NCBI RefSeq assembly: GCF_000711885.1
Contig: NZ_JONK01000011.1
Span: 1 to 64,000, forward strand
Origin: Chromobacterium haemolyticum DSM 19808
GTDB taxonomy: Bacteria > Pseudomonadota > Gammaproteobacteria > Burkholderiales > Chromobacteriaceae
Reading direction: 5' to 3'
DNA length: 64,000 nucleotides
Shown: piece by piece, positions 1 through 64,000 of the stretch
How the letters are laid out: each line of letters opens with the position of its first letter
Numbering within the stretch: position 1 is the first letter of the stretch
Notes under the pieces: model-generated
What the model was told of the DNA's origin: nothing
Database searches by the model: none
Seen by the model: only the letters and a program-made list of their open reading frames with translations
Translations under genes and position numbers: made by a program

Positions 1-70
1 GGCAAACTTTTCTCGACTAATGTCGCTTGGGTAGGATTTTCTCTTCACCAGCCCATTATCGCTCACAAAA
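1..70. other. Intergenic stretch at the window edge
   Basis: I see no coding region, RNA gene or clear hairpin in these bases. They lie between the left window edge and the repeat fragment that follows azlD, so a neighbouring gene may end or begin just outside the window. Confidence 0.4.
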
Positions 71-90
71 AGATCGTAAACAGGTTCTTA
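71..90 (-). repeat. Terminal fragment of the stop-codon-docked palindromic repeat (copy A)
   Basis: Only the end of the repeat family is present here. On the minus strand it reads TAAGAACCTGTTTACGATCT, where the first three bases are the azlD stop codon. The bases further left do not resemble the rest of the element, so this is either a solo terminus or the remnant of a deleted copy. Other copies are near 33435, 36066, 43036, 50574, 50636 and 61338. Confidence 0.6.
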
Positions 91-399
91 GAGCCAGCGC
101 AGCAAGCCATAGACTATGAAGCTGACCACAATGGCGAGCAGAGTCTTGCCGTTTTTCCACGCCACCGCGACGGCAACCAAGGTGCCGATCAGGTAGGCGT
201 TGCCCAGCGACAGGTCGATGCGTCCGGCGGGAGCCAGGGCCATCGGCACCACCAGCGCCGACAGCACCGCCGCCGGGACATAGTGCAGCGCGCGGTTCAG
301 CCAGTCCGGGAAAGCCAGCCGCTGACCGAACACCAGGAAGCTGGCGCGGATCATCAAGGTGGCCGCCAGCATGCCGAGTATCATCCACCAATGATTCAT
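88..399 (-). CDS. azlD: AzlD-family branched-chain amino acid exporter, small subunit
   Basis: This 103-aa protein is almost entirely hydrophobic, with about four membrane segments, and has the length and composition of AzlD. It is the small partner of AzlC in inner-membrane export of branched-chain amino acids (family knowledge). The ATG overlaps the azlC stop in an ATGA junction, so the pair is translationally coupled. I chose this start over a much longer upstream extension of the same frame because that extension runs antiparallel through azlC without membrane character. The stop TAA directly abuts a dispersed repeat end. Confidence 0.85.
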   Translation of the reverse strand: MNHWWMILGMLAATLMIRASFLVFGQRLAFPDWLNRALHYVPAAVLSALVVPMALAPAGRIDLSLGNAYLIGTLVAVAVAWKNGKTLLAIVVSFIVYGLLRWL

Positions 400-1100
400 G
401 CCGCCTCCTTGCGCTTGCCTTCCAGCAAGAATCCGGCGCCGACGCCCAGCAGCGCCGCCAGCATCAGATCCAGTTTGTAGGGGAGGCCGCGCGCCAACAG
501 CGCGGTCAGGCCGGCTACCGTCGCGGCCGCCAGCGTGGGCCGTTTTTTCAATTGCGGCGCGACGATGGCGGCGAAGGTCGCCACCATGGCGAAGTCCAGC
601 CCCAGTTGCGCCAACCCCGGCACTGAACGTCCCAGCAGCACGCCGGCCAGCGTCCATGCCTGCCAGTTGCCGTACATCGCCAGCGAAGAGCCCAGCCAAT
701 ACCACTGGCCGCCGGCCGCGCCCTGGGTGCGGAAGCGGTGCTCGACCACGGCGAAGGTTTCGTCTGTGAGCCAGAACGCCAGCGGCCAGCGCCAGGCCAG
801 CGGCCATTGCCGCGCGTAAGGCAGCAGGGTGGCGCTGTACAGCGCGTGGCGAAGATTGACCACGAAAGTGGTCAGCCACAGTACCGGCAGCGCGGCGCCG
901 GCCGCCACCAGGCTGACGGCGATGAATTGCGAGGAGCCGGCGAAAACCAGCAGGGACATGGCTTGGGTCGTCAGCGGGCTGAGGCCGGCGGCGATGGCCA
1001 GGGTGCCGAAGATCACGCCGAAGGGCGCGGCGCCTATCAGCATGGGTAGGCTGTCGCGCGCGCCTTGCAATGCCCAGGCGACGGGGGTGGAGCTCGTCAT
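396..1100 (-). CDS. azlC: AzlC-family branched-chain amino acid exporter, large subunit
   Basis: A 234-aa polytopic membrane protein with the AzlC signatures: an N-terminal segment with APFGVIFGTLAI, the motif FAGSSQFIAVSL near residues 53-64 and NLRHALYSA near 82-90, then FWLTDETFA. AzlC works with AzlD to export branched-chain amino acids or their analogues; the exact substrate here is unknown. It precedes azlD with a 4-base overlap and lies 156 bases downstream of an AraC-type regulator gene on the same strand, which may control it. Confidence 0.88.
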   Translation of the reverse strand: MTSSTPVAWALQGARDSLPMLIGAAPFGVIFGTLAIAAGLSPLTTQAMSLLVFAGSSQFIAVSLVAAGAALPVLWLTTFVVNLRHALYSATLLPYARQWPLAWRWPLAFWLTDETFAVVEHRFRTQGAAGGQWYWLGSSLAMYGNWQAWTLAGVLLGRSVPGLAQLGLDFAMVATFAAIVAPQLKKRPTLAAATVAGLTALLARGLPYKLDLMLAALLGVGAGFLLEGKRKEAA

Positions 1101-1256
1101 CGGAACGGGTCCTTGCGGAAACGAAGTCTATTCATCATGCCGCCGAAACCAGTCGTCGTCTTGAACGATTTTGCAGGATGGGTTTGCGCTGTGGCCTGGC
1201 GCTTGCGCACTAGCGCGAGATGGGGCGCTGCGGTGGAGAAAAGCGTGGACAGACGT

Positions 1257-2090
1257 TCAGCGGCGCAGACCCAGCGCGCGTTGATAAGCCGCCGGCGCCA
1301 GCCCCACGGTGTGGCGGAAGGAGCGGGTGAGATGAGCCTGGTCGGCGAAGCCCAGGCTGAGCGCCACCGCGCCGGGCGTCTGGCCCTGAGCCAATAGCTG
1401 GCGCGCGCGGTTGACGCGCAACTGATTGCGCCAGGCCACCGGCGGCAGGCCGAAGTGCTCGCGGAACTGGCGGCATAGTTGCCAAGGCGAGAGCTGGGCC
1501 GCTTCCGCCAGCGCTTGCAGAGACAGGTTCTCGTTGATGGCGTCGGCCAGCATTTGCCGCGCCAGCTCCACCGCGCGCGGAGCGGCCGCGTGCATCTGGC
1601 CGCGCACCTGCATATGGCGTTGCAGCACCGCGCCGAATACCCGCTGCAAGGCGGATTCGCGCAACAGCCGGTCTTGGCTGCCGCGCAGTAGCCGGTGCAA
1701 CTGGTCCAGGCCGACGGCCAGCGTAGCGTCCAGCACCACGGTGTCGCGAAAATAAGGCCGGGCGTGGGCGTCGCCGCTGATGTCGGCGGCCAGCCGCTGG
1801 AGGAAGTCCGCTGATGGATAGAAGCCGCGGTAGGCCCAGCCGCGCGCATCGGCGGTTTCACCGGTATGCACTTCGCCGGGATTGATCAGCACCAGCGCGC
1901 CGACGCCGGCGCGGTGGGTGCCGCCGCGGTGGCGGTAAGACTGTGCGCCCAGGGTTAATGCGTTGACTACGTATTCTTCATGGAAATGGGGCGGAAACAC
2001 GCGCTGGGCGTAGCTGGCGTCCAGGCATTCCAACTGGCCGATATCGTCGGCGCGGAAGAAGTCGGAACGGTCGGACGCCTGATAAGACAT
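1257..2090 (-). CDS. AraC-family transcriptional regulator
   Basis: 277 aa. An N-terminal cupin-type ligand domain (about residues 10-150) carries PPHFHEEYVVNAL and the INPGEVHTGE turn typical of the AraC_binding family. Two helix-turn-helix motifs lie in about residues 175-275 (LSPWQLCRQFREHFG and ALSLGFADQAHLTRSFR). The gene lies between marC (21 bases upstream on the same strand) and azlCD. By analogy with AraC-type regulators next to AzlCD exporters, it probably senses an amino acid or similar small molecule and regulates export. The ligand cannot be read from the sequence. Confidence 0.88.
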   Translation of the reverse strand: MSYQASDRSDFFRADDIGQLECLDASYAQRVFPPHFHEEYVVNALTLGAQSYRHRGGTHRAGVGALVLINPGEVHTGETADARGWAYRGFYPSADFLQRLAADISGDAHARPYFRDTVVLDATLAVGLDQLHRLLRGSQDRLLRESALQRVFGAVLQRHMQVRGQMHAAAPRAVELARQMLADAINENLSLQALAEAAQLSPWQLCRQFREHFGLPPVAWRNQLRVNRARQLLAQGQTPGAVALSLGFADQAHLTRSFRHTVGLAPAAYQRALGLRR

Positions 2091-2111
2091 GGCAGGGCGT
2101 CGCGGCCGGCC

Positions 2112-2756
2112 TCAGGAACCGGCCATGAAGGTGCGGATGCCGGAGCCGACGAATTGCACGCCAATGCAGATCAGCAAGAAACCCATCAGCCGCGTCATCA
2201 CCTCGCGGCCGCCCCGGCCTAGGCGCTGGGCGATCAACTGCGAGGATTGCAGCGTCAACCACATGCCGAAGCAAGTGCCGCCGATGGCGGCGAAGGTCAT
2301 CGCGAAGGCCAGCGCCTTGGCTGGCAGAGTCGTCAGTTCGGCAATCTCCGTGGAAATGCCGATGACCACGGCAATGGTGCCGGGCCCGCTGATGCCGGGC
2401 ATGGCCAGCGGGAAGAAAGCGTAGTCCTCGCGCTCGCCGGTCTTGGGCGCGTTGCCCGGATCCTGCGACAGGAACAGCATGCGGTAGCCAAGCACGGCGA
2501 CGACGAAGCCGCCGGAAATGCGCAGCGCGCCGTAGGAAATGCCGAAAGCGGACATGATCACGTTGCCGGCCAGCAGGCTGACCACCATGATGGCCGCCGC
2601 GAACACGCAGGCGCGGCGCGCCTGGTTGTCGCGCGCAGAGTCCGTCATTTCGCGGGTCAGGGTGATGAACAGCGGAATTTTGGATAGCGGGTTAGTGATG
2701 GTGATCAGGCTGAGTAGCCCGCCGAACAGGAATTGGAGCGACAACGTCTTGAGCAT
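2112..2756 (-). CDS. MarC-family integral membrane protein
   Basis: 214 aa with about six membrane segments. The N-terminus (NPLSKIPLFITLT) and the later segment LAMPGISGPGTIAVVIG are hallmarks of the MarC/NAAT family. Family members are inner-membrane proteins of uncertain transport function; the historical multiple-antibiotic-resistance link is not established. It lies 21 bases upstream of the AraC regulator and in the same direction, so marC-araC is probably one transcript. It diverges from the copper chaperone gene on the other side. Confidence 0.85.
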   Translation of the reverse strand: MLKTLSLQFLFGGLLSLITITNPLSKIPLFITLTREMTDSARDNQARRACVFAAAIMVVSLLAGNVIMSAFGISYGALRISGGFVVAVLGYRMLFLSQDPGNAPKTGEREDYAFFPLAMPGISGPGTIAVVIGISTEIAELTTLPAKALAFAMTFAAIGGTCFGMWLTLQSSQLIAQRLGRGGREVMTRLMGFLLICIGVQFVGSGIRTFMAGS

Positions 2757-2912
2757 GGCACTACGCTGATGAAGCGAACATTACAATGGATGGACGCAGT
2801 CTGCCTGAGGCCGCGGGCCGGTGACAAGGGAAATTCTGCTAGGAGCCCCGCGGCGGGCGCGCGGCATGACATTGGCTGTGGCATTATGCCGCACGGCTGC
2901 TGTGGGCGGCTG

Positions 2913-2921
2913 TGCTAGAGT
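2913..2921 (+). promoter_or_regulatory. Candidate extended -10 promoter for the copper chaperone gene
   Basis: TGCTAGAGT is an extended -10 element (TGn followed by a TATAAT-like hexamer) 24 bases before the ATG. No good -35 is present, which extended -10 promoters can tolerate. It shares CTGTGCTAGA with the lpxC promoter candidate at 34929. Confidence 0.4.
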
Positions 2922-2944
2922 GCGGAAAACCCAAGGAGTTGATT

Positions 2945-3418
2945 ATGCGAAAGACATTGAGCGCCCTGCTGGGCCTGTGCCTGCTGAGCGCCGGAGCGAT
3001 GGCGCACGAATTCAAGCTGGGCGATATCAAGATCGGCCATCCGTGGAGCCGGGCAATGCCGGAAAGCAGCCCCACCGGCGGTGTTTATCTGTCGTTGAAC
3101 AATCAGGGCAAGACCGCCGACAAGCTGCTGTCGGCCAGCACGCCGCGCGCGGCCAAGGCCGAATTGCACACCCATCTCAACGACAAGGGCGTGATGCGCA
3201 TGCGCGAAGTGGCCGGCGGCGTGGCTGTGGCCGCGGGCCAGGAAGTCAAATTCGCGCCCGGCAGCTATCACGTGATGTTGATGGGGCTGAAGCAGCCGCT
3301 GCGCGTGGGCGACCGTTTCCCGCTGACCTTACGGTTCGAGAAGGCGGGCAGCGTAACCGTTGAAGTGGTGGTGGAAGACGGCGTCGCGGCGGCCGCCCCG
3401 GCAGAACACGCGCATTGA
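2945..3418 (+). CDS. Periplasmic copper chaperone of the PCu(A)C family
   Basis: 157 aa with a Sec signal peptide (residues 1 to about 21, ending in AMA before HEF). The mature part has the PCu(A)C fold signatures: HPWSRAMPESSPTGGVYLSL, then ELHTHLNDKGVMRM and YHVMLMGLK, which supply the His/Met ligands for Cu(I). Such proteins deliver copper in the periplasm, usually to the CuA or CuB sites of terminal oxidases. A short His-containing tail (AEHAH) could add metal affinity. AAGGAG lies 8 bases before the chosen ATG, which fixes the start. No oxidase gene is in the window. Confidence 0.9.
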   Translation: MRKTLSALLGLCLLSAGAMAHEFKLGDIKIGHPWSRAMPESSPTGGVYLSLNNQGKTADKLLSASTPRAAKAELHTHLNDKGVMRMREVAGGVAVAAGQEVKFAPGSYHVMLMGLKQPLRVGDRFPLTLRFEKAGSVTVEVVVEDGVAAAAPAEHAH

Positions 3419-3743
3419 TTCGCTAGGCGCGATCGTTTGCTACCGGTAACGTTGCGCCGAAGTTACATCGTGCAGCGCAGCAATCGGCGCGGGCTGGAGT
3501 AAATGCTTTACCCCGAGCCGGCGACTGGGCAGACTTGGCCTCGGGAATGTGTTGCGAACAAGACGTCATTGCCACTGCCGGCGCCCTGAACAAGGTCAAA
3601 ACGCCAAGTCTGCACAAAGAGAGAAACGATGGAGGAGCGGGCGCTTGCGCCCGCACACAACAAAATCCAGGGACGCCGGCAGTTCCTTTCCCCTTCCATG
3701 ATGTATGCTGTCAGCCATCTTGTTGCCGACTGCTTTTTCCCGC
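3419..3743. other. 325-base intergenic region with a long-spaced inverted repeat
   Basis: No convincing gene is present. An exact 11-base inverted repeat, GCAGACTTGGC (3529-3539) and GCCAAGTCTGC (3603-3613), brackets 63 bases. A compact palindrome, GGGCGCTTGCGCCC, lies near 3641-3654. Several short frames are open on both strands but lack ribosome-binding sites. Confidence 0.5.
3529..3613. repeat. Inverted-repeat-bounded segment of 85 bp
   Basis: Perfect 11-bp inverted ends (GCAGACTTGGC and GCCAAGTCTGC) flank 63 unique bases. The layout resembles a very small non-autonomous element or a decayed insertion, but I see only this one copy in the window and no clear target duplication. Confidence 0.35.
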
Positions 3744-4049
3744 ATGACTTCCTCTATTTCCCCCGCCAAAACTCCGCGCCTGAGCATTGAGTACTGCACC
3801 GGATGCCGCTGGCTGCTGCGCGCCGCCTGGATGGCGCAGGAGCTGCTGACCACCTTCGAGAAGGAATTGGCTGAAGTGGCCTTGCGGCCCGGCAGCGGCG
3901 GCGTGTTCCGCGTGGAGCTGGACGGAGAGCTGTTGTGGGACCGCAAGGCCGACGGTGGCTTCCCCGACATCAAGCTGCTGAAGCAGCGGGTGCGCGACCG
4001 GGTGGCGCCGCAGCGTTCGCTGGGTCATAGCGACGGCGCCGTTTCCTGA
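3744..4049 (+). CDS. SelT/SelW/SelH-family (Rdx) thioredoxin-like protein
   Basis: 101 aa. The N-terminal strand is followed by YCTGCRW, the redox CXXC of SelW-like Rdx proteins with cysteine in place of selenocysteine. The remainder (LLTTFEKELAEVALRPGSGGVFRVELDG and DGGFPDIKLLKQRVRD, given here as separate motifs) matches the small beta-alpha-beta fold. Bacterial members are presumed thiol-redox proteins with unknown partners. I chose the second Met (3744) because the 13 upstream codons lack family resemblance. The gene ends 13 bases before dinB and may be cotranscribed with it. Confidence 0.8.
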   Translation: MTSSISPAKTPRLSIEYCTGCRWLLRAAWMAQELLTTFEKELAEVALRPGSGGVFRVELDGELLWDRKADGGFPDIKLLKQRVRDRVAPQRSLGHSDGAVS

Positions 4050-4062
4050 TTCGGCTATCGCC

Positions 4063-5220
4063 ATGAGCGAGCCGCTGCGCAAGATCATCCACGTCGATTG
4101 CGATTGTTTCTACGCCGCGATCGAGATGCGCGACGATCCCGCCTTGCGTCCCTTGCCGCTGGCGGTGGGCGGCCGGCCGGAAAGCCGCGGCGTCATCGCC
4201 ACCTGCAATTACATCGCGCGACGCTACGGCGTGCGCTCGGCGATGTCGTCCGCGCGCGCGCTGCGCTTGTGTCCCGATTTGTTGATCTTGCCGCCTGACA
4301 TGGCGCGCTATCGCGAGGCCAGCCAGAAGATCATGCGCATCTACGAGCGTTACACGCCCTTGATCGAGCCCTTGTCGCTGGACGAGGCCTATCTGGATGT
4401 GACTGGACAGCCGCACGAGCAGGGCAGCGCCACGCGAATGGCGGAGGCGATCCGCCGTCAGATTCGCGAGGAGGTGGGCATCACCGCCTCGGCCGGCATC
4501 GCGCCTAATAAATTCCTGGCCAAGGTGGCCAGTGATTGGAACAAGCCGGACGGGCAATTCCTGATCCGGCCTCAAGATGTGGCCGGCTTCGTCGCCGCCT
4601 TGCCGGTGGAGAAGATACACGGCGTGGGCCGGGTCACCGCGCAGCGGCTGAACGAATTGGGCATCCGGCGTTGCGGCGACATGCTGGCCTGGGAGCTGGC
4701 CGATCTGCTGCGCCACTTCGGCCGTTTCGGCGAGCGCCTCTACGAGCTGGCGCGTGGAGTGGATCCGCGGCCGGTGTCCACTGACCGCAGCCGCAAATCG
4801 ATCAGTGTTGAGGAGACCTACGCGGTGGACCTGCCCGACGCCGCCGCCTGTCTGTCCAAGCTGCCGGAACTGATAGACCGGCTGAGCGCGCGCATCGCGC
4901 GCAGCGGCAACCCCGCGTTCAAAGGCTTGTCGGTCAAGCTCAAGTTCGACGATTTCAGCCAGACCACGGTGGAGCACGCCGGCGGACAGTTGTCGCCGGC
5001 GCGTTTTGGAGAATTGTTGCGGGTGGGGTTCGAGCGGGGCCGGCGGCCGGTGCGCTTGGTGGGCGTCGGCGTCAAGCTGGCGGACGAGCACGACCTGCCG
5101 CGTCAGTTGCGCCTGTTCGGCCGCGACGGCCGTCCGCTGCCGGACCAGCCGGCGGACGCTGTCGCGGGCGAGGCGGAGCCGCCTATGATAGACGCCGACC
5201 AGCCCCCGCAGAACAGATGA
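4063..5220 (+). CDS. dinB: DNA polymerase IV (Y-family translesion polymerase)
   Basis: 385 aa, slightly longer than the usual 350. Catalytic metal ligands are visible as D12 (HVDCDCFYAAIE) and D107-E108 (SLDEAYLDVT). The predicted steric-gate residue is Y17. The palm/fingers are followed by helix-hairpin-helix motifs (KIHGVGRVTAQRLNELGI) and a little-finger domain (SISVEETY onward). The enzyme bypasses damaged template bases at low fidelity. The C-terminus lacks an obvious clamp-binding QLVLGL-like tail, although QLRLFG near residue 345 is a good candidate clamp motif. Convergent with the M16 peptidase gene. Confidence 0.95.
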   Translation: MSEPLRKIIHVDCDCFYAAIEMRDDPALRPLPLAVGGRPESRGVIATCNYIARRYGVRSAMSSARALRLCPDLLILPPDMARYREASQKIMRIYERYTPLIEPLSLDEAYLDVTGQPHEQGSATRMAEAIRRQIREEVGITASAGIAPNKFLAKVASDWNKPDGQFLIRPQDVAGFVAALPVEKIHGVGRVTAQRLNELGIRRCGDMLAWELADLLRHFGRFGERLYELARGVDPRPVSTDRSRKSISVEETYAVDLPDAAACLSKLPELIDRLSARIARSGNPAFKGLSVKLKFDDFSQTTVEHAGGQLSPARFGELLRVGFERGRRPVRLVGVGVKLADEHDLPRQLRLFGRDGRPLPDQPADAVAGEAEPPMIDADQPPQNR

Positions 5221-5242
5221 GGCCAGCCGGCGCAAGGCTGGA

Positions 5243-7978
5243 TCAGGGGCGCTTGAAGTCGCCGGCGTAGACCTGGAGCAGTTGGGCCGGGTTGATGTGT
5301 TTGCGCAGCGCGGCGTTGACCTGCTCCACCGTCAGCGCGGCGATGGCGGTATCCACCTTGGCGTTGAACTCCATGCCGCGGCCGATTTGCAACTGGCCGT
5401 CCAGCGCGCCGCTCAGTGCGCCGTCCTGAGCGCGGGCGATTTCCCTTTCCTGTTGCAGCGCCTTCTTGGCGTCGGCCAGCTCGGTGGCGTTGACGCCGTC
5501 GCGGATGAAGCGCGTCAACTCCTCCGTCACCCCCTGTTTCAATTTTTCCAGATTCTGCGGCGCGTAAATGGCCACCAGGCTCAGGCTGGCCACCGGTTCG
5601 AAGCTGCCTGCCTTGAACTGGCTGCCGGCGTAGTAGCTGATGCCGTCCTTTTGGCGCAGGCGATCCAGCAGCCGTGATTTGACGCCGCCGCCCAGGATCT
5701 TGTTGGCGACCAGCATTGCCGGGTAGTCGGCGTCGCTGTCCCGCATCGCCAACGGCGCGGTGGCCAGGTAGAAGGCGTTGGCTTTGTCCTTGGCCTGCAG
5801 TTGTTGTTGGCCCGGCTTGGCCGGCGGCAGCAAGCTGGGCGCGCGGCTGTACGTCACGGGGCTATTCCAGCCGCCGAACAGCTTTTGCAGCTGGCTTTGC
5901 GCGGCTTTGGCGTCGAAGTCGCCGACGAGGGCGAAGCGGGCGTGGTTGGCGCCGTAGAACTGGCGGTGGAAGCGCTTGAGATCGTCCAGCTTGGCGGTTT
6001 TCAATTCGGCTGCGGCCTCGTCCAGCGTCGGACGGTAGCGCAGATCGCCCTTGCGATAGATGTTGAGCGCCTGGCCAACAGCCTGGGTGGCCATGGCCTG
6101 CGGCTCGTTGCGTTGGGCGTCGATGGCGGTCAGCCCCTCCTTGCGCAGCAGTTCGAATTCCCGTTCCGGGAAACTGGGCTGTTTTAGCAGGTCGGCGATC
6201 AGGTCCAGCAAGGCCGGCAGATACGTGCGGGTGGTTTCAAAGTCCACGTTCACCTCCTGACCGGAGCCGGAGATGCTGAGCTTGGCTTTCAATTGGTCCA
6301 GGCGATTGCTGATTTCTGCGCGGCTGAGCTTGCCGCTGCCGCGTTCCAGCATGTCGGCTGCGAGGCTGGGCACGGCGCCGAGTCCGAACAGGCTTTTCTC
6401 GTCGCCGAAGGCGAGGCTGAAGCTGCCGTTAACGGTTTCTCCGCGGGTTTTCTTGGCCAGCAAGGCCAGTTTGGCGCCGTTGGCGAGCGTCGTTTTCACG
6501 GTGCGGGCGTCGATGTTGGCTGGGCTGGGATCGAAGGCCTCGCCCTGGCTGATTGCTGCGCGGCCCTTGTAGCCGTCCACCAGCTTGGCCACGTCCGGCG
6601 TGGCCGGGATCACGCTGCGGTCCGGTTTGGCGGTGGGCACGAACTGGCCGTAGGTGCGGTTGGACGGCTTGAAGTAGTTCTCCGCGGCCCGTTCCACGTC
6701 TTTGGCGCTTAGCGCCTCGATGCGGTCGCGGGTCAGGAAGAATAGCCGCCAATCTCCCTTGGCGATAGCCTCGGACATTTCCACCGCCAGCTGCTGCGGG
6801 TCGTTAAGGGTCTTGTCGATATCGTTGAGCAGGCTGGCCTTGGCGCGCTTGAGTTCGGCTTCGGTCACCGGCTTGTTCTTGAAGCCCTCGATGGCGGCGA
6901 GCATGGCCTGGCGCGTATCGGCCAGTTTCTGGCCCTTGTTCAACTCTGCCCAAAAAATGATGTAGCCGGGTTCTGCCAGCGCGAACGGCCAGGCCTCGAC
7001 GCCGACGGCTTTCTTGCCGCCCACCAGCGCCTGGTACAGCCGGCCGTTGGGGGTGCTGGCCAGGATGTCGGCCAGGACGAGGATGGCCGCCGCGTCCGGG
7101 TGGCTGCCGGCGGAGATCGGGTACAGCACCGCGGCCAGTTGGGTGTCGCCGACGCGCTCCACCGTCAGCTCACGCGCGCCGTCGCGCTGCGGTTCCTCGG
7201 TCCAGGTTGGCGTCAGTTGGCGCTGCGGCTTGGCGATCTTGCCGAATGTCTGCCGGACGACGTCCAGCGTCGCCGCCGGGTCGAACTTGCCGCTGATCAT
7301 CAGTACCGCATTGTCCGGCTGATAGTACTTGCGGTAGAAGGCCTGCAGATTGTCGATGCGGACTTTCTCCACGTCCGAGCGCGCGCCTATGGTGTTGTGG
7401 CCGTAGTTGTGCCAGTCGTAGCTGACCGCGGTCATCTGCTTCCACAGCACGCGGCGGGGATTATTCTCCCCCATCTCCATTTCATTGCGCACCACCGAGA
7501 ACTCGGTGTCCAGATCGCTTCTGGCGATCTTGCTGTTGACCATGCGGTCTGCTTCCATCTCCAGCGCCCAGCGAAGGTTGTCGTCGTTGGCTGGGAAGGT
7601 TTCGTAGTAGTTGGTGCGATCCAGGAAGGTGGTGCCGTTGAACTGCATGCCGCGCTTGCCCAGTTCCTGCATCAGGTTGCCGCTGGTGGGCGTGCCCTTG
7701 AACAGCATGTGCTCCAGCAAATGGGCCATGCCGGTTTCGCCGTAGCTTTCGTGGCGGCTGCCCACCAGATAGGTGATGTTGACGGTGGTGGTGGGCTTGG
7801 AGGCGTCCGGGGCCAGCAGGACCCGCAGGCCGTTGGGCAACCGGTATTCGGTGATGCCTTCCACGCTGGTGTAGGCTTGCAGCTGGCTTTGGCTGGCGGA
7901 GACGGGTTCGGCGGCGATGGCCGGCAGGGCGTGGCCCAGGGACAGGGCGAGCAGCAGGCTCAGGGTCTTGATGCGCAT
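5243..7978 (-). CDS. Periplasmic M16-family zinc metallopeptidase (two-domain pitrilysin type)
   Basis: 911 aa with a Sec signal peptide (about residues 1-22, ending AIAA). The N-terminal M16 domain has the inverted zinc motif H86-L-L-E89-H90 (GMAHLLEHMLFKG) and a downstream acidic ligand region (RNEMEMGENNP). The second half (from about residue 490) repeats the fold without the HXXEH motif, as is normal for pitrilysin-like and PqqL-like enzymes. It probably degrades peptides in the periplasm. It is monocistronic and convergent with dinB; a 6-bp stem at 5223-5241 lies between them, without a T-tract. Confidence 0.9.
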   Translation of the reverse strand: MRIKTLSLLLALSLGHALPAIAAEPVSASQSQLQAYTSVEGITEYRLPNGLRVLLAPDASKPTTTVNITYLVGSRHESYGETGMAHLLEHMLFKGTPTSGNLMQELGKRGMQFNGTTFLDRTNYYETFPANDDNLRWALEMEADRMVNSKIARSDLDTEFSVVRNEMEMGENNPRRVLWKQMTAVSYDWHNYGHNTIGARSDVEKVRIDNLQAFYRKYYQPDNAVLMISGKFDPAATLDVVRQTFGKIAKPQRQLTPTWTEEPQRDGARELTVERVGDTQLAAVLYPISAGSHPDAAAILVLADILASTPNGRLYQALVGGKKAVGVEAWPFALAEPGYIIFWAELNKGQKLADTRQAMLAAIEGFKNKPVTEAELKRAKASLLNDIDKTLNDPQQLAVEMSEAIAKGDWRLFFLTRDRIEALSAKDVERAAENYFKPSNRTYGQFVPTAKPDRSVIPATPDVAKLVDGYKGRAAISQGEAFDPSPANIDARTVKTTLANGAKLALLAKKTRGETVNGSFSLAFGDEKSLFGLGAVPSLAADMLERGSGKLSRAEISNRLDQLKAKLSISGSGQEVNVDFETTRTYLPALLDLIADLLKQPSFPEREFELLRKEGLTAIDAQRNEPQAMATQAVGQALNIYRKGDLRYRPTLDEAAAELKTAKLDDLKRFHRQFYGANHARFALVGDFDAKAAQSQLQKLFGGWNSPVTYSRAPSLLPPAKPGQQQLQAKDKANAFYLATAPLAMRDSDADYPAMLVANKILGGGVKSRLLDRLRQKDGISYYAGSQFKAGSFEPVASLSLVAIYAPQNLEKLKQGVTEELTRFIRDGVNATELADAKKALQQEREIARAQDGALSGALDGQLQIGRGMEFNAKVDTAIAALTVEQVNAALRKHINPAQLLQVYAGDFKRP

Positions 7979-8120
7979 GCGTTGGCGTTTCCTCTGCGTA
8001 GATGAGGGCGGCGGCGCGCGGCGGCGCCGGAATTCTATAGGCTTGCGATTTTGCTTGCTTTCGTCAAGCCGGAAGCATTTCTGGCATGACGTCAGTCGCG
8101 TGCAGACAGAATAGGCCGGC

Positions 8121-8145
8121 GCGGCGGGGAATTGGTTCCCGCCGC
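8121..8145 (-). terminator. Stem-loop downstream of rodA
   Basis: GCGGCGGG and CCCGCCGC form a perfect 8-bp stem with a 9-base loop, 22 bases beyond the rodA stop in the direction of transcription. There is no U-tract on the minus strand, so this may be an mRNA 3'-end hairpin rather than a classical intrinsic terminator. Confidence 0.4.
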
Positions 8146-8167
8146 GGGGTTTGGAAAGAGAAGGTTC

Positions 8168-9262
8168 TCAGCGTTTCAGATTGCTGATGCTCATCAGCAT
8201 GCCCATGCCGACGAACAGGGTGACGGTGGCGGTGCCGCCGTAGGACATGAAGGGCAGCGGCACGCCCACCACGGGCAGGATGCCGGACACCATGCCCATG
8301 TTGACGAAGGCATAGACGAAGAAGGACATCGTGATGGAGCCGGCCATCAGCCGGCCGTACAGCGTTTGCGCGCTGGCGGTGATCATCATCGCGCGGCTGA
8401 GCACCAGCAGATAGAGCACCAGCAGAAGCACATTGCCGGCCAGGCCGAACTCCTCCGAGTACACGGCGAAGATGAAGTCCGTGGTCCGCTCCGGGATGTA
8501 ATCGAGGTGGGTCTGAGTGCCGTTGAGCCAGCCCTTGCCCCAGGGGCCGCCGGAGCCGATGGCGATCATGGACTGGATGATGTGGTAGCCGTCGCCCAAG
8601 GGGTCGGTGGTGGGGTCTATCATAGTCAGCACCCGGCGTCGCTGGTAGTCGTGCAGTAGGTTCCAGACGATGGGCAGGCTGGCGGCGCCCAGGCCGATGC
8701 CGGCGAAGATCACTTTCCACGGCAGGCCGGCGAAGAACAGCACGAACAGGCCGGCGGCGGCGATCAGCAGCGTGGTGCCCAGATCCGGCTGCTTCAGCAC
8801 CAGTGCGCTGGGCACGGCCATCAGCAAGGCGGCCACTAGGTAGTGCCACCAGCGCATTGATAGTTCGTATTTCTGGAAGAACCAGGCCAGCATCATCGGC
8901 AACGCGATCTTCATGATTTCGGACGGCTGGATGCGGGTAATGCCCAGTTCCAGCCAGCGGGTGGAGCCGTTGACGGTGACGCCCTTGAAGTGGACGGCCA
9001 GCAGCAGCAGCACGCCCAGCCCGTAGATGGGCGGCGCGAAGTTCATGATGCTTTGCGGCCGCATGCGGGCGATGATCCACATGATGATCAGCGACAGGCT
9101 GGTGTAGATCAGTTTGTTGTCTATCTTGTCGAAGGACTGGTTGTTGGCCGAGTACAGCAGCACCATGCTGACCACGAAGATCATGCCCAGGAACAGCATC
9201 AGCCAGCCGTCCAGCGGTTCTTGGATCTGTTGCCAGACGCGTTTAATTAGAGAGGTCTGCAT
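8168..9262 (-). CDS. rodA: RodA, SEDS-family peptidoglycan glycosyltransferase of the elongasome
   Basis: 364 aa with about ten membrane segments. SEDS landmarks are present: NGSTRWLELGITRIQPSEIMK, the loop residues EFGLAGN, and GVPLPFMSYGGTATV near the C-terminus. RodA polymerises glycan strands for cell elongation together with the transpeptidase PBP2. The start overlaps the end of mrdA by 20 bases, so the two are translationally coupled. It is the last gene of the mreBCD-mrdA-rodA block. Confidence 0.95.
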   Translation of the reverse strand: MQTSLIKRVWQQIQEPLDGWLMLFLGMIFVVSMVLLYSANNQSFDKIDNKLIYTSLSLIIMWIIARMRPQSIMNFAPPIYGLGVLLLLAVHFKGVTVNGSTRWLELGITRIQPSEIMKIALPMMLAWFFQKYELSMRWWHYLVAALLMAVPSALVLKQPDLGTTLLIAAAGLFVLFFAGLPWKVIFAGIGLGAASLPIVWNLLHDYQRRRVLTMIDPTTDPLGDGYHIIQSMIAIGSGGPWGKGWLNGTQTHLDYIPERTTDFIFAVYSEEFGLAGNVLLLVLYLLVLSRAMMITASAQTLYGRLMAGSITMSFFVYAFVNMGMVSGILPVVGVPLPFMSYGGTATVTLFVGMGMLMSISNLKR

Positions 9263-11183
9263 TGTCGTTGGCGGTGTCGGTGGGCATGGTCTTCAGCGTG
9301 CCTTCGATGTCTTTCGGCACCTTGCCCAGCAAGTAGTAATCGAACAGCGCGCGCACGATGGGCGCGGCGGCGGCGGCGCCGAAGCCGGCGTTCTCCACGA
9401 TCACCGCCACGGCGATGCGGGGCTTGTCCACCGGGGCGAAGGCGATGAACCAACTGTGGTCGCGGTATTGCTCGGCCAGGGCGGAGGCGTTGTACTTGGC
9501 GCCCTGCTTGATTTGCACGACTTGGGCGGTGCCGGTCTTGCCCGCCATCGAGTACTGCAGGCCCACGCCCAGCCGCGCGCCGGTGCCGCGCGTCATCACG
9601 CCTTCCATGCCGCGCTTCACGTATTCGAAGTTTTCCGGTTTGAACGGAACCTGGCGGGTGGGCATCGGTTCAATGATGCGCGCTTTGCCGCTGCGGGTAT
9701 CCACCACCTGCTGCACCAAGTGCGGTTTGAACACTTGGCCGTCGTTGGCCATGATGGCGGTGGCGTTGGCCATTTGCAGCGGAGTGTAGGCGTTGAAACC
9801 CTGTCCAATGCCGATGCTGACCACATCGGCCGGATACCAGCGGCGGAATTCTTCCTTGTAGCGGGCAAAGCGGCGCGCTTTCCATTCCTTGGACGGCAGC
9901 ACGCCGATGGACTCGCCGTCCAGGTCGATGCCGCTCTTGCTGCCCAGGCCGAACTGCGCCAGTGCCGGGTGGATCTTGTCTATGCCCATGTCCCAGGCCA
10001 GCTTGTAAAAGAAGGTGTCGCTGGAGACTTCGATCGCGCGCTGCAGATTGATCATGCCGTTGCCGGCTTTCTTGCTGTCGCGGAACTGGTGGCTGGAGCC
10101 GGGCAGGGTGAAATAGCCCGGCGCGGGACGGATGTCGCGCATGCCGATGGCGTGGTTTTCCAGCGCGGCCATCGCCATGAAGGGCTTGAAGGTGGAACCG
10201 GGCGGGTAGGTGCCGCGCAGCGCGCGGTTGATCATCGGTTTCTGCCAGTCGTTGTTCAGGTTGGTCCAAGTCTGGGTGTCGATGCCGTCGATGAATAGAT
10301 TGGGATCGAAGCCCGGCTTGGACAGGAAGGCGAGCACGCCGCCGGTGGACGGCTCTATCGCCACCAGCGCGCCGCGGCGGTTGCCGAAGAGCTTGTCCGC
10401 CATCTCCTGCAGCCGAATATCCAGCGCTAGTTTCAGGGTGTTGCCGTTGACCGGCGGCGTGCGCCGCAGCGAACGCACCGCGCGTCCTCCGGAATCGGTT
10501 TCCACTTCCTCGAAGCCGACCTTGCCGTGCAGATCGTCCTCGTACACCGCCTCCAGGCCCGTCTTGCCAATGTAATTGGAGCCTTTGTAATTGGCGGTTT
10601 TTTCTTCTTCTTCCAACCTTTCCTTGTCGCGCTGGTTGATGCGGCCGATATAACCGAGCACATGGCTGGTCATTTCTTTGAACGGATAGTCGCGGAACAG
10701 CCGCGCCTTGACTTCCACGCCAGGGAAGCGCCAGGCCTGGGCGGCGACCCGAGCGGCTTCTTCTTCGCTGAGTTTGGTTTTCAGCGGGATGGATTCGAAG
10801 TTTTTGCTTTCAATCAGCAGGCGTTTGAACTGGCGCTCGTCACGCGGGGTGATCTCCACCAGCTTGCGCAGCTCGGCCTCGGTGGCGGCCAGGTCCGGGA
10901 TCTTGCTGGGCGTCAGCTCCAGCGTGTAGGCGGAGTAGTTCTGCGCCAGCACCACGCCGTTGCGGTCCAGAATCAGGCCGCGGTTGGGCAGGATGGGCAC
11001 CAGCGAAATGCGGTTGTTCTGAGCCAGCGTGGAAAAGTGTTCGTGCTGCAGCACTTGCAGCCAGATGAAACGCGTGAGCAATACCAGAAACATCAGCACG
11101 ATCAACGCGTAAGCGACGATCAAGCGCAGCTGGAACTGGCTGTCTTCGGCCTGCGGGTTCTTGAAACGGGTGGGTTGAGGCAT
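9243..11183 (-). CDS. mrdA: Penicillin-binding protein 2, elongation-specific DD-transpeptidase
   Basis: 646 aa. One N-terminal membrane anchor (about residues 20-45) is followed by the PBP dimerisation/pedestal domain and the transpeptidase domain. Active-site motifs: S330-T-F-K333 in PPGSTFKPF, SSD (EVSSDTFFY) and KTG (AGKTGTAQV). It cross-links peptidoglycan made by RodA during elongation. It starts 15 bases after mreD and overlaps rodA, consistent with one transcript. Length is normal for the family. Confidence 0.95.
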   Translation of the reverse strand: MPQPTRFKNPQAEDSQFQLRLIVAYALIVLMFLVLLTRFIWLQVLQHEHFSTLAQNNRISLVPILPNRGLILDRNGVVLAQNYSAYTLELTPSKIPDLAATEAELRKLVEITPRDERQFKRLLIESKNFESIPLKTKLSEEEAARVAAQAWRFPGVEVKARLFRDYPFKEMTSHVLGYIGRINQRDKERLEEEEKTANYKGSNYIGKTGLEAVYEDDLHGKVGFEEVETDSGGRAVRSLRRTPPVNGNTLKLALDIRLQEMADKLFGNRRGALVAIEPSTGGVLAFLSKPGFDPNLFIDGIDTQTWTNLNNDWQKPMINRALRGTYPPGSTFKPFMAMAALENHAIGMRDIRPAPGYFTLPGSSHQFRDSKKAGNGMINLQRAIEVSSDTFFYKLAWDMGIDKIHPALAQFGLGSKSGIDLDGESIGVLPSKEWKARRFARYKEEFRRWYPADVVSIGIGQGFNAYTPLQMANATAIMANDGQVFKPHLVQQVVDTRSGKARIIEPMPTRQVPFKPENFEYVKRGMEGVMTRGTGARLGVGLQYSMAGKTGTAQVVQIKQGAKYNASALAEQYRDHSWFIAFAPVDKPRIAVAVIVENAGFGAAAAAPIVRALFDYYLLGKVPKDIEGTLKTMPTDTANDNADLSN

Positions 11184-11198
11184 GGACGGTCCGCGGCG

Positions 11199-11702
11199 CT
11201 ACACCGCGTTGTGGCGGTAGGGCATCAGCATCAGCTTGGTCAGCAACGGCCATAGCAGGGCGCCGATCAAGGGCGGCAGGAAGTAACCCCAGCCGACGAA
11301 GGCGGAGCCGGTGAGCATGCGCACCACCACCATGATGATCTGGTTGGTCAGCAACAGGCCCAGCACCACCAGCGTTTGCTGGCCCAGGTTGAACATCACC
11401 ACCTGGCGCTGGCGCGCGAGCGCCAGGTAAGCGGTGATTGAATAGGCCAGCGCGTGTTGGCCGAACAGGCCGGCGGTGGAAATGTCGGCCACCAGGCCCA
11501 GCAAGAATGCGGTGCCGATATTGACCCGGCGCGGCTGGTTGATCACCCAGTACAGGATCAGCATGCCGATGAAGTCCGGCAGCCAGCGCGTGCTGCCGTG
11601 CGGCAGCGGGATCAGTTCGATCAGGACGGCGAAGATGAAGGTGAACAGGATGAAGCGGCGCTTCACCGGTTTGAGCAGTTCCTTGGGGCGCTCGAACGTC
11701 AT
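11199..11702 (-). CDS. mreD: Rod shape-determining protein MreD
   Basis: 167 aa, highly hydrophobic with about five membrane segments (ILFTFIFAVLIELIPLP at the start, later LILYWVINQPRRVNIGTAFLLG). MreD is the inner-membrane component of the MreBCD shape complex. It lies 6 bases after mreC and 15 before mrdA. The protein has no catalytic motif; identification rests on position, hydropathy and MreD-like segments such as GLVADISTAGLFGQHAL. Confidence 0.92.
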   Translation of the reverse strand: MTFERPKELLKPVKRRFILFTFIFAVLIELIPLPHGSTRWLPDFIGMLILYWVINQPRRVNIGTAFLLGLVADISTAGLFGQHALAYSITAYLALARQRQVVMFNLGQQTLVVLGLLLTNQIIMVVVRMLTGSAFVGWGYFLPPLIGALLWPLLTKLMLMPYRHNAV

Positions 11703-11708
11703 CGGGGC

Positions 11709-12614
11709 TTACTCCTCGGCGGCGGCTTTCTTGCCGCCCCTGCTCTTTTTGACGATGGGGGCCGGTTCCGGCGGGCGCGGGGGCGCCTGCTTTTCGCCCA
11801 GCACCAGCATGTAGCGGGTTTGCTGCACGCCGGCCAGGGGCGAGGTGGCGATGCGTGCGAAGGTGGCGCCTTGGTTTCGCTCCACCCGGGTCACGCGGGC
11901 CACCGGGATGCCGGCGGGATAAACGCCGTCCACGCCGGAGGTGACGATGTGATCGCCGTCCTTGATGTCGGCGCTTTGCGGCAGATAGCGGATTTCCACG
12001 CCGCCGCCGTAGCCGTACAGGATGGCGCGCTGGCCGGTGCGGGCCACCATGACCGGTACCATCTGGTTCTTGTCTATGACCAGAGTGACTTCCGCGGTCA
12101 GCGGCTGCACCCGGGTGACTTGGCCTAGCAGGCCGGTGGCGTCCACGACCGGCTGGCCGGCCTTCAGGTTGGCGTCGCTGCCTTTGTCGATGATGATTTT
12201 GTAGGAAAACGGATCGCGGCCGGTATACAGCGTTTCGGCCATCTGCGCCTGTTGGTGATAGCTGGACTTGATGCCGTTGAGCTTGCGCACTTCGTCCAGT
12301 TCCCGTTGCAGGGTTTGCAGCCGCGACAGTTGCGCCGACATTTCCAGCTGGCGCACGCGCAAGGCGGTGTTTTCCTGTTTCAGTTCAGTTTGGGAGCTGA
12401 GAAAGTCGCTGACGTGGCGCATCGCCTGCGCGGGCATGTTCACCGCGCGCTGTACGGGGTAGAGCGCCAGCGAAGTGGCTTCGCGCGCCTGTTCCATCAG
12501 GCCGAAATAGCTGTCGCCGACCAGGAGCGCCACCGAGGCGGCCACGGCCATGGCCAAGCGCGCGCCGGGCGGCGGCCCGGAGCGAAAAAAGCTGGGGGTG
12601 TTGGCAAAGTCCAT
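11709..12614 (-). CDS. mreC: Rod shape-determining protein MreC
   Basis: 301 aa from the chosen start. A short cytoplasmic N-terminus (MDFANTPSFFRSGPPPG) leads into one membrane helix, then a coiled coil (about residues 70-110, SSQTELKQENTALRVRQLE) and the periplasmic beta domain (PVVDATGLLGQVTRV, GQRAILYGYGGG). MreC links cytoplasmic MreB to PBP2/RodA. I prefer the ATG at 12614 because the FF...G pattern just after it is typical of MreC N-termini; a 25-codon upstream extension runs into the mreB-mreC hairpin region. The C-terminal tail is Lys/Ala-rich. Confidence 0.93.
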   Translation of the reverse strand: MDFANTPSFFRSGPPPGARLAMAVAASVALLVGDSYFGLMEQAREATSLALYPVQRAVNMPAQAMRHVSDFLSSQTELKQENTALRVRQLEMSAQLSRLQTLQRELDEVRKLNGIKSSYHQQAQMAETLYTGRDPFSYKIIIDKGSDANLKAGQPVVDATGLLGQVTRVQPLTAEVTLVIDKNQMVPVMVARTGQRAILYGYGGGVEIRYLPQSADIKDGDHIVTSGVDGVYPAGIPVARVTRVERNQGATFARIATSPLAGVQQTRYMLVLGEKQAPPRPPEPAPIVKKSRGGKKAAAEE

Positions 12615-12654
12615 CGGCTCAGACCTCGCCCCTTGACACGGGGCGCTGTGCTTC

Positions 12655-12681
12655 AAAAACGGGCGCGCTTGCCGCGCGCCC
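12655..12681 (-). terminator. Terminator-like hairpin between mreB and mreC
   Basis: Read on the minus strand, GGGCGCGC-GGCAA-GCGCGCCC is a perfect 8-bp stem followed by GTTTTTG. It stands after mreB and before mreC, so it should stop or attenuate transcription and leave mreB more abundant than mreCD. Confidence 0.7.
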
Positions 12682-12753
12682 GCCATCATCGCTTGCGTTA
12701 CGAGCGACCGCCGCCGCAGGAGCCGGGCTCAGGCGGGCGTCGGCCGTTCCGGT

Positions 12754-14163
<1,410 letters not shown>

Positions 14164-14451
14164 ATGTCGCTGACGCATCAGGATGTCGCACGAATTGCCA
14201 AGCTTGCCCGCATCAATGTCAATGAAGCGGAAATTGCCGCGACAAGCAAGCAACTCAATAATATTTTTGGCCTGATCGAACAGATGCAAGCGGTGAACAC
14301 CGACGGCATCGAGCCGATGGCCCATCCGCAGGATGTCTCTTTGCGTTTGCGCGAAGATATCGTTACCGAAACCAATCAGCGCGAAGCTTTCCAGGCCGTG
14401 GCCCCGCAAGTGGAAAAGGGCTTGTTCCTGGTTCCCAAGGTCATCGAGTGA
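14164..14451 (+). CDS. gatC: Asp/Glu-tRNA(Asn/Gln) amidotransferase subunit C
   Basis: 95 aa, normal GatC length. Motifs: [10 protein letters not shown] near the N-terminus and [14 protein letters not shown] near residues 53-67, followed by [16 protein letters not shown] at the C-terminus. GatC wraps around and stabilises GatA/GatB in the amidotransferase that makes Gln-tRNA(Gln) and/or Asn-tRNA(Asn). I chose the internal ATG at 14164 with GAGGAC upstream over a start five codons earlier. It is the first gene of gatCAB. Confidence 0.95.
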
Positions 14452-14563
14452 TGCTCTGATTGCCTGCGCCGGTTTAGGTTCCCTCCCGCGCGGGAGGCCG
14501 GCGCCGGTCGCTGTCTGAAAGGACGGCGGCGCCATTCCCGGATAGCTAAAGATTCCATTTGAA

Positions 14564-16015
<1,452 letters not shown>

Positions 16016-16181
16016 AGCCGGCCGCTGCGCAATGCGAATTCGACATTGGGCGCGCTTGCCGTACTTAAATGCACTGCCTGCGCGCGCCTTGTCTTCAAGC
16101 GCCGCTCGCAGGCCGGCTAAGTTTACGTTTACGAGGGCGGCGTTTTAGCTCCGTCCTGGCATCAAAAAGGATTTTCCGACC

Positions 16182-17609
16182 ATGAAATGGGAAGTCGTCA
16201 TCGGTATCGAGGTGCATGTGCAGCTCAATACCGTCTCCAAGATTTTCTCCGGCTCCAGCACCGCCTTCGGCGCCGAGCCGAACACTCAGGCCTCCGCGGT
16301 GGAACTGGCCTTCCCCGGCGTGTTGCCGGTGCTGAACAAGGCCGCGGTGGACAAGGCCATACGCCTGGGCTTGGCGCTGAACGCCAAGATCAACCAGAAA
16401 AACGTGTTCGCGCGCAAGAACTACTTCTATCCGGACCTCCCCAAGGGCTACCAGATCAGCCAGATGGACCTGCCTATTGTCGAGCACGGCCAGCTGAAAA
16501 TCCTGGTGGGCGAGCAAGAGAAGGTGATAGGCGTGACTCGCGCCCATATGGAAGAGGACGCTGGCAAGAGCCTGCACGAAGACTTCCATGGCCTGTCCGG
16601 CATCGACCTCAACCGCGCCGGCACGCCGCTGCTGGAAGTGGTGTCCGAACCGGACATGCGCTCGGTGGACGAGGCGTTGGCCTATGTCAAGGCGCTGTAC
16701 GCGCTGGTGACCTGGCTGGGCATCTGCGACGGCAATATGCAGGAAGGCAGCTTCCGCATGGACGTCAACGTGTCGGTGCGCCCGGAGGGGCAGAAGGAAT
16801 TCGGCACCCGCCGCGAGATCAAGAACCTCAACTCCTTCCGCTTCCTGGAGCAGGCCGCCAAGTACGAGATCCAGTGGCAGATTGACACCCTGGAAGACGG
16901 CGGCAAGGTGCAGCAGGCCACCGTGCTATTCGATCCGGACACCGGCGAAACCCGGATGATGCGCAGCAAGGAAGACGCGCACGATTACCGCTACTTCCCG
17001 GACCCGGACCTGCTGCCGGTGCGCATTTCCGACGAGCAGATCGCCCGCATCCGCGGCGAGATGCCGGAGCTGCCGGCGGCGATGCAAGTCCGTCTGGCCG
17101 AGGCTTACGGCGTGTCCGCCTACGACGCGGCGCTGCTGACTTCCAGCCTGGCCCTGGCTCAGTACTTCGAAGCCGCGGCCAAGGCCTCCGGTCAGGGCAA
17201 GCTGGCCGCCAACTGGATCAATGGCGAGATCGCCGCGCGGCTGAACCGCGACGGCAAGGAGATCGCCGATTGCCCGATTTCGGCCGAGCGTCTGTCCGGC
17301 CTGATCGCGCGCATCGCCGACAACACCTTGTCCAGCAAGCTGGCCAAGCAGGTGTTCGATGCCTTGTGGGACAGCGAACTCTCCGCCGACGACATCATCG
17401 AGCGCGACGGCCTGAAGCAGGTGTCCGACGTCGGCGCCATCGAGAAGATGGTGGAAGAAGCGATCGCCGCCAATCCCAAGGCGGTGGAAGAATTCCGCGC
17501 CGGCAAGGAAAAGGCGCTCAACGCCTTGGCCGGTCAGGTGATGAAGGCTTCCAAGGGCAAGGCCAATCCGGCCCAGGTGCAGGATATTCTGCGACAGAAG
17601 CTGGCCTAA
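16182..17609 (+). CDS. gatB: Asp/Glu-tRNA(Asn/Gln) amidotransferase subunit B
   Basis: 475 aa. The N-terminal cradle domain begins [15 protein letters not shown] and contains [16 protein letters not shown] and the kinase-like motif [19 protein letters not shown]. The C-terminal helical and YqeY-like tRNA-binding domains end with [17 protein letters not shown]. GatB phosphorylates and amidates the mischarged aminoacyl-tRNA. It follows gatA by 166 bases and is closed by a strong terminator. Confidence 0.97.
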
Positions 17610-17624
17610 TCCGGCGGAACTCCG

Positions 17625-17663
17625 GGACGGCGGCGCCGAATGTGGCGCCGCCGTCCTGTTTTT
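17625..17663 (+). terminator. Intrinsic terminator after gatB
   Basis: GGACGGCGGCGCC and GGCGCCGCCGTCC form a 13-bp perfect stem with a 6-base loop, followed by TGTTTTT. It ends 15-55 bases past the gatB stop and separates gatCAB from the dcw cluster. Confidence 0.9.
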
Positions 17664-17864
17664 GTGTTGCGGCGCGGAAAGTGGTCTTGCATTGGACTGT
17701 CCTTGGAAATATTCCCAGGCTCGAGGTGTGGTGTTTCGGGAATAGTTCGAGTGTTAACAGCTCACTTTGACTGATGTTTTTAAGCCTCTGATTTGACAAG
17801 GAATCCGCTTTTTGCGCTGTCCGCTAAGTCATTGTCTCAAAAGGTGAATTAGAACTTCTCGATG
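17664..17864. other. Intergenic region upstream of the mraZ promoter
   Basis: No gene is evident. It is less GC-rich than its surroundings, with short inverted repeats (TATTCCC at 17710 and GGGAATA at 17738). With the promoter that follows, it forms a 375-base gap between gatB and mraZ. Confidence 0.4.
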
Positions 17865-17893
17865 TTGACCGTGGGGAAGTTCTTTCTTATAGT
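17865..17893 (+). promoter_or_regulatory. Sigma-70-type promoter of the dcw cluster
   Basis: TTGACC (17865-17870) and TATAGT (17888-17893) are separated by 17 bases, close to the consensus. This is the best promoter I can see before mraZ and it overlaps the MraZ boxes. Confidence 0.75.
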
Positions 17894-17930
17894 GGCGGAA
17901 AGTGGGGCGAAGTGGGTGAAAGTGGGGCAT
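17891..17930 (+). promoter_or_regulatory. MraZ-box operator
   Basis: Four tandem 10-base units begin AGTGGCG, AGTGGGG, AGTGGGT and AGTGGGG. The last three give perfect TGGGN boxes spaced 10 bases apart, the known MraZ binding pattern. They start at the -10 hexamer, so MraZ binding should repress its own operon. A further TGGGG lies in the promoter spacer at 17872. Confidence 0.85.
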
Positions 17931-17984
17931 TTGTCCCAGGGGGCGACGGCCCCTTAGGTTTATTCGGTCAGCGGGCTCGAAATC

Positions 17985-18431
17985 ATGATTGGTGGCGTCA
18001 GCATCTTGTCTCTCGATAGCAAGGGGCGTTTGGCTATTCCGGCTAAACACCGCGAGACACTGCTGTCCGCTTTCGGGCACAAACTGATCGTCACCCTTGA
18101 ATCCCAAGACCACTTGCTGATCTACCCCGAACCCAACTGGCGTCCGGTCGAAGCCCGCCTGTTAGCCCTTCCCACCGGCAATCCCACTCTGAAACGTTAC
18201 CAGCGCCTCGTGCTCGGCCACGCGGAAACCCTGGAAATGGACAGTGCCGGACGCATTCTGTTGCCCGCGCGCTTGCGCGATCTCACCGGACTCGACAAAG
18301 ACGTCGCGCTGGTGGGCATGGGCAACCGCTTCGAGCTGTGGAATGCCGAGGAATGGGACAGTCAGACCGCTGACGCCCTGGCCATCGATCAAACCGATCT
18401 GGCCCAACACCTTGGAGACTTTACGCTGTGA
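17985..18431 (+). CDS. mraZ: MraZ, transcriptional regulator of the dcw cluster
   Basis: 148 aa, the normal size. Two AbrB-like half-domains are visible: [15 protein letters not shown] (residues about 9-23) and [16 protein letters not shown] (about 84-99), each with the conserved D-x-x-GR turn. MraZ forms a ring that binds tandem TGGGN boxes, and such boxes lie about 55-95 bases upstream here. Its end overlaps the rsmH start. Confidence 0.96.
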
Positions 18432-19390
18432 GCACCACCCCTTTCGTGCACCTGACGGTGCTCTTGACCGAAGCGGTCGACGCGCTTGCCATCCGGCCGG
18501 ATGGCACCTACGTCGATTGCACTTTCGGTCGAGGTGGCCACAGCCGCTTGATCCTGTCGCGACTGGGGCCGCAAGGCCGCCTGATCGCCTTCGACAAGGA
18601 TCCCGAAGCCATCGCCGTGGCCACGCGGCTGGCGGAGGAAGACCCGCGCTTTCAGATCGTGCACAACGGTTTTGAAACGCTGGGGCAGGAACTGGACCGC
18701 CTGGGCGTGCCCCAGGTGGATGGCGTGTTGATGGATCTGGGCGTGTCCTCGCCGCAGATCGACGACGGGCGGCGCGGTTTCAGTTTCCGTTTCGACGCGC
18801 CCCTGGACATGCGTATGGATACCACCCGCGGCATCACCGCGGCCGAATGGTTGGCGACGGCAGACGAGGCCGATATCAGAGAGGTCATCAAGACTTATGG
18901 TGAAGAGCGGTTTGCTCGCAAGATCGCAGCAGCCATTGTTGCGCAAAGGGCTGACGCCCCCCTCCAGACCACGCGTGAGCTCGCCGTGCTCGTTGGGCAA
19001 AACGTCCGTACTCGGGAACCGGGTCAGGACCCCGCAACGCGTACCTTCCAAGCGATCCGGATCTTTGTGAACCGCGAGCTGGACGAACTCAAGGCGGTGC
19101 TGCCGCAGGCGGCGCGCCGTCTGGCGGAAAACGGCCGTCTGGCGGTGATCAGCTTCCATTCGCTGGAAGACCGCATCGTCAAGCAATACCTGCGCGACGC
19201 CAGCAGCGAGGAAAAGCTGCCGGCTTGGGCGATGGTGCGCGCTTCCGACATGGCGCAGCCGCCGATGTCCACCGTGGGCAAGCCGGTGCGCGCGGGCGAT
19301 GAAGAGGTGCGCGCCAATGCGCGCTCCCGCAGCGCCATCATGCGCGTGGCCGAACGCACCGCAGCGCCGTGGCGGGAGATCGACGCATGA
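18428..19390 (+). CDS. rsmH: 16S rRNA (cytosine-1402-N4)-methyltransferase
   Basis: 320 aa, starting with GTG that overlaps the mraZ stop (GTGA). SAM-binding motif [16 protein letters not shown], then [15 protein letters not shown] and [12 protein letters not shown] near the C-terminus, all classical for RsmH/MraW. The enzyme methylates C1402 in the ribosomal P site. The C-terminus ends inside the ftsL start codon. Confidence 0.96.
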
Positions 19391-19659
19391 ACAAGCTCAA
19401 CGCGATACTGCTGGTCATCGTGGTGTTGTCCGCCTGGTCGGTGGTCACCTCGACCCATGTGTCGCGCAAGCTCTACAGCGATTTGCAGAAAGAACGCAAA
19501 TCCGCCCAGCAGCTGGAGATCGAGTTCGGACAGCTGCAGCTGGAGCAGAGCACCTGGGGCGCGCACGCGGTGATTGAGAAAGCCGCGTCCAGCCGCCTCG
19601 ACATGCATACCCCGGATCCGCGTCAGATCCAGGTGGTTTCACCTGGAAAGGGGATGTGA
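19387..19659 (+). CDS. ftsL: Cell division protein FtsL
   Basis: 90 aa bitopic protein: a short cytoplasmic start (MNKLNAI), one membrane helix ([18 protein letters not shown]), then a periplasmic coiled coil ([18 protein letters not shown]). FtsL joins FtsB and FtsQ to activate FtsWI. Its ATG overlaps the rsmH TGA and its stop overlaps the ftsI start, so it is firmly placed. Sequence conservation in this family is low; identification rests on topology and position. Confidence 0.93.
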
Positions 19660-21407
19660 TGCGCACTTACTCACCGCGCCACCAGCAACGCATCCCGGAC
19701 GCCAGCCCCGCGCTGCGCATGAAGCCGGGCCGCGTGCGTTTCGTGCTGCTGATGCTGGCGCTGCTGTTCCTGGCGCTGATCGGCCGCGCGGTTTACCTGC
19801 AAGTGATGCAGCAGGATTTTCTGCAAAACCAGGGCGAGGCTCGCTTCCGCCGCGCAATGACGCTGGAAGCCAACCGAGGCGTGATCACCGATCGCAACGG
19901 CGAGCCGTTGGCGATCAGCTCGCCGGTGCAGACGATTTGGGCCAGCCCCGCGGACATGGAGCCGGTGCCGCCGGCCAAGCTGCGCGAACTGGCCGCGATG
20001 CTGGATCTGTCGCCGGAAGAGTTGTCGGCCAAACTGTCCGACCGCAAGAAAGAATTTGTTTACATCAAGCGCCAGATCAGCCCGGAGCTGGCCGACAAAG
20101 TGATGGCGCTGGGCGTGCCCGGCATCGCCAAGCAGCAGGAATTCCGCCGTTTCTACCCGGCCGGCGAGATTGTGTCCCACATCATCGGCTTCACCGGCGT
20201 GGACGGCAAAGGCCAGGAAGGCGTGGAACTGGCGCGCGAGAAGATGCTGGCCGGCAAGGATGGCCGCCGCGTGGTGCTGAAGGATCGCCGCGGCCACATC
20301 ATTGAAGACGTCGCCGCCATCGAGCCGCCGCGAGACGGCCAGAAGCTGGCGTTGGCGGTGGATCACCGCATCCAGTATTTGGCTTACCGCGAGCTGAAGG
20401 CGGCTGTGGAGCTTAACAAGGCCAAGGCGGGCAGCGTGGTGGTGCTGGACGCTCATACCGGCGAGTTGTTGGCGCTGGCGAATTATCCGTCGTTCAACCC
20501 CAATAACCGCAGCGGCGTAACGCCGGAAATGATGCGCAACCGCGGCGTGATCGATTTGTTCGAACCGGGTTCGACGATGAAGCCGCTGTCGATCTCGCTG
20601 GCGCTGGAAAACGGCAAGGCCGGCCTCAACACGGTATTGGACACTCACACTTACATGATAGGCCCGGCCACCATTCGCGACGTGGCGCCGCGCCCCAGCC
20701 TGGACATCCTGGGCATCATTCAGAAATCGTCCAACGTCGGTACCAGCAAGCTGGCGCTGATGAGCTCGCCGGAACAATCGTGGAAGCATTACGACGCGCT
20801 GGGCTTTGGCCGCGCGCCGGAAACCGGCTTTCCCGGCGAAGCCGGCGGCCGGCTGCGCGACTGGCACAACTGGCGGCCCATCGAGCAGGCGACGATGTCC
20901 TTCGGCTACGGCATCTCGGTCAGCCTGATCCAGATGGCGCGCGCCTACACCGTGTTCGCCAACGACGGCGTGATGTTGCCTATCTCGCTGTACAAGACCA
21001 ATACGCCGATGCCGGGCAAGCGCGTGCTGGCGGAAAAGACCGCGCATGAAATGCGCGACCTGCTGGTCGCCAACAGCCAGCCGGGCGGCGGCGCCGTAGG
21101 CGGCCGCATCATCGGTTACAGCATCGGCGGCAAAAGCGGCACCGCGCGCAAGCTGGAGGGCCGCACTTACGTGGCCAACAAGCACCGCGCGCTGTTCATG
21201 GGCTTCGCGCCGGGCAAATCGCCGCGCGTGATTGTGTCGGTCATGATAGACGAGCCCTCCGCGGGCAAATATTACGGCGGCGCGGTGGCTGCGCCGGTGT
21301 TCTCGCAGATCGCCGGCGGCGCGCTGCGAGTGCTGAACGTGCAGCCGGACGAGCCCTCCAACAACACTTTATTGCCGGAATCCACCCCGGTGCCGGTGGA
21401 TTTTTGA
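19659..21407 (+). CDS. ftsI: FtsI (PBP3), septal peptidoglycan transpeptidase
   Basis: 582 aa from the ATG that overlaps the ftsL stop (TGATG); a GTG one codon earlier is possible. One N-terminal membrane anchor (VRFVLLMLALLFLALIGRAV), a pedestal domain, then the transpeptidase domain with S305-T-M-K308 (EPGSTMKPL), SSN (QKSSNVGTS) and KSG (GGKSGTARK). It cross-links septal peptidoglycan with FtsW. Normal length for the family. Confidence 0.96.
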   Translation: MRTYSPRHQQRIPDASPALRMKPGRVRFVLLMLALLFLALIGRAVYLQVMQQDFLQNQGEARFRRAMTLEANRGVITDRNGEPLAISSPVQTIWASPADMEPVPPAKLRELAAMLDLSPEELSAKLSDRKKEFVYIKRQISPELADKVMALGVPGIAKQQEFRRFYPAGEIVSHIIGFTGVDGKGQEGVELAREKMLAGKDGRRVVLKDRRGHIIEDVAAIEPPRDGQKLALAVDHRIQYLAYRELKAAVELNKAKAGSVVVLDAHTGELLALANYPSFNPNNRSGVTPEMMRNRGVIDLFEPGSTMKPLSISLALENGKAGLNTVLDTHTYMIGPATIRDVAPRPSLDILGIIQKSSNVGTSKLALMSSPEQSWKHYDALGFGRAPETGFPGEAGGRLRDWHNWRPIEQATMSFGYGISVSLIQMARAYTVFANDGVMLPISLYKTNTPMPGKRVLAEKTAHEMRDLLVANSQPGGGAVGGRIIGYSIGGKSGTARKLEGRTYVANKHRALFMGFAPGKSPRVIVSVMIDEPSAGKYYGGAVAAPVFSQIAGGALRVLNVQPDEPSNNTLLPESTPVPVDF

Positions 21408-21414
21408 TCAAATC

Positions 21415-22896
21415 ATGAAAAGCCGTTTGACCCCCATGCCGGATTGGAATCCGGCCGACATCAAGCAGTTGGGACTGCCCGTCAAGCGGGTGGAGACCGA
21501 CAGCCGCCGCGTGCTGCCCGGCGACGTGTTCCTGGCGTGCCCCGGCCTGCATTCCGACGGCCGTGACTACATCCAGGCCGCGTTGGCGAAAGGCGCGGCC
21601 GCGGTGTTGTGGGACGATGCCGGCGGCTTCGCCTGGAACCCGCTGTGGCAAGCCCCCAATCTGCCGGTGCCGCATCTGCGCGACCGCATCGGCATGCTGG
21701 CGGCCGAGGTCTACGGTTACCCCAGCCGCGCGCTGCGCGTAATCGGCATCACCGGCACCAACGGCAAGACTTCTATTTCCCATTGGCTGGCGCAGGCTTT
21801 TTCGCTGCTGGGCCAGAAGGCGGCGCTGATCGGCACCGTCGGCAATGGTTTTTACGGCGAATTGACCGAAACCACCCACACCACGCCGGACCCGGTGACC
21901 ATTCAGCAGAAACTGGCTGAATACCGCCGTCAGGGCGCGCATGTGGTGACGATGGAGGTATCCAGCCACAGCCTGGATCAAAGCCGCGTCAACGGCGTGG
22001 ACTTCGCCACGGCGGTGCTGACTAATCTGACTCGCGATCATCTGGACTATCACGGTTCGATGGAAGCCTACGGCGAATCCAAGAAGAAGCTGTTTTTCTG
22101 GGAGGGCCTGAAACACGCGGTGATCAACGCCGACGATGAATTCGGCAGGCAATTGGCCGCCGAAATCGATCCGGCCCAGACCCAAGTGGTGACTTACGGC
22201 CTGGAGCAGGGCGATGTGCGTCCGCTGGCGCTGGCCGCGACGCTGGACGGCCTGCAACTGACAGTGACCACCCCCTGGGGCATCGCCGATGTGCGCACCG
22301 GCTTGGTGGGACGCTTCAACGCCGCTAATCTGCTGGCCTGTCTGGCCACCTTGTGTGTCAACGGCGTCAGCCTGCGCGACGCCGCCGCGGTGATGGCGCG
22401 CATCCAGCCGGCGAGAGGCCGCATGCAGAGCGTGGGCGGCGCGCACGAGCCGCTAGTGGTGATCGACTACGCCCACACCCCGGACGCGCTGGAAAAAGCC
22501 TTGTCCACCTTGGCCGAGATTCGCCCGGAAGGCGGCCGCCTGTTCTGCGTGTTCGGCTGCGGCGGCGACCGCGATCCGGGCAAGCGCCCGATGATGGGCG
22601 CCATCGCCGAGAAAATCGCCGACGTGGCGGTGCTGACCAGCGACAACCCGCGCACTGAAGACCCGCAAGCCATTCTGCGCGACGTGTTGGCCGGCATGGA
22701 CGCCGCGCGCACCCACGTTGAGGTAGACCGCGAAGCGGCCATCCACTGGGCGGTGGGCCAGGCGCGCGCCGGCGACGTGGTGCTGGTGGCCGGCAAGGGC
22801 CATGAGGAATACCAGGACATCGCCGGCGTCAAACGGCCGTTCTCCGACTTCCGCGTGGCGGAAGAGGCGCTGACCGCTTGGGGGGAACGCGCATGA
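21415..22896 (+). CDS. murE: UDP-MurNAc-L-Ala-D-Glu:meso-diaminopimelate ligase
   Basis: 493 aa. Mur-ligase ATP loop GITGTNGKTSISHW, TTPDPVTIQQ, and the C-terminal amino-acid specificity motif DNPRTEDP. The DNPR form is known to select meso-diaminopimelate over lysine, as expected for a Gram-negative wall. It adds the third residue of the stem peptide in the cytoplasm. It starts 7 bases after ftsI and overlaps murF. Confidence 0.96.
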   Translation: MKSRLTPMPDWNPADIKQLGLPVKRVETDSRRVLPGDVFLACPGLHSDGRDYIQAALAKGAAAVLWDDAGGFAWNPLWQAPNLPVPHLRDRIGMLAAEVYGYPSRALRVIGITGTNGKTSISHWLAQAFSLLGQKAALIGTVGNGFYGELTETTHTTPDPVTIQQKLAEYRRQGAHVVTMEVSSHSLDQSRVNGVDFATAVLTNLTRDHLDYHGSMEAYGESKKKLFFWEGLKHAVINADDEFGRQLAAEIDPAQTQVVTYGLEQGDVRPLALAATLDGLQLTVTTPWGIADVRTGLVGRFNAANLLACLATLCVNGVSLRDAAAVMARIQPARGRMQSVGGAHEPLVVIDYAHTPDALEKALSTLAEIRPEGGRLFCVFGCGGDRDPGKRPMMGAIAEKIADVAVLTSDNPRTEDPQAILRDVLAGMDAARTHVEVDREAAIHWAVGQARAGDVVLVAGKGHEEYQDIAGVKRPFSDFRVAEEALTAWGERA

Positions 22897-24254
22897 TGAC
22901 GCTGCTGCAGGCCGCCGAACTGGCCCAGGGCGCATTGAGCGGCCCGGACGGCGACATCCTGCGCGTAGTGACCGATAGCCGCGAGGCCGGTCCCGGCGAT
23001 CTGTTCGTCGCCTTGAAGGGCGAACGCTTCGACGCCCACGACTTCGTCGCCGAGGTTGTCGCCAAGGGCGCGGCCGCGCTAGTGCGCGCGGATTTTGACT
23101 TGCCCGGCGCCAGCCTGATCCCGGTAGAGGACACTCACCTGGCCCTGGGCCGGCTGGCCTCCGGCTGGGCGCTCCGCCTGCCGGCGCTGCGCATTGGCGT
23201 CACCGGCTCCAACGGCAAGACCACGGTCAAGGAAATGCTGGCGGCGATTCTGCGTCGCCACGCCGGGGCCGACGCGGTGCTGGCCACCGCCGGCAATTTC
23301 AACAACGATATCGGCCTGCCGCTGACCCTGCTGCAACTGACGCCGGCGCATCGCTACGCGGTGCTGGAAATGGGCATGAACCATCATGGCGAGCTGCGCT
23401 ACCTGACCGGCCTGGCCCGGCCGCGCATCGCGCTGGTCAATAACGCGATGCGCGCTCACTTCGGTTATTTCGGCTCCACCGAGGAGGTGGCGCGCGCCAA
23501 GGCGGAAATCTTCGAAGGTCTGGACGCCGACGGCGTGGCGGTACTGAATGTCGACGATGCCAATCTGGCGCTGTTCCGCCGCGCGGCGGACGGCCATCGT
23601 CAGATCGTCTTCGGTCTGAACGCCGAGGCTGATGTTCACGCCGCCGACATCGAGCTGGGCGCGCTCAGCAGCCGTTTCACCCTGCGCTGCGCCGACGGCG
23701 AGCGGCGGATAGAACTGCCGGCGCCGGGCGAACACAATGTGCGCAACGCGCTGGCCGCCGCCAGCCTGGCCCTGGCCGCCGGCGTGCCGTTGGATGGCAT
23801 CGCCGCCGGTCTGGCGGCCTTCGGCGGGGCCAAGGGCCGTTTGCAGCTCAAGCAAAGTCCGCGCGGCTTGAGCGTGATCGACGACAGTTACAACGCCAAC
23901 CCGGACTCGATGAAGGCCGGAATCGACGTGCTGAGGCGCTTGCCCGCGCCGCGCTGCTTCGTGATGGGCGACATCGGCGAATTGGGCGAAGCCGCCGATG
24001 CGCTGCACGCGGAAGTGGGCGAGTACGCCCAGGCGCGCGGCATTGATCTGCTGCTGACCTTGGGCGAAGCCTCGCGTCACGCCGCCGTCGCCTGCGGCGC
24101 GGGCGGCAAACATTTTGATTCGATTGACGAGTTGTACGAGTTTCTCGACCGGCAGTTGCCGTCGGGTGCCTCCGTTCTGGTCAAGGGGTCGCGCTTCATG
24201 CGCATGGAACGGGTGGTGGAACACCTGATGCAACAATTAAGAGAGGAACAATAA
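22893..24254 (+). CDS. murF: UDP-MurNAc-tripeptide:D-Ala-D-Ala ligase
   Basis: 453 aa. P-loop [14 protein letters not shown] near residue 107, then [13 protein letters not shown] and the C-terminal [16 protein letters not shown]. MurF completes the UDP-MurNAc-pentapeptide. The ATG overlaps the murE TGA; a start five codons earlier lies within murE and is less likely. Confidence 0.96.
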
Positions 24255-24255
24255 C

Positions 24256-25341
24256 GTGCTGCTCTGGCTGGCTGAACTGCTGGGCTCCCACATCCGGGCC
24301 TTCAACGTCTTCAACTACATCACGCTGCGCGCGGTGATGGCGGCGCTGACCGCGCTGGCGATCTCGCTGCTGCTGGGACCGTGGGTGATCCGCAAGTTGA
24401 CCGAACTCAAAGTGGGCCAGGCGGTACGCAACGACGGCCCGCAGACCCATCTGATCAAGGCGGGGACTCCGACCATGGGCGGTTCGCTGATCCTGCTGGC
24501 CATCGGTCTGACCACGCTCTTGTGGGCCGACCTGTCGAACAAATACGTATGGCTGCTGTTGGCTGTCATGTTCGGCACCGGCGCGCTGGGTTTTTACGAC
24601 GACTGGCGCAAGGTGGTGTACAAGGACCCGAAAGGCGTGTCCGCCAAGTTCAAGATGGCTTGGCAGTCAGCCATCGCCATCGGCGCCGGCGTGTTTCTGA
24701 TCGCCACCGCCAAGCTGCCGGCGTCCACCGAGCTGATCGTGCCCTTCGTCAAGACCGTCGCCTACCCGTTGGGCGCCATCGGTTTTTGCGTGCTCACCTA
24801 CTTCGTCATCGTCGGCACCTCCAACGCGGTGAATCTGACCGATGGCCTGGATGGTCTGGCGGCCTTGCCCACCGTGCTGGTGGCGGCCGGGCTGTCCATC
24901 TTCGCCTACGTTGCCGGCCACGCGGTGTTTTCCAAATATCTGGGCCTGCCCTTCATTCCCGGCGCGCACGAGGTGGTGGTGTTCTGCGCCGCGATGTGCG
25001 GCGCCTGTTTGGGTTTTTTATGGTTCAACGCCTATCCGGCCCAAGTGTTCATGGGTGATGTGGGCGCGCTGGCCCTGGGCGCGGCGCTAGGCACCGTGGC
25101 CGTGATTGTGCGCCAGGAGATTGTATTGCTGATCATGGGCGGCCTGTTCGTGGTGGAAGCGCTGTCCGTGATGATTCAAGTGGCTTCGTTCAAGCTCACC
25201 GGCAAACGGGTGTTCCGCATGGCGCCGCTGCATCACCACTATGAATTGAAAGGCTGGAAGGAAACGCAAGTGGTGGTGCGTTTCTGGATCATCACCATGA
25301 TGCTGGTGTTGGCCGGCTTGTCCACCATCAAGCTGCGTTGA
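24256..25341 (+). CDS. mraY: Phospho-MurNAc-pentapeptide transferase
   Basis: About 361 aa with ten membrane segments, starting with GTG. Catalytic motifs are clear: [15 protein letters not shown], the Mg-binding [13 protein letters not shown], and [16 protein letters not shown] near the end. MraY moves phospho-MurNAc-pentapeptide onto undecaprenyl phosphate to make lipid I at the inner membrane. It lies 1 base after murF and 8 before murD. Confidence 0.96.
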
Positions 25342-25349
25342 GGAAGAAC

Positions 25350-26729
25350 ATGGATTACGCGAATCGTCACGTCGTGGTAGTGGGCTTGGGGGGCTCGGGC
25401 TTGGCGGCCGCGCGCTACCTGGCCGCGCACGGCGCGCGCGTGAGCGTGGCCGACGCAAAACCGTCGGCCGAGCGCGTGGCCGAACTGCGCGCCTTCCTGC
25501 CGCAGGCGGAAGTGCGCGGCGGCGACTTCAACGAACAGACCTTCGCCGACGCCGACTTGCTGGTGCTGAGTCCGGGCGTGCCGCTGAAGAACCCGGCCGT
25601 TGCCGCCTTCCGCCAAGCCGGCGGCGAGGTGATAGGCGATATCGAAGTGCTGGCGCGGGCGATTCGCGGCGACGGCAGCAAGGTGATCGCCATCACGGGT
25701 TCCAACGGCAAGAGCACCGTCACCAGCCTGGCGGGCCATTTGTGCGCCGCCGCCGGCCTGGACGCGGTAGTGGCCGGCAATATCGGCCTGGCGGTGCTGG
25801 AAGCGCAACTGGAACGCGAACAAAGCGGCAAGCGCCCGGACGTGTGGGTGCTGGAGCTATCCAGTTTTCAACTGGAGTCCACTCTTACGCTGGAGGCCGA
25901 TGCCGCCACGGTGCTGAATATTTCCGAAGACCACCTGGACCGCTACGACGATCTGCTGGACTACGCCCATACCAAGACCCGGGTGTTCCGCGGCGGCGGC
26001 GTTCAAGTGCTGAACCGAGACGATGCGCTGGTGCGCGCCATGGCGCGGCCCGGCCGCGTGGTCAAATGGTTTTCGCTGACAGAGAATGCCGCATTCGCGT
26101 TGCAGCAGGATGACGGCCGCTACTGGCTGAGCCTGGACGGAGAGCGGGCCTTCGATTGCGCCGAAATGCGTCTGCAAGGCCTGCACAACGCCGCCAACGC
26201 GCTGGCCGCGCTGGCTTTGTGCGAAGCCGTGGGCGCGCCGCGCGCGGCGCTGCTGCAAGGGCTGAAAACCTTTCAGGGTCTGGAACATCGCGTCGAGTTG
26301 GTGGACGAAGTCGGTTCGGTTGCGTTTATCGATGATTCCAAGGGCACCAATGTCGGCGCCACCGAGGCGGCCCTGAACGGCATGACCCGTCCGGTGGTGT
26401 TGATCGCCGGCGGTGACGGCAAGGGACAGGATTTCGCGCCGCTGGCGCCGGCCTGCCGCCGCATCGCCCGCGCCGTGCTGTTGATTGGCCGCGACGCCGG
26501 CAAGATTCGCGCCGCGCTGGCGGACTCCGGTCTTCCGCTGCACGACTGCGCGACGCTGGAAGAAGCCACCCGCCGCGCGGCTGAGCTGGCGCGGCCCGGC
26601 GATGTGGTGCTGCTGTCGCCGGCTTGCGCCAGCCTGGACATGTTCCGCAACTACGCGCATCGCGCCCAGGTGTTCATCGACACCGTGCGCGAACTGAAGG
26701 CGCGGCAAACCGAGGCGACGCGGCCATGA
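25350..26729 (+). CDS. murD: UDP-MurNAc-L-Ala:D-Glu ligase
   Basis: 459 aa. An N-terminal Rossmann UDP-binding fold ([20 protein letters not shown]), ATP loop [14 protein letters not shown], the motif [10 protein letters not shown] and the C-terminal [14 protein letters not shown]. It adds D-glutamate to the stem peptide. I chose the ATG at 25350 (preceded by GAGGAAGAAC) over one four codons upstream. The stop overlaps the ftsW start. Confidence 0.95.
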
Positions 26730-27883
26730 TCGTGCACGGAGCCCGGCGCTACGCCGCCATCAAGCCGTTCGACGAAGCGCTGTCTTGGGCGCTGGCCCTG
26801 CTGTTGTCGATCAGCCTGGTGATGGTGTACTCGGCGTCCATCGCCTACGCCGAGGCCGACGCGGCCACGCACAACCGTTACTTCTACCTGATCCGCCACA
26901 TGATCTTCATGACGATAGGGCTGAGCGCGGCCTATATCGCCTTCCAGATTCCGACGGCGTTCTGGCAGAAGTACTCCGGCAAGATTTTCCTGATTGGGCT
27001 GGTGTTGCTGGTGCTGGTGCTGATTCCCGGCATCGGCAAGATGGTCAACGGCTCGCGGCGCTGGATCAACTTGTTTGTGTTGAACCTGCAGCCGTCAGAA
27101 GTGATGAAGTTCGCCACCGTGCTGTACGCGGCGGATTACACCGTGCGCAAGAGCCATCTGCTGCACAGCCTGAAAGAAGGCTTCGCGCCGATGTTCGCCG
27201 CCATGGTGGTGGTGGCCTTCCTGCTGCTGCGCGAGCCGGACTTCGGCGCGTTGATGGTGGTGATGAGCATCGCGATGGGCCTGCTTTTCCTTGGCGGCAT
27301 CAATATGCGCATCTTCAGCGGGCTGGCGGTGATGGCGGTGGGCGCCATCGTGGTGCTGATCATCTCCTCGCCGTATCGCTTGAAGCGGGTGCTGGGTTTC
27401 ATGGACCCGTGGGACGACCCGTACGGCAAGGGCTATCAGTTGTCGCACTCCTTGATCGCCATCGGTCGCGGCGAGTGGTTCGGCGTCGGCCTGGGCGGCA
27501 GCATAGAGAAGCTGTTTTACCTGCCGGAGGCGCATACCGACTTCATCATGGCGGTGATTTCGGAAGAGTTCGGTTTTGCCGGCATTTGCGTGGTGGTGGG
27601 TCTGTACGCCTGGATTGTGCGGCGCGCCTTCCACATCGGCGTGGAGTCGAAAAAGCTGGAGCGCTATTACCAGTCGCTGGTGGCGCAGGGTCTGGGCATC
27701 TGGCTCGGCATCCAGGTGTTTTTCAACATCGGGGTGAATATGGGCCTGCTGCCGACCAAGGGTTTGACCTTGCCGCTGATGTCCTTCGGCGGCTCGGCGA
27801 TGTTGATGAATTTGATCGCGGTGGCGGTGCTGCTGCGGGTTGATTATGAAAACCGAAGGATTATGCGGGGCTATAAGGTTTAG
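26726..27883 (+). CDS. ftsW: FtsW, SEDS-family septal peptidoglycan glycosyltransferase
   Basis: 385 aa, about ten membrane segments. SEDS landmarks: [34 protein letters not shown], and [18 protein letters not shown]. It polymerises septal glycan with FtsI. The ATG overlaps the murD stop; a longer upstream in-frame extension is antisense-like read-through within murD and is rejected. Its stop codon lies inside the 3' arm of a 9-bp hairpin (27865-27889). Confidence 0.95.
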
Positions 27884-27959
27884 CCCCGCATTCAGGAAAG
27901 GCGGTAAGCCTTTCCAGGCGCCTTGGCGCCGTCTCCTTCGGTTTCTGCAAGCCCGAAGG
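27865..27959 (+). other. Three consecutive stem-loops at the ftsW-murG junction
   Basis: GCGGGGCTA/TAGCCCCGC (27865-27889) encloses the ftsW stop. GGAAAGGC/GCCTTTCC (27895-27915) and CCTTCGG/CCGAAGG (27935-27959) follow. None has a U-tract. In a cluster where most genes overlap, this 134-base spacer may modulate mRNA stability or partial termination. Confidence 0.5.
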
Positions 27960-28017
27960 GCGAAGCGAAAACCGGCGCACGATGCGCGGCAACGAGAGTT
28001 AACGGAACGGATTAGAG

Positions 28018-29100
28018 ATGGCGAATCGCACGGTCATGGTGATGGCGGCTGGTACGGGTGGACACATCGTCCCCGGCCTTGCCGTGGCCAAGGAATTGCA
28101 AAGCCGGGGCTGGAATGTGGTGTGGCTGGGCACCCGGCGCGGCATGGAGAACAAGTTGGTGCCGCCCACCGGCATTCCGCTGGAACGGCTGAATTTCCAC
28201 GGCGTGCGCGGCAAGGGCCTGTTGGGCTCGGCCAAGGGCGCTTTGCAGCTGCTTGGCGCTTTCTTCAGCAGCGCGGCGCAGATTTTCCGCCATCGCCCGG
28301 ACGTGGTGCTGGGCATGGGCGGCTATGTCTGCCTGCCCGGCGGCGTGATGGCTGGCCTGCTGTGGAAGCCGCTGGTCTTGGTCAACGCCGACGCCGGCCT
28401 GTTGTTGAGCAATAAAGCCTTGCTGCCGTTCGCCAAGAAACTGGTCTGCGGTTTCGATGGGGACGCGGCGCGCAACGGCAAGGCGCTGGTCACCGGTAAT
28501 CCGGTGCGAGGCGAGATCGAGAGCATTGCCGCGCCGGCTGAGCGTTTTGCCGGCCGCGGCGGCCCGCTGAAGGTGTTGGTGGTGGGGGGCAGCCTGGGCG
28601 CCAAGGTTTTGAATGACACCTTGCCGCAGGCGATGGCCAAGTTACCGGCGGACAAGCGGCCGCAATTGACGCATCAGACCGGCGAGGCGAATTTCGCCGC
28701 GGTCGAAGCGGCTTATCAGGCTGCTGGCTTGCGGGATCAGGTGGAATTGTTGCCCTTCGTCGACGACATGCCAAAGCGCCTGGCCGAATGCGATTTGGTG
28801 ATTTGCCGCGCTGGCGCGATCACGGTCAGCGAATTGTGCGCGGCCGGCGTGCCCAGCGTGCTGGTGCCGCTGGTGGTGTCCACCACCGGCCATCAGCGCG
28901 ACAACGCCGAGTGGATGGCGAAGGCCGGCGCGGCCTGGCATCTGCCGCAGAAAGAATTGAACGCCGATGGGCTTGCGGGCTTGTTGGCGGGTTTGGATAG
29001 AGACCAGTTGCTGGACAAGGCCGAACGCGCGCGCGCGCTGGCCCATTCCGGCGCGGCCGGTCGGGTGGCCGACCTGTGCCAGCAGCTGGCCAGGGAATGA
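28018..29100 (+). CDS. murG: MurG, lipid II-forming N-acetylglucosaminyltransferase
   Basis: 360 aa GT-B glycosyltransferase. N-terminal [16 protein letters not shown] (glycine-rich loop), [29 protein letters not shown] and the C-terminal [19 protein letters not shown]. It adds GlcNAc to lipid I on the inner face of the membrane. Separated from ftsW by an unusual hairpin-rich spacer and from murC by 37 bases. Confidence 0.96.
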
Positions 29101-29137
29101 CAGGGCGTCATATGAGCGCTCAAGCAGAGACACAGAC

Positions 29138-30529
29138 ATGAAACACAGGGTCAAACACATACATTTCGTCGGCATCGGCGGCGTGGGCATGTGCGGCATC
29201 GCGGAGGTGCTGCACGGCCTGGGCTTTACCGTGTCCGGCTCCGACATGGCGGAAAGCGCCACCAGCAAGCGGTTGATCGATCAGGGCATACGCGTGTTCT
29301 ACGGCCACGACGCCACTTATATGCATGGCGCCGACGTGGTGGTGACCTCCACTGCGGTCAAGTCCGACAATCCTGAAGTGCTGGAAGCGCGCGCCAACAA
29401 AATTCCGGTGATCCCGCGCGCGCTGATGTTGGCTGAGTTGATGCGCTTCAAGCAGGGCATCGCCATCGCCGGCACCCACGGCAAGACCACCACCACCAGC
29501 CTGACCGCCTCGGTGCTGGGCGCGGCTGGTTTGGATCCCACTTTCGTCATCGGCGGCAAGCTGACCGCGGCCGGCACCAACGCGCGCCTGGGGTCCGGCG
29601 AATTCCTGGTGGCCGAGGCCGACGAATCGGACGCCTCCTTCTTGCACCTGACTCCGGTGATGGCGGTGGTGACCAATATCGACGCCGATCACATGGACAC
29701 CTACGACCACAGCTTCGACAAGCTCAAGCAGGCTTTCGTGGACTTTCTGCAGCGCTTGCCGTTCTACGGCCGCGCGGTGCTGTGCGTGGACGATCCCAAT
29801 GTGCGCGAGATCCGCGGCCGCATCACCAAGCCGGTGACCACTTATGGCCTGGACGATTCCGCCGACATCTACGCGGAGAACATCCGCGCCGCGGCCGGCC
29901 AGATGCATTTCGACGTGGTGGTGAAGAACGGCAAGGAAGTGCGCTTTCCTGTTGTGCTGAACATGCCGGGCCGCCACAACGTGCTCAACGCGCTGTCCGC
30001 CATCGCCATCGGCCTGGAGTGCGGAGCCAGCGTGGAAGCGATCCAGCAAGGCCTGGCCGAGTTCGCCGGCGTCGGCCGCCGTTTCCAGCGCTATGGCGAA
30101 GTGCCGGCCAAGGACGGCGGCAGCTTCACCCTGGTGGACGACTACGGCCATCACCCGGTGGAAATGGCCGCCACGCTGGCCGCGGTGCGCGGCGCCTTCC
30201 CGGACAAGCGTCTGGTGCTGGCCTTCCAGCCGCACCGCTACACCCGCACCCGGGATCTGTTTGAAGACTTCGTCAAGGTGCTGTCCAGCGTGGACGCCTT
30301 GTTGCTGTCCGAAGTCTACGCCGCCGGCGAAGCGCCCATTGTGGCCGCCGACGGTCGCGCCTTGGCGCGCGCGGTGCGGGTTTTGGGCAAGGTGGAGCCG
30401 GTGTTCGTCGAGGACATCGTCGAGATGCAGCAGACCATTTTCGATCAGGCTCGCGACGGCGACGTGGTGGTGACCATGGGCGCGGGCTCCATCGGCGCGG
30501 TGCCGGCCAAAGTGGCGGCGGGCGCGTGA
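29138..30529 (+). CDS. murC: UDP-N-acetylmuramate:L-alanine ligase
   Basis: 463 aa. N-terminal [20 protein letters not shown] loop [25 protein letters not shown] and [14 protein letters not shown]. MurC starts the stem peptide by adding L-alanine. I chose the ATG at 29138 because the conserved GIGGVGM motif follows it at the expected distance; the longer in-frame extension overlaps murG. The stop overlaps ddl. Confidence 0.96.
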
Positions 30530-31464
30530 TGATGAATGACAAGGACAAGGCAATGACGCAGTACGGCAAGGTGGCGGTGATGATGGGCGGGAGCTCCTCC
30601 GAGCGCGAAGTGTCGCTGATGAGCGGCGCCGGCGTGCTCAAGGCCCTGCAGTCCCGCGGCGTGAACGCTCACAAGTTCGATCCGTCGGAACAACCGCTGA
30701 GCGCGTTGAAGGAAGAAGGCTTCGACCGCGTGTTCAACATCCTGCACGGCCCTTTCGGAGAAGACGGCACCTTGCAAGGCGTGCTGGAAAGCATGGGGCT
30801 GCCGTATACCGGCTGCGGGGTGATGGCGTCGGCGATCTGCATGGACAAATGGCGCACCAAGCTGTTGTGGCAAGGCGCCGGCCTGCCGATCCCGGAATTC
30901 GAGCTGCTGGACGAGAACAGCGACTTCGCCGCGGTGGAGGCCAAGCTTGGTCTGCCCATCTTCGTCAAGCCGGCCACTGAGGGCTCCAGCATCGGCGTGA
31001 CCAAGGTCAAGCAGCCGGGCGAACTGAAAGCCGCGTTCGAAGAGGCGCGCAAATACGACAGCATCGTGATTGCCGAGCGATTCATCGGCGGCGGCGAGTA
31101 CACCTGTGCGGTGATAGGCGACACGGCCTATCCGACGATCAAGATCGAGCCGGCGACCGAGTTCTACGACTACGACGCCAAGTATTTCCGCGACGACACC
31201 GTCTACCGTTGCCCGTCCGGCCTGAGCGAAGCGCTGGAACAGCGCGCGCGCGAACTGTCGCTGGCGGCGTTCCGCGTATTGGGCGGCCGCGGCTGGGGCC
31301 GGGTGGATTTCCTGATGGACGAGGCCGGAGGCATTTACTTGCTGGAAGCCAACACCAATCCGGGCATGACCAGCCACAGCCTGGTGCCGATGGCGGCGCG
31401 GGCGATGGGCATCAGTTACGAGGATTTGTGCCTCAAGGTGCTGGATATGGTGCATGTGGGATAA
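30529..31464 (+). CDS. ddlB: D-alanine:D-alanine ligase
   Basis: 311 aa ATP-grasp enzyme. [21 protein letters not shown]-type N-terminus (glycine-rich loop), [32 protein letters not shown] and [16 protein letters not shown] at the C-terminus. It makes the D-Ala-D-Ala used by MurF. Several starts are possible: GTG 30526, ATG 30529 (TGATG overlap with murC) or ATG 30553; conservation begins only after the last. It overlaps ftsQ by 11 bases. Confidence 0.93.
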
Positions 31465-32179
31465 CCATCGGTTGCTAAGAGGCCTGGCCAATTTGATGCT
31501 GGCCGCCGCAGCGCTGATGTTGCTGTATGCAGGAGGGTTCTGGTTGACGCACGCTCCGGTGTTTCCGGTGAAGAAGATCCAGATTCGCGGCGACATGAAA
31601 CGCGTGACGCCGGAACAGCTGAAGTTCATTGCCGAGCATGAACTGTCCGGCACCTTCTTCACGCTGGACATCGACAAGACGCGGGCGGCCTTCGGCAAAT
31701 TGCCGTGGGTGCGGGATGCCCAGGTGCGACGGCGCTGGCCGGACGCGCTGGACATTTCGGTGGAAGAGCATGTGGCGCTTGCGCGCTGGGGAGAGAACGG
31801 CCTGGTCAATACCCGAGGAGAGCGGTTCGACGCCGCCAGCGATCAGGACCTGCCGGTGTTTTACGGGCCGGCGGGGGCAGAGAAGGACATGAGCGAAATG
31901 CTGGGCGGGCTGCGCCAGGATCTGGCTCCGGCGGGCGTCAAGCCCGCGGCGCTGTGGCTGTCCAGCCGCCGCGCCTGGAAAGTGGGGCTGGACAACCAGG
32001 TGCAGCTGGAGTTGGGACGCAACGACGTAAGTCCGCGCGCCCGCCGCTTCGCCCAGTACTGGAAGAGCAAATTGGCGGCGTTGCCGTATCACGTGGAATA
32101 CGTGGATATGCGCTACCCGAATGGATTCGCCGTGCGGATGCCCGATTACAAGGCGCCGCCGGCCAAGGGAAACAAGTAA
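31454..32179 (+). CDS. ftsQ: Cell division protein FtsQ
   Basis: 241 aa. A short cytoplasmic N-terminus, one membrane helix ([20 protein letters not shown]), a POTRA domain ([19 protein letters not shown] onward) with the [16 protein letters not shown] element, and a beta domain. FtsQ scaffolds FtsB/FtsL and leads to FtsWI activation. It overlaps ddlB by 11 bases. Confidence 0.94.
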
Positions 32180-32198
32180 TTAGCAGTTGGAGCGACAG

Positions 32199-33437
32199 GT
32201 GAGCAAACCAAAGGAAAGCAAGAACATGCTGGTTGGCCTCGACATCGGCACATCCAAGATCGTGGCGATCGTCGCAGAAGTCCTGGAGGACGGCCAACTC
32301 AATATCGTCGGCATGGGCCACACCCCGTCGCGCGGTTTGAAGCGCGGCATGGTGGTGAACATCGAATCCACGGTGCAGGCCATCCAGCGCGCGCTGGAAG
32401 AGGCCGAGCTGATGGCCGATTGCAAGATTCACGAAGTGTTCGCCGGCATTGCCGGCAGCCACATCAAGAGCGTGAACTCGCACGGCATGGTGGCGATCAA
32501 GGATCGCGAAGTCACCAAGATGGACATCGACCGCGTGATTGAAACCGCGCGCGCGGTGACCATCCCGCCGGACCATCAGGTGCTGCACATCCTGACTCAG
32601 GAATACAGCATCGACGGTCAGGAAGGCGTGCGCGAACCGCTGGGCATGAGCGGAGTGCGGCTGGAAGCCAAGGTGCACATCGTCACCGGCGCGGTGTCCG
32701 CCGCCCAGAACGTGACCAAGTGCGTGCGCCGCTGCGGCCTGGAAGTGTCCGACCTGGTATTGCAGCCGATGGCTTCCGCCATCGCGGTGCTGTCGGAGGA
32801 CGAAAAAGACCTGGGCGTGTGCCTGATCGACATCGGCGGCGGCACCACCGACATCGCGGTGTACGCCAACGGCGCGATCCGCCACACCGCGGTGATACCG
32901 ATCGCCGGCGATCAGATCACCAACGACATCGCCATGGCCTTGCGCACGCCCACCAAGGAGGCCGAGGACATCAAGATCCAGCACGCGGTGGCGCTGGTGG
33001 CGATGGCCGACCCCAGCCAGATGATAGAAGTGCCGGGCGTGGGCGAGCGCGGGCCGCGTCAGATGTCGCGCGCCACGCTGGCTGAAGTGGTTGAGCCGCG
33101 GGTGGAAGAGCTGTTCCAACTGGTGCAGCAGGAACTGCGCCGCAGCGGTTTTGAGGATTTGCTGTCCTCCGGCATCGTGCTGACCGGCGGCGCCAGCCTG
33201 ATGCCGGGCATGGTGGAGTTGGCGGAGGAAGTGTTCCACATGCCGGTGCGCGTTGGCGTGCCCAAGTATGTGGGCGGCCTGGCGGAAGTGGTGAAGACCC
33301 CGCGCTTCTCCACCGGCGTCGGCCTGCTGTTGTACGGCAAGGATCAGATTCAAACGCATACCGGCCCCAAGGTGGAGTCGGCGGGCGTGGGCCAGATGTT
33401 CTCGCGCATGAAGGCGTGGTTCGCTGGCAATTTCTAG
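32199..33437 (+). CDS. ftsA: FtsA, actin-like Z-ring membrane anchor
   Basis: 412 aa from GTG 32199, chosen because GGAG lies 6 bases upstream; TTG 32187 is an alternative. Actin-fold motifs: VGLDIGTSKIVAIVAE, IDIGGGTTDIAVY and LTGGASLMPGM. The C-terminal amphipathic helix (FSRMKAWFAGNF) is the membrane-targeting sequence and shows the gene ends naturally. Its TAG stop is followed immediately by repeat copy B, which separates it from ftsZ. Confidence 0.96.
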   Translation: MSKPKESKNMLVGLDIGTSKIVAIVAEVLEDGQLNIVGMGHTPSRGLKRGMVVNIESTVQAIQRALEEAELMADCKIHEVFAGIAGSHIKSVNSHGMVAIKDREVTKMDIDRVIETARAVTIPPDHQVLHILTQEYSIDGQEGVREPLGMSGVRLEAKVHIVTGAVSAAQNVTKCVRRCGLEVSDLVLQPMASAIAVLSEDEKDLGVCLIDIGGGTTDIAVYANGAIRHTAVIPIAGDQITNDIAMALRTPTKEAEDIKIQHAVALVAMADPSQMIEVPGVGERGPRQMSRATLAEVVEPRVEELFQLVQQELRRSGFEDLLSSGIVLTGGASLMPGMVELAEEVFHMPVRVGVPKYVGGLAEVVKTPRFSTGVGLLLYGKDQIQTHTGPKVESAGVGQMFSRMKAWFAGNF

Positions 33438-33580
33438 GAGTTTGTTTACGATCCGCTGCGCGTCGGCGATACGGCGTTGAAAACGGCTTCAGAATGCTCA
33501 TGTACCGTATGTACATTCCGCTTCTTCAGCTGTTTTCGCCTGGTCTCGCTTTAGCTTGCAGGATCGTGAACATTTTACTA
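33435..33580 (-). repeat. Diverged copy B of the stop-codon-docked palindromic repeat, between ftsA and ftsZ
   Basis: Directly after the ftsA TAG, GAGTTTGTTTACGATC matches the repeat end; the core (AATGCTCATGTACCGTATG-type centre) and the far end (GGATCGTGAACATTTTACT) are recognisable but diverged. It occupies most of the 232-base ftsA-ftsZ spacer. The orientation given is that of the KSETRRKR reading frame, which carries one stop in this copy. Confidence 0.8.
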
Positions 33581-33669
33581 AGCGCTACGCGGCCGGCGCA
33601 CACGCTGGCCACGATAGCGATCGGGCAGATGTATCGGGTAGGTAGCTCATCTTTATTGAGGAGAGGAAA

Positions 33670-34860
33670 ATGAGCGGAATGGTCTTTGAAGTTATGCAAG
33701 AAACCGCCAATGTGGCGATCATCAAAGTCATCGGCGTTGGCGGCGGCGGTTGCAACGCCATCGACAACATGATCGACGGCAATGTGCACGGCGTGGAATT
33801 CATCTGCGCCAATACCGACGCTCAGTCGCTGCTGCGCAACAAGTCGCCGCAAAAACTGCAGTTGGGCAACAACCTGACCCGCGGCCTGGGCGCGGGCGCC
33901 AATCCGGAAGTGGGCCGCAGCGCGGCGCTGGAAGACCGCGAGCGCATCGCCGAGATGCTGCGCGGCTCCAATATGGTGTTCGTCACCGCCGGCATGGGCG
34001 GCGGCACCGGCACCGGCGCGGCGCCGGTAGTGGCGGAAGTGGCCAAGGAAATGGGTATCCTGACCGTGGGCGTGGTCACTCGTCCGTTCGAGCACGAAGG
34101 CAAGCGCATGAAAGTGGCGCAGAACGGCATCGAAGACCTGAAAAAGCACGTCGATTCGCTGATCGTGATCCCCAATGAAAAACTGATGGAAGTGCTGGGC
34201 GACGACGTGACCATGCGCGAAGCCTTCCGCGCCGCCGACGATGTGCTCAAGGGCGCGGTGGCCGGCATTGCCGAAGTCATCACTTGCCCGGGCCTGATCA
34301 ACGTCGACTTTGCCGACGTGCGCACTGTGATGAGCGAAATGGGCCTGGCGATGATGGGTTCCGCCTACGCTTCCGGCATCGACCGCGCCCGCGTGGCCGC
34401 CGAGCAGGCCGTGGCCAGCCCGCTGCTGGACAACATCACTCTGGAAGGCGCGCGCGGCGTGCTGGTTAACATCTCCACCGCGCCGGGTTGCCTGAAGATG
34501 AGCGAGTATCGCGAAATCATGGGCATCGTGCGCCAGTACGCGGACGAAGACGCGCAGATCAAGTTCGGCACCGCCGAAGTGGAAGACATGCCGGAAGACA
34601 CCATCCGCGTGACCTTGATCGCTACTGGTCTGGGCCAGAAGAAGACCGCGCGCAACACCGAGGAGCGTCCGGAGTACATCAAGATCGTGAAGACCGGCAC
34701 CGACGACCGCGCGGTGGAAGTGGTCAGCTACGACGACTTCGACACCCCGGCCATCATGCGCCAGGGCCGTCGCCGCGCCGCGCCGTCCATGGACTTCTCC
34801 AATCCGGAAGTGAGCGAAAGCTACGATATCCCGGCCTTCCTGCGCAAGCAGGCGGACTGA
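33670..34860 (+). CDS. ftsZ: FtsZ, tubulin-like division GTPase
   Basis: 396 aa. VGGGGCNAIDNMI near the N-terminus, the tubulin signature GGGTGTG at residues 110-116, the T7 loop NVDFADVRTVM and a C-terminal conserved peptide (YDIPAFLRKQAD) that binds FtsA and other partners. FtsZ forms the division ring. A strong ribosome-binding site (GAGGAGAGG) precedes the ATG, as expected for high expression. The 232-base spacer from ftsA is mostly a dispersed repeat. Confidence 0.98.
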   Translation: MSGMVFEVMQETANVAIIKVIGVGGGGCNAIDNMIDGNVHGVEFICANTDAQSLLRNKSPQKLQLGNNLTRGLGAGANPEVGRSAALEDRERIAEMLRGSNMVFVTAGMGGGTGTGAAPVVAEVAKEMGILTVGVVTRPFEHEGKRMKVAQNGIEDLKKHVDSLIVIPNEKLMEVLGDDVTMREAFRAADDVLKGAVAGIAEVITCPGLINVDFADVRTVMSEMGLAMMGSAYASGIDRARVAAEQAVASPLLDNITLEGARGVLVNISTAPGCLKMSEYREIMGIVRQYADEDAQIKFGTAEVEDMPEDTIRVTLIATGLGQKKTARNTEERPEYIKIVKTGTDDRAVEVVSYDDFDTPAIMRQGRRRAAPSMDFSNPEVSESYDIPAFLRKQAD

Positions 34861-34928
34861 GGCGGAGTCGCTATAGAAGAAAGCTATTTAATACTGCAAA
34901 TCAATCAATAAAGTGCGGTTTTTGACTG

Positions 34929-34937
34929 TGCTAGAAT
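34929..34937 (+). promoter_or_regulatory. Extended -10 promoter of lpxC
   Basis: TGCTAGAAT is a near-consensus extended -10 element 31 bases before the lpxC ATG. The TTGACT just upstream is too close to serve as its -35. It would give lpxC its own transcript besides read-through from ftsZ. Confidence 0.6.
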
Positions 34938-34968
34938 CGGGCGTTCCCATCCGTTTGAGAAGTCCGAC

Positions 34969-35883
34969 ATGATATTGCAGCGCACGCTGAAACAAGCGAT
35001 AAGCGCCACGGGTGTGGGTTTGCACTCCGGCGAGCGGGTGAAACTCACCCTGCTGCCGGCCGCGCCCGACACCGGGATCGTCTTTCGCCGCACCGACTTG
35101 CCCGAGCCGGTGGAGGTGAAAGTGGATCCATCGCTCGTCAACGACACGCGACTCTCCTCCACGCTGGTGACTGACACCGGCGTGCGTGTCGGCACGATCG
35201 AGCATTTGATGTCGGCCCTGGCGGGCTTTGGCATCGACAACCTCGTGATTGAGGTCACGGCGGCGGAAATCCCCATCATGGACGGATCCGCCGCCCCTTT
35301 CATTTACCTGCTGCAGACCGCGGGCGTGGCCGAGCAGAATGCCAAGAAGCGCTTCATCCGCGTCACCCGGACGGTGGAGGTGGAAGAGCGCGGCGTGTGG
35401 GTCAAGCTGGAGCCGCATGACGGCTTCAAGGTCACCTTGTCCATAGACTTCAACCATCCGGCCTTCAATCTGGCGCCGCAGACCGTAGCGGTGGATTTCG
35501 CGCGCCACTCCTATACCGACGAGATCAGCCGCGCGCGCACCTTCGGCTTCATGCACGAGGTGGAATACATGCGCAACCACGGGCTGGGCCGTGGCGGCAG
35601 CCTGGACAACGCCATCGTCATCGACGACGAATACGTGCTGAACCCGGAAGGCCTGCGCTTTCCGGATGAATTCGTCCGCCATAAAATCCTGGACGCCATC
35701 GGCGACCTCTACATCATCGGCCACCCGTTGATCGCCGCCTTCTCCGGCCACAAATCCGGCCACGCGATGAACAACAAGCTGTTGCGCAAGCTGCTGGAAA
35801 CGCCGGAAGCCTGGGAATACGTCAGCTACGACGATCCGCTGGACGCGCCGTCCAGCTTCCACCGGCTGCCGGAGGTGGCCTAG
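34969..35883 (+). CDS. lpxC: UDP-3-O-acyl-N-acetylglucosamine deacetylase
   Basis: 304 aa. Zinc ligands H79 ([10 protein letters not shown]), H238 and D242 ([10 protein letters not shown]), with E78 and H265 ([11 protein letters not shown]) as catalytic residues. LpxC performs the committed step of lipid A synthesis, so the organism makes lipopolysaccharide. Its position after ftsZ closes the classical dcw cluster. Confidence 0.97.
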
Positions 35884-35885
35884 CG

Positions 35886-36068
35886 GTGTTCGGCTTCTGG
35901 CGCTTGTGGCTGCTCGTCACCATCCTGTTGTTGGGCTGGGCAGGCGTCTGTTATCTATTGACCCGCAATCCGCTCTACCTGCGCTACCTTGGCCGCATCG
36001 CCCGCTGGAGCGGCGGCCTGGTGGTACTGGTCAGCGCCTTCTGGCTGATTTACCGGCTACTGTCCTAA
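35886..36068 (+). CDS. Small membrane protein of unknown function
   Basis: 60 aa starting with GTG, 2 bases after lpxC. Two hydrophobic segments (about residues 5-24 and 40-58) flank a basic, Tyr/Arg-rich loop (RNPLYLRYLGRIARW), suggesting a helical hairpin in the inner membrane. I do not recognise a family. Its spacing suggests cotranscription and translational coupling with lpxC. The TAA stop directly abuts repeat copy C, and the preceding codons keep membrane character to the end. Confidence 0.65.
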   Translation: MFGFWRLWLLVTILLLGWAGVCYLLTRNPLYLRYLGRIARWSGGLVVLVSAFWLIYRLLS

Positions 36069-36212
36069 GAGCCTGTTTACGATCTCGCGAGCAAGAGCGA
36101 GACAAGGCGAAAACTAGCGAAAAAGCGGAATGTACTCGTGGTACATGAGCATTTTGAGGGAGTTTTCAACGCTGTATCGCCGAAGCGCAGCAGATCGTAA
36201 ACAGGTTCTAAG
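36066..36212 (+). repeat. Copy C of the stop-codon-docked palindromic repeat (near-complete)
   Basis: Terminal inverted repeats AGAGCCTGTTTACGATCT and AGATCGTAAACAGGTTCT bound about 142 bases (36068-36209). The centre is GTAC-nnnnn-GTAC. Inner segments of the two halves also partly mirror each other (GCGAGACAAGGCGAAAAC against a GCGATACAGCGTTGAAAAC complement). The TAA of the 60-aa gene forms its left boundary; moaC begins 24 bases beyond its right end. Confidence 0.9.
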
Positions 36213-36235
36213 CGGGCCGGAGGAGTGATGAACCC

Positions 36236-36715
36236 ATGTCCAAATTGACACATTTCGATGCCGGCGGCCAGGCCCATATGGTCGACGTCGGCGCCAAGGC
36301 GCACACCCGCCGCCGCGCGGTGGCCGAAGGCCATATCCGCATGCTGCCCGCCACCTTCGCGCTGGTGAAGGGCGGCGGCCATAAAAAAGGCGACGTGCTC
36401 GGCATCGCTCGGATCGCCGCCATCATGGCGTCCAAGAAAGCCGCGGACCTGATCCCGCTCTGCCACCCGATCGCGCTGACCCGCGTGGCGGTGGACTTCG
36501 AACTGCTGGAGGCCGACAACGCCGTGCGCATCGAAGTCACCGCGGAATGCAGCGGCCAGACCGGGGTGGAAATGGAGGCGCTGACCGCCGCCAACGTCGG
36601 CCTGTTGACCATTTACGATATGTGCAAGGCGGTGGACCGCGGCATGGTCATCGACGGCGTGCGGCTGCTGGAGAAAGAGGGCGGCAAGAGCGGGCATTGG
36701 CGGGTGGAGAGCTGA
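36236..36715 (+). CDS. moaC: Cyclic pyranopterin monophosphate synthase
   Basis: 159 aa, normal MoaC length. Motifs: [32 protein letters not shown] and [20 protein letters not shown], ending with [13 protein letters not shown]. MoaC converts the GTP-derived intermediate of MoaA into cPMP in molybdenum cofactor synthesis. A GGAGGAG ribosome site lies just before the ATG. No other mo genes are nearby. Confidence 0.96.
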
Positions 36716-36749
36716 TCCGGTGCAATGTCGCGCGCAGTCTCATGTGTCG

Positions 36750-37691
36750 TTACCCGTGTTGTTCCGCACTGGCCAGCGTCCGCTCGGCGGGCTTGTCCCG
36801 CCAATAGCCGGCCAGCAGCGAGCCGGAAATATTGTGCCAGACCGAAAACAGCGCCCCCGGCAGAGCCGCCAGCGGGCTGAAGTAGGCCTTGCCCAACTGG
36901 GCGGCCAGGCCGGAGTTCTGCATGCCCACCTCAATCGCCAGCGTGCGGCATACCGATTCGTCGAAGCCCAGCAAGCGTCCTCCCCAATACCCGCCCAAGA
37001 GCCCGATGGCGTTGTGCAGCATCACCGCCAGAATGGTCAGCCCGCCCACCGCGGCGATGTGGTTCTTGCTGCCGGCGACGATGGCGGCGATCAGCGCGAC
37101 GATGGCCAGCATCGACAACAGCGGCAGCAGCGGCTCCAACCGGCGGACCTGAGGCGCGAAGAAACGGTGGGCCAGCAGGCCCAGCCCTATCGGCAGGATG
37201 ACGATTTGGAGAATGCTCAGCAGTATCGCCGCCACTTCCACCTTGATCGCCGCGTCCACGTACAGCCGGGTCAGCAAGGGCGTGGCCACCACGCCCACCA
37301 GCGTGGACAGCGAAGAGATGGTGACCGATAGCGCCACATCGCCGCGCGATAGATAGATGATCACATTGGACGCGGTGCCGCTGGCGACGCTGCCCACCAG
37401 AATCATGCCGATGGCCAGTTGCGGCGGCATCTGGAACAGCCGCGCCAGCGCCCAGGCCGCCAGCGGCATCACCAGATAGTGCAGACCGAGTCCGGCCAAT
37501 ACCGGCGCCGGCCGGCTCAGCACCCGTTTGAAATCGTCCAGCGTCAGCGTTAGTCCCATGGCGAACATGATCACCGCCAGCAGCAGGCCGGTATGTGGCA
37601 GCAAGGGGGTGAACGTCGCCGGCCGCTGGTAAGCGATGGCGGATAGCAGCAAGGCCCATAGCGGAAACAGGCGGGTGATCTTGGCGAGCAC
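36750..37691 (-). CDS. BASS-family sodium/solute symporter
   Basis: 313 aa with nine to ten membrane segments. The family motifs [36 protein letters not shown] and [16 protein letters not shown] mark the bile acid:sodium symporter (BASS) family. Bacterial members import organic anions such as pantoate or 2-keto acids with sodium; the substrate here is unknown. It diverges from dsdA, which could hint at a role around pyruvate or D-amino acids, but that is weak inference. Confidence 0.88.
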
Positions 37692-37850
37692 GGCGACTCC
37701 TGACGGCGGATAATCCGCACATCATAGGCGATGGACCCCGGCGCGTGGCAAGTCCCCGAGTCCGCATGGCTGATCCAGCGTCAGCCGTCGCTTGCGCAAT
37801 CGTCTTTTGCCAGCGGCGGCGCGGCGCGGTTTAATCGGGTCTTCGATTCC

Positions 37851-39221
37851 ATGGAGCGCGCGATGCAAGCGACGATTGCCGGCAAGACCGTGGCCGACTG
37901 GCAGGCCAGCCATCCCTTATTGACGCCCTTGATGGCCTTGCAGCCTTTGAGCTGGTTCAATCCCGCACGGGCGCCGGCGGCGGAAGCATTGGCCGACGTG
38001 GGCTTGAGCCGGGCCGACGTCGAGGACGCCGACGCGCGGCTGCGCCGCTTCGCGCCCTATCTGGCGCGGGTGTTCCCGGACGCTGCCGCCAGCGGCGGCA
38101 TCATAGAGTCGCCGCTGTTGCCGATTCCGGCGATGCGCGCGGCGCTATGGGCCGAGGCCGGCTTGGAGGCGGGCGGCAGCCTGTGGCTGAAGGCGGACAA
38201 TTTGCTGCCGATTTCCGGCTCCATCAAGGCGCGCGGCGGCATCTACGAGGTGCTGAAACACGCGGAAGCCTTGGCGCTCAGCCACGGCCTGCTGCGGGAG
38301 GGCGACGACTATGCCGGATTGGACAGCGATGAGGCGCGAGCCTTCTTCAGCGGCTATCGGGTGGCGGTGGGCTCCACTGGCAATTTGGGCTTGTCCATCG
38401 GCATCATCAGCGCCAAGCTGGGTTTCCAGGCCAGCGTGCATATGTCGGCGGACGCGCGGCAGTGGAAGAAGGACTTGCTGCGCAGCCACGGCGTCAATGT
38501 GGTTGAGTATCCGTCCGATTACAGCGTGGCGGTGGCCGAAGGCCGCAAGCAGGCGGCGTCCGATCCGCGCTGCCATTTTGTCGACGACGAGAATTCGAAG
38601 AATCTGTTTCTAGGCTACGCGGTGGCGGCTGAGCGCCTGCGCGGCCAATTGGCGGAGCAGGGCGTCCGGGTGGACGCGGAACACCCGCTGCTGGTGTATC
38701 TGCCTTGCGGCGTGGGCGGCGGGCCGGGCGGGGTGGCCTTCGGCCTCAAACTGGCTTTCGGCGACGCCGTGCATTGCCTGTTCGCCGAACCCACTCACGC
38801 GCCCTGCATGCTGTTGGGCGTCTACACCGGGCTGCATGAGGCGGTGGCGGTGCAGGATTTCGGCATCGACAATCTGACCGCAGCCGATGGCTTGGCCGTG
38901 GGGCGTCCATCCGGTTTTGTCGGCCGGGCGATGCAACGCTTGATAGACGGCTATTACACGGTGGACGATGGCGAGCTGTACCGTTTACTGGCCTTATTGG
39001 AGCGGGAGCAGGGGTTGAAGCTGGAGCCGTCGGCGCTGGCCGGCATGCCGGGCCCGCTGAGGGTGCTAGGCGAGTCCCAGGGCTACCGCCAGCGGATGGG
39101 CTTGAACGCGGAGAAGCTGGCGCGCGCGGCGCATCTGGTATGGGGCACCGGCGGCGGCATGGTGCCGCCGGCGGAAATGGACGCCTATCTGGCGGAAGGC
39201 CGGCGGCGGCTGCCTGCGTGA
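37851..39221 (+). CDS. dsdA: D-serine ammonia-lyase (dehydratase)
   Basis: 456 aa from ATG 37851. PLP-binding lysine K126 in [11 protein letters not shown], the phosphate loop [11 protein letters not shown] and [14 protein letters not shown] are nearly identical to E. coli DsdA as I remember it, as is [11 protein letters not shown]. The enzyme turns D-serine into pyruvate and ammonia. An upstream in-frame start (37731) adds 40 residues without family resemblance. It is followed on the same strand, 14 bases later, by dsdC. Confidence 0.95.
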
Positions 39222-39235
39222 ACGATAATGGCGGC

Positions 39236-40162
39236 ATGCTGAACCTTCCCCCACGCGCCGGCGTTCGGCTGGACGGCGCACAATGGTCCAATCTGCACAC
39301 CTTCGCGGCGGCGGCGAGGCATTTGAGCTTCGCCCGCGCCGCCGATGAGTTGTGCCTGAGCGCCAGCGCGGTCAGTCATCGCATCGCCAGGCTGGAGCGG
39401 GCGCTCGGCACCCGCTTGTTCCTGCGGCTGACCCGTAGTCTGCGCTTGAGCGAGGACGGCGAACGCATCTACCAGGCTTGGCTGGGCGGCCAGGCGCAAC
39501 TGGAGGCGGCTTTGAACCCGCGGGACGAGACCGAACCGGCTGGCGCGGTGGCCTTGTACGCACGGCCCTCGCTGGCGCAATGCTGGCTGGCTCCGAGGCT
39601 GGCGGATTTCGCCGAGCGCCACCCGCGCATCGCGCTGGATATCCGCAGCGGCAACGAGATGGTGGATTTTCGCACCTGGAACATCGACCTGGCGCTGTAT
39701 TACTCCGCCGGCGAGTTTCCCAGCCTGGATGCGCAGCGCCTGATGGACGAGCAAGTGGCGCCGGTGTGCAGCCCGGAGTACGCGGACCGGCATGGCCTGC
39801 GCGGCAATCCGGCGGCCCTGGCCGATTGTTTGCTGCTGCACGACGCCCAGGCTTGGGAGCGGGCGGCTCACGATGCTGAATGGCGCGAGTGGGCGCGCCG
39901 CCGCGGCGTGGCGCTGCCGTCGCGCGGCATGAGTTTTGACCGTTCCGATTTGTGCGCGCAGGCGGCCGCGCATCACGCTGGAGTGGCGCTGGGCCGGCGG
40001 CGTCTGGTTCAAGAACGGGTGGAGCGCGGCGAACTGATGCTGCCGCTAGGGCCGTTCGAGCCGCTGGGACCACAGGCGTATTATCTGGTGCGCGCGCCGC
40101 AAGCGCCGTCCCCTCGGGTGCGGGCGGTCATGGACTGGCTGCGTCGTTGCGCGGCGGATTAA
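39236..40162 (+). CDS. dsdC: DsdC-like LysR-family regulator of D-serine catabolism
   Basis: 308 aa. An N-terminal winged helix (HTFAAAARHLSFARAADELC, then SASAVSHRIARLE) and a LysR substrate-binding domain. The pattern ARPSLAQCWLAPRLADF, MDEQVAPVCSPEYADRH and LLHDAQAWER aligns closely with E. coli DsdC, the D-serine-responsive activator. In E. coli the gene is divergent from dsdXA; here it lies downstream of dsdA in the same direction, and no DsdX permease is present. Confidence 0.88.
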   Translation: MLNLPPRAGVRLDGAQWSNLHTFAAAARHLSFARAADELCLSASAVSHRIARLERALGTRLFLRLTRSLRLSEDGERIYQAWLGGQAQLEAALNPRDETEPAGAVALYARPSLAQCWLAPRLADFAERHPRIALDIRSGNEMVDFRTWNIDLALYYSAGEFPSLDAQRLMDEQVAPVCSPEYADRHGLRGNPAALADCLLLHDAQAWERAAHDAEWREWARRRGVALPSRGMSFDRSDLCAQAAAHHAGVALGRRRLVQERVERGELMLPLGPFEPLGPQAYYLVRAPQAPSPRVRAVMDWLRRCAAD

Positions 40163-40263
40163 CTCCCTTCTTTCCCCCTTTTCACGCAGCCCTCTCGCGC
40201 GGGCTCCCGACGGCGTGCTAGTCTGCCTCAGTTCAATGTCATGTTGGCCGCGGGAGGCGCTTG

Positions 40264-40962
40264 ATGATCACCCTGTACCAGTTTGGCCCGGCCATGGGCC
40301 TGATGGATCCCAGCCCCTTTGTGGTGAAGGCGGATCTGCTGCTTAAGCTGTCCGGCCTCCCGTACCGTCGCGTGCGCGGCGATATGCGCAAGGCCCCCAA
40401 GGGCAAACTGCCCTGCATCGACGACGACGGCCAGATGGTGCCGGACTCCACGCTGATCCGCCTGCACTTGGCGGACAAGCATGGCATCACGCTGGACGCC
40501 GGCCTGAGCGCCGAGCAGAAAGCGCTGGCCTGGAGCGTGGACTGTATGCTGGGAGAGCATTTCTACTGGGGCATCGTGCATGAGCGTTGGATGGTGGACG
40601 CGCATTTCGAGCGCGGCCCCGGCGTATTCTTCAAGGGCGTGCCGTCGTTGCTGCGCGGATTGGTGGTGGCGCTGGTGCGGCGTAAAGTGCGCGCCAATCT
40701 GTGGGGGCAGGGCATGGGACGTTTCAGCGAGGCGGAGCGCTTGCGGCTGCTGGAAGCGGATGTGGAGGCGCTGTCAGCCTTGTTGGGCGAGCGGCGTTAT
40801 TTCATGGGCGACGCCGCCACATGGATTGACGCCAGCGTCTACGCCTTCGTCAGCGGCGCGCTGACCGACGCCATGGGAGAAACGCCGTCGCGGGCGCTGG
40901 TGTCGGCGCGCCCCAATCTGGTGGCGTATGCGGAGAGGCTGCGGGCCGAGTTTTACCCTTGA
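40264..40962 (+). CDS. Glutathione S-transferase family protein
   Basis: 232 aa. The N-terminal thioredoxin-like domain (ITLYQFGPAMG, then SPFVVKADLLLKLSGLPY and KGKLPCIDDDGQMVPDST) is followed by an all-helical domain with DAATWIDASVYAFV, resembling the failed-axon-connections/metaxin-like GST group. Substrate unknown. I prefer the ATG at 40264 to the TTG one codon earlier. Monocistronic; TGCTAGTCT at 40216 is a weak extended -10 candidate. Confidence 0.82.
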   Translation: MITLYQFGPAMGLMDPSPFVVKADLLLKLSGLPYRRVRGDMRKAPKGKLPCIDDDGQMVPDSTLIRLHLADKHGITLDAGLSAEQKALAWSVDCMLGEHFYWGIVHERWMVDAHFERGPGVFFKGVPSLLRGLVVALVRRKVRANLWGQGMGRFSEAERLRLLEADVEALSALLGERRYFMGDAATWIDASVYAFVSGALTDAMGETPSRALVSARPNLVAYAERLRAEFYP

Positions 40963-41013
40963 TAAGTTAGAGGGTCCGCCGCGAGGCAACACGATAAAAG
41001 CAAAGGGGAAAAC

Positions 41014-43038
41014 ATGAAGATGAACAGACTGCTGCCTTTGGCGGCCTGGTTGTGCGCGGCCGGCGCATGGGCGGATAGCGGATTGGACTACGGCCGCTAC
41101 GGCATCGATTTGAACGGCATCGATCCGGCGGTGCGGGTGCAGGATAATCTGTCGCTGCATGCTAACGGGGGCTGGCTCAAGCACGCGGAGATTCCGGCCG
41201 AGCGTTCCTCTATCGGCGTGGCGGAAGTGTTGGCGGAGCGTAATCTGGAACGGCTGCGACAGTTGATAGAGCAGGCCGGTCAGGGCGCGGACGTCGGCAA
41301 GGAGGCGAGTCAGATAGCCGCCTTGTACCGCAGCTTTATGGACGAGGACACCATTGTCCGTCGCGGGCTGGAGCCGCTGCGCGAATCGCTGCGGGCGGTG
41401 GCCGGCCTGAATTCGACGGAGGAGGCGGTGCGTTATATGGGCCGGTTGCAGGATCAGCCGGTGGATACGCCGTTTCGCTTCTATGTCAGCCAGGACCCCA
41501 AGGACTCCGCCGTCTATCTGGCCGGAGTTGGCCAGTCAGGCCTGGCGATGGACCAGGATTACTACCTGGGCAAATCCGCGGATTTCGCCGCCGCGCGTCA
41601 GGCTTACTTGAAGTATCTGGAGCGTTTGTTCGCGCTGGCGGAACTGGACCCGCCGCAAAGCCGCGCTCGCGATGTGCTGGCTTTCGAAACGCGCTTGGCG
41701 AAAATCCAATGGACCAATGTCGAGAACCGCGACATCCAGAAAACCTACAACAAGCTGAGCCTGGCCGAGCTGGCTCGCCGGCAGCCGGGCTATGATTGGT
41801 CGGCTTTGTTGAGCGACGCCGGCCTGGGCGCGGCCAAGCAATTGAACTTGGATCAGCCCGGCTATCTGAGCAAGCTGGCGCCGCTGCTGCGGACCACATC
41901 GGCGGCCACATTGCGCAATTATCTGCTGGCGCGCACGCTGGACGCCTACGCGCCCAGCCTGACGCCGGCCTTCGTCGATGCCCACTTCGATTTCTACGGC
42001 AAGACGCTGGAAGGCCGCAAGCAAAACCGGCCGCGCTGGAAACGCGGTGTGAGCGTGGTGGAAAGCGGGCTGGGAGAGGCGCTGGGCAAACTTTACGTGG
42101 CGCGCTATTTCACGCCGGAAGCCAAGCGCCAGGCCGACGAACTGGTGCGCAATCTGCTGAAAGCCTATGACCAGTCCATCGACACTCTGGACTGGATGAG
42201 CGAGGCCACCAAGCGGCAGGCTCATGTCAAGTTGTCCAAATACGCCTTGAAGATAGGCTATCCGGACAAGTGGAGGAGTTACGAGGGCCTGGAACTGTCC
42301 CCGGACGATTTGGCCGGCAATGCGCGGCGCATCGCAAGCTTCAACTACCGGTATATGATCGGCAAGCTAGGCCAGCCGGTGGACCGCAAGGAATGGAGCA
42401 TGACGCCGCAGACGGTCAACGCCTATTACAACCCGGCCAATAACGAGATTGTGTTTCCAGCCGCCATCCTGCAAGCGCCGTATTTCGATCCCGGCTTCGA
42501 CCCGGCGGTCAACTACGGCAGCATTGGGGCCACCATCGGCCACGAAATCAGCCACGGTTTCGACGACCAAGGCAGCCAATTCGACGGCGACGGCAATATG
42601 CGCAACTGGTGGACCGCCACGGACAATGCGCGCTTCAAGGCCGCCACGCGCAAGCTGGTCAAGCAATACGGCCGTTACCAGCCGGTGCCCGGCCATTACG
42701 TCAACGGCGAGCTGACGCTGGGCGAGAACATCGCCGACAACGCCGGCCTGGAAGTGGCGTACAAAGCCTACCATTTGGCGTTGGGCGGCAAGGAGGCTCC
42801 AGTGCAGGACGGCATGAGCGGCGACCAGCGCTTCTTTATCGCCTTCGCCCAATCCTGGCGGAGCAAAACCCGCGACGAGGCCACGCTCAAGCAACTAGTG
42901 TCGGACCCGCACACGCCGGACTTGTGGCGCCCCATCGGCACCGCCAGCAATATGGAGCCGTTTTACCAGGCTTTCGACGTCAAGCCGGGCGACAAGATGT
43001 ATTTGCCGCCTAAGCAACGTTTCCATTTGTGGTGGTAA
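41014..43038 (+). CDS. M13-family zinc metallopeptidase (neprilysin/PepO type)
   Basis: 674 aa with a Sec signal peptide (MNRLLPLAAWLCAAGAWA). The catalytic zinc motif is H510-E-I-S-H514 (TIGHEISHGFDDQG), with E571-N-I-A-D575 supplying the third ligand, and NAYYNPANNEIVFPAAIL upstream. Such periplasmic endopeptidases cut oligopeptides. A strong AAAGGGGAAAAC site precedes the ATG. Its TAA directly abuts repeat copy D, which fills the gap to the convergent AraC gene. Confidence 0.94.
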   Translation: MKMNRLLPLAAWLCAAGAWADSGLDYGRYGIDLNGIDPAVRVQDNLSLHANGGWLKHAEIPAERSSIGVAEVLAERNLERLRQLIEQAGQGADVGKEASQIAALYRSFMDEDTIVRRGLEPLRESLRAVAGLNSTEEAVRYMGRLQDQPVDTPFRFYVSQDPKDSAVYLAGVGQSGLAMDQDYYLGKSADFAAARQAYLKYLERLFALAELDPPQSRARDVLAFETRLAKIQWTNVENRDIQKTYNKLSLAELARRQPGYDWSALLSDAGLGAAKQLNLDQPGYLSKLAPLLRTTSAATLRNYLLARTLDAYAPSLTPAFVDAHFDFYGKTLEGRKQNRPRWKRGVSVVESGLGEALGKLYVARYFTPEAKRQADELVRNLLKAYDQSIDTLDWMSEATKRQAHVKLSKYALKIGYPDKWRSYEGLELSPDDLAGNARRIASFNYRYMIGKLGQPVDRKEWSMTPQTVNAYYNPANNEIVFPAAILQAPYFDPGFDPAVNYGSIGATIGHEISHGFDDQGSQFDGDGNMRNWWTATDNARFKAATRKLVKQYGRYQPVPGHYVNGELTLGENIADNAGLEVAYKAYHLALGGKEAPVQDGMSGDQRFFIAFAQSWRSKTRDEATLKQLVSDPHTPDLWRPIGTASNMEPFYQAFDVKPGDKMYLPPKQRFHLWW

Positions 43039-43182
43039 GAACCTGTTCATAATCTGCTGCGCTGCGGCGATACTGCGTTAAAAACCGCTTCGAAATGCTC
43101 ATGTACCACTTGTACATTCCGCTTTCTCAGCCGTTTTCGCCTTGTCTCGCTCTTGCTCGCTAGATTTTGAACAGGCTCTAAG
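43036..43182 (-). repeat. Copy D of the stop-codon-docked palindromic repeat (near-complete)
   Basis: Begins at the M13 peptidase stop (TAA-GAACCTGTTCATAATC) and ends TTTTGAACAGGCTCTAAG, 6 bases before the stop of the convergent AraC gene, so it occupies the entire intergenic space. The centre is GTAC-nnnnn-GTAC as in the other copies. Confidence 0.9.
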
Positions 43183-43188
43183 ACATTC

Positions 43189-43965
43189 TCAGAGTAAACG
43201 TTTGAGTTGGCCGGGCGTGAGCCCGGCATGGCGGCGGAACATGGCGATGAAGGCGCTGTCCTGCGCATAGCCCAGTTCCGTCGCCACCCTGCTTACGCTT
43301 TCCCCCTCGGCCAGCAGTCGGCTGGCTTCCATTATTTTCAGTTGCCGCCTCCAGGCGCTGAAGCCAAGACCGGTCTGTTGCTGGAACAACCTGTTGACGG
43401 TGCGGCTGCTGGCGCCGGCCTGAGCCGCCAGTTGTTCCAAAGTGGCTTCGCCGCCGGGCTGCTGCAAGAGCTGCTCGGCAATGCGCAGCAGCCGTCGGTC
43501 CTGCGGCAGCGGCAAACTCAGCGCCTGCTCCGGCGCGCGGCCGGCTTCGTCCAGCAATACCGCCACCAGCCGTTCTTGCTCAGGCTCCAACGGCGACAAC
43601 GGCCACTCCGCCACCCGCACGATCAGCTCCCGCAGCAATGGACTGACGGCGATGATCTGCGGCCGACGCGGCAGAGAGGGATAGACCGCAGGGTCGAAAT
43701 ACAGGCTGCGGTAGGCGAAGGGCTTGCCGGTTTCGGCCTGGTGCCATAGTCCCGAGGGAATCCAGGCGGCCATTGTGGGGGGCAGCACGCAGCGGGTATG
43801 GCCGATGCGGATTTGCAGCACGCCGCTGACCGCGTACATCAGTTGCGCGCGGCAATGGCGATGCAGGCCGGAATCGTGCGGCGCCGGCGCGTCTATGGCC
43901 ATGCCCACGATGGGGTCGGCCAGCTGGTCCGGGTCCGGGGCCGTGGCGGGCTGGTAGCGCGGCAT
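43189..43965 (-). CDS. AraC-family transcriptional regulator
   Basis: 258 aa. An N-terminal cupin sensor domain (HDSGLHRHCRAQLMYAVSG, PPTMAAWIPSGLWHQAETG) and a C-terminal double helix-turn-helix (LEQLAAQAGASSRTVNRLFQ and VATELGYAQDSAFIAMFRRH). It is divergent from an MFS exporter gene 95 bases away, the classical layout for a regulator controlling its neighbour. The ligand is unknown. Confidence 0.9.
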   Translation of the reverse strand: MPRYQPATAPDPDQLADPIVGMAIDAPAPHDSGLHRHCRAQLMYAVSGVLQIRIGHTRCVLPPTMAAWIPSGLWHQAETGKPFAYRSLYFDPAVYPSLPRRPQIIAVSPLLRELIVRVAEWPLSPLEPEQERLVAVLLDEAGRAPEQALSLPLPQDRRLLRIAEQLLQQPGGEATLEQLAAQAGASSRTVNRLFQQQTGLGFSAWRRQLKIMEASRLLAEGESVSRVATELGYAQDSAFIAMFRRHAGLTPGQLKRLL

Positions 43966-43991
43966 ATTGTCCGATTTTCAATGTTTCATGG

Positions 43992-44008
43992 CTATCCATC
44001 GATAATAG
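43992..44008. promoter_or_regulatory. Candidate operator between the AraC regulator and MFS genes
   Basis: CTATCCATCGATAATAG is an imperfect 17-base palindrome in the short divergent spacer. Its placement suits a regulator site; there is no direct proof. Confidence 0.3.
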
Positions 44009-44059
44009 TCAGGTCTTCATCCTCCTACAATCCGTGCTCAATGTTTGAAGGAGGACAAA

Positions 44060-45232
44060 ATGAGATCCGCGATCCGGGCGGCGCCGCTAGCGCTGCTGAT
44101 TGTATTGCTGGGTTTTCCGCAATTGAGCGAAACCATTTACGCGCCGGCCTTGACCGAGATCGCCCAGGCTTACCGCGTCAGCCCAGGCCAGGCGCAACTG
44201 ACGATGAGCGTCTACTTCCTGGCTTTCGCCTTCGGCGTGGTGTGCTGGGGACGCTGCGCCGACGTGTACGGCAGACGGCCGGCTTTGCTGTCCGCTCTGG
44301 GGTGCTACGGCGCGGGCGCGGTCCTGGCCGTATTGAGCCGCGATTTCGCCGTGCTGTTGCTGGCGCGACTATTGCTGGCTTTCGGCGCCAGCGCTGGTTC
44401 GGTGGTGGTGCAGACCATGTTGCGAGATCGCTATCAGGGCCCGGCCTTGCTGGCGGTGTTCGCCACCGTCAGCGCCGCCTTGTCGCTGTCCCCGGCCTTG
44501 GGCCCGCCGCTGGGGACGCTGTTGGTGGCCGGTTTCGGTCATCTTGGCGTGTTCGCGGCCTTGTGCGGCTTGGCGGCATGGTTGCTGCTGCTGTCCTGGA
44601 GGCTGGCCGGCGAGACCCGGCCGGCGGATTTGCCGCCTCCGGCGGCGCTATGCGCGGTGGCGGTCAGAATGGCGCGCGATCCGCGGGTATTGGCCACAGT
44701 GTGGCTGGTGGCGGGTTTCAATCTGTTGTTGTTCGGCTTTTACACCCTGGCGCCGTTCACGCTGCGGTTGCTGGGCATGCCGGCCTGGCTGTTCGGCCTC
44801 AGCGGTTTGCTGGTGGCCGCCGGCGGCTTGTTCGGAGCCTTCGTCAACCGCCGCTTGGCGGCCCGCGGCGGCGGCGCACGCTTGCCTCGCGCGGCGCTGG
44901 CTGCGGCCGGGGCGGCTGCGCTGGTTCAACTGTCCAGCGCTTGGCCGGGATGGTCTCCGCCTGTGGCCGTCGGCGTATTGCTGGCCAGTCAACTGGTGAT
45001 CGCAGCGGCCTTCGGCTGCGCGATTCCGCCTTTGCTGGCTGAAGCGTTGAGGGACTACCGCCCGGTGCAAGGCACGGCCGGCGCCTTGCTGGGCCTGATG
45101 TATTACCTGCTGATCGCCGGCGGGTTAGCCTTGATCAGTGTGGCCTACCAGCCTTATGTTGGTTACCAGCCTTTGGCGATGGTGCTGCTTTGCATGGCGA
45201 TGTGGCCGGCGACGCGGCGATTGGAGCGCTAG
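44060..45232 (+). CDS. Major facilitator superfamily exporter, Bcr/CflA-like
   Basis: 390 aa with twelve predicted membrane helices. Motif A lies between helices 2 and 3 (GRCADVYGRRPALL) and LARLLLAFGASAGSVVVQ follows. The opening LLGFPQLSETIYAPALTEIA resembles Bcr/CflA drug-resistance transporters. It probably exports a drug or metabolite by proton antiport. GAAGGAGGAC immediately upstream fixes the ATG at 44060. Divergent from the AraC regulator. Confidence 0.87.
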   Translation: MRSAIRAAPLALLIVLLGFPQLSETIYAPALTEIAQAYRVSPGQAQLTMSVYFLAFAFGVVCWGRCADVYGRRPALLSALGCYGAGAVLAVLSRDFAVLLLARLLLAFGASAGSVVVQTMLRDRYQGPALLAVFATVSAALSLSPALGPPLGTLLVAGFGHLGVFAALCGLAAWLLLLSWRLAGETRPADLPPPAALCAVAVRMARDPRVLATVWLVAGFNLLLFGFYTLAPFTLRLLGMPAWLFGLSGLLVAAGGLFGAFVNRRLAARGGGARLPRAALAAAGAAALVQLSSAWPGWSPPVAVGVLLASQLVIAAAFGCAIPPLLAEALRDYRPVQGTAGALLGLMYYLLIAGGLALISVAYQPYVGYQPLAMVLLCMAMWPATRRLER

Positions 45233-45235
45233 GAG

Positions 45236-45279
45236 TTGAATATTTCGTGTGATCCATGGCATTGTGTTAAATATTTCAA
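45236..45279. promoter_or_regulatory. Long-spaced inverted repeat upstream of the cupin gene
   Basis: TTGAATATTT (45236-45245) and AAATATTTCAA (45269-45279) are near-perfect inverted arms in an AT-rich patch between the MFS stop and the cupin gene. This could be an operator or part of the cupin promoter. Confidence 0.35.
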
Positions 45280-45300
45280 ACACAAATGGAGAGCAGCGCG

Positions 45301-45681
45301 ATGAAGCAGGCCAGCGATATCATTGTGTTCCAGCGCCACGAGGTGTCGCTGGAATCGTTTGTGGCGGCCGAAGATCGCCGCATCGCCGGCGAGTGCCGGC
45401 AAAGCGTGGCCAACCATTATTCCGATCCCAGCGGCCAGTTTCACGCCGGCATTTGGAGCGGTGGTCTGGGCTGCTGGAAAGTGCGCTACAGCGAACATGA
45501 GTTCTGCACCTTGCTGCAAGGCCGGGTGCGGGTCAGCGACGAGGCCGGGCACAGTGTGGAGCTGGCGCAGGGCGACCACTTCGTGATCCCCGCCGGCTTT
45601 GTAGGCACCTGGCAAGTGCTCGAGCCGGCTTGCAAGACGTATGCGGTGTTCGAGCCGCGGCAGCCGCGGGACCGGGAATAG
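45301..45681 (+). CDS. Small cupin-domain protein
   Basis: 126 aa. A single cupin barrel: WKVRYSEHEFCTLLQGRVRV followed by VELAQGDHFVIPAGFVGTWQV, of the type found in DUF861/ureidoglycine-aminohydrolase-like cupins. Only some of the usual metal-binding histidines are present, so catalysis is uncertain. GGAGAG lies 7 bases before ATG 45301, preferred over the upstream ATG 45286. A bidirectional terminator follows. Confidence 0.8.
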   Translation: MKQASDIIVFQRHEVSLESFVAAEDRRIAGECRQSVANHYSDPSGQFHAGIWSGGLGCWKVRYSEHEFCTLLQGRVRVSDEAGHSVELAQGDHFVIPAGFVGTWQVLEPACKTYAVFEPRQPRDRE

Positions 45682-45702
45682 GGCGGTTGCCCGGAAAGGC
45701 GA

Positions 45703-45730
45703 AACAGCCCCGCGTTGCGGGGCTGTTTTT
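45703..45730. terminator. Bidirectional intrinsic terminator between the cupin and yfaZ-like genes
   Basis: AACAGCCCCGC and GCGGGGCTGTT form an 11-bp stem with a TT-type loop, followed by TTTT on the plus strand and preceded by AAA, so it can serve the convergent yfaZ-like gene as well. Confidence 0.85.
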
Positions 45731-45749
45731 CGTGGGGGAAACGCTGAGT

Positions 45750-46286
45750 TTAAAAAGTGAAGCCGGCGCCGATGTACATGCCGTCGGCCAGCCGGCGGTT
45801 GCGGTTGTTGTCTTTGCGTTCAATATCGAAGTATCGGTAGCCGGCTTCGACGGTGAACGGGCCGATCGGATTCCAGCGCACGCCGGCGGCGAGATCGCTC
45901 ACGTTCTTGACGCTGCCGCTGGCCATGCTGTCGCCAGCGTAATAGGCCTGGCCGTAGAGGCTGACCTTGGGCGCCAGCTGGATGTTGGCGCGGCCGCCCA
46001 GCAAGGCGGCGGTGCCGGAACCGCTATCCGGGTTCAGGCCCATCAGCTTGCCGCCGCCGGCCAGAGTGACGGGGCCTAGCGGAATGGCGAACTCCAAGCC
46101 GGCGCCGCCGGCGTTACCTTTGTGGTCGCTGTTCAGGTAGTCGATGGAAAGGCCCAGGCCCAGGCCTTGCGGGGTGCGGCTGAATTGCTGGAAATCCTTG
46201 CCGGCGATGAAGCTGTAGTCGGCGGCGTGGGCGGCGGCGGCCAGGGAGAGCAGAGCGGCGGCGGCGCCCAGTTGCAGAGTTTTCAT
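45750..46286 (-). CDS. YfaZ-family outer-membrane protein
   Basis: 178 aa with a Sec signal peptide (about residues 1-21, ending AHAA). The mature part alternates polar and nonpolar residues as in a small beta-barrel and ends in the outer-membrane signature phenylalanine (YIGAGFTF). The opening DYSFIAGKDF and the strand AGYRYFDIERKDNN suit the YfaZ family. Function unknown. The start follows from the signal peptide; an upstream extension of 20 codons is unlikely. Confidence 0.8.
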   Translation of the reverse strand: MKTLQLGAAAALLSLAAAAHAADYSFIAGKDFQQFSRTPQGLGLGLSIDYLNSDHKGNAGGAGLEFAIPLGPVTLAGGGKLMGLNPDSGSGTAALLGGRANIQLAPKVSLYGQAYYAGDSMASGSVKNVSDLAAGVRWNPIGPFTVEAGYRYFDIERKDNNRNRRLADGMYIGAGFTF

Positions 46287-46378
46287 GGGGTCACTTCTCT
46301 TGGGTGAGTTAGACAACAAGGGAAGTGACCGCTTTTTAAGTAACAAGTTCGACGCGCCGCCAAATATTCACGCGCGAA

Positions 46379-47020
46379 TCATTCGCTGGCGAGCAGGTTT
46401 TCCAGCTCCAGCAGTCGGGTCTTGAGGGCGGCCACTTCCGCTTCCAGCGCGGCGACGCGGCCGGCCATGCCCACTTCGATCACGCCGCAGCCGTTGTCGC
46501 CGGCGGCCGGCAAAGACGGCGGTTCGCCGCTGAGCAAGTGGGCCCAACGCGCTTCGCGCTCGCCGGGTTGACGTTCAAGCTTCAGCACCAGCGGCGGGTA
46601 TTTGTCGGCCAGCGCGTTGAGCGCGGTTTCCACTTCCTCCACGCCGCTGAAGCCGTAGATGCGGCCTGAGCGGGTGCGGATCTCCGCCGCTGTCTGCGGC
46701 CCGCGCAACATCAGTAGCGCCAGCGCGGCCAGCCGCGCGCCTTCGATATTCCATTCGTAATTGAGCCTGTGTTCGTACTTGGCCACCCGGCTGCCGGCGG
46801 GCAGCCGCTCGTTCACCAGTTTCTTGGCGATCAGGCTGTCCAGCGCCGCGCTGATGTCGGCCTCGGACAGTTGCATCACCGGCTCGCGGCTGGTGAGCTG
46901 ATTACAGGCCGACGCCAGGCCGTTCAAGGTCATAGGGTAGGCGTCCGGGGTCAGCGCCTGCTTTTCCACCAGGGCGCCCAGCACGCGCACTTCACGCGCT
47001 TCCAGTTGATGTGTATCCAT
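46379..47020 (-). CDS. YceH-family (DUF480) protein
   Basis: 213 aa. It begins LEAREVRVLGALVEKQALTP, which with YPMTLNGLASACNQLTSREPV is diagnostic of the DUF480/YceH family: two winged-helix domains followed by a short C-terminal coiled coil (VAALEAEVAALKTRLLELEN). The role is unknown; DNA binding is inferred from the fold. A much longer in-frame extension upstream overlaps tlyA in antisense and is not part of the gene. Confidence 0.88.
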   Translation of the reverse strand: MDTHQLEAREVRVLGALVEKQALTPDAYPMTLNGLASACNQLTSREPVMQLSEADISAALDSLIAKKLVNERLPAGSRVAKYEHRLNYEWNIEGARLAALALLMLRGPQTAAEIRTRSGRIYGFSGVEEVETALNALADKYPPLVLKLERQPGEREARWAHLLSGEPPSLPAAGDNGCGVIEVGMAGRVAALEAEVAALKTRLLELENLLASE

Positions 47021-47192
47021 CCATGTCTCCGCTTGAGGCTGCCGACGCCGGGGGCGGCGGCGGGCCGGATTGGCATGTAGCGATTCTAGCGCGGTTGGAG
47101 GGGCCTCCGCACGGTGAGATCGTGACCTTGGCTTGACAGCGGCCGGCGCGCTTGCCACGCTGTGCGGTTTTGTCGATGGTTGGGAGAGCGCG

Positions 47193-47939
47193 ATGACGCG
47201 AGTGGACGTGTTGCTGGTGGAACTTGGCTTGGCGGCTTCGCGCACGGCGGCGCAAAACTTGATCGCCGCCGGGCGGGTCAGTTGCGATGGCGCGCTGGTG
47301 AGCAAGCCCAGCCAGAAATGCGCGCCGGGCAGCCGTTTCGATATCGCCGCCGATCCGTCCGATCGTTTCGTCTCGCGCGGCGGGCTGAAAATGCTGGGCG
47401 CTTTGGAGTCGTCCGGCCTGGACCCGCGCGACGCGCTGGCTTTGGATGTGGGCCAGTCCACTGGCGGTTTTAGCGATTGCCTGCTGCAACAAGGCGCGCG
47501 GAGGGTGGTGGGGGTGGACGTGGGCCACGATCAATTGCATCCGCGGCTGCGAACGGACGCGCGCGTTCGTTATTTCGAAGGCGTAAACGCCAGGGCGTTG
47601 GACCACGCCGCCTTGTTGGCGGCCAATGACGGGCTGCCCTTCGACCTGATGGTATGCGATGTGTCCTTTATTTCCCTGACCCTGGTGTTGCCGTCGGCGC
47701 TGCCCTTGATCCGTCCCGGCGGGCATCTGCTCAGCCTGGTGAAGCCGCAGTTCGAGGTGGGACGCGAAGGTTTGGCCAGAGGGGGCATCGTACGCGACGA
47801 GAGTCTGTATCCGCGAGTGAGGGAAAAAATCAGCGAAGCCGTGCGGGAGCAGGGGTTCGAGCTGTTGAAGTGGTTCGACAGCCCGATCACAGGCGGCGAC
47901 GGTAACCGCGAGTTTTTCATCTACGCGCGCAAACGCTGA
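47193..47939 (+). CDS. tlyA: TlyA-family rRNA 2'-O-methyltransferase (hemolysin-like)
   Basis: 248 aa. An N-terminal S4 RNA-binding domain (RVDVLLVELGLAASRTAAQN) and a FtsJ-like SAM-dependent methyltransferase: DVGQSTGGFSDCLLQQGA, DLMVCDVSFISL and VKPQFEVGREGLARGG. In mycobacteria TlyA methylates 16S and 23S rRNA; the target here is inferred by family. Start at ATG 47193; the upstream in-frame extension has no S4 resemblance. Confidence 0.9.
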   Translation: MTRVDVLLVELGLAASRTAAQNLIAAGRVSCDGALVSKPSQKCAPGSRFDIAADPSDRFVSRGGLKMLGALESSGLDPRDALALDVGQSTGGFSDCLLQQGARRVVGVDVGHDQLHPRLRTDARVRYFEGVNARALDHAALLAANDGLPFDLMVCDVSFISLTLVLPSALPLIRPGGHLLSLVKPQFEVGREGLARGGIVRDESLYPRVREKISEAVREQGFELLKWFDSPITGGDGNREFFIYARKR

Positions 47940-47998
47940 GCGGCGCGAGGCGAAGCTTTTTATGATGAAGGCATCGCCACGGCCGCGCGTCGCGGTTA

Positions 47999-48475
47999 TT
48001 ATTCCGCTTGGCCGAATTCGCTTTGTTCGCTGCGCAACACCATGACCGGACAGTTGGCCCGACGCAGCAGGTTTTGGGCGAAGCTGCCCAATAGCAGGTG
48101 GGCGATGCCGCTGCGGCCATGCGTGCCCAGCACGACCAGGTTGGCGTTGTGGCTGTCCGCATAGCGCACCAGCAGCTCCGCCATGTCGGCGCCGCCGTCC
48201 CAGCTTTCCGCCATGTGGATCTGCACTTGTTCCACGCCGGCTTCCACTGCCTGTTTGCGCGCCTGTTCCAGCACGCGGTTGCCGTCGCGGAAAGCTTGAT
48301 CGTGCAGTTCGTGGGTGCCGAGCAGGCCGACGCCTTCCACCGCCAGGTCGCGCAGGCTGGCGATGTGGAACAGCGTCAGGCTGGCTTTGCAGAACTTGGC
48401 GATGCGAATGGCCTCCAGCAGCGCCTTGTCCGAATTACTGCTGCCGTCCAGCGCGGCGATGATGTGTTGGTACAT
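47999..48475 (-). CDS. Universal stress protein, UspA family
   Basis: 158 aa. It starts MYQHIIAALDGSSNSDKALL and ends with the ATP-binding motif GTHGRSGIAHLLLGS followed by NCPVMVLR. This G-2X-G-9X-G(S) pattern points to the ATP-binding subclass. Stress or energy-status signalling is likely; the specific partner is unknown. Convergent with tlyA, monocistronic. Confidence 0.92.
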   Translation of the reverse strand: MYQHIIAALDGSSNSDKALLEAIRIAKFCKASLTLFHIASLRDLAVEGVGLLGTHELHDQAFRDGNRVLEQARKQAVEAGVEQVQIHMAESWDGGADMAELLVRYADSHNANLVVLGTHGRSGIAHLLLGSFAQNLLRRANCPVMVLRSEQSEFGQAE

Positions 48476-48643
48476 GTTCGATGTCCTTTATGGCTGGTGA
48501 GACGGAGGGCTATCGTGACAGCATATCGCGGAGGGCTGCACAGGCCAAGTCGGCATAGGCCGGGCTTGACCTAGCGCAAAGCATTGGCGAAGGGGCTGGG
48601 CGGTGTTTTACAATTCAATCTTCAGTTAAAGGTTTGATTTGAA

Positions 48644-48964
48644 ATGCTTGTTTTTCTATTGATCATCGGCGCGTGCTTGCTGGCTTTGCTGGGGTGGATT
48701 TTGTACTCGCGCCGCGCGCCGCACCAGGTCAAAAGGACGCGGGCCGAGGACAAGGTGTACGCTTTGAATACTCAGATCCGCGCGGTGGAGCCGCCGGAGC
48801 ATTCCACGGGGATGGCTTTTGGCGTGCTGCTCAAGGCTGCGCGCGGGGATCGAGCCGCGGTGGAAAAGTGGATTGTGGCCGAGCAATATCGCGGCAACGT
48901 GCCGGTCAGCCGCGATGAGGCGATCGAGCTGCTGGCGAGACGGCTGTTATTGAGCCGCAACTGA
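48644..48964 (+). CDS. Hypothetical single-pass membrane protein
   Basis: 106 aa. One N-terminal membrane helix (LVFLLIIGACLLALLGWIL), then a basic stretch (RRAPHQVKRTRAEDK) that would stay cytoplasmic, then a soluble domain with GMAFGVLLKAARGDRAAVEKW and a C-terminal helix rich in Leu/Arg. I do not recognise the family. It stands alone between uspA and a bidirectional terminator; no clear ribosome site precedes the ATG, which lowers confidence in the start. Confidence 0.6.
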   Translation: MLVFLLIIGACLLALLGWILYSRRAPHQVKRTRAEDKVYALNTQIRAVEPPEHSTGMAFGVLLKAARGDRAAVEKWIVAEQYRGNVPVSRDEAIELLARRLLLSRN

Positions 48965-48985
48965 GGTTTTCAGCGCGAGAGAATA

Positions 48986-49015
48986 AAAACAGGCCCGCAT
49001 AAACGGGCCTGTTTT
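48986..49015. terminator. Bidirectional intrinsic terminator
   Basis: AAAACAGGCCCG and CGGGCCTGTTTT form a 12-bp perfect stem around CATAAA. The flanking A and T tracts allow termination of both the 106-aa gene and the convergent glutamine-synthetase-like gene. Confidence 0.9.
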
Positions 49016-49032
49016 CATTGACCAACGGGTTC

Positions 49033-50382
49033 TCAGGCCAGCAGGCCCAGGTATTGACGCTCCCACGGCGTAATCTGGCTATGGTAGTGGCTCAGTTCCA
49101 CCTCCTTCACCGCCAGGTAGGCGGCGCTGAACTCCGCGCCGAACAGCCGCTTGGCGGCGTCGCCGCCGGCCATGGCCTCGCAGGCTGCGTCCAGGGTGTT
49201 GGGCAGGCTGGCGCGTTCGCTCTTGAATACATTGCCGGTGGCGGGCTCGCTGGGCCGCAAGTGTTCTTCAATGCCCAGCAGGCCGGCGCCCAGGCTGGCG
49301 GCCAGCGACAAATAGGGGTTGGCGTCGCAGCCGGGCAGCCGGTTTTCCACGCGGCGGCCTTCGGGGCCGGACACCGGCACCCGCAGTCCCACCGAGCGAT
49401 TGTCCAGGCCCCAGCTCAAATTGACTGGCGCGGCCATGCCCTTGACGAAGCGGCGATAGGAGTTGGGACTGGGGCAGAACAAGGGCATCAGTTCCGGCAG
49501 ATAGCGCTGCAGCCCGGCGATGAAGCCGTGGAAAGTGTCCGAGGCTTCGCCGTCGGCGCGGCTGAACACATTGTCGCCGCGCTGGTCCACCACGCTTTGG
49601 TGCAGGTGCATCGAACTGCCCGGCTGGCCCGGCAGCGGCTTGGCCATGCACACCACGCTGAGGCCATGGAGGTTGCCTATCTCCTTAAGCGCGGTCTTGA
49701 ACAGGAAGGTTTGGTCGGCCAGCGCCAACGCGTCGCCGTGTTTGAGATTGATTTCAAACTGGCTGGGGCCCATCTCGTGGACGAAGGTGTCGGTGGCGAT
49801 GCCCAGCATCTCGCAGGCGCGGTACAGATCGTCGAAATAAGCTTCCAGATCGTTGAGCGAGGAGAAGCTGAAGGAGTCGAAGCCGGCTTCGCGGCGGCCG
49901 CTGCGCAGCGTTGGAGGTTGAAACGGCTGTTGCGGGTCGCCGTGGGCGGCGAAGATGTAGAACTCCAGCTCCGGCGCCACCACCGGCGTCCAGCCTAGCG
50001 CCGCGTAGCGCGCCAGCACCGCTTTCAGCGCCGAGCGCGGCGCCAGCGGCGCGAGGCTGCCGTCGTGATCGACGCAGTCGCAGATCACGCTGGCGCGCGG
50101 GGTCTTGGCCCATGGCACCTGGCGTAGAGTGGCGAAGTCCGGCGCCAGCGTGACGTCGGGATCGTGCTCGCCGTAGAAGCGGTAGTCCGGAAACTCTCCT
50201 ATGCAGCTTTGAATGGGCACCGCTCGCGCAATGCGCAGCGGTTGCCCCTTGATGAAGGCTTTGGCCGGCAGGGTTTTGCCGCGGGCAAAACCGTGCACGT
50301 CGGCGAAAGCCAGTTCTACGTCACGAACATTCTGTTGAATCAGCCATTCGGCCAAGTCCGCCGGGATGGTGGCCTGGGACAT
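49033..50382 (-). CDS. Glutamine synthetase-family ligase, probable gamma-glutamylpolyamine synthetase
   Basis: 449 aa. Beta-grasp N-terminal domain (VELAFADVHGFARGKTLP) and GS catalytic domain: APELEFYIF, HEMGPSQFEINLKHG, SSMHLHQSV and ENRLPGCDANPYLSLA. It is shorter than and divergent from housekeeping GlnA, lacks an obvious adenylylation tyrosine segment, and resembles PuuA/GlnA3-type enzymes that glutamylate putrescine or other amines. No other puu genes are near, so the substrate is uncertain. Confidence 0.82.
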   Translation of the reverse strand: MSQATIPADLAEWLIQQNVRDVELAFADVHGFARGKTLPAKAFIKGQPLRIARAVPIQSCIGEFPDYRFYGEHDPDVTLAPDFATLRQVPWAKTPRASVICDCVDHDGSLAPLAPRSALKAVLARYAALGWTPVVAPELEFYIFAAHGDPQQPFQPPTLRSGRREAGFDSFSFSSLNDLEAYFDDLYRACEMLGIATDTFVHEMGPSQFEINLKHGDALALADQTFLFKTALKEIGNLHGLSVVCMAKPLPGQPGSSMHLHQSVVDQRGDNVFSRADGEASDTFHGFIAGLQRYLPELMPLFCPSPNSYRRFVKGMAAPVNLSWGLDNRSVGLRVPVSGPEGRRVENRLPGCDANPYLSLAASLGAGLLGIEEHLRPSEPATGNVFKSERASLPNTLDAACEAMAGGDAAKRLFGAEFSAAYLAVKEVELSHYHSQITPWERQYLGLLA

Positions 50383-50523
50383 GAGTCTCTCCCGATGCGC
50401 TTGCGCGTTATTGTTTGCATGTTTGGGTCTGTCTGTCCGTGGCGTGGTTTTATTTTTGGAGCGTTTGCTCTGCGGCCATTATGCCATCAGGCAGGGGCGG
50501 GAGGGCAAGCTCGGAATGAAGGC
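50383..50523. other. Upstream region of the glutamine-synthetase-like gene
   Basis: No gene seen. It should contain the promoter of the ligase gene; the T-rich patch TGTTTGCATG near 50413 is the only notable feature. Confidence 0.3.
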
Positions 50524-50551
50524 GGCAAAAAGCCCCGGCGGACCGGGGCTT
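50524..50551 (-). terminator. Intrinsic terminator of the chemoreceptor gene, now separated from it
   Basis: On the minus strand AAGCCCCG-GTCCGC-CGGGGCTT is followed by a run of T (TTTTTGCC). It serves transcripts coming from the chemoreceptor gene, whose stop is 226 bases away; one full and one half repeat lie in between. Confidence 0.8.
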
Positions 50552-50573
50552 GGGGGAGGGGAAGGCTTGGAAC

Positions 50574-50635
50574 GTGTTTTCAACGCCCTTTTCTATCGAT
50601 CTCGCTGACGCGCAGCAGACCGCAAACAGGCTTTT
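50574..50635 (+). repeat. Half copy E' of the stop-codon-docked palindromic repeat
   Basis: GTTTTCAACGCC... through CGCAGCAGACCGCAAACAGG aligns with the right half of copies C and E, with several changes. It lies in direct tandem with full copy E, sharing the junction CTTTTAGAGCC. Confidence 0.7.
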
Positions 50636-50779
50636 AGAGCCTGTTCACGACTTCGCGAGCAAGAGCGAGACAAGGCGAAAACGAGCGAAAAAGCGGAATG
50701 TACAAGGGGTACATGAGCATTTTGAGCTTGTTTTTAACGCCGTATCGCCGCAGCGCAGCAGATCGTGAACAGGTTCTTA
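50636..50779 (+). repeat. Copy E of the stop-codon-docked palindromic repeat (near-complete)
   Basis: AGAGCCTGTTCACGACTTC at the left and GATCGTGAACAGGTTCTTA at the right bound a 142-base imperfect palindrome with a GTAC-nnnnn-GTAC centre. The last three bases (TTA) are the complement of the TAA stop of the chemoreceptor gene. Confidence 0.9.
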
Positions 50780-52384
50780 GAGGCGGAAGCGGCCCACGGT
50801 CTGCTGCAGGGTATCCGCCTGCTGATCGATGGCGCGCACCGCTTGCACTGCGTTGCTGACCGAGTTCTGAGTTTCCTCCACCACGCCGGCCACCTGTTCG
50901 ACATTGCCGGCGATATTGGTGCCGGCCTGGCTTTGTTCGCCCATCGCCACGACGACATTGTGCACGTTCTCCAGCGCCTGGCTGGCTTGCTTGCTGATGG
51001 CGTCCAGGGTCTGGGCCGCCTGTTGCACCTGTTCCACGCCGCCCTCCACCGCCGGACGGATGTCGTCCATCTGGTTGGACACGCTGCCGGTTTCGCTCAC
51101 CACCGCTTGCACGATGGTGGAGATTTCATCGGTGGCGGTGGCGGTGCGTTCGGCCAGCTTGCGCACTTCGTCGGCCACCACCGCGAAGCCTCGGCCGGTT
51201 TCGCCTGCGCGGGCGGCTTCGATCGCGGCGTTCAGCGCCAGCAGATTAGTCTGGTTGGCGATATCGCGTATGGTCTCGGCGATGCCGCTGATGTTGCGGG
51301 TGCGCTCTGCCAGTTTGCCCACCATATCGCTGGCCGCATGCACTTGGCCGGCGATATTGCGGATGCCGTCGGCGGCTTGGGCGGCCAGCGCTTCGCCTTG
51401 GCGCGCCAGTTCCACGGTGCCGCGCGAGCCGGACTCGGTATCGCGAGCGCTGGCGGTGACGTGGTCGATGCTGACCGACAGCTGCTCAATGGCGGCGGCG
51501 GCGGAACTGGTGGAGGAGCTGGCCACGCCGGACACTTCGTGCACCTTGTCCATGTCGCTGGACAGCTGGCGGCTGGCCTGGTTGATATGGGTGGCCGCCA
51601 GGCGGATCTCTTCTATCATCTGGCGCAGTTTCAGCTGCATTTCGCGCATCGCCGCCAGAAGGCTGTGCGGCGGGCCCTGTACCGCGATGTCGGTGCCCAG
51701 GTCGCCGTCGGCGATGGCCTTGACCACCTGCGCGGCATAGTTGGGATCTCCGCCCAGAGATTGCATGATGCTGCGCGATACCAGCAGGATCAGCCCGGCA
51801 AGCGTGATCATGCCGATGGCGGCGATGATCAGCAGCGTGCGCGCCTGACTCCAGAACAGTTGGTCGATGTCGTCGATGAAAATGCCGGTGCCCACCATCC
51901 AGCCCCAAGGCTCGAAGCGCACCACGCCGTTGAGTTTGGGAAATTCTTCCTTGCTGCCCTTGCGCGAGGTCTGGATGGTCACCAGGCCGTAGTGGTCCTT
52001 CTGCAGCGCCTCTTCATAGACCGCCACCGTGGTGCGGCCGTCCGGCAGGGTGCTGCCCATGTCCACTTTGCCCACCCGGTCCTTGTTGGGGTGAAACATC
52101 ACTACGTTTTGCGGGTTGCGGCCGAAGAAGTAGATATCATCCACCTTGAGCGCGTTGAGCGCGGCGATGGCTTGTTTTTGGGCGTCGGCGCGCGGCAGGC
52201 CTTTTTCTTCCAGCTTCTGGAAGTGGCTCATCGTGCCTTCGGCCATGCGCAGCAGGTGGGTGATTTGCTCGCGCTTTTCCTGGACCAGCGTGGCGCGGGT
52301 GGAGAGCAGCGCCACGGCCGCGATGCTTAGCAGAGCCAGCAGGCTGGCCGCCATGATGATGAACAGTCTGGTATTGACCCGCAT
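50777..52384 (-). CDS. Methyl-accepting chemotaxis protein with a periplasmic Cache domain
   Basis: 535 aa. Membrane helix 1 (about residues 7-28), an sCache_2-type sensor (about 37-185, with [19 protein letters not shown] and [14 protein letters not shown]), membrane helix 2 (185-207), HAMP (about 208-260) and a cytoplasmic signalling coiled coil. The hairpin tip [20 protein letters not shown] is unmistakable. It senses a small periplasmic ligand and controls CheA. There is no C-terminal CheR-tethering pentapeptide; the protein ends VGRFRL. A FliA-type promoter candidate lies upstream. Confidence 0.95.
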
Positions 52385-52463
52385 GATGTTCGCTTTTCGA
52401 AGGTGGATGTCTGATTTTGGGCGGTAGGTCCTGTCTTTGCCGGCGGCAAGAGCAGGACCGGGA

Positions 52464-52489
52464 TTATCGCCTGTTGTAGTATGGTTTTA
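52464..52489 (-). promoter_or_regulatory. Candidate sigma-28 (FliA) promoter of the chemoreceptor gene
   Basis: On the minus strand TAAA, 14 bases, GGCGATAA closely matches the flagellar consensus TAAA-N15-GCCGATAA, with one base shorter spacing and one mismatch. It lies 80 bases before the start codon, as expected for a motility-regulated receptor. Confidence 0.6.
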
Positions 52490-52570
52490 TGACATTACAA
52501 GCAGCAAGATCAAGGGTTTGGTATTAATACGGTAGGTTTGGCGCCGCCGGCGGCGGCGCCGTTGCGCTTT

Positions 52571-53962
52571 TTAGTCGTGGACTTGCAGCCGGCCGCTGGC
52601 GATGGCGGCCTTGAACACTTGGTAATCGGCCTCTACCTGATCCGCGTAGGCCAGCGCGTAGTCGGCGATGGCCTGGTCCAGTTTGTCGCTGTCGCCCACA
52701 TAGCCCGCCAGCTGGGCGGCTTGGCCGCCGGATTTGGAATGCGCCCGCGCCAACGCCCAGGCGCAGGCCTGGCCGTAGGCGGTTAGCGCCTCCGGCGTGG
52801 CGAAGGCTTCCAGCGACGGAGCGGCCTTCATGTCGCGCAGCTGGCGCACGTAGAAGTGGCGGCCGGCGGGGCCGGTGGTCCAACCCAGGAACAGGTCGCT
52901 GGCGGCTTGCATCAGGCGTTGGCCAAACACGACTCGCTTGCCCTGATGGCCATGCACGCAGGCCTGGGTGTAGGGCTCCAGCACCGAAGAGCGCGCCTCC
53001 TTCAATTGCAGGAACAGCGGTTGGTCGAAATTGTCCTGCAACAGCATCACCAGACAGCGGGTGCCCACGCTGCCCACGCCCACTACCTTGAACGCGCAAT
53101 CCACTAGCCGGAAACGCTCCAGCAACTCGCGGCGGTCTTCCTTCAGAGTGGCGATGTAGTTGTCCAGCATCGGCTTGACCAAGGCCTCGGCGTCGGCGGC
53201 GGACAGCCAGCTGTCGTCGTTGTCCAGCAGGGTGTTCTTGTCGTGCAGGTGGAAGATGACCGGCGGGTTGTCGCGCAGCCGCAGCGTGCCGTCCTCCAGT
53301 TCCGTCATCTTGGGCAGCAGCTTTTCCTGGGTCTGGTGTCTGGCCTTGTCGGAGAGCTTGAGCATTTGCTGGCGGATGGCGTCGGTGGGCGCGCGCTCCA
53401 GCAATTGCTCGAAGCCCACCTTGGTGTACCACAGCTCCAACTGGCCCATGCGGGCGTACTCGTTGACGCGGCGGCGGTAGACCTCGCTGGCGCGGCTCAC
53501 CATCTCCCGCGCCTGGCTTTCGCTGAAGCCCTGGCCGCGCGCGGCCAGCACCAGGCTGACCGCCAGCCGTTTCAAGTCCCACTCCCATGGGCCGTGGTGG
53601 GTTTCGTCGAAGTCGTTGATGTCGAAGATCAGTTGCCGCTCGGGGGAGGCGAAGAAGCCGTAGTTCATCAGGTGGGCGTCGCCGCAGATCTGCAGCTTCA
53701 AGCCGCTGGAAGGGTTGGCGGCCAAGTCGGCGGCCTGGATCATGGCGAAGCCGCGGAAAAAGGTGAACGGAGATACCTGCATTCGGCTGTAGCGCAGAGG
53801 AATCAGGCTTTGCACCCGCCCCTGAGAGGTTTGCTCCACCATGGCCACCACATCGCGCGGCGCGCTGAGCCGGTTTTCCGCTTGCAGGGTGCGGGAGCAG
53901 GATTGACGCAGCGCCTTGCCGGCGGCGTAGTGCAGTTCGTACTTGGCGTGGTAATTGGACAT
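52571..53962 (-). CDS. DUF2252-family protein
   Basis: 463 aa. Motifs: SPFTFFRGFAMIQAADLA, QICGDAHLMNYGFF, FDINDFDETHHGPWEWDLKR and VGVGSVGTRCLVMLL, all typical of DUF2252. The GDAH and NDFDE motifs recall the catalytic and metal residues of aminoglycoside-phosphotransferase-like kinases, so a kinase-like role is possible, but function is unknown. Its upstream region contains a cluster of DnaA boxes. A GC-rich palindrome without U-tract (52540-52560) lies just past its stop. Confidence 0.85.
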   Translation of the reverse strand: MSNYHAKYELHYAAGKALRQSCSRTLQAENRLSAPRDVVAMVEQTSQGRVQSLIPLRYSRMQVSPFTFFRGFAMIQAADLAANPSSGLKLQICGDAHLMNYGFFASPERQLIFDINDFDETHHGPWEWDLKRLAVSLVLAARGQGFSESQAREMVSRASEVYRRRVNEYARMGQLELWYTKVGFEQLLERAPTDAIRQQMLKLSDKARHQTQEKLLPKMTELEDGTLRLRDNPPVIFHLHDKNTLLDNDDSWLSAADAEALVKPMLDNYIATLKEDRRELLERFRLVDCAFKVVGVGSVGTRCLVMLLQDNFDQPLFLQLKEARSSVLEPYTQACVHGHQGKRVVFGQRLMQAASDLFLGWTTGPAGRHFYVRQLRDMKAAPSLEAFATPEALTAYGQACAWALARAHSKSGGQAAQLAGYVGDSDKLDQAIADYALAYADQVEADYQVFKAAIASGRLQVHD

Positions 53963-54038
53963 GCGGGCTCCTGGACAAAGATCTCCTGTCCAGTTTAACC
54001 GCTAGAGAATTTTTGTCAGGTGGAAGCGGCGGCTAATC

Positions 54039-54238
54039 TTATCCACAAAGTTGTCCCCGTTTCATCCACATTACACACAGCGTGGCGGGCGTTACTAAAG
54101 TTGTGCACAAGATGAGCAGGCAAGCAGACGCAGTCAAACCGAGGGTCTGCCGGCGTGTCTGTATATGTTATCCACAGTTTTGTGCACAGTTTGCGCACAC
54201 TTTCCACAGCGGCGGGGCTGCGGACAGCACTGTCCACA
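54039..54238 (+). promoter_or_regulatory. Cluster of DnaA boxes
   Basis: Two perfect TTATCCACA boxes (54039-54047 and 54168-54176) and relaxed forms, all on the plus strand: TCATCCACA (54062), TTACACACA (54071), TTGTGCACA (54101 and 54180), TTGCGCACA (54191), CTTTCCACA (54200) and CTGTCCACA (54230); TTGTCCCCG (54051) is weaker. From 54168 to 54208 the boxes are spaced 9-12 bases apart, about one helix turn. This resembles an array for cooperative DnaA binding. No dnaA gene or clear AT-rich unwinding element is adjacent. Confidence 0.75.
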
Positions 54239-54254
54239 GGCCCGCAGGAGAGAC

Positions 54255-54638
54255 TCAGCCGCGTTGCGCGCAGTCATTGACCAGTTTGCGCCATGCCTTG
54301 CTGTAGCTAAGGCCGTGGGTGTTCACCGTTAGCTTGCTGGCGTCGCCGTCCTGGCGGATGAGGATTTCCAGTCCGTCTTTATTAGTGGCGGGATTGGTCA
54401 GACGCACGGTTTCGCCGTGGTCTTTGCCGCGTTCGCGTTCGATGTATTCGCTGGGAATGCGCAGCTTGCGCATGCGTTCGTCCAGGCAGGTGGCGACGAT
54501 GGGCGGAGGCGCTTTGGCTTTCAGCGTGGCGACCGGGTCGTTCAGGTTGGCGAGCGCCGGCACCACCGCGCAGCTCAGGGCGACGCCGAGCGCGGTTTGC
54601 AGCAACAGGGATTTGCAGTGTTCGATCAGATTGGGCAT
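54255..54638 (-). CDS. Hypothetical exported protein
   Basis: 127 aa with a signal peptide (about residues 1-31, LLLQTALGVALSCAVVPALA before NLNDP). The mature part is small, basic and has two cysteines (ATCLDERMRK and VNDCAQRG) that could form a disulfide in the periplasm. I do not recognise a family. It lies immediately downstream of the DnaA-box cluster in sequence but is transcribed toward it. Confidence 0.65.
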   Translation of the reverse strand: MPNLIEHCKSLLLQTALGVALSCAVVPALANLNDPVATLKAKAPPPIVATCLDERMRKLRIPSEYIERERGKDHGETVRLTNPATNKDGLEILIRQDGDASKLTVNTHGLSYSKAWRKLVNDCAQRG

Positions 54639-54787
54639 GGCTTTAACTTGCGTGAAGTGACGACGTACCAGGATTGGAAACGCCGCGGCGCGCGCAAGTT
54701 CGAGTGAGGCCAGTTGCAGGTGTTAAGGAGTTTGAGGCCCGAGGAGCGTCCAGAGCCGGCTCAAAGTCTACGAGCGTGAACGGTGCT

Positions 54788-55210
54788 TCACCCGTGCAGC
54801 GCGACGGATTCGCCGACGACGGCGAGCAGCAGCCAGATTTGCCAATAGCTGCTGCGCGCGAGCGAATCGGCGCCGCGCAGTTCCAGGCTGCGCTGGATGC
54901 GCAGCTGGCTTTGCCATCGCATCAGACCGCGGGAGGCGCGGACTTCCAGCAGCAGCAGCGGGGTCAGGGTCAACAGTTTGAGAATGAAAAGCGGATGTTG
55001 CAGACGGGAGGGGTCCAGCGAGAGCAGCCCCAGGCCGCTGATGGTCCACAGCGTCAGCGCCAGCAGCCACCAGCGATGGCTGCGGAATAGCTGAGAGGTC
55101 TGGCTGGGGAATTGCTGCTGGCGCAGCAGGCCGGCGCGGCTCCATAGCGCGGCCAGGCCGGCGCCCAAAGCCAGTAGATGCAAGCTTGCCAGCAGCCAGT
55201 GCCACAACAT
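54788..55210 (-). CDS. Small integral membrane protein, possibly DUF2214-like
   Basis: 140 aa with about four hydrophobic segments (LWHWLLASLHLLALGAGLAA, WWLLALTLWTISGLGLLSL, LFILKLLTLTPLLLLEV, and a C-terminal one). An LHLLALG pattern in helix 1 and a Lys in helix 3 recall DUF2214-type membrane proteins; I am not sure of that assignment. Function unknown. Confidence 0.6.
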   Translation of the reverse strand: MLWHWLLASLHLLALGAGLAALWSRAGLLRQQQFPSQTSQLFRSHRWWLLALTLWTISGLGLLSLDPSRLQHPLFILKLLTLTPLLLLEVRASRGLMRWQSQLRIQRSLELRGADSLARSSYWQIWLLLAVVGESVALHG

Positions 55211-55305
55211 GGTTTGCCTCCCGTCCCCAAGAGATGCCCTACACGGTAAACAGGGGCGCGGCGGCTGGCAAGCTTATTTGCTTAGCAGTTTGACCGGGGG
55301 ACGGC

Positions 55306-55782
55306 TTAGCTGTCGAAGCGCTGGCCCGCTTGGGCGCGGCGCAGGAAATCCAGCATCGCCGGCACGCGCTCGGAGCCCTCGGCCGGGGACCAGGCGGCCA
55401 GATTTTGGTCCTGCAGCGGCAGGTAAGGACCGTGTTTGACTTCAAACACCACGCTGCCCGGCAGCAGCGACACGACCGAATGCCAGGTGTTGGCCGGCAT
55501 TTCGAATACCCGCGCGCCGTCTTCGCCCAAGCGATGGCGGCCTTGCACCACGCCGGCCTCGTCGAACACGATCACCTCGAAGGCGCCGCTGAGCGCGATC
55601 AACATTTCCCAGCTGTGGTCGTGGCGGTGCGGGCGCACGTAGGTGTCCGGCTCCATGGCGATGGCCAGGCGCTGGATGGGGTCTTCCAGTTGAGCGTGGA
55701 AATTCTGGTTGGCGCGCAGGCGCGGCGCACAGGCGGCTTTGGCCGACAGCGCGGCCAGGTCTTGTTGGTTCAGGGTCTGCAT
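55306..55782 (-). CDS. WbuC-like cupin protein
   Basis: 158 aa. A cupin barrel with DTYVRPHRHDHSWEMLIAL (several potential metal-binding histidines), FDEAGVVQGRHRLGED and MPANTWHSVVSLLPGSVVFE, matching the WbuC family sometimes found in polysaccharide loci. Substrate unknown. The start at 55782 is chosen because the 54-codon upstream extension shows no cupin homology and overlaps the spacer after proA. Confidence 0.8.
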   Translation of the reverse strand: MQTLNQQDLAALSAKAACAPRLRANQNFHAQLEDPIQRLAIAMEPDTYVRPHRHDHSWEMLIALSGAFEVIVFDEAGVVQGRHRLGEDGARVFEMPANTWHSVVSLLPGSVVFEVKHGPYLPLQDQNLAAWSPAEGSERVPAMLDFLRRAQAGQRFDS

Positions 55783-55907
55783 GGAATCGCCCGGTAGGGA
55801 AGCAAAGCAGCGATTATCAATGAAAACGCTGCCGGCAGCGAGGCCGGCGGCGTGTGTCCCGCCAGAGCGAGAAGCCTGCCACGCGGCCGGCTCCCAAGGC
55901 GGCGGAA

Positions 55908-57167
55908 TCAGGAACGGATCTGGCCGTCGCCCAGCACGATCCATTTCTGGCTGGTCAGGCCGGTCAGGCCCACCGGGCCGCGCGCGTGGATCTTGTCGGT
56001 GGAAATGCCGATTTCCGCGCCCAGCCCGTATTCGAAACCGTCGGCGAAGCGGGTGGAGGCGTTGACCATCACGCTGGCGGAGTCCACCTCGCGCAGGAAG
56101 CGGCGCGTGCGCCCGTAGTCCTCGGACACGATGGCGTCGGTGTGGTGGCTGCCCCAGTGATTGATATGCTCGATGGCCTCGTCAAGGTCTTTGACCACCT
56201 TGATGGCTAGAATGGGCGCCAGATATTCGCTGGCCCAGTCCTCGTCGCTGGCCGGCCGAACCTTGTCGCCCAGGATGGCGCGCGTGCGTTCGCAACCGCG
56301 CAGCTCCACGTCTTTTTCCCAATAGGCCTCGGCTAGGCGCGGCAGGATGAATTCTGCGAAGGCGGTGTGCACCAGCAAGGTTTCCATGGTGTTGCAGGTG
56401 CCGTAGCGGTGGGTCTTGGCGTTTAGAGCGATGTCGAAAGCCTTGTCCGGGCTGGCGGTGTCGTCAATGTAGACATGACAGTTGCCGTCCAGATGCTTGA
56501 TCACCGGCACCCGCGCCTCGGCGCTGATGCGGGCGATCAGGCCCTTGCCGCCGCGCGGCACGATCACGTCCACGTATTGCGGCATGGTGATCAACTCGCC
56601 TACCGCGGCGCGGTCGGTGGTGGCCAGCACCTGCACCGCTTCCGCCGGCAGTCCGGCCGCGCGCAGGCCTTCGTGCACGCAGGCGGCGATAGCCTGATTG
56701 CTGTGGAAGGCCTCGGAACCGCCGCGCAGCAAAGCGGCGTTGCCGGATTTCAGGCACAGGCCGGCGGCGTCGGCGGTGACGTTGGGACGCGCCTCGTAAA
56801 TGATGCCCACCACGCCCAGCGGCACCCGCATCTTGCCTAGTTGAATGCCGGAGGGCCGGTAGGCCATCTCGCTGACCTCGCCCACCGGGTCCGGCAGCGC
56901 GGCGATTTGGCGCAGCCCTTCGGCCATGCCGACAATGGTTTTCTCAGTCAAAGCCAGCCGCTCCAGCAGCGCCGGTTCCAAGCCGGCCTTGCGCGCCGCC
57001 TCCATGTCCTGAGCATTGGCGTCCAACAGCTTGGACTGATCGCGCAGGATGGCGTCAGCCATCGCCAGCAGCGCGCGGTTTTTCTGCGCGGTGTCTGCGC
57101 GGGCCAGCTCGCGGCTGGCCTTGCGGGCGGCCTTGCCCGTCTGTTGCATATAGTCTTTGACGTTCAT
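55908..57167 (-). CDS. proA: Gamma-glutamyl phosphate reductase
   Basis: 419 aa, normal length. Aldehyde-dehydrogenase fold with [36 protein letters not shown] and the catalytic cysteine in [33 protein letters not shown] closes the C-terminus. ProA makes glutamate semialdehyde in proline synthesis. Its partner proB is not in the window. Divergent from the sulfate-uptake operon. Confidence 0.96.
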
Positions 57168-57387
57168 CGTGGAAACTTCCGAGAGCCAGAATAGAGAATT
57201 GACTCTGAGAGTAAACCAAAGCGGGGAGGGGGGCCAGAGCGGGAACGCCTTGGGAGCGGGGTGGTTTTGTTAGATGATTGAGGGATAAGAGTATTTCACA
57301 ATATTATTTATGGATATAACAGTCCTTGGGTATAGTCGGGAGCATCTCGGGAACATCGCCGATCATCCATTAAGAAAAGGTCTGTCC
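57168..57387. promoter_or_regulatory. Divergent control region of proA and the sulfate operon
   Basis: This 220-base region turns notably AT-rich from 57275 to 57330. TATAGT at 57331-57336 is a good -10 for sbp, while the matching -35 (TTATGG at 57307) is poor, the pattern expected of activator-dependent cys promoters (CysB in other proteobacteria; inferred). No gene is seen. Confidence 0.5.
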
Positions 57388-58380
57388 ATGAAGCTTCGCC
57401 TTGCCCTGGCCGCACTGTTGCTGGCCGCGACCGGCTCCGCGCTGGCCGACGCCACTCTGCTCAACGTGTCCTATGACGTGATGCGCGACTTCTACAAGGA
57501 CTACAACCCGGCTTTCCAGAAAGCTTATAAGGCCAAGACCGGCGAAACCGTCACCCTGCAACAGTCGCACGGCGGCTCCAGCAAGCAGGCGCTGGCGGTG
57601 GCCAACGGCCTGGCCGCCGACGTGATAACCATGAACCAGGCCACCGATATCGACCTGCTGGCGGGCAAGGGCTTGGTGCCGGCTAACTGGGCCAGCCGGC
57701 TGCCCAACCACGCGGTGCCGTTCACCTCCACCATCGTGTTCCTGGTGCGCAAGGGCAACCCGCAGCAAGTGCGCGACTGGAGCGACCTGGCCAAGCCGGG
57801 TTTGAAAGTGGTTATTCCCAATCCCAAGACTTCCGGCAACGGCCGTTACAGCTACCTGGCAGCCTGGGGCTATGCGTTGAAGCAGCCGGGCGGCAATGAG
57901 GCCAAGGCCCAGGACCTAGTGGGCAAAATCTTCAAGAACGTGCCTGTGCTGGACGGCGGCGGCCGCGCCGCCACCACTACCTTCATGCAGCGCCAGATCG
58001 GCGATGTGTTGGTGACCTTCGAGAACGAGGCGGAAATGATCGCCCGCGAATTCGGCCGCGGCGGCTTTGAAGTGGTGTATCCCAGCCTGTCGGTGCTGGC
58101 CGAGAACCCGGTGTCGGTGGTGGACAAGGTGGTGGACCGCAAGGGCAGCCGCAAGCAGGCGGAAGCCTATCTGCAATACTTGTGGAGCCCGGAAGGCCAG
58201 AAGCTGGCCGCGGAAAACTACCTGCGTCCGCAAGACCCGGCGGTGGCCAAGCAGTTTGCCTCCCGTTTCCCGGCGGTGAAGACCTTCACCGTGGCCAGCG
58301 TGTTCGGTTCCTGGGCCGCGGTCAACCAGAAGCATTTCGCCGATGGCGGCAGCTTCGACCAGATCTTCAGCAAGAAATGA
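57388..58380 (+). CDS. sbp: Periplasmic sulfate-binding protein
   Basis: 330 aa with a Sec signal peptide (residues 1-21, SALA before [10 protein letters not shown]). Sbp/CysP motifs: [35 protein letters not shown] and [21 protein letters not shown]. It captures sulfate (or thiosulfate) for the CysUWA transporter encoded just downstream. I chose the ATG at 57388 because the signal peptide starts there. Confidence 0.94.
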
Positions 58381-58384
58381 GCGC

Positions 58385-59242
58385 ATGATGGCGGCCAGCG
58401 GTTTCAATCTGATCAACAAGCGCCACTCGGTGCTGCCCGGCTTCGGCCTGTCTTTCGGCATTACCCTGTTTTGGCTGGGCCTGATTGTGCTGCTGCCGTT
58501 TGCCGCGCTGTTATGGTCGGCGCACGGCATGGGCTGGGCGGCCTTCGTCGATGCGGTGGCCCATGAGCGCGTGGTCGCCGCCATCCGCCTGTCCTTCGTC
58601 TCCGCCGGCATCGCCGCGCTGATCAATCTGCTGTTCGGCTTTCTGGTGGCCTGGGTGCTGGTGCGTTACCGCTTTCCCGGCAAACGGCTGATCGACGCGT
58701 TGGTGGACCTGCCGTTCGCGCTGCCCACCGCCGTGGCCGGCATCGCGCTGACCACGCTGTACGCGCCCAACGGTTGGATCGGTCAATATCTGGAGCCGCT
58801 GGGCCTGAAAGTGTCGTTCACCCCGCTGGGCATCATCGTGGCGTTGACCTTCATCGGCCTGCCCTTTGTGGTGCGCACGGTGCAGCCGGTGTTGGAAGAC
58901 CTGGAGCGCGAACTGGAAGAAGCCGCCACCTGCCTGGGCGCCGGGCGCTGGGACATCTTCCGGCGCGTGATTTTCCCGGCGGCGCTGCCTGCCTTGATCA
59001 CCGGCGGCGCGATGGCCTTCGCTCGCGCCACCGGCGAATACGGCTCGGTGATCTTCATTGCCGGCAATATCCCCATGGTGTCGGAAATCGCCCCGCTGAT
59101 CATCGCCGCCAAGCTGGACCAGTTCGACCAGCACGGCGCGGTAGCGGTGGCGCTGGTGATGCTGGCCATCTCCTTCCTGATCCTTTTCGCCATCAACCTC
59201 ATCCAATGGTGGGCCGCGCGCCGCCACGGCGCGGGTAAATGA
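58385..59242 (+). CDS. cysU: Sulfate ABC transporter permease CysU (CysT)
   Basis: About 285 aa, six membrane segments, with the permease EAA motif [21 protein letters not shown] and the conserved [15 protein letters not shown]. It begins 4 bases after sbp with MM; the second Met (58388) is also possible. With CysW it forms the membrane channel for sulfate uptake. Confidence 0.94.
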
Positions 59243-59243
59243 T

Positions 59244-60140
59244 ATGCAAAGCCTGACCACTGAATCGCGCCTGGTGCGCTATCTGTTGACCGGCCTGGCC
59301 TTGGTCTTTTTGTTCCTGTTCCTGCTGGTGCCGCTGTTGGCGGTGTTCTGGGAAGCTTTCCGCAAAGGTTGGGACCTGTACCTGGCAGCGCTGACCGAGC
59401 CGGACGCGCTGGCGGCGATCAAGCTGACCTTGATCGCCGCCGTCATCGCCGTGCCGCTGAACCTGGTGTTCGGCGTAGCGGCGGCCTGGGCCATTGCTCG
59501 TTTTGAATTCCGCGGCAAGAGTTTCCTGACCACGCTGATCGACCTGCCGTTCGCGGTGTCGCCGGTGGTGGCCGGCCTGATGTACGTGCTGCTGTTCGGC
59601 GTCAACACCGCGCTGGGCGGCTGGCTGCAACAGCATGGCCTGCAAGTGATCTTCGCCGTCCCCGGCATCGTGTTGGCCACCGTCTTCGTCACCTTCCCCT
59701 TCGTGGCCCGCGAACTGATTCCGCTGATGCAGGCGCAAGGCGCGGACGAGGAGCAGGCGGCGCTGGTTTTGGGCGCGTCTGGATGGCAAACCTTTTGGCG
59801 CGTCACCCTCCCCAATGTCAAATGGGGCCTGCTCTACGGCGTGATCCTGACCAATGCCCGCGCCATGGGGGAATTCGGGGCGGTGAGCGTGGTGTCCGGC
59901 CATATCCGCGGCCAGACCAACACCATTCCGCTGCATGTAGAAATCCTGTACAACGAGTACAACTTCGTCGGCGCCTTCGCTTGCGCTTCGCTCTTGGCCT
60001 TCCTCGCCCTGGTGACTCTGGGCGTCAAGAGCCTGGTGGAGTGGCGGATGGCGAGACAGAGCGACGCCGCCGCGGAACGCAGCGCGGCCGCTCGCCTGGC
60101 CGCCGCCGGCCGCGCCATAGCTAAGGACCAGCCCGCATGA
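59244..60140 (+). CDS. cysW: Sulfate ABC transporter permease CysW
   Basis: 298 aa, six membrane segments. [20 protein letters not shown], the EAA loop [22 protein letters not shown] and the CysW-specific [19 protein letters not shown] are clear. It starts 1 base after cysU and overlaps cysA by 4 bases, so translation is coupled. Confidence 0.95.
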
Positions 60141-61213
60141 GCATAGAAATCCGCAATATCCGCAAACAGTTCGGCGACTTCGTCGCGCTGGACAATGTCA
60201 GCCTCAACGTGGAGGCCGGCGAACTGCTGGCGCTGCTGGGGCCGTCCGGCTGCGGCAAGACCACCTTGCTGCGCATCATCGCCGGACTGGAACGCCCGGA
60301 CGCCGGGCAAGTGCTGTTTGCCGGCGCCGACGCCACCCACACCCATGTGGCCGAGCGCGAAGTGGGCTTCGTATTCCAGCATTACGCGTTGTTCCGTCAC
60401 ATGACGGTGTTCGACAACGTGGCCTTCGGCCTCAGCGTCAAGCCGCGCAAGAGCCGCCCGGGCAAGGATGAAATCCGCGACAAAGTAATGCAGCTGCTGA
60501 AAATGGTGCAGCTGGACTGGTTGGCGGACGCCTATCCCGGCCAGCTGTCCGGCGGCCAGCGTCAGCGTATTGCCCTGGCGCGCTCTTTGGCGGTGGAGCC
60601 CAAGGTGCTGCTATTGGACGAACCCTTCGGCGCGTTGGACGCCAAGGTGCGCAAGGACTTGCGCCGTTGGCTGCGCGACCTGCACAACGATATGCACATC
60701 ACCAGCGTGTTCGTCACTCACGATCAGGAAGAGGCGCTGGAAGTGTCGGACCGGGTCGTGGTGATGGACCACGGCCACATCGAGCAAGTGGGACGTCCGG
60801 ACGACATCTACGAAAACCCGGCCACGCCTTTTGTCACCCAGTTCCTGGGCGATGTGAACCTGTTCCACGGCCGCATCGAGCGCGGGCAGTTGCAGATCGG
60901 CGGCTATGCCCATGCGCTGGAAGGGCTGGCGCTGGCCAGCGGCGATGAGGCGGTGGCCTATGTGCGCCCGCACGACCTGGACCTGTCGCGCCACGCCGAT
61001 GGTGCGTTGGCGCAGGGCACGGTGGAGCATATCCACGCGGTGGGACCCATCGTGCGGGTGGAGCTGGTGCAGGCCGACGGCCGGAGCATAGAGGCGGCGG
61101 TGAGCAAGGAGCGTTATCGAGAACTGGCGGTATTGCCCGGCGACAGCCTGTATGTGACGCCGAAGAAGCTGTCGGTGTTTGCCAAGCAGGAAGGTCAGGA
61201 TTACGTGATCTGA
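60137..61213 (+). CDS. cysA: Sulfate/thiosulfate import ATP-binding protein CysA
   Basis: 358 aa. Walker [10 protein letters not shown], signature [13 protein letters not shown], Walker [13 protein letters not shown] and switch histidine [13 protein letters not shown]-terminal TOBE-type domain ([12 protein letters not shown] onward) suits the CysA subclass. It energises sulfate uptake with CysUW and Sbp. Last gene of the operon; a strong terminator follows. Confidence 0.96.
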
Positions 61214-61275
61214 GTGCTTGTCGCGTTCATTCAAAACGCCCCGGAAGTCGGGGTAATGCCGTTCACTTAAGAAAA

Positions 61276-61313
61276 AAGCACCGTTTCCAAGCATGGAAAA
61301 CGGTGCTTTTTTT
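61276..61313 (+). terminator. Intrinsic terminator after cysA
   Basis: AAGCACCGTTTCCA pairs with TGGAAAACGGTGCTT around a short loop with one bulged A, followed by TTTTT. It ends the sulfate operon about 65-100 bases past the cysA stop, and the leading A run lets it act on the opposite strand too. Confidence 0.9.
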
Positions 61314-61337
61314 GTGGATTCCTGTGCTCTCAAGGCC

Positions 61338-61402
61338 AGAGCTTTTCGAGCTTGTTTTTACGCTATATCACCAACGCGCAGCAGATCGTGAACACGTTCT
61401 CA
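61338..61402 (+). repeat. Half copy F of the stop-codon-docked palindromic repeat
   Basis: GAGCTTTTCGAGCTTGTTTTTACG through CGCAGCAGATCGTGAACACGTTC matches the right half of copy E. The terminal TCA is the complement of the TGA stop of the phosphoesterase gene, at exactly the position where other copies carry TTA. The left half is absent; the cysA terminator lies there instead. Confidence 0.75.
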
Positions 61403-63064
61403 CGCAAACACCAAAGCCCCGGTCAAATCCCCAGGCGGCTGCGCGCCGCGCGCGCGGAAGGCCGCATTGCGCGCGCTCACCCCCTCCAACTCCGGCAAAT
61501 CATGCAGCCGGCTGATGAAACGGATGATGGACGTCGTATCGTAAAAAGTGTGATCCACATGCCCGCGCTTGGCGAACGGCGAGGCGATGATCGCTGGAAT
61601 CCGCGAACCCGGTCCCCAGCGGTCCCCCTGAGGCGGCGCCACATGATCCCACCAGCCGCCGTTCTCATCATGGGTGATCACCACCAGCATATGCTTCCAT
61701 TGCGGTCCGCTCATCAAATGCTGCAACACATTGGCTACATGACGATCGCCGGACTCCACGTCGGAATAGCCCGCATGCATGTTCAGATTGCCCTGCGGCT
61801 TGTAGAACGCCACCGCGGGCAGCTTGCCGGCCACGGCGTCAGCGATGAAGCGGTTGGAAATCGGGCTATCGCCCAGGCCGCCGTCCAGCAGATGGCGCTC
61901 GCGCGCGGCGCTGCCGGGCGCGAACTGGCGGAAGTAATTGAAGGGCTGGTGATGGTATTGAAAGTTGGGCGCGTCGCCGCCGCCCTTGCCGTCCAGCGCG
62001 GCTTGCCAACTGCCGCCGTACCAGGCCCAGCCGATGTGTTTTTCGGACAAGAGATCGCCTATGGTGCGGTAGCTTTGCGGCGGCAGGGTGCTGGGGTCTT
62101 GCGGGTCGGCATAGCGTTTGTCGCCGCCCTCCGCCGGCCGCACGAAGCTGGGCTGGTAGGGCGGGGCCATGGTATTGACCGCGTAGCCATCCGGGGTGAT
62201 GGCGCCGTTATTGACGAATTTGGGCGGGCCGTCCAGCGCCGAGGCTGGGGATTTGGGGTCCAGCGCCAGCCGGCGGCCGGTAGGGCCGTCGGCCAGCACG
62301 GCGATTTTCTTCTTGGCCGGGGTCTGAGCGGCATTGAAATATTCAGGGGTGCGCGCGGCGATCAGAAATTGGTGGTTGAGGTAGGAGCCGCCGAAGGCCG
62401 CCATGAAGAAGTTGTCGCACAGTGTGAAGCGGCGGGCGATCTGCCATTGATTGAGAGTGCGAGCGGTGTCTGGGTAGTGGCCCATGACCAGCGCGCCGGA
62501 ATCGGCCCAGGCAACGAACTGATCGTTGCGGCCGTCGTTGATCTGCATCTGGTTGTGATAGAACAGATGACAGAGATCGCGGGTGATCACGGCCTCAGGC
62601 AAAGGCTGCCCTTCGGCGTCTTTCAGCGGGAACGGCGCGTTGGGCAGGCCGTGTATGTCTTTTTCTTCTATGAAATAGTGCTTGCCGGCCACGGTTTGGC
62701 CGGTAGGCACCAGGCCGCCCCAAATTTGGGGCAGGCCGGGCAGCGGGCGGCCGTCGCGGTCGCTTTGCAAGGCTTGTTCCGGGGCGACGGCGCTGAGCGG
62801 CTGGGCCACGCCGGGGAAGTTGCCGTAGAGGTTGTTGAAGCTGCGGTTTTCCAGATAGATCACCACCACATTCTTGATATTCGCTTTGAGCAAGGCGTCC
62901 AATTGGCCCCGGCGCGGATGGCTGGATGGCGTCGCCGCCGCCGCGGGCAGCGCACAGCTAGCGCCGATGGCGGCCAGGCCTTCGAAAAGGCGGCGGCGGG
63001 AAGGGTCTTGCGGCGCGTCCGCTTCGGTTTGCTGCGGGCTGTCCTGATCTTCGCTGGCGTTCAT
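61400..63064 (-). CDS. Exported phosphoesterase-family protein (acid phosphatase / phospholipase C-like)
   Basis: 554 aa. The N-terminus has SRRRLFEGLAAIGASCALPA, which resembles a twin-arginine signal though the hydrophobic stretch is short. The catalytic domain shows VVIYLENRSFNNLYG (metal-binding ENRSF motif, with N where D is common), FFMAAFGGSYLNHQFLI, VITHDENGGWWDHVAPP and GSRIPAIIASPFAKRG, typical of the PF04185 phosphoesterases (phospholipase C, AcpA). Substrate unclear. Its TGA abuts repeat half copy F. Confidence 0.85.
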   Translation of the reverse strand: MNASEDQDSPQQTEADAPQDPSRRRLFEGLAAIGASCALPAAAATPSSHPRRGQLDALLKANIKNVVVIYLENRSFNNLYGNFPGVAQPLSAVAPEQALQSDRDGRPLPGLPQIWGGLVPTGQTVAGKHYFIEEKDIHGLPNAPFPLKDAEGQPLPEAVITRDLCHLFYHNQMQINDGRNDQFVAWADSGALVMGHYPDTARTLNQWQIARRFTLCDNFFMAAFGGSYLNHQFLIAARTPEYFNAAQTPAKKKIAVLADGPTGRRLALDPKSPASALDGPPKFVNNGAITPDGYAVNTMAPPYQPSFVRPAEGGDKRYADPQDPSTLPPQSYRTIGDLLSEKHIGWAWYGGSWQAALDGKGGGDAPNFQYHHQPFNYFRQFAPGSAARERHLLDGGLGDSPISNRFIADAVAGKLPAVAFYKPQGNLNMHAGYSDVESGDRHVANVLQHLMSGPQWKHMLVVITHDENGGWWDHVAPPQGDRWGPGSRIPAIIASPFAKRGHVDHTFYDTTSIIRFISRLHDLPELEGVSARNAAFRARGAQPPGDLTGALVFA

Positions 63065-63184
63065 GCTGTTATCCTTGGTCTAGAGAGTGCGGTGGCGGCG
63101 CGCGTCAGCCGGAAGGCCCGCGTGTTCCATTGTTCATCATCCCGCCGCGATGTTGCGGCGGGATGTCGGTGTGCAGGGATAAGA

Positions 63185-64000
63185 TTAATCGACGCGCAAC
63201 GCGGCTGCGCGCGCTTCCGCGAGCGGTTGGATAATTTCCTCCGGCAGAAATTCGCGGAACAGGGCGTCCGCCGGCGGCTGATCGTGCAGCAGTTCTATCG
63301 GGTCGCGGCCGTCTATGCTGCCAAGGTTGGGCGCGTGGACGAAGTAGCCCAGCAGCCGTTGCAGCCGGGGCGGCAGCGCGCGGGCCAGTTCCCGGGAGAC
63401 GGCAAGGTATTGGTTCTCCGCCTGGCGCAGCCAGCCCAGGTTGTAGCTGATGACGACGCCGGTGCGCGCCTGGGCGCTCTGGTTGGCGCCGCCGCCGTGG
63501 ATCAGCGAGCCCAGATAGATCAGCACCGAGCCGGCGGGCATGGCGGCGCTGATGACTTCTTCCGGCTTGGGATCGCGCGGTTCCGGCCAGCGGTGGCTGC
63601 CGGGCACGACGCAGGTGGCGCCGTTCTGTTCGGTGAAGTCGTCCAACGCGTACATGCAGTTGATCATTTTTTCCGATCCGGGCGCGGTGCCGGGAAACAT
63701 CAGGTCGTCACTGTGCAGGAATTGACGCGGTTCGCCGGGGCCGATGCTGATGGCCTGGGTAAGGTTGAGCTGGTATTCGCGGCAGCCGCGCAGCAGGAAG
63801 GCGTCCATCACTTGCAGGATCAAAGGGTGGATGGCGAGTTCGCGGGTGACGGGCACGCGTTCTATCAGGCCGCTGATCCTGCGGGTGGCGTAGCCGTAGA
63901 AGTCGCCCTGGCAGGGGGCGGAGCGGTCCAGCAGCGGTTGCAGCTGGGCGCGGAACTGCGCCAGGCCATCCGGGGTCAACAGATGTTCTATCACGATGCC
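63185..64000 (-). CDS. Phytanoyl-CoA dioxygenase (PhyH)-family Fe(II)/2-oxoglutarate oxygenase, 5' end cut by the window
   Basis: At least 269 aa are visible. The iron ligands are H-x-D in FLHSDDLMFPG and a distal His in SLIHGGGANQSA, with the downstream Arg (ARTGVVISYN) for 2-oxoglutarate. GATCVVPGSHRWPEPRDP between them is typical of PhyH. The GTG at 63994 could be a start, but the frame stays open to the window edge and the first visible residues (VIEHLLTPDGLAQFR) look like the middle of the usual N-terminal strand. The gene therefore probably begins outside. Substrate unknown. Confidence 0.85.
   Translation of the reverse strand, partial: GIVIEHLLTPDGLAQFRAQLQPLLDRSAPCQGDFYGYATRRISGLIERVPVTRELAIHPLILQVMDAFLLRGCREYQLNLTQAISIGPGEPRQFLHSDDLMFPGTAPGSEKMINCMYALDDFTEQNGATCVVPGSHRWPEPRDPKPEEVISAAMPAGSVLIYLGSLIHGGGANQSAQARTGVVISYNLGWLRQAENQYLAVSRELARALPPRLQRLLGYFVHAPNLGSIDGRDPIELLHDQPPADALFREFLPEEIIQPLAEARAAALRVD

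Follow-up and report, generated by a model that had tools for sequence, protein, structure and literature searches.

In Chromobacterium haemolyticum DSM 19808, a short palindromic transposable element lies directly against stop codons, at zero spacing, and does so much more often by one of its two ends than by the other. Our best overall explanation, with about even confidence, is an insertion that duplicates a TNA triplet combined with a one-sided excess that arises mainly by retention.

We use the window to mean the whole 64,000-nucleotide stretch analysed (positions 1 to 64,000 of contig NZ_JONK01000011.1). Element ends are named L and R by the orientation of the window copy at 50637-50776 (+ strand), and an end is called docked when it lies at distance 0 from a gene's stop codon. 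A sequence-only reading of the window had placed an element end flush with the stop codon at six loci. All six junctions stand at the positions it reported, but the one at azlD is made by the tip of an insertion sequence (IS) and not by the repeat. That tip (1-87, − strand) is the left tip of IS-B, an autonomous IS5-family IS cut by the contig start, and it adjoins the azlD stop TAA (88-90, −; AzlD by Pfam), which is a TNA target triplet; positions 1-90 match, in 90 of 90 bases, the left tip of the IS-B copy found at the end of contig C14 (L406).

Among the docked window copies of the repeat, only the one at a gene for a 60-aa protein is docked by its L end, and the other four by the R end. 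The ftsA stop TAG (33435-33437, +) is one copy of a duplicated triplet, which reads TAA in empty sites (L437, L438); the element follows with its R end against the stop (33438-33578, −; profile match 114 bits), and the second triplet copy, TAA (33579-33581, +), continues into GCGCTACG as it does in the empty sites. The 60-aa gene ends at a duplicated TAA (36066-36068, +), so that its element (36069-36208, +) has TAA on both sides (36066-36068 and 36209-36211). The same arrangement is seen at the peptidase M13 gene (Pfam), where the stop TAA (43036-43038, +) is a duplicated triplet and the R-docked copy (43039-43178, −) lies between it and a further TAA (43179-43181). At the chemoreceptor (Pfam), the first triplet copy is TTA at 50634-50636 and the second is the stop TAA itself (50777-50779, −), with the R-docked copy (50637-50776, +) in between; this copy now abuts an older R part of the element (50567-50633, +), which ends at the TTA that served the newer copy as its insertion site. 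Finally, the stop TGA of the phosphoesterase (61400-61402, −; Pfam), again a TNA triplet, is docked by a partial copy that consists of the R part only (61338-61399, +).

Judged from its sequence, the repeat is a MITE of an IS5-family (NF033580-type) insertion sequence. It is short (about 140 bp), palindromic, without a transposase gene and present in many copies; it is flanked by a TNA target-site duplication (TSD), and its ends, GARCCTGTTYACGATC or GARCCTGTTCAAAGTC, are terminal inverted repeats held in common with autonomous elements, both sequences being found on the two MITE types and on the two ISs. A search with a 21-base end pattern, allowing up to 3 mismatches, finds 637 termini in the 5.03-Mb genome against 4 for the reversed control, which gives an estimated copy number of about 320 (637 / 2). 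In a genome sample of 1,263,729 bp (60 stretches from contigs C1-C3 plus the window), a profile built from 30 copies yielded 123 distinct MITE matches. The nearest named relatives among the matches listed are Chromobacterium species, with collinear matches.

The first of the two autonomous ISs is 856 bp long (C3:189661-190516, including both triplet copies) and has the ends GARCCTGTTCAAAGTC. Its transposase lies in pieces in two frames and matches DUF4096 (78.2 bits) and DDE_Tnp_1 (109.6). Against NF033580, the IS5 profile with a cut-off of 110, the longer transposase piece scores 150.8 bits and the shorter 97.7, below the cut-off, and this IS is thus placed in the IS5 family by its longer ORF piece only. 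Between it and the stop of the adjoining gene lies a 10-bp copy of an element end with an extra TTA (C3:190517-190529). The second, IS-B, has the ends GAACCTGTTTACGATC and sits at contig ends, where N-terminal transposase matches were found. Both IS end types are also present among MITE copies, and on the basis of these common ends the MITE would be moved by the transposase of its partner IS. We do not claim that the R end of the MITE corresponds to the left end of the IS, because the inner sequences match no better than shuffles. At three places (L239, L240, L241) a full IS has directly behind it a MITE whose L end is the same, a pair that may move as a unit.

A core of about 100 bp is common across Pseudomonadota, where it carries terminal inverted repeats of clearly different types (L195-L223), and it seems to exchange its ends. 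When two candidates per genome were scored in 398 Pseudomonadota genomes, at least 32 of them, counting this one, had a core match. An alignment of 128 copies (the first 60 of the Chromobacterium set plus 68 from other genera) shows several stem pairs in which both bases have changed. Read on the + strand, the core pairs include 150 G-T against 26 A-C, one column pair giving 72 of the G-T, and in the other genera alone the ratio is 89 to 12; this excess hints at selection on the fold of one strand. The predicted folds of two window copies are −62.0 and −57.4 kcal/mol for the + strand and −52.9 and −48.3 kcal/mol for the − strand. A scan of one window copy found no terminator or promoter, and by eye a T tract flanks the stem. 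Across 17 loci and 501 bp of the window, no Rfam match reached its gathering score; the best match over an element copy was BcKCsr7, a Burkholderia sRNA, at 23.5 bits against a gathering score of 59, and it covers 50526-50627 (−) of the window, overlapping the old partial copy.

The zero spacing itself is, as far as sequence comparison can tell, mechanical. Insertion at C|TNA|G-like sites almost certainly duplicates the TNA. The flanks read C before the triplet and G after it, and the L and R flanking triplets in the genome sample are identical in 39 of the 59 copies whose ends are good and in 46 of all 89 two-ended copies, where mismatched pairs would give 31%. Occupied sites carry two TNA and the element-free sites of relatives one, in a comparison of 34 pairs of which many concern one copy nested inside another element. 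Insertion at a stop codon would leave the coding sequence and its stop on one side of the element and the second TNA with the old 3' region on the other. Because TAA and TGA are themselves TNA triplets, the duplication would rebuild the stop, and the element would begin at the very next base. A minority of copies are one base off, and a TAG stop then borrows the first base of the element. The sequence-only reading had argued that three stop types at zero spacing could not easily be chance. This stands, but no special mechanism is needed, since TAA and TGA fit TNA and the TAG of ftsA is TAA in the empty sites. Target choice at gene ends, which it had proposed, is borne out: with the TNA duplication an insertion can land exactly on a stop codon, and this accounts for the zero spacing as well as for the proteins being intact. 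Its other proposal, a role in mRNA 3' ends, may or may not hold.

The ftsA empty site reads TTC-TAA-GCGCTACG in two relatives (L437, L438), and together with the far duplicate TAA this indicates that the ftsA stop was probably TAA originally. FtsA ends at the same codon in 19 genus loci, one per genus genome searched, of which only the window genome and one relative (L436) have a full element called. The M13 peptidase has its stop at the same position in 16 of 16 aligned genus loci, with the element called in 2 of the 16. Truncation by the element is ruled out for both genes, their stops being unchanged across these 19 and 16 loci. For these two genes this agrees with the earlier reading. Five of the six junction proteins have a Pfam family, the exception being the 60-aa protein. 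By eye, a short element scar can be seen at ftsA in L435 and end-like scars at the M13 peptidase in L416 and L417, which suggests that the palindrome was deleted between its ends. In L427 the M13 peptidase gene is followed only after about 15 nt by a sequence resembling an element end, which is hence undocked.

When the distance of element ends to the nearest stop was tabulated, a peak at zero appeared and not an even spread, in agreement with the earlier reading. Of the element ends in the 1,263,729 bp sampled from the own genome, 42 of the 109 R and 9 of the 103 L stand at distance 0 (Fisher p = 3.2e-7), whereas stops make up 920 of the 9,402 available TNA sites and 145 of the 552 CTNAG sites. 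Genes were called by a purpose-written codon-based script, not a standard tool, which recovered the genes at 6 of 6 window junctions. Other Chromobacterium loci gave 49 of 124 R ends and 13 of 122 L ends at distance 0, in a non-random sample chosen via an exact core pattern in which some sites may be common to species. For 18 loci of other genera the counts are R 3/11 and L 2/11, with a gene caller not trained for those genera.

We then compared docking with a target model, using 181 two-ended Chromobacterium copies of plausible length and end scores of at least 10/15. These comprise 73 R-docked, 19 L-docked and 80 undocked copies, plus 9 within 2 nt of a stop that count in the total and in no expected class. 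The symmetric model takes TNA and 4 nt on each side, with weights drawn from 71 undocked copies, and expects 20.6 copies at stops in each orientation; R docking is at 3.55 times this value (73) and L docking at 0.92 times (19). The difference between R and L ends at distance 0 (R0 and L0) has p = 1.2e-8, copies being treated as independent in our p-values. The excess over a target-only model is therefore at one end of the element, R, a point that the sequence-only reading had missed. We are highly confident that surviving copies at stops mostly have the R end against the stop, at about 3.5 times the symmetric expectation, with L docking at expectation. Counts for all 201 two-ended copies (R0 80, L0 20) and for one-ended copies (R0 11/32, L0 2/24) are also given here. 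Chance adjacency is ruled out by the own-genome counts, the shares of TNA and CTNAG sites and the excess over the target model.

The polarity is confined to distance 0. Between 3 and 30 nt downstream of a stop, 4 R and 11 L copies were observed for 8.3 expected of each, and between 31 and 150 nt 15 R and 21 L for 20.4; pooled over 3-150 nt, this makes R 19 and L 32 against 28.7. Elsewhere in non-coding sequence, copies are scarcer than the model predicts, with 29 observed for 82.4 expected (0.35). In convergent regions the observed and expected counts are 29 and 7.4 for R docking, 6 and 7.4 for L docking, and 20 and 13.6 for sites inside the region, in a count of 158 of the 181 copies that omits 15 at locus edges and 8 within 2 nt. 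The two triplets of the TSD are identical at similar rates in R-docked (48/73), L-docked (14/19) and undocked copies (49/80). No trend of R/L docking was seen across quartiles of model score, a rough proxy for age (R0/L0 of 13/4, 24/6, 19/6 and 17/3). A second family of the same class (73 loci, 72 with a match) repeats the polarity: R ends are docked in 33 of 72 (29 at distance 0 and 4 within 2 nt) and L ends in 8 of 71 (6 and 2; p = 5.7e-6). A further family (49 loci) shows docking without clear polarity, with R 13/43 and L 8/41 within 3 nt (p = 0.32); it has the same core, and many of its elements have TA-type ends that overlap TAG or TAA stops. Both replication sets were picked from search matches and are not random, and they leave out L195 (same place as L270), L286 (same as L204), L206, L207, L209 and L210.

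Tentatively, and with slightly less than even confidence, we ascribe the one-sided excess mainly to retention of the least harmful insertions. An insertion that separates the stop from the native 3' region of its gene would spare the protein, the stop and the terminator. An element at this position is probably transcribed, so its orientation would matter: R docking would place the less strongly folding strand in the mRNA, and L docking the more stable, G-T-tolerant strand, whose copies would be lost more often. Undocked insertions would either upset promoters and terminators or stay untranscribed, and would be thinned without orientation bias. We favor retention on two grounds: the polarity is found only at distance 0, where transcription ahead of the native 3' region is likeliest, and the two strands fold differently. 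Several observations speak against it. There is no age trend, whereas the effect of retention should grow with age, and the elements with TA-type ends have no clear polarity despite the common core. R docking is also in excess over even the convergent intergenic sites, so that either it is advantageous or those sites are not neutral.

The rival explanations are not mutually exclusive and can hold together. If the only factor were that stops are the best C|TNA|G sites an element can enter without disruption, both the zero spacing and the number of L-docked copies (19 against 20.6) would be accounted for, as stops are 145 of the 552 CTNAG sites. The undocked-site matrix, used asymmetrically, even leans to R at stops, expecting fractions of 0.144 R and 0.084 L where 0.424 and 0.110 are observed (172 copies), so part of the polarity could come from target sequence; the asymmetric model narrows the R gap without closing it. 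The same matrix (4 nt) scores the R orientation higher at 54 of 72 R-docked and 13 of 19 L-docked sites. Yet it performs at chance in leave-one-out prediction of the orientation of the 71 undocked copies (33, 41, 33, 33 and 35 right for 1, 2, 4, 6 and 10 nt). We rejected an asymmetric local target motif for this reason, though the matrix leans to R at stops. With R docking at 73 against 20.6, or 0.424 against 0.144, and R0 so far from L0 (p = 1.2e-8), pure target preference is very improbable. Docked stops differ from unoccupied ones by C before, G after and T at −2/−3. A native terminator hairpin was likewise rejected as target, the mean flank folding energy of R-docked sites (−11.8) being near that of control stops (−10.9). 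It is just as hard to credit that new copies entering beside old ends or scars at stops multiplied the R docking. End-like sequence is present in the L flank of 19 of 73 R-docked copies and in the R flank of none, IS and MITE adjoin at several contig ends, and relatives have the scars at ftsA and the M13 peptidase. Re-use of stops is common; still, the 54 of 73 copies without a remnant at the threshold used are well above 20.6, so that part of the excess is left over, and the first R docking would be left unexplained.

Among the undocked copies of the own genome, both orientations toward gene ends are seen. This, the chance-level prediction of undocked orientation and the lack of an age trend together mean that gene direction may act at insertion, or later selection may sort orientation, or both, with some help from the target sequence. 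It is possible, though we think it unlikely, that the IS5-type transposition complex prefers stops one way and reads gene direction via transcription or translation, not from local sequence. The flat age quartiles, the restriction of polarity to distance 0, the failure of local sequence to predict undocked orientation and the same polarity in the second family would all fit. So would the IS-B ends of this genome: of 8 left ends (the window and 7 contig ends) 3 are docked, 2 undocked and 3 adjoin MITEs, and of 9 right ends 1 is docked, 5 adjoin another element and 3 are undocked. These are few ends, however, and at the relative locus L411 the IS is docked by its right end, its left end not being at distance 0. 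Nor do we know of any means by which a DDE transposase could detect stop codons. The fuller version, in which the IS5-type system recognises stops orientation-dependently, couples insertion to gene direction and lets elements land harmlessly behind genes, is doubtful. We consider it improbable that the core is a portable 3' element, a terminator or mRNA stabiliser under positive selection behind stops. Its conservation, the stem pairs changed on both sides across genera and the A and T tracts seen by eye around the stem would suit such a role, but R copies are not in excess 3-150 nt downstream (19, with 32 L, against 28.7), and there is no terminator in the one copy scanned and no Rfam match at gathering score.

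Among known systems, the partner IS and the MITE are probably closest to the IS1031-like, TNA-target group of the IS5 family. They are alike in transposase family, TNA duplication, inverted ends and non-autonomous relatives, and the window MITE differs in its polar stop-codon docking and its roughly 320 copies. Among more distant systems, NuwaII transposons (eukaryotic PHIS superfamily) have the same C|TNA|G target (PMC4482050); these elements are eukaryotic and lie outside the bacterial IS5 clade in the tree shown there. The passages on Coxiella burnetii QMITE2 in a review (PMC10969869) put it mainly in 3' untranslated regions, a location like that of our MITE, with direct repeats given as 7-9, and do not describe zero spacing or polarity. 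REP/BIME and REPIN sequences are likewise repetitive, palindromic and present in many copies, and the window MITE differs from them by its DDE-type partner and TNA duplication. The R178 repeats of Pseudomonas fluorescens, 101 bp with internal 11-bp inverted repeats (PMC2718517), resemble the shared core in size. Stop-codon docking of an IS5 MITE was absent from the titles and abstracts searched, which cover subscription literature thinly, and novelty in print is not established.

For annotators, these results are a warning that in such genomes many genes have their stop codon and first 3' bases formed by a transposon junction. A 3-bp duplication would turn stop codons into safe landing sites. 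The orientation bias has been measured and repeated, and target sequence explains it incompletely. It bears on whether mobile elements can sense the direction of genes or whether selection sorts their orientation in the 3' untranslated region.
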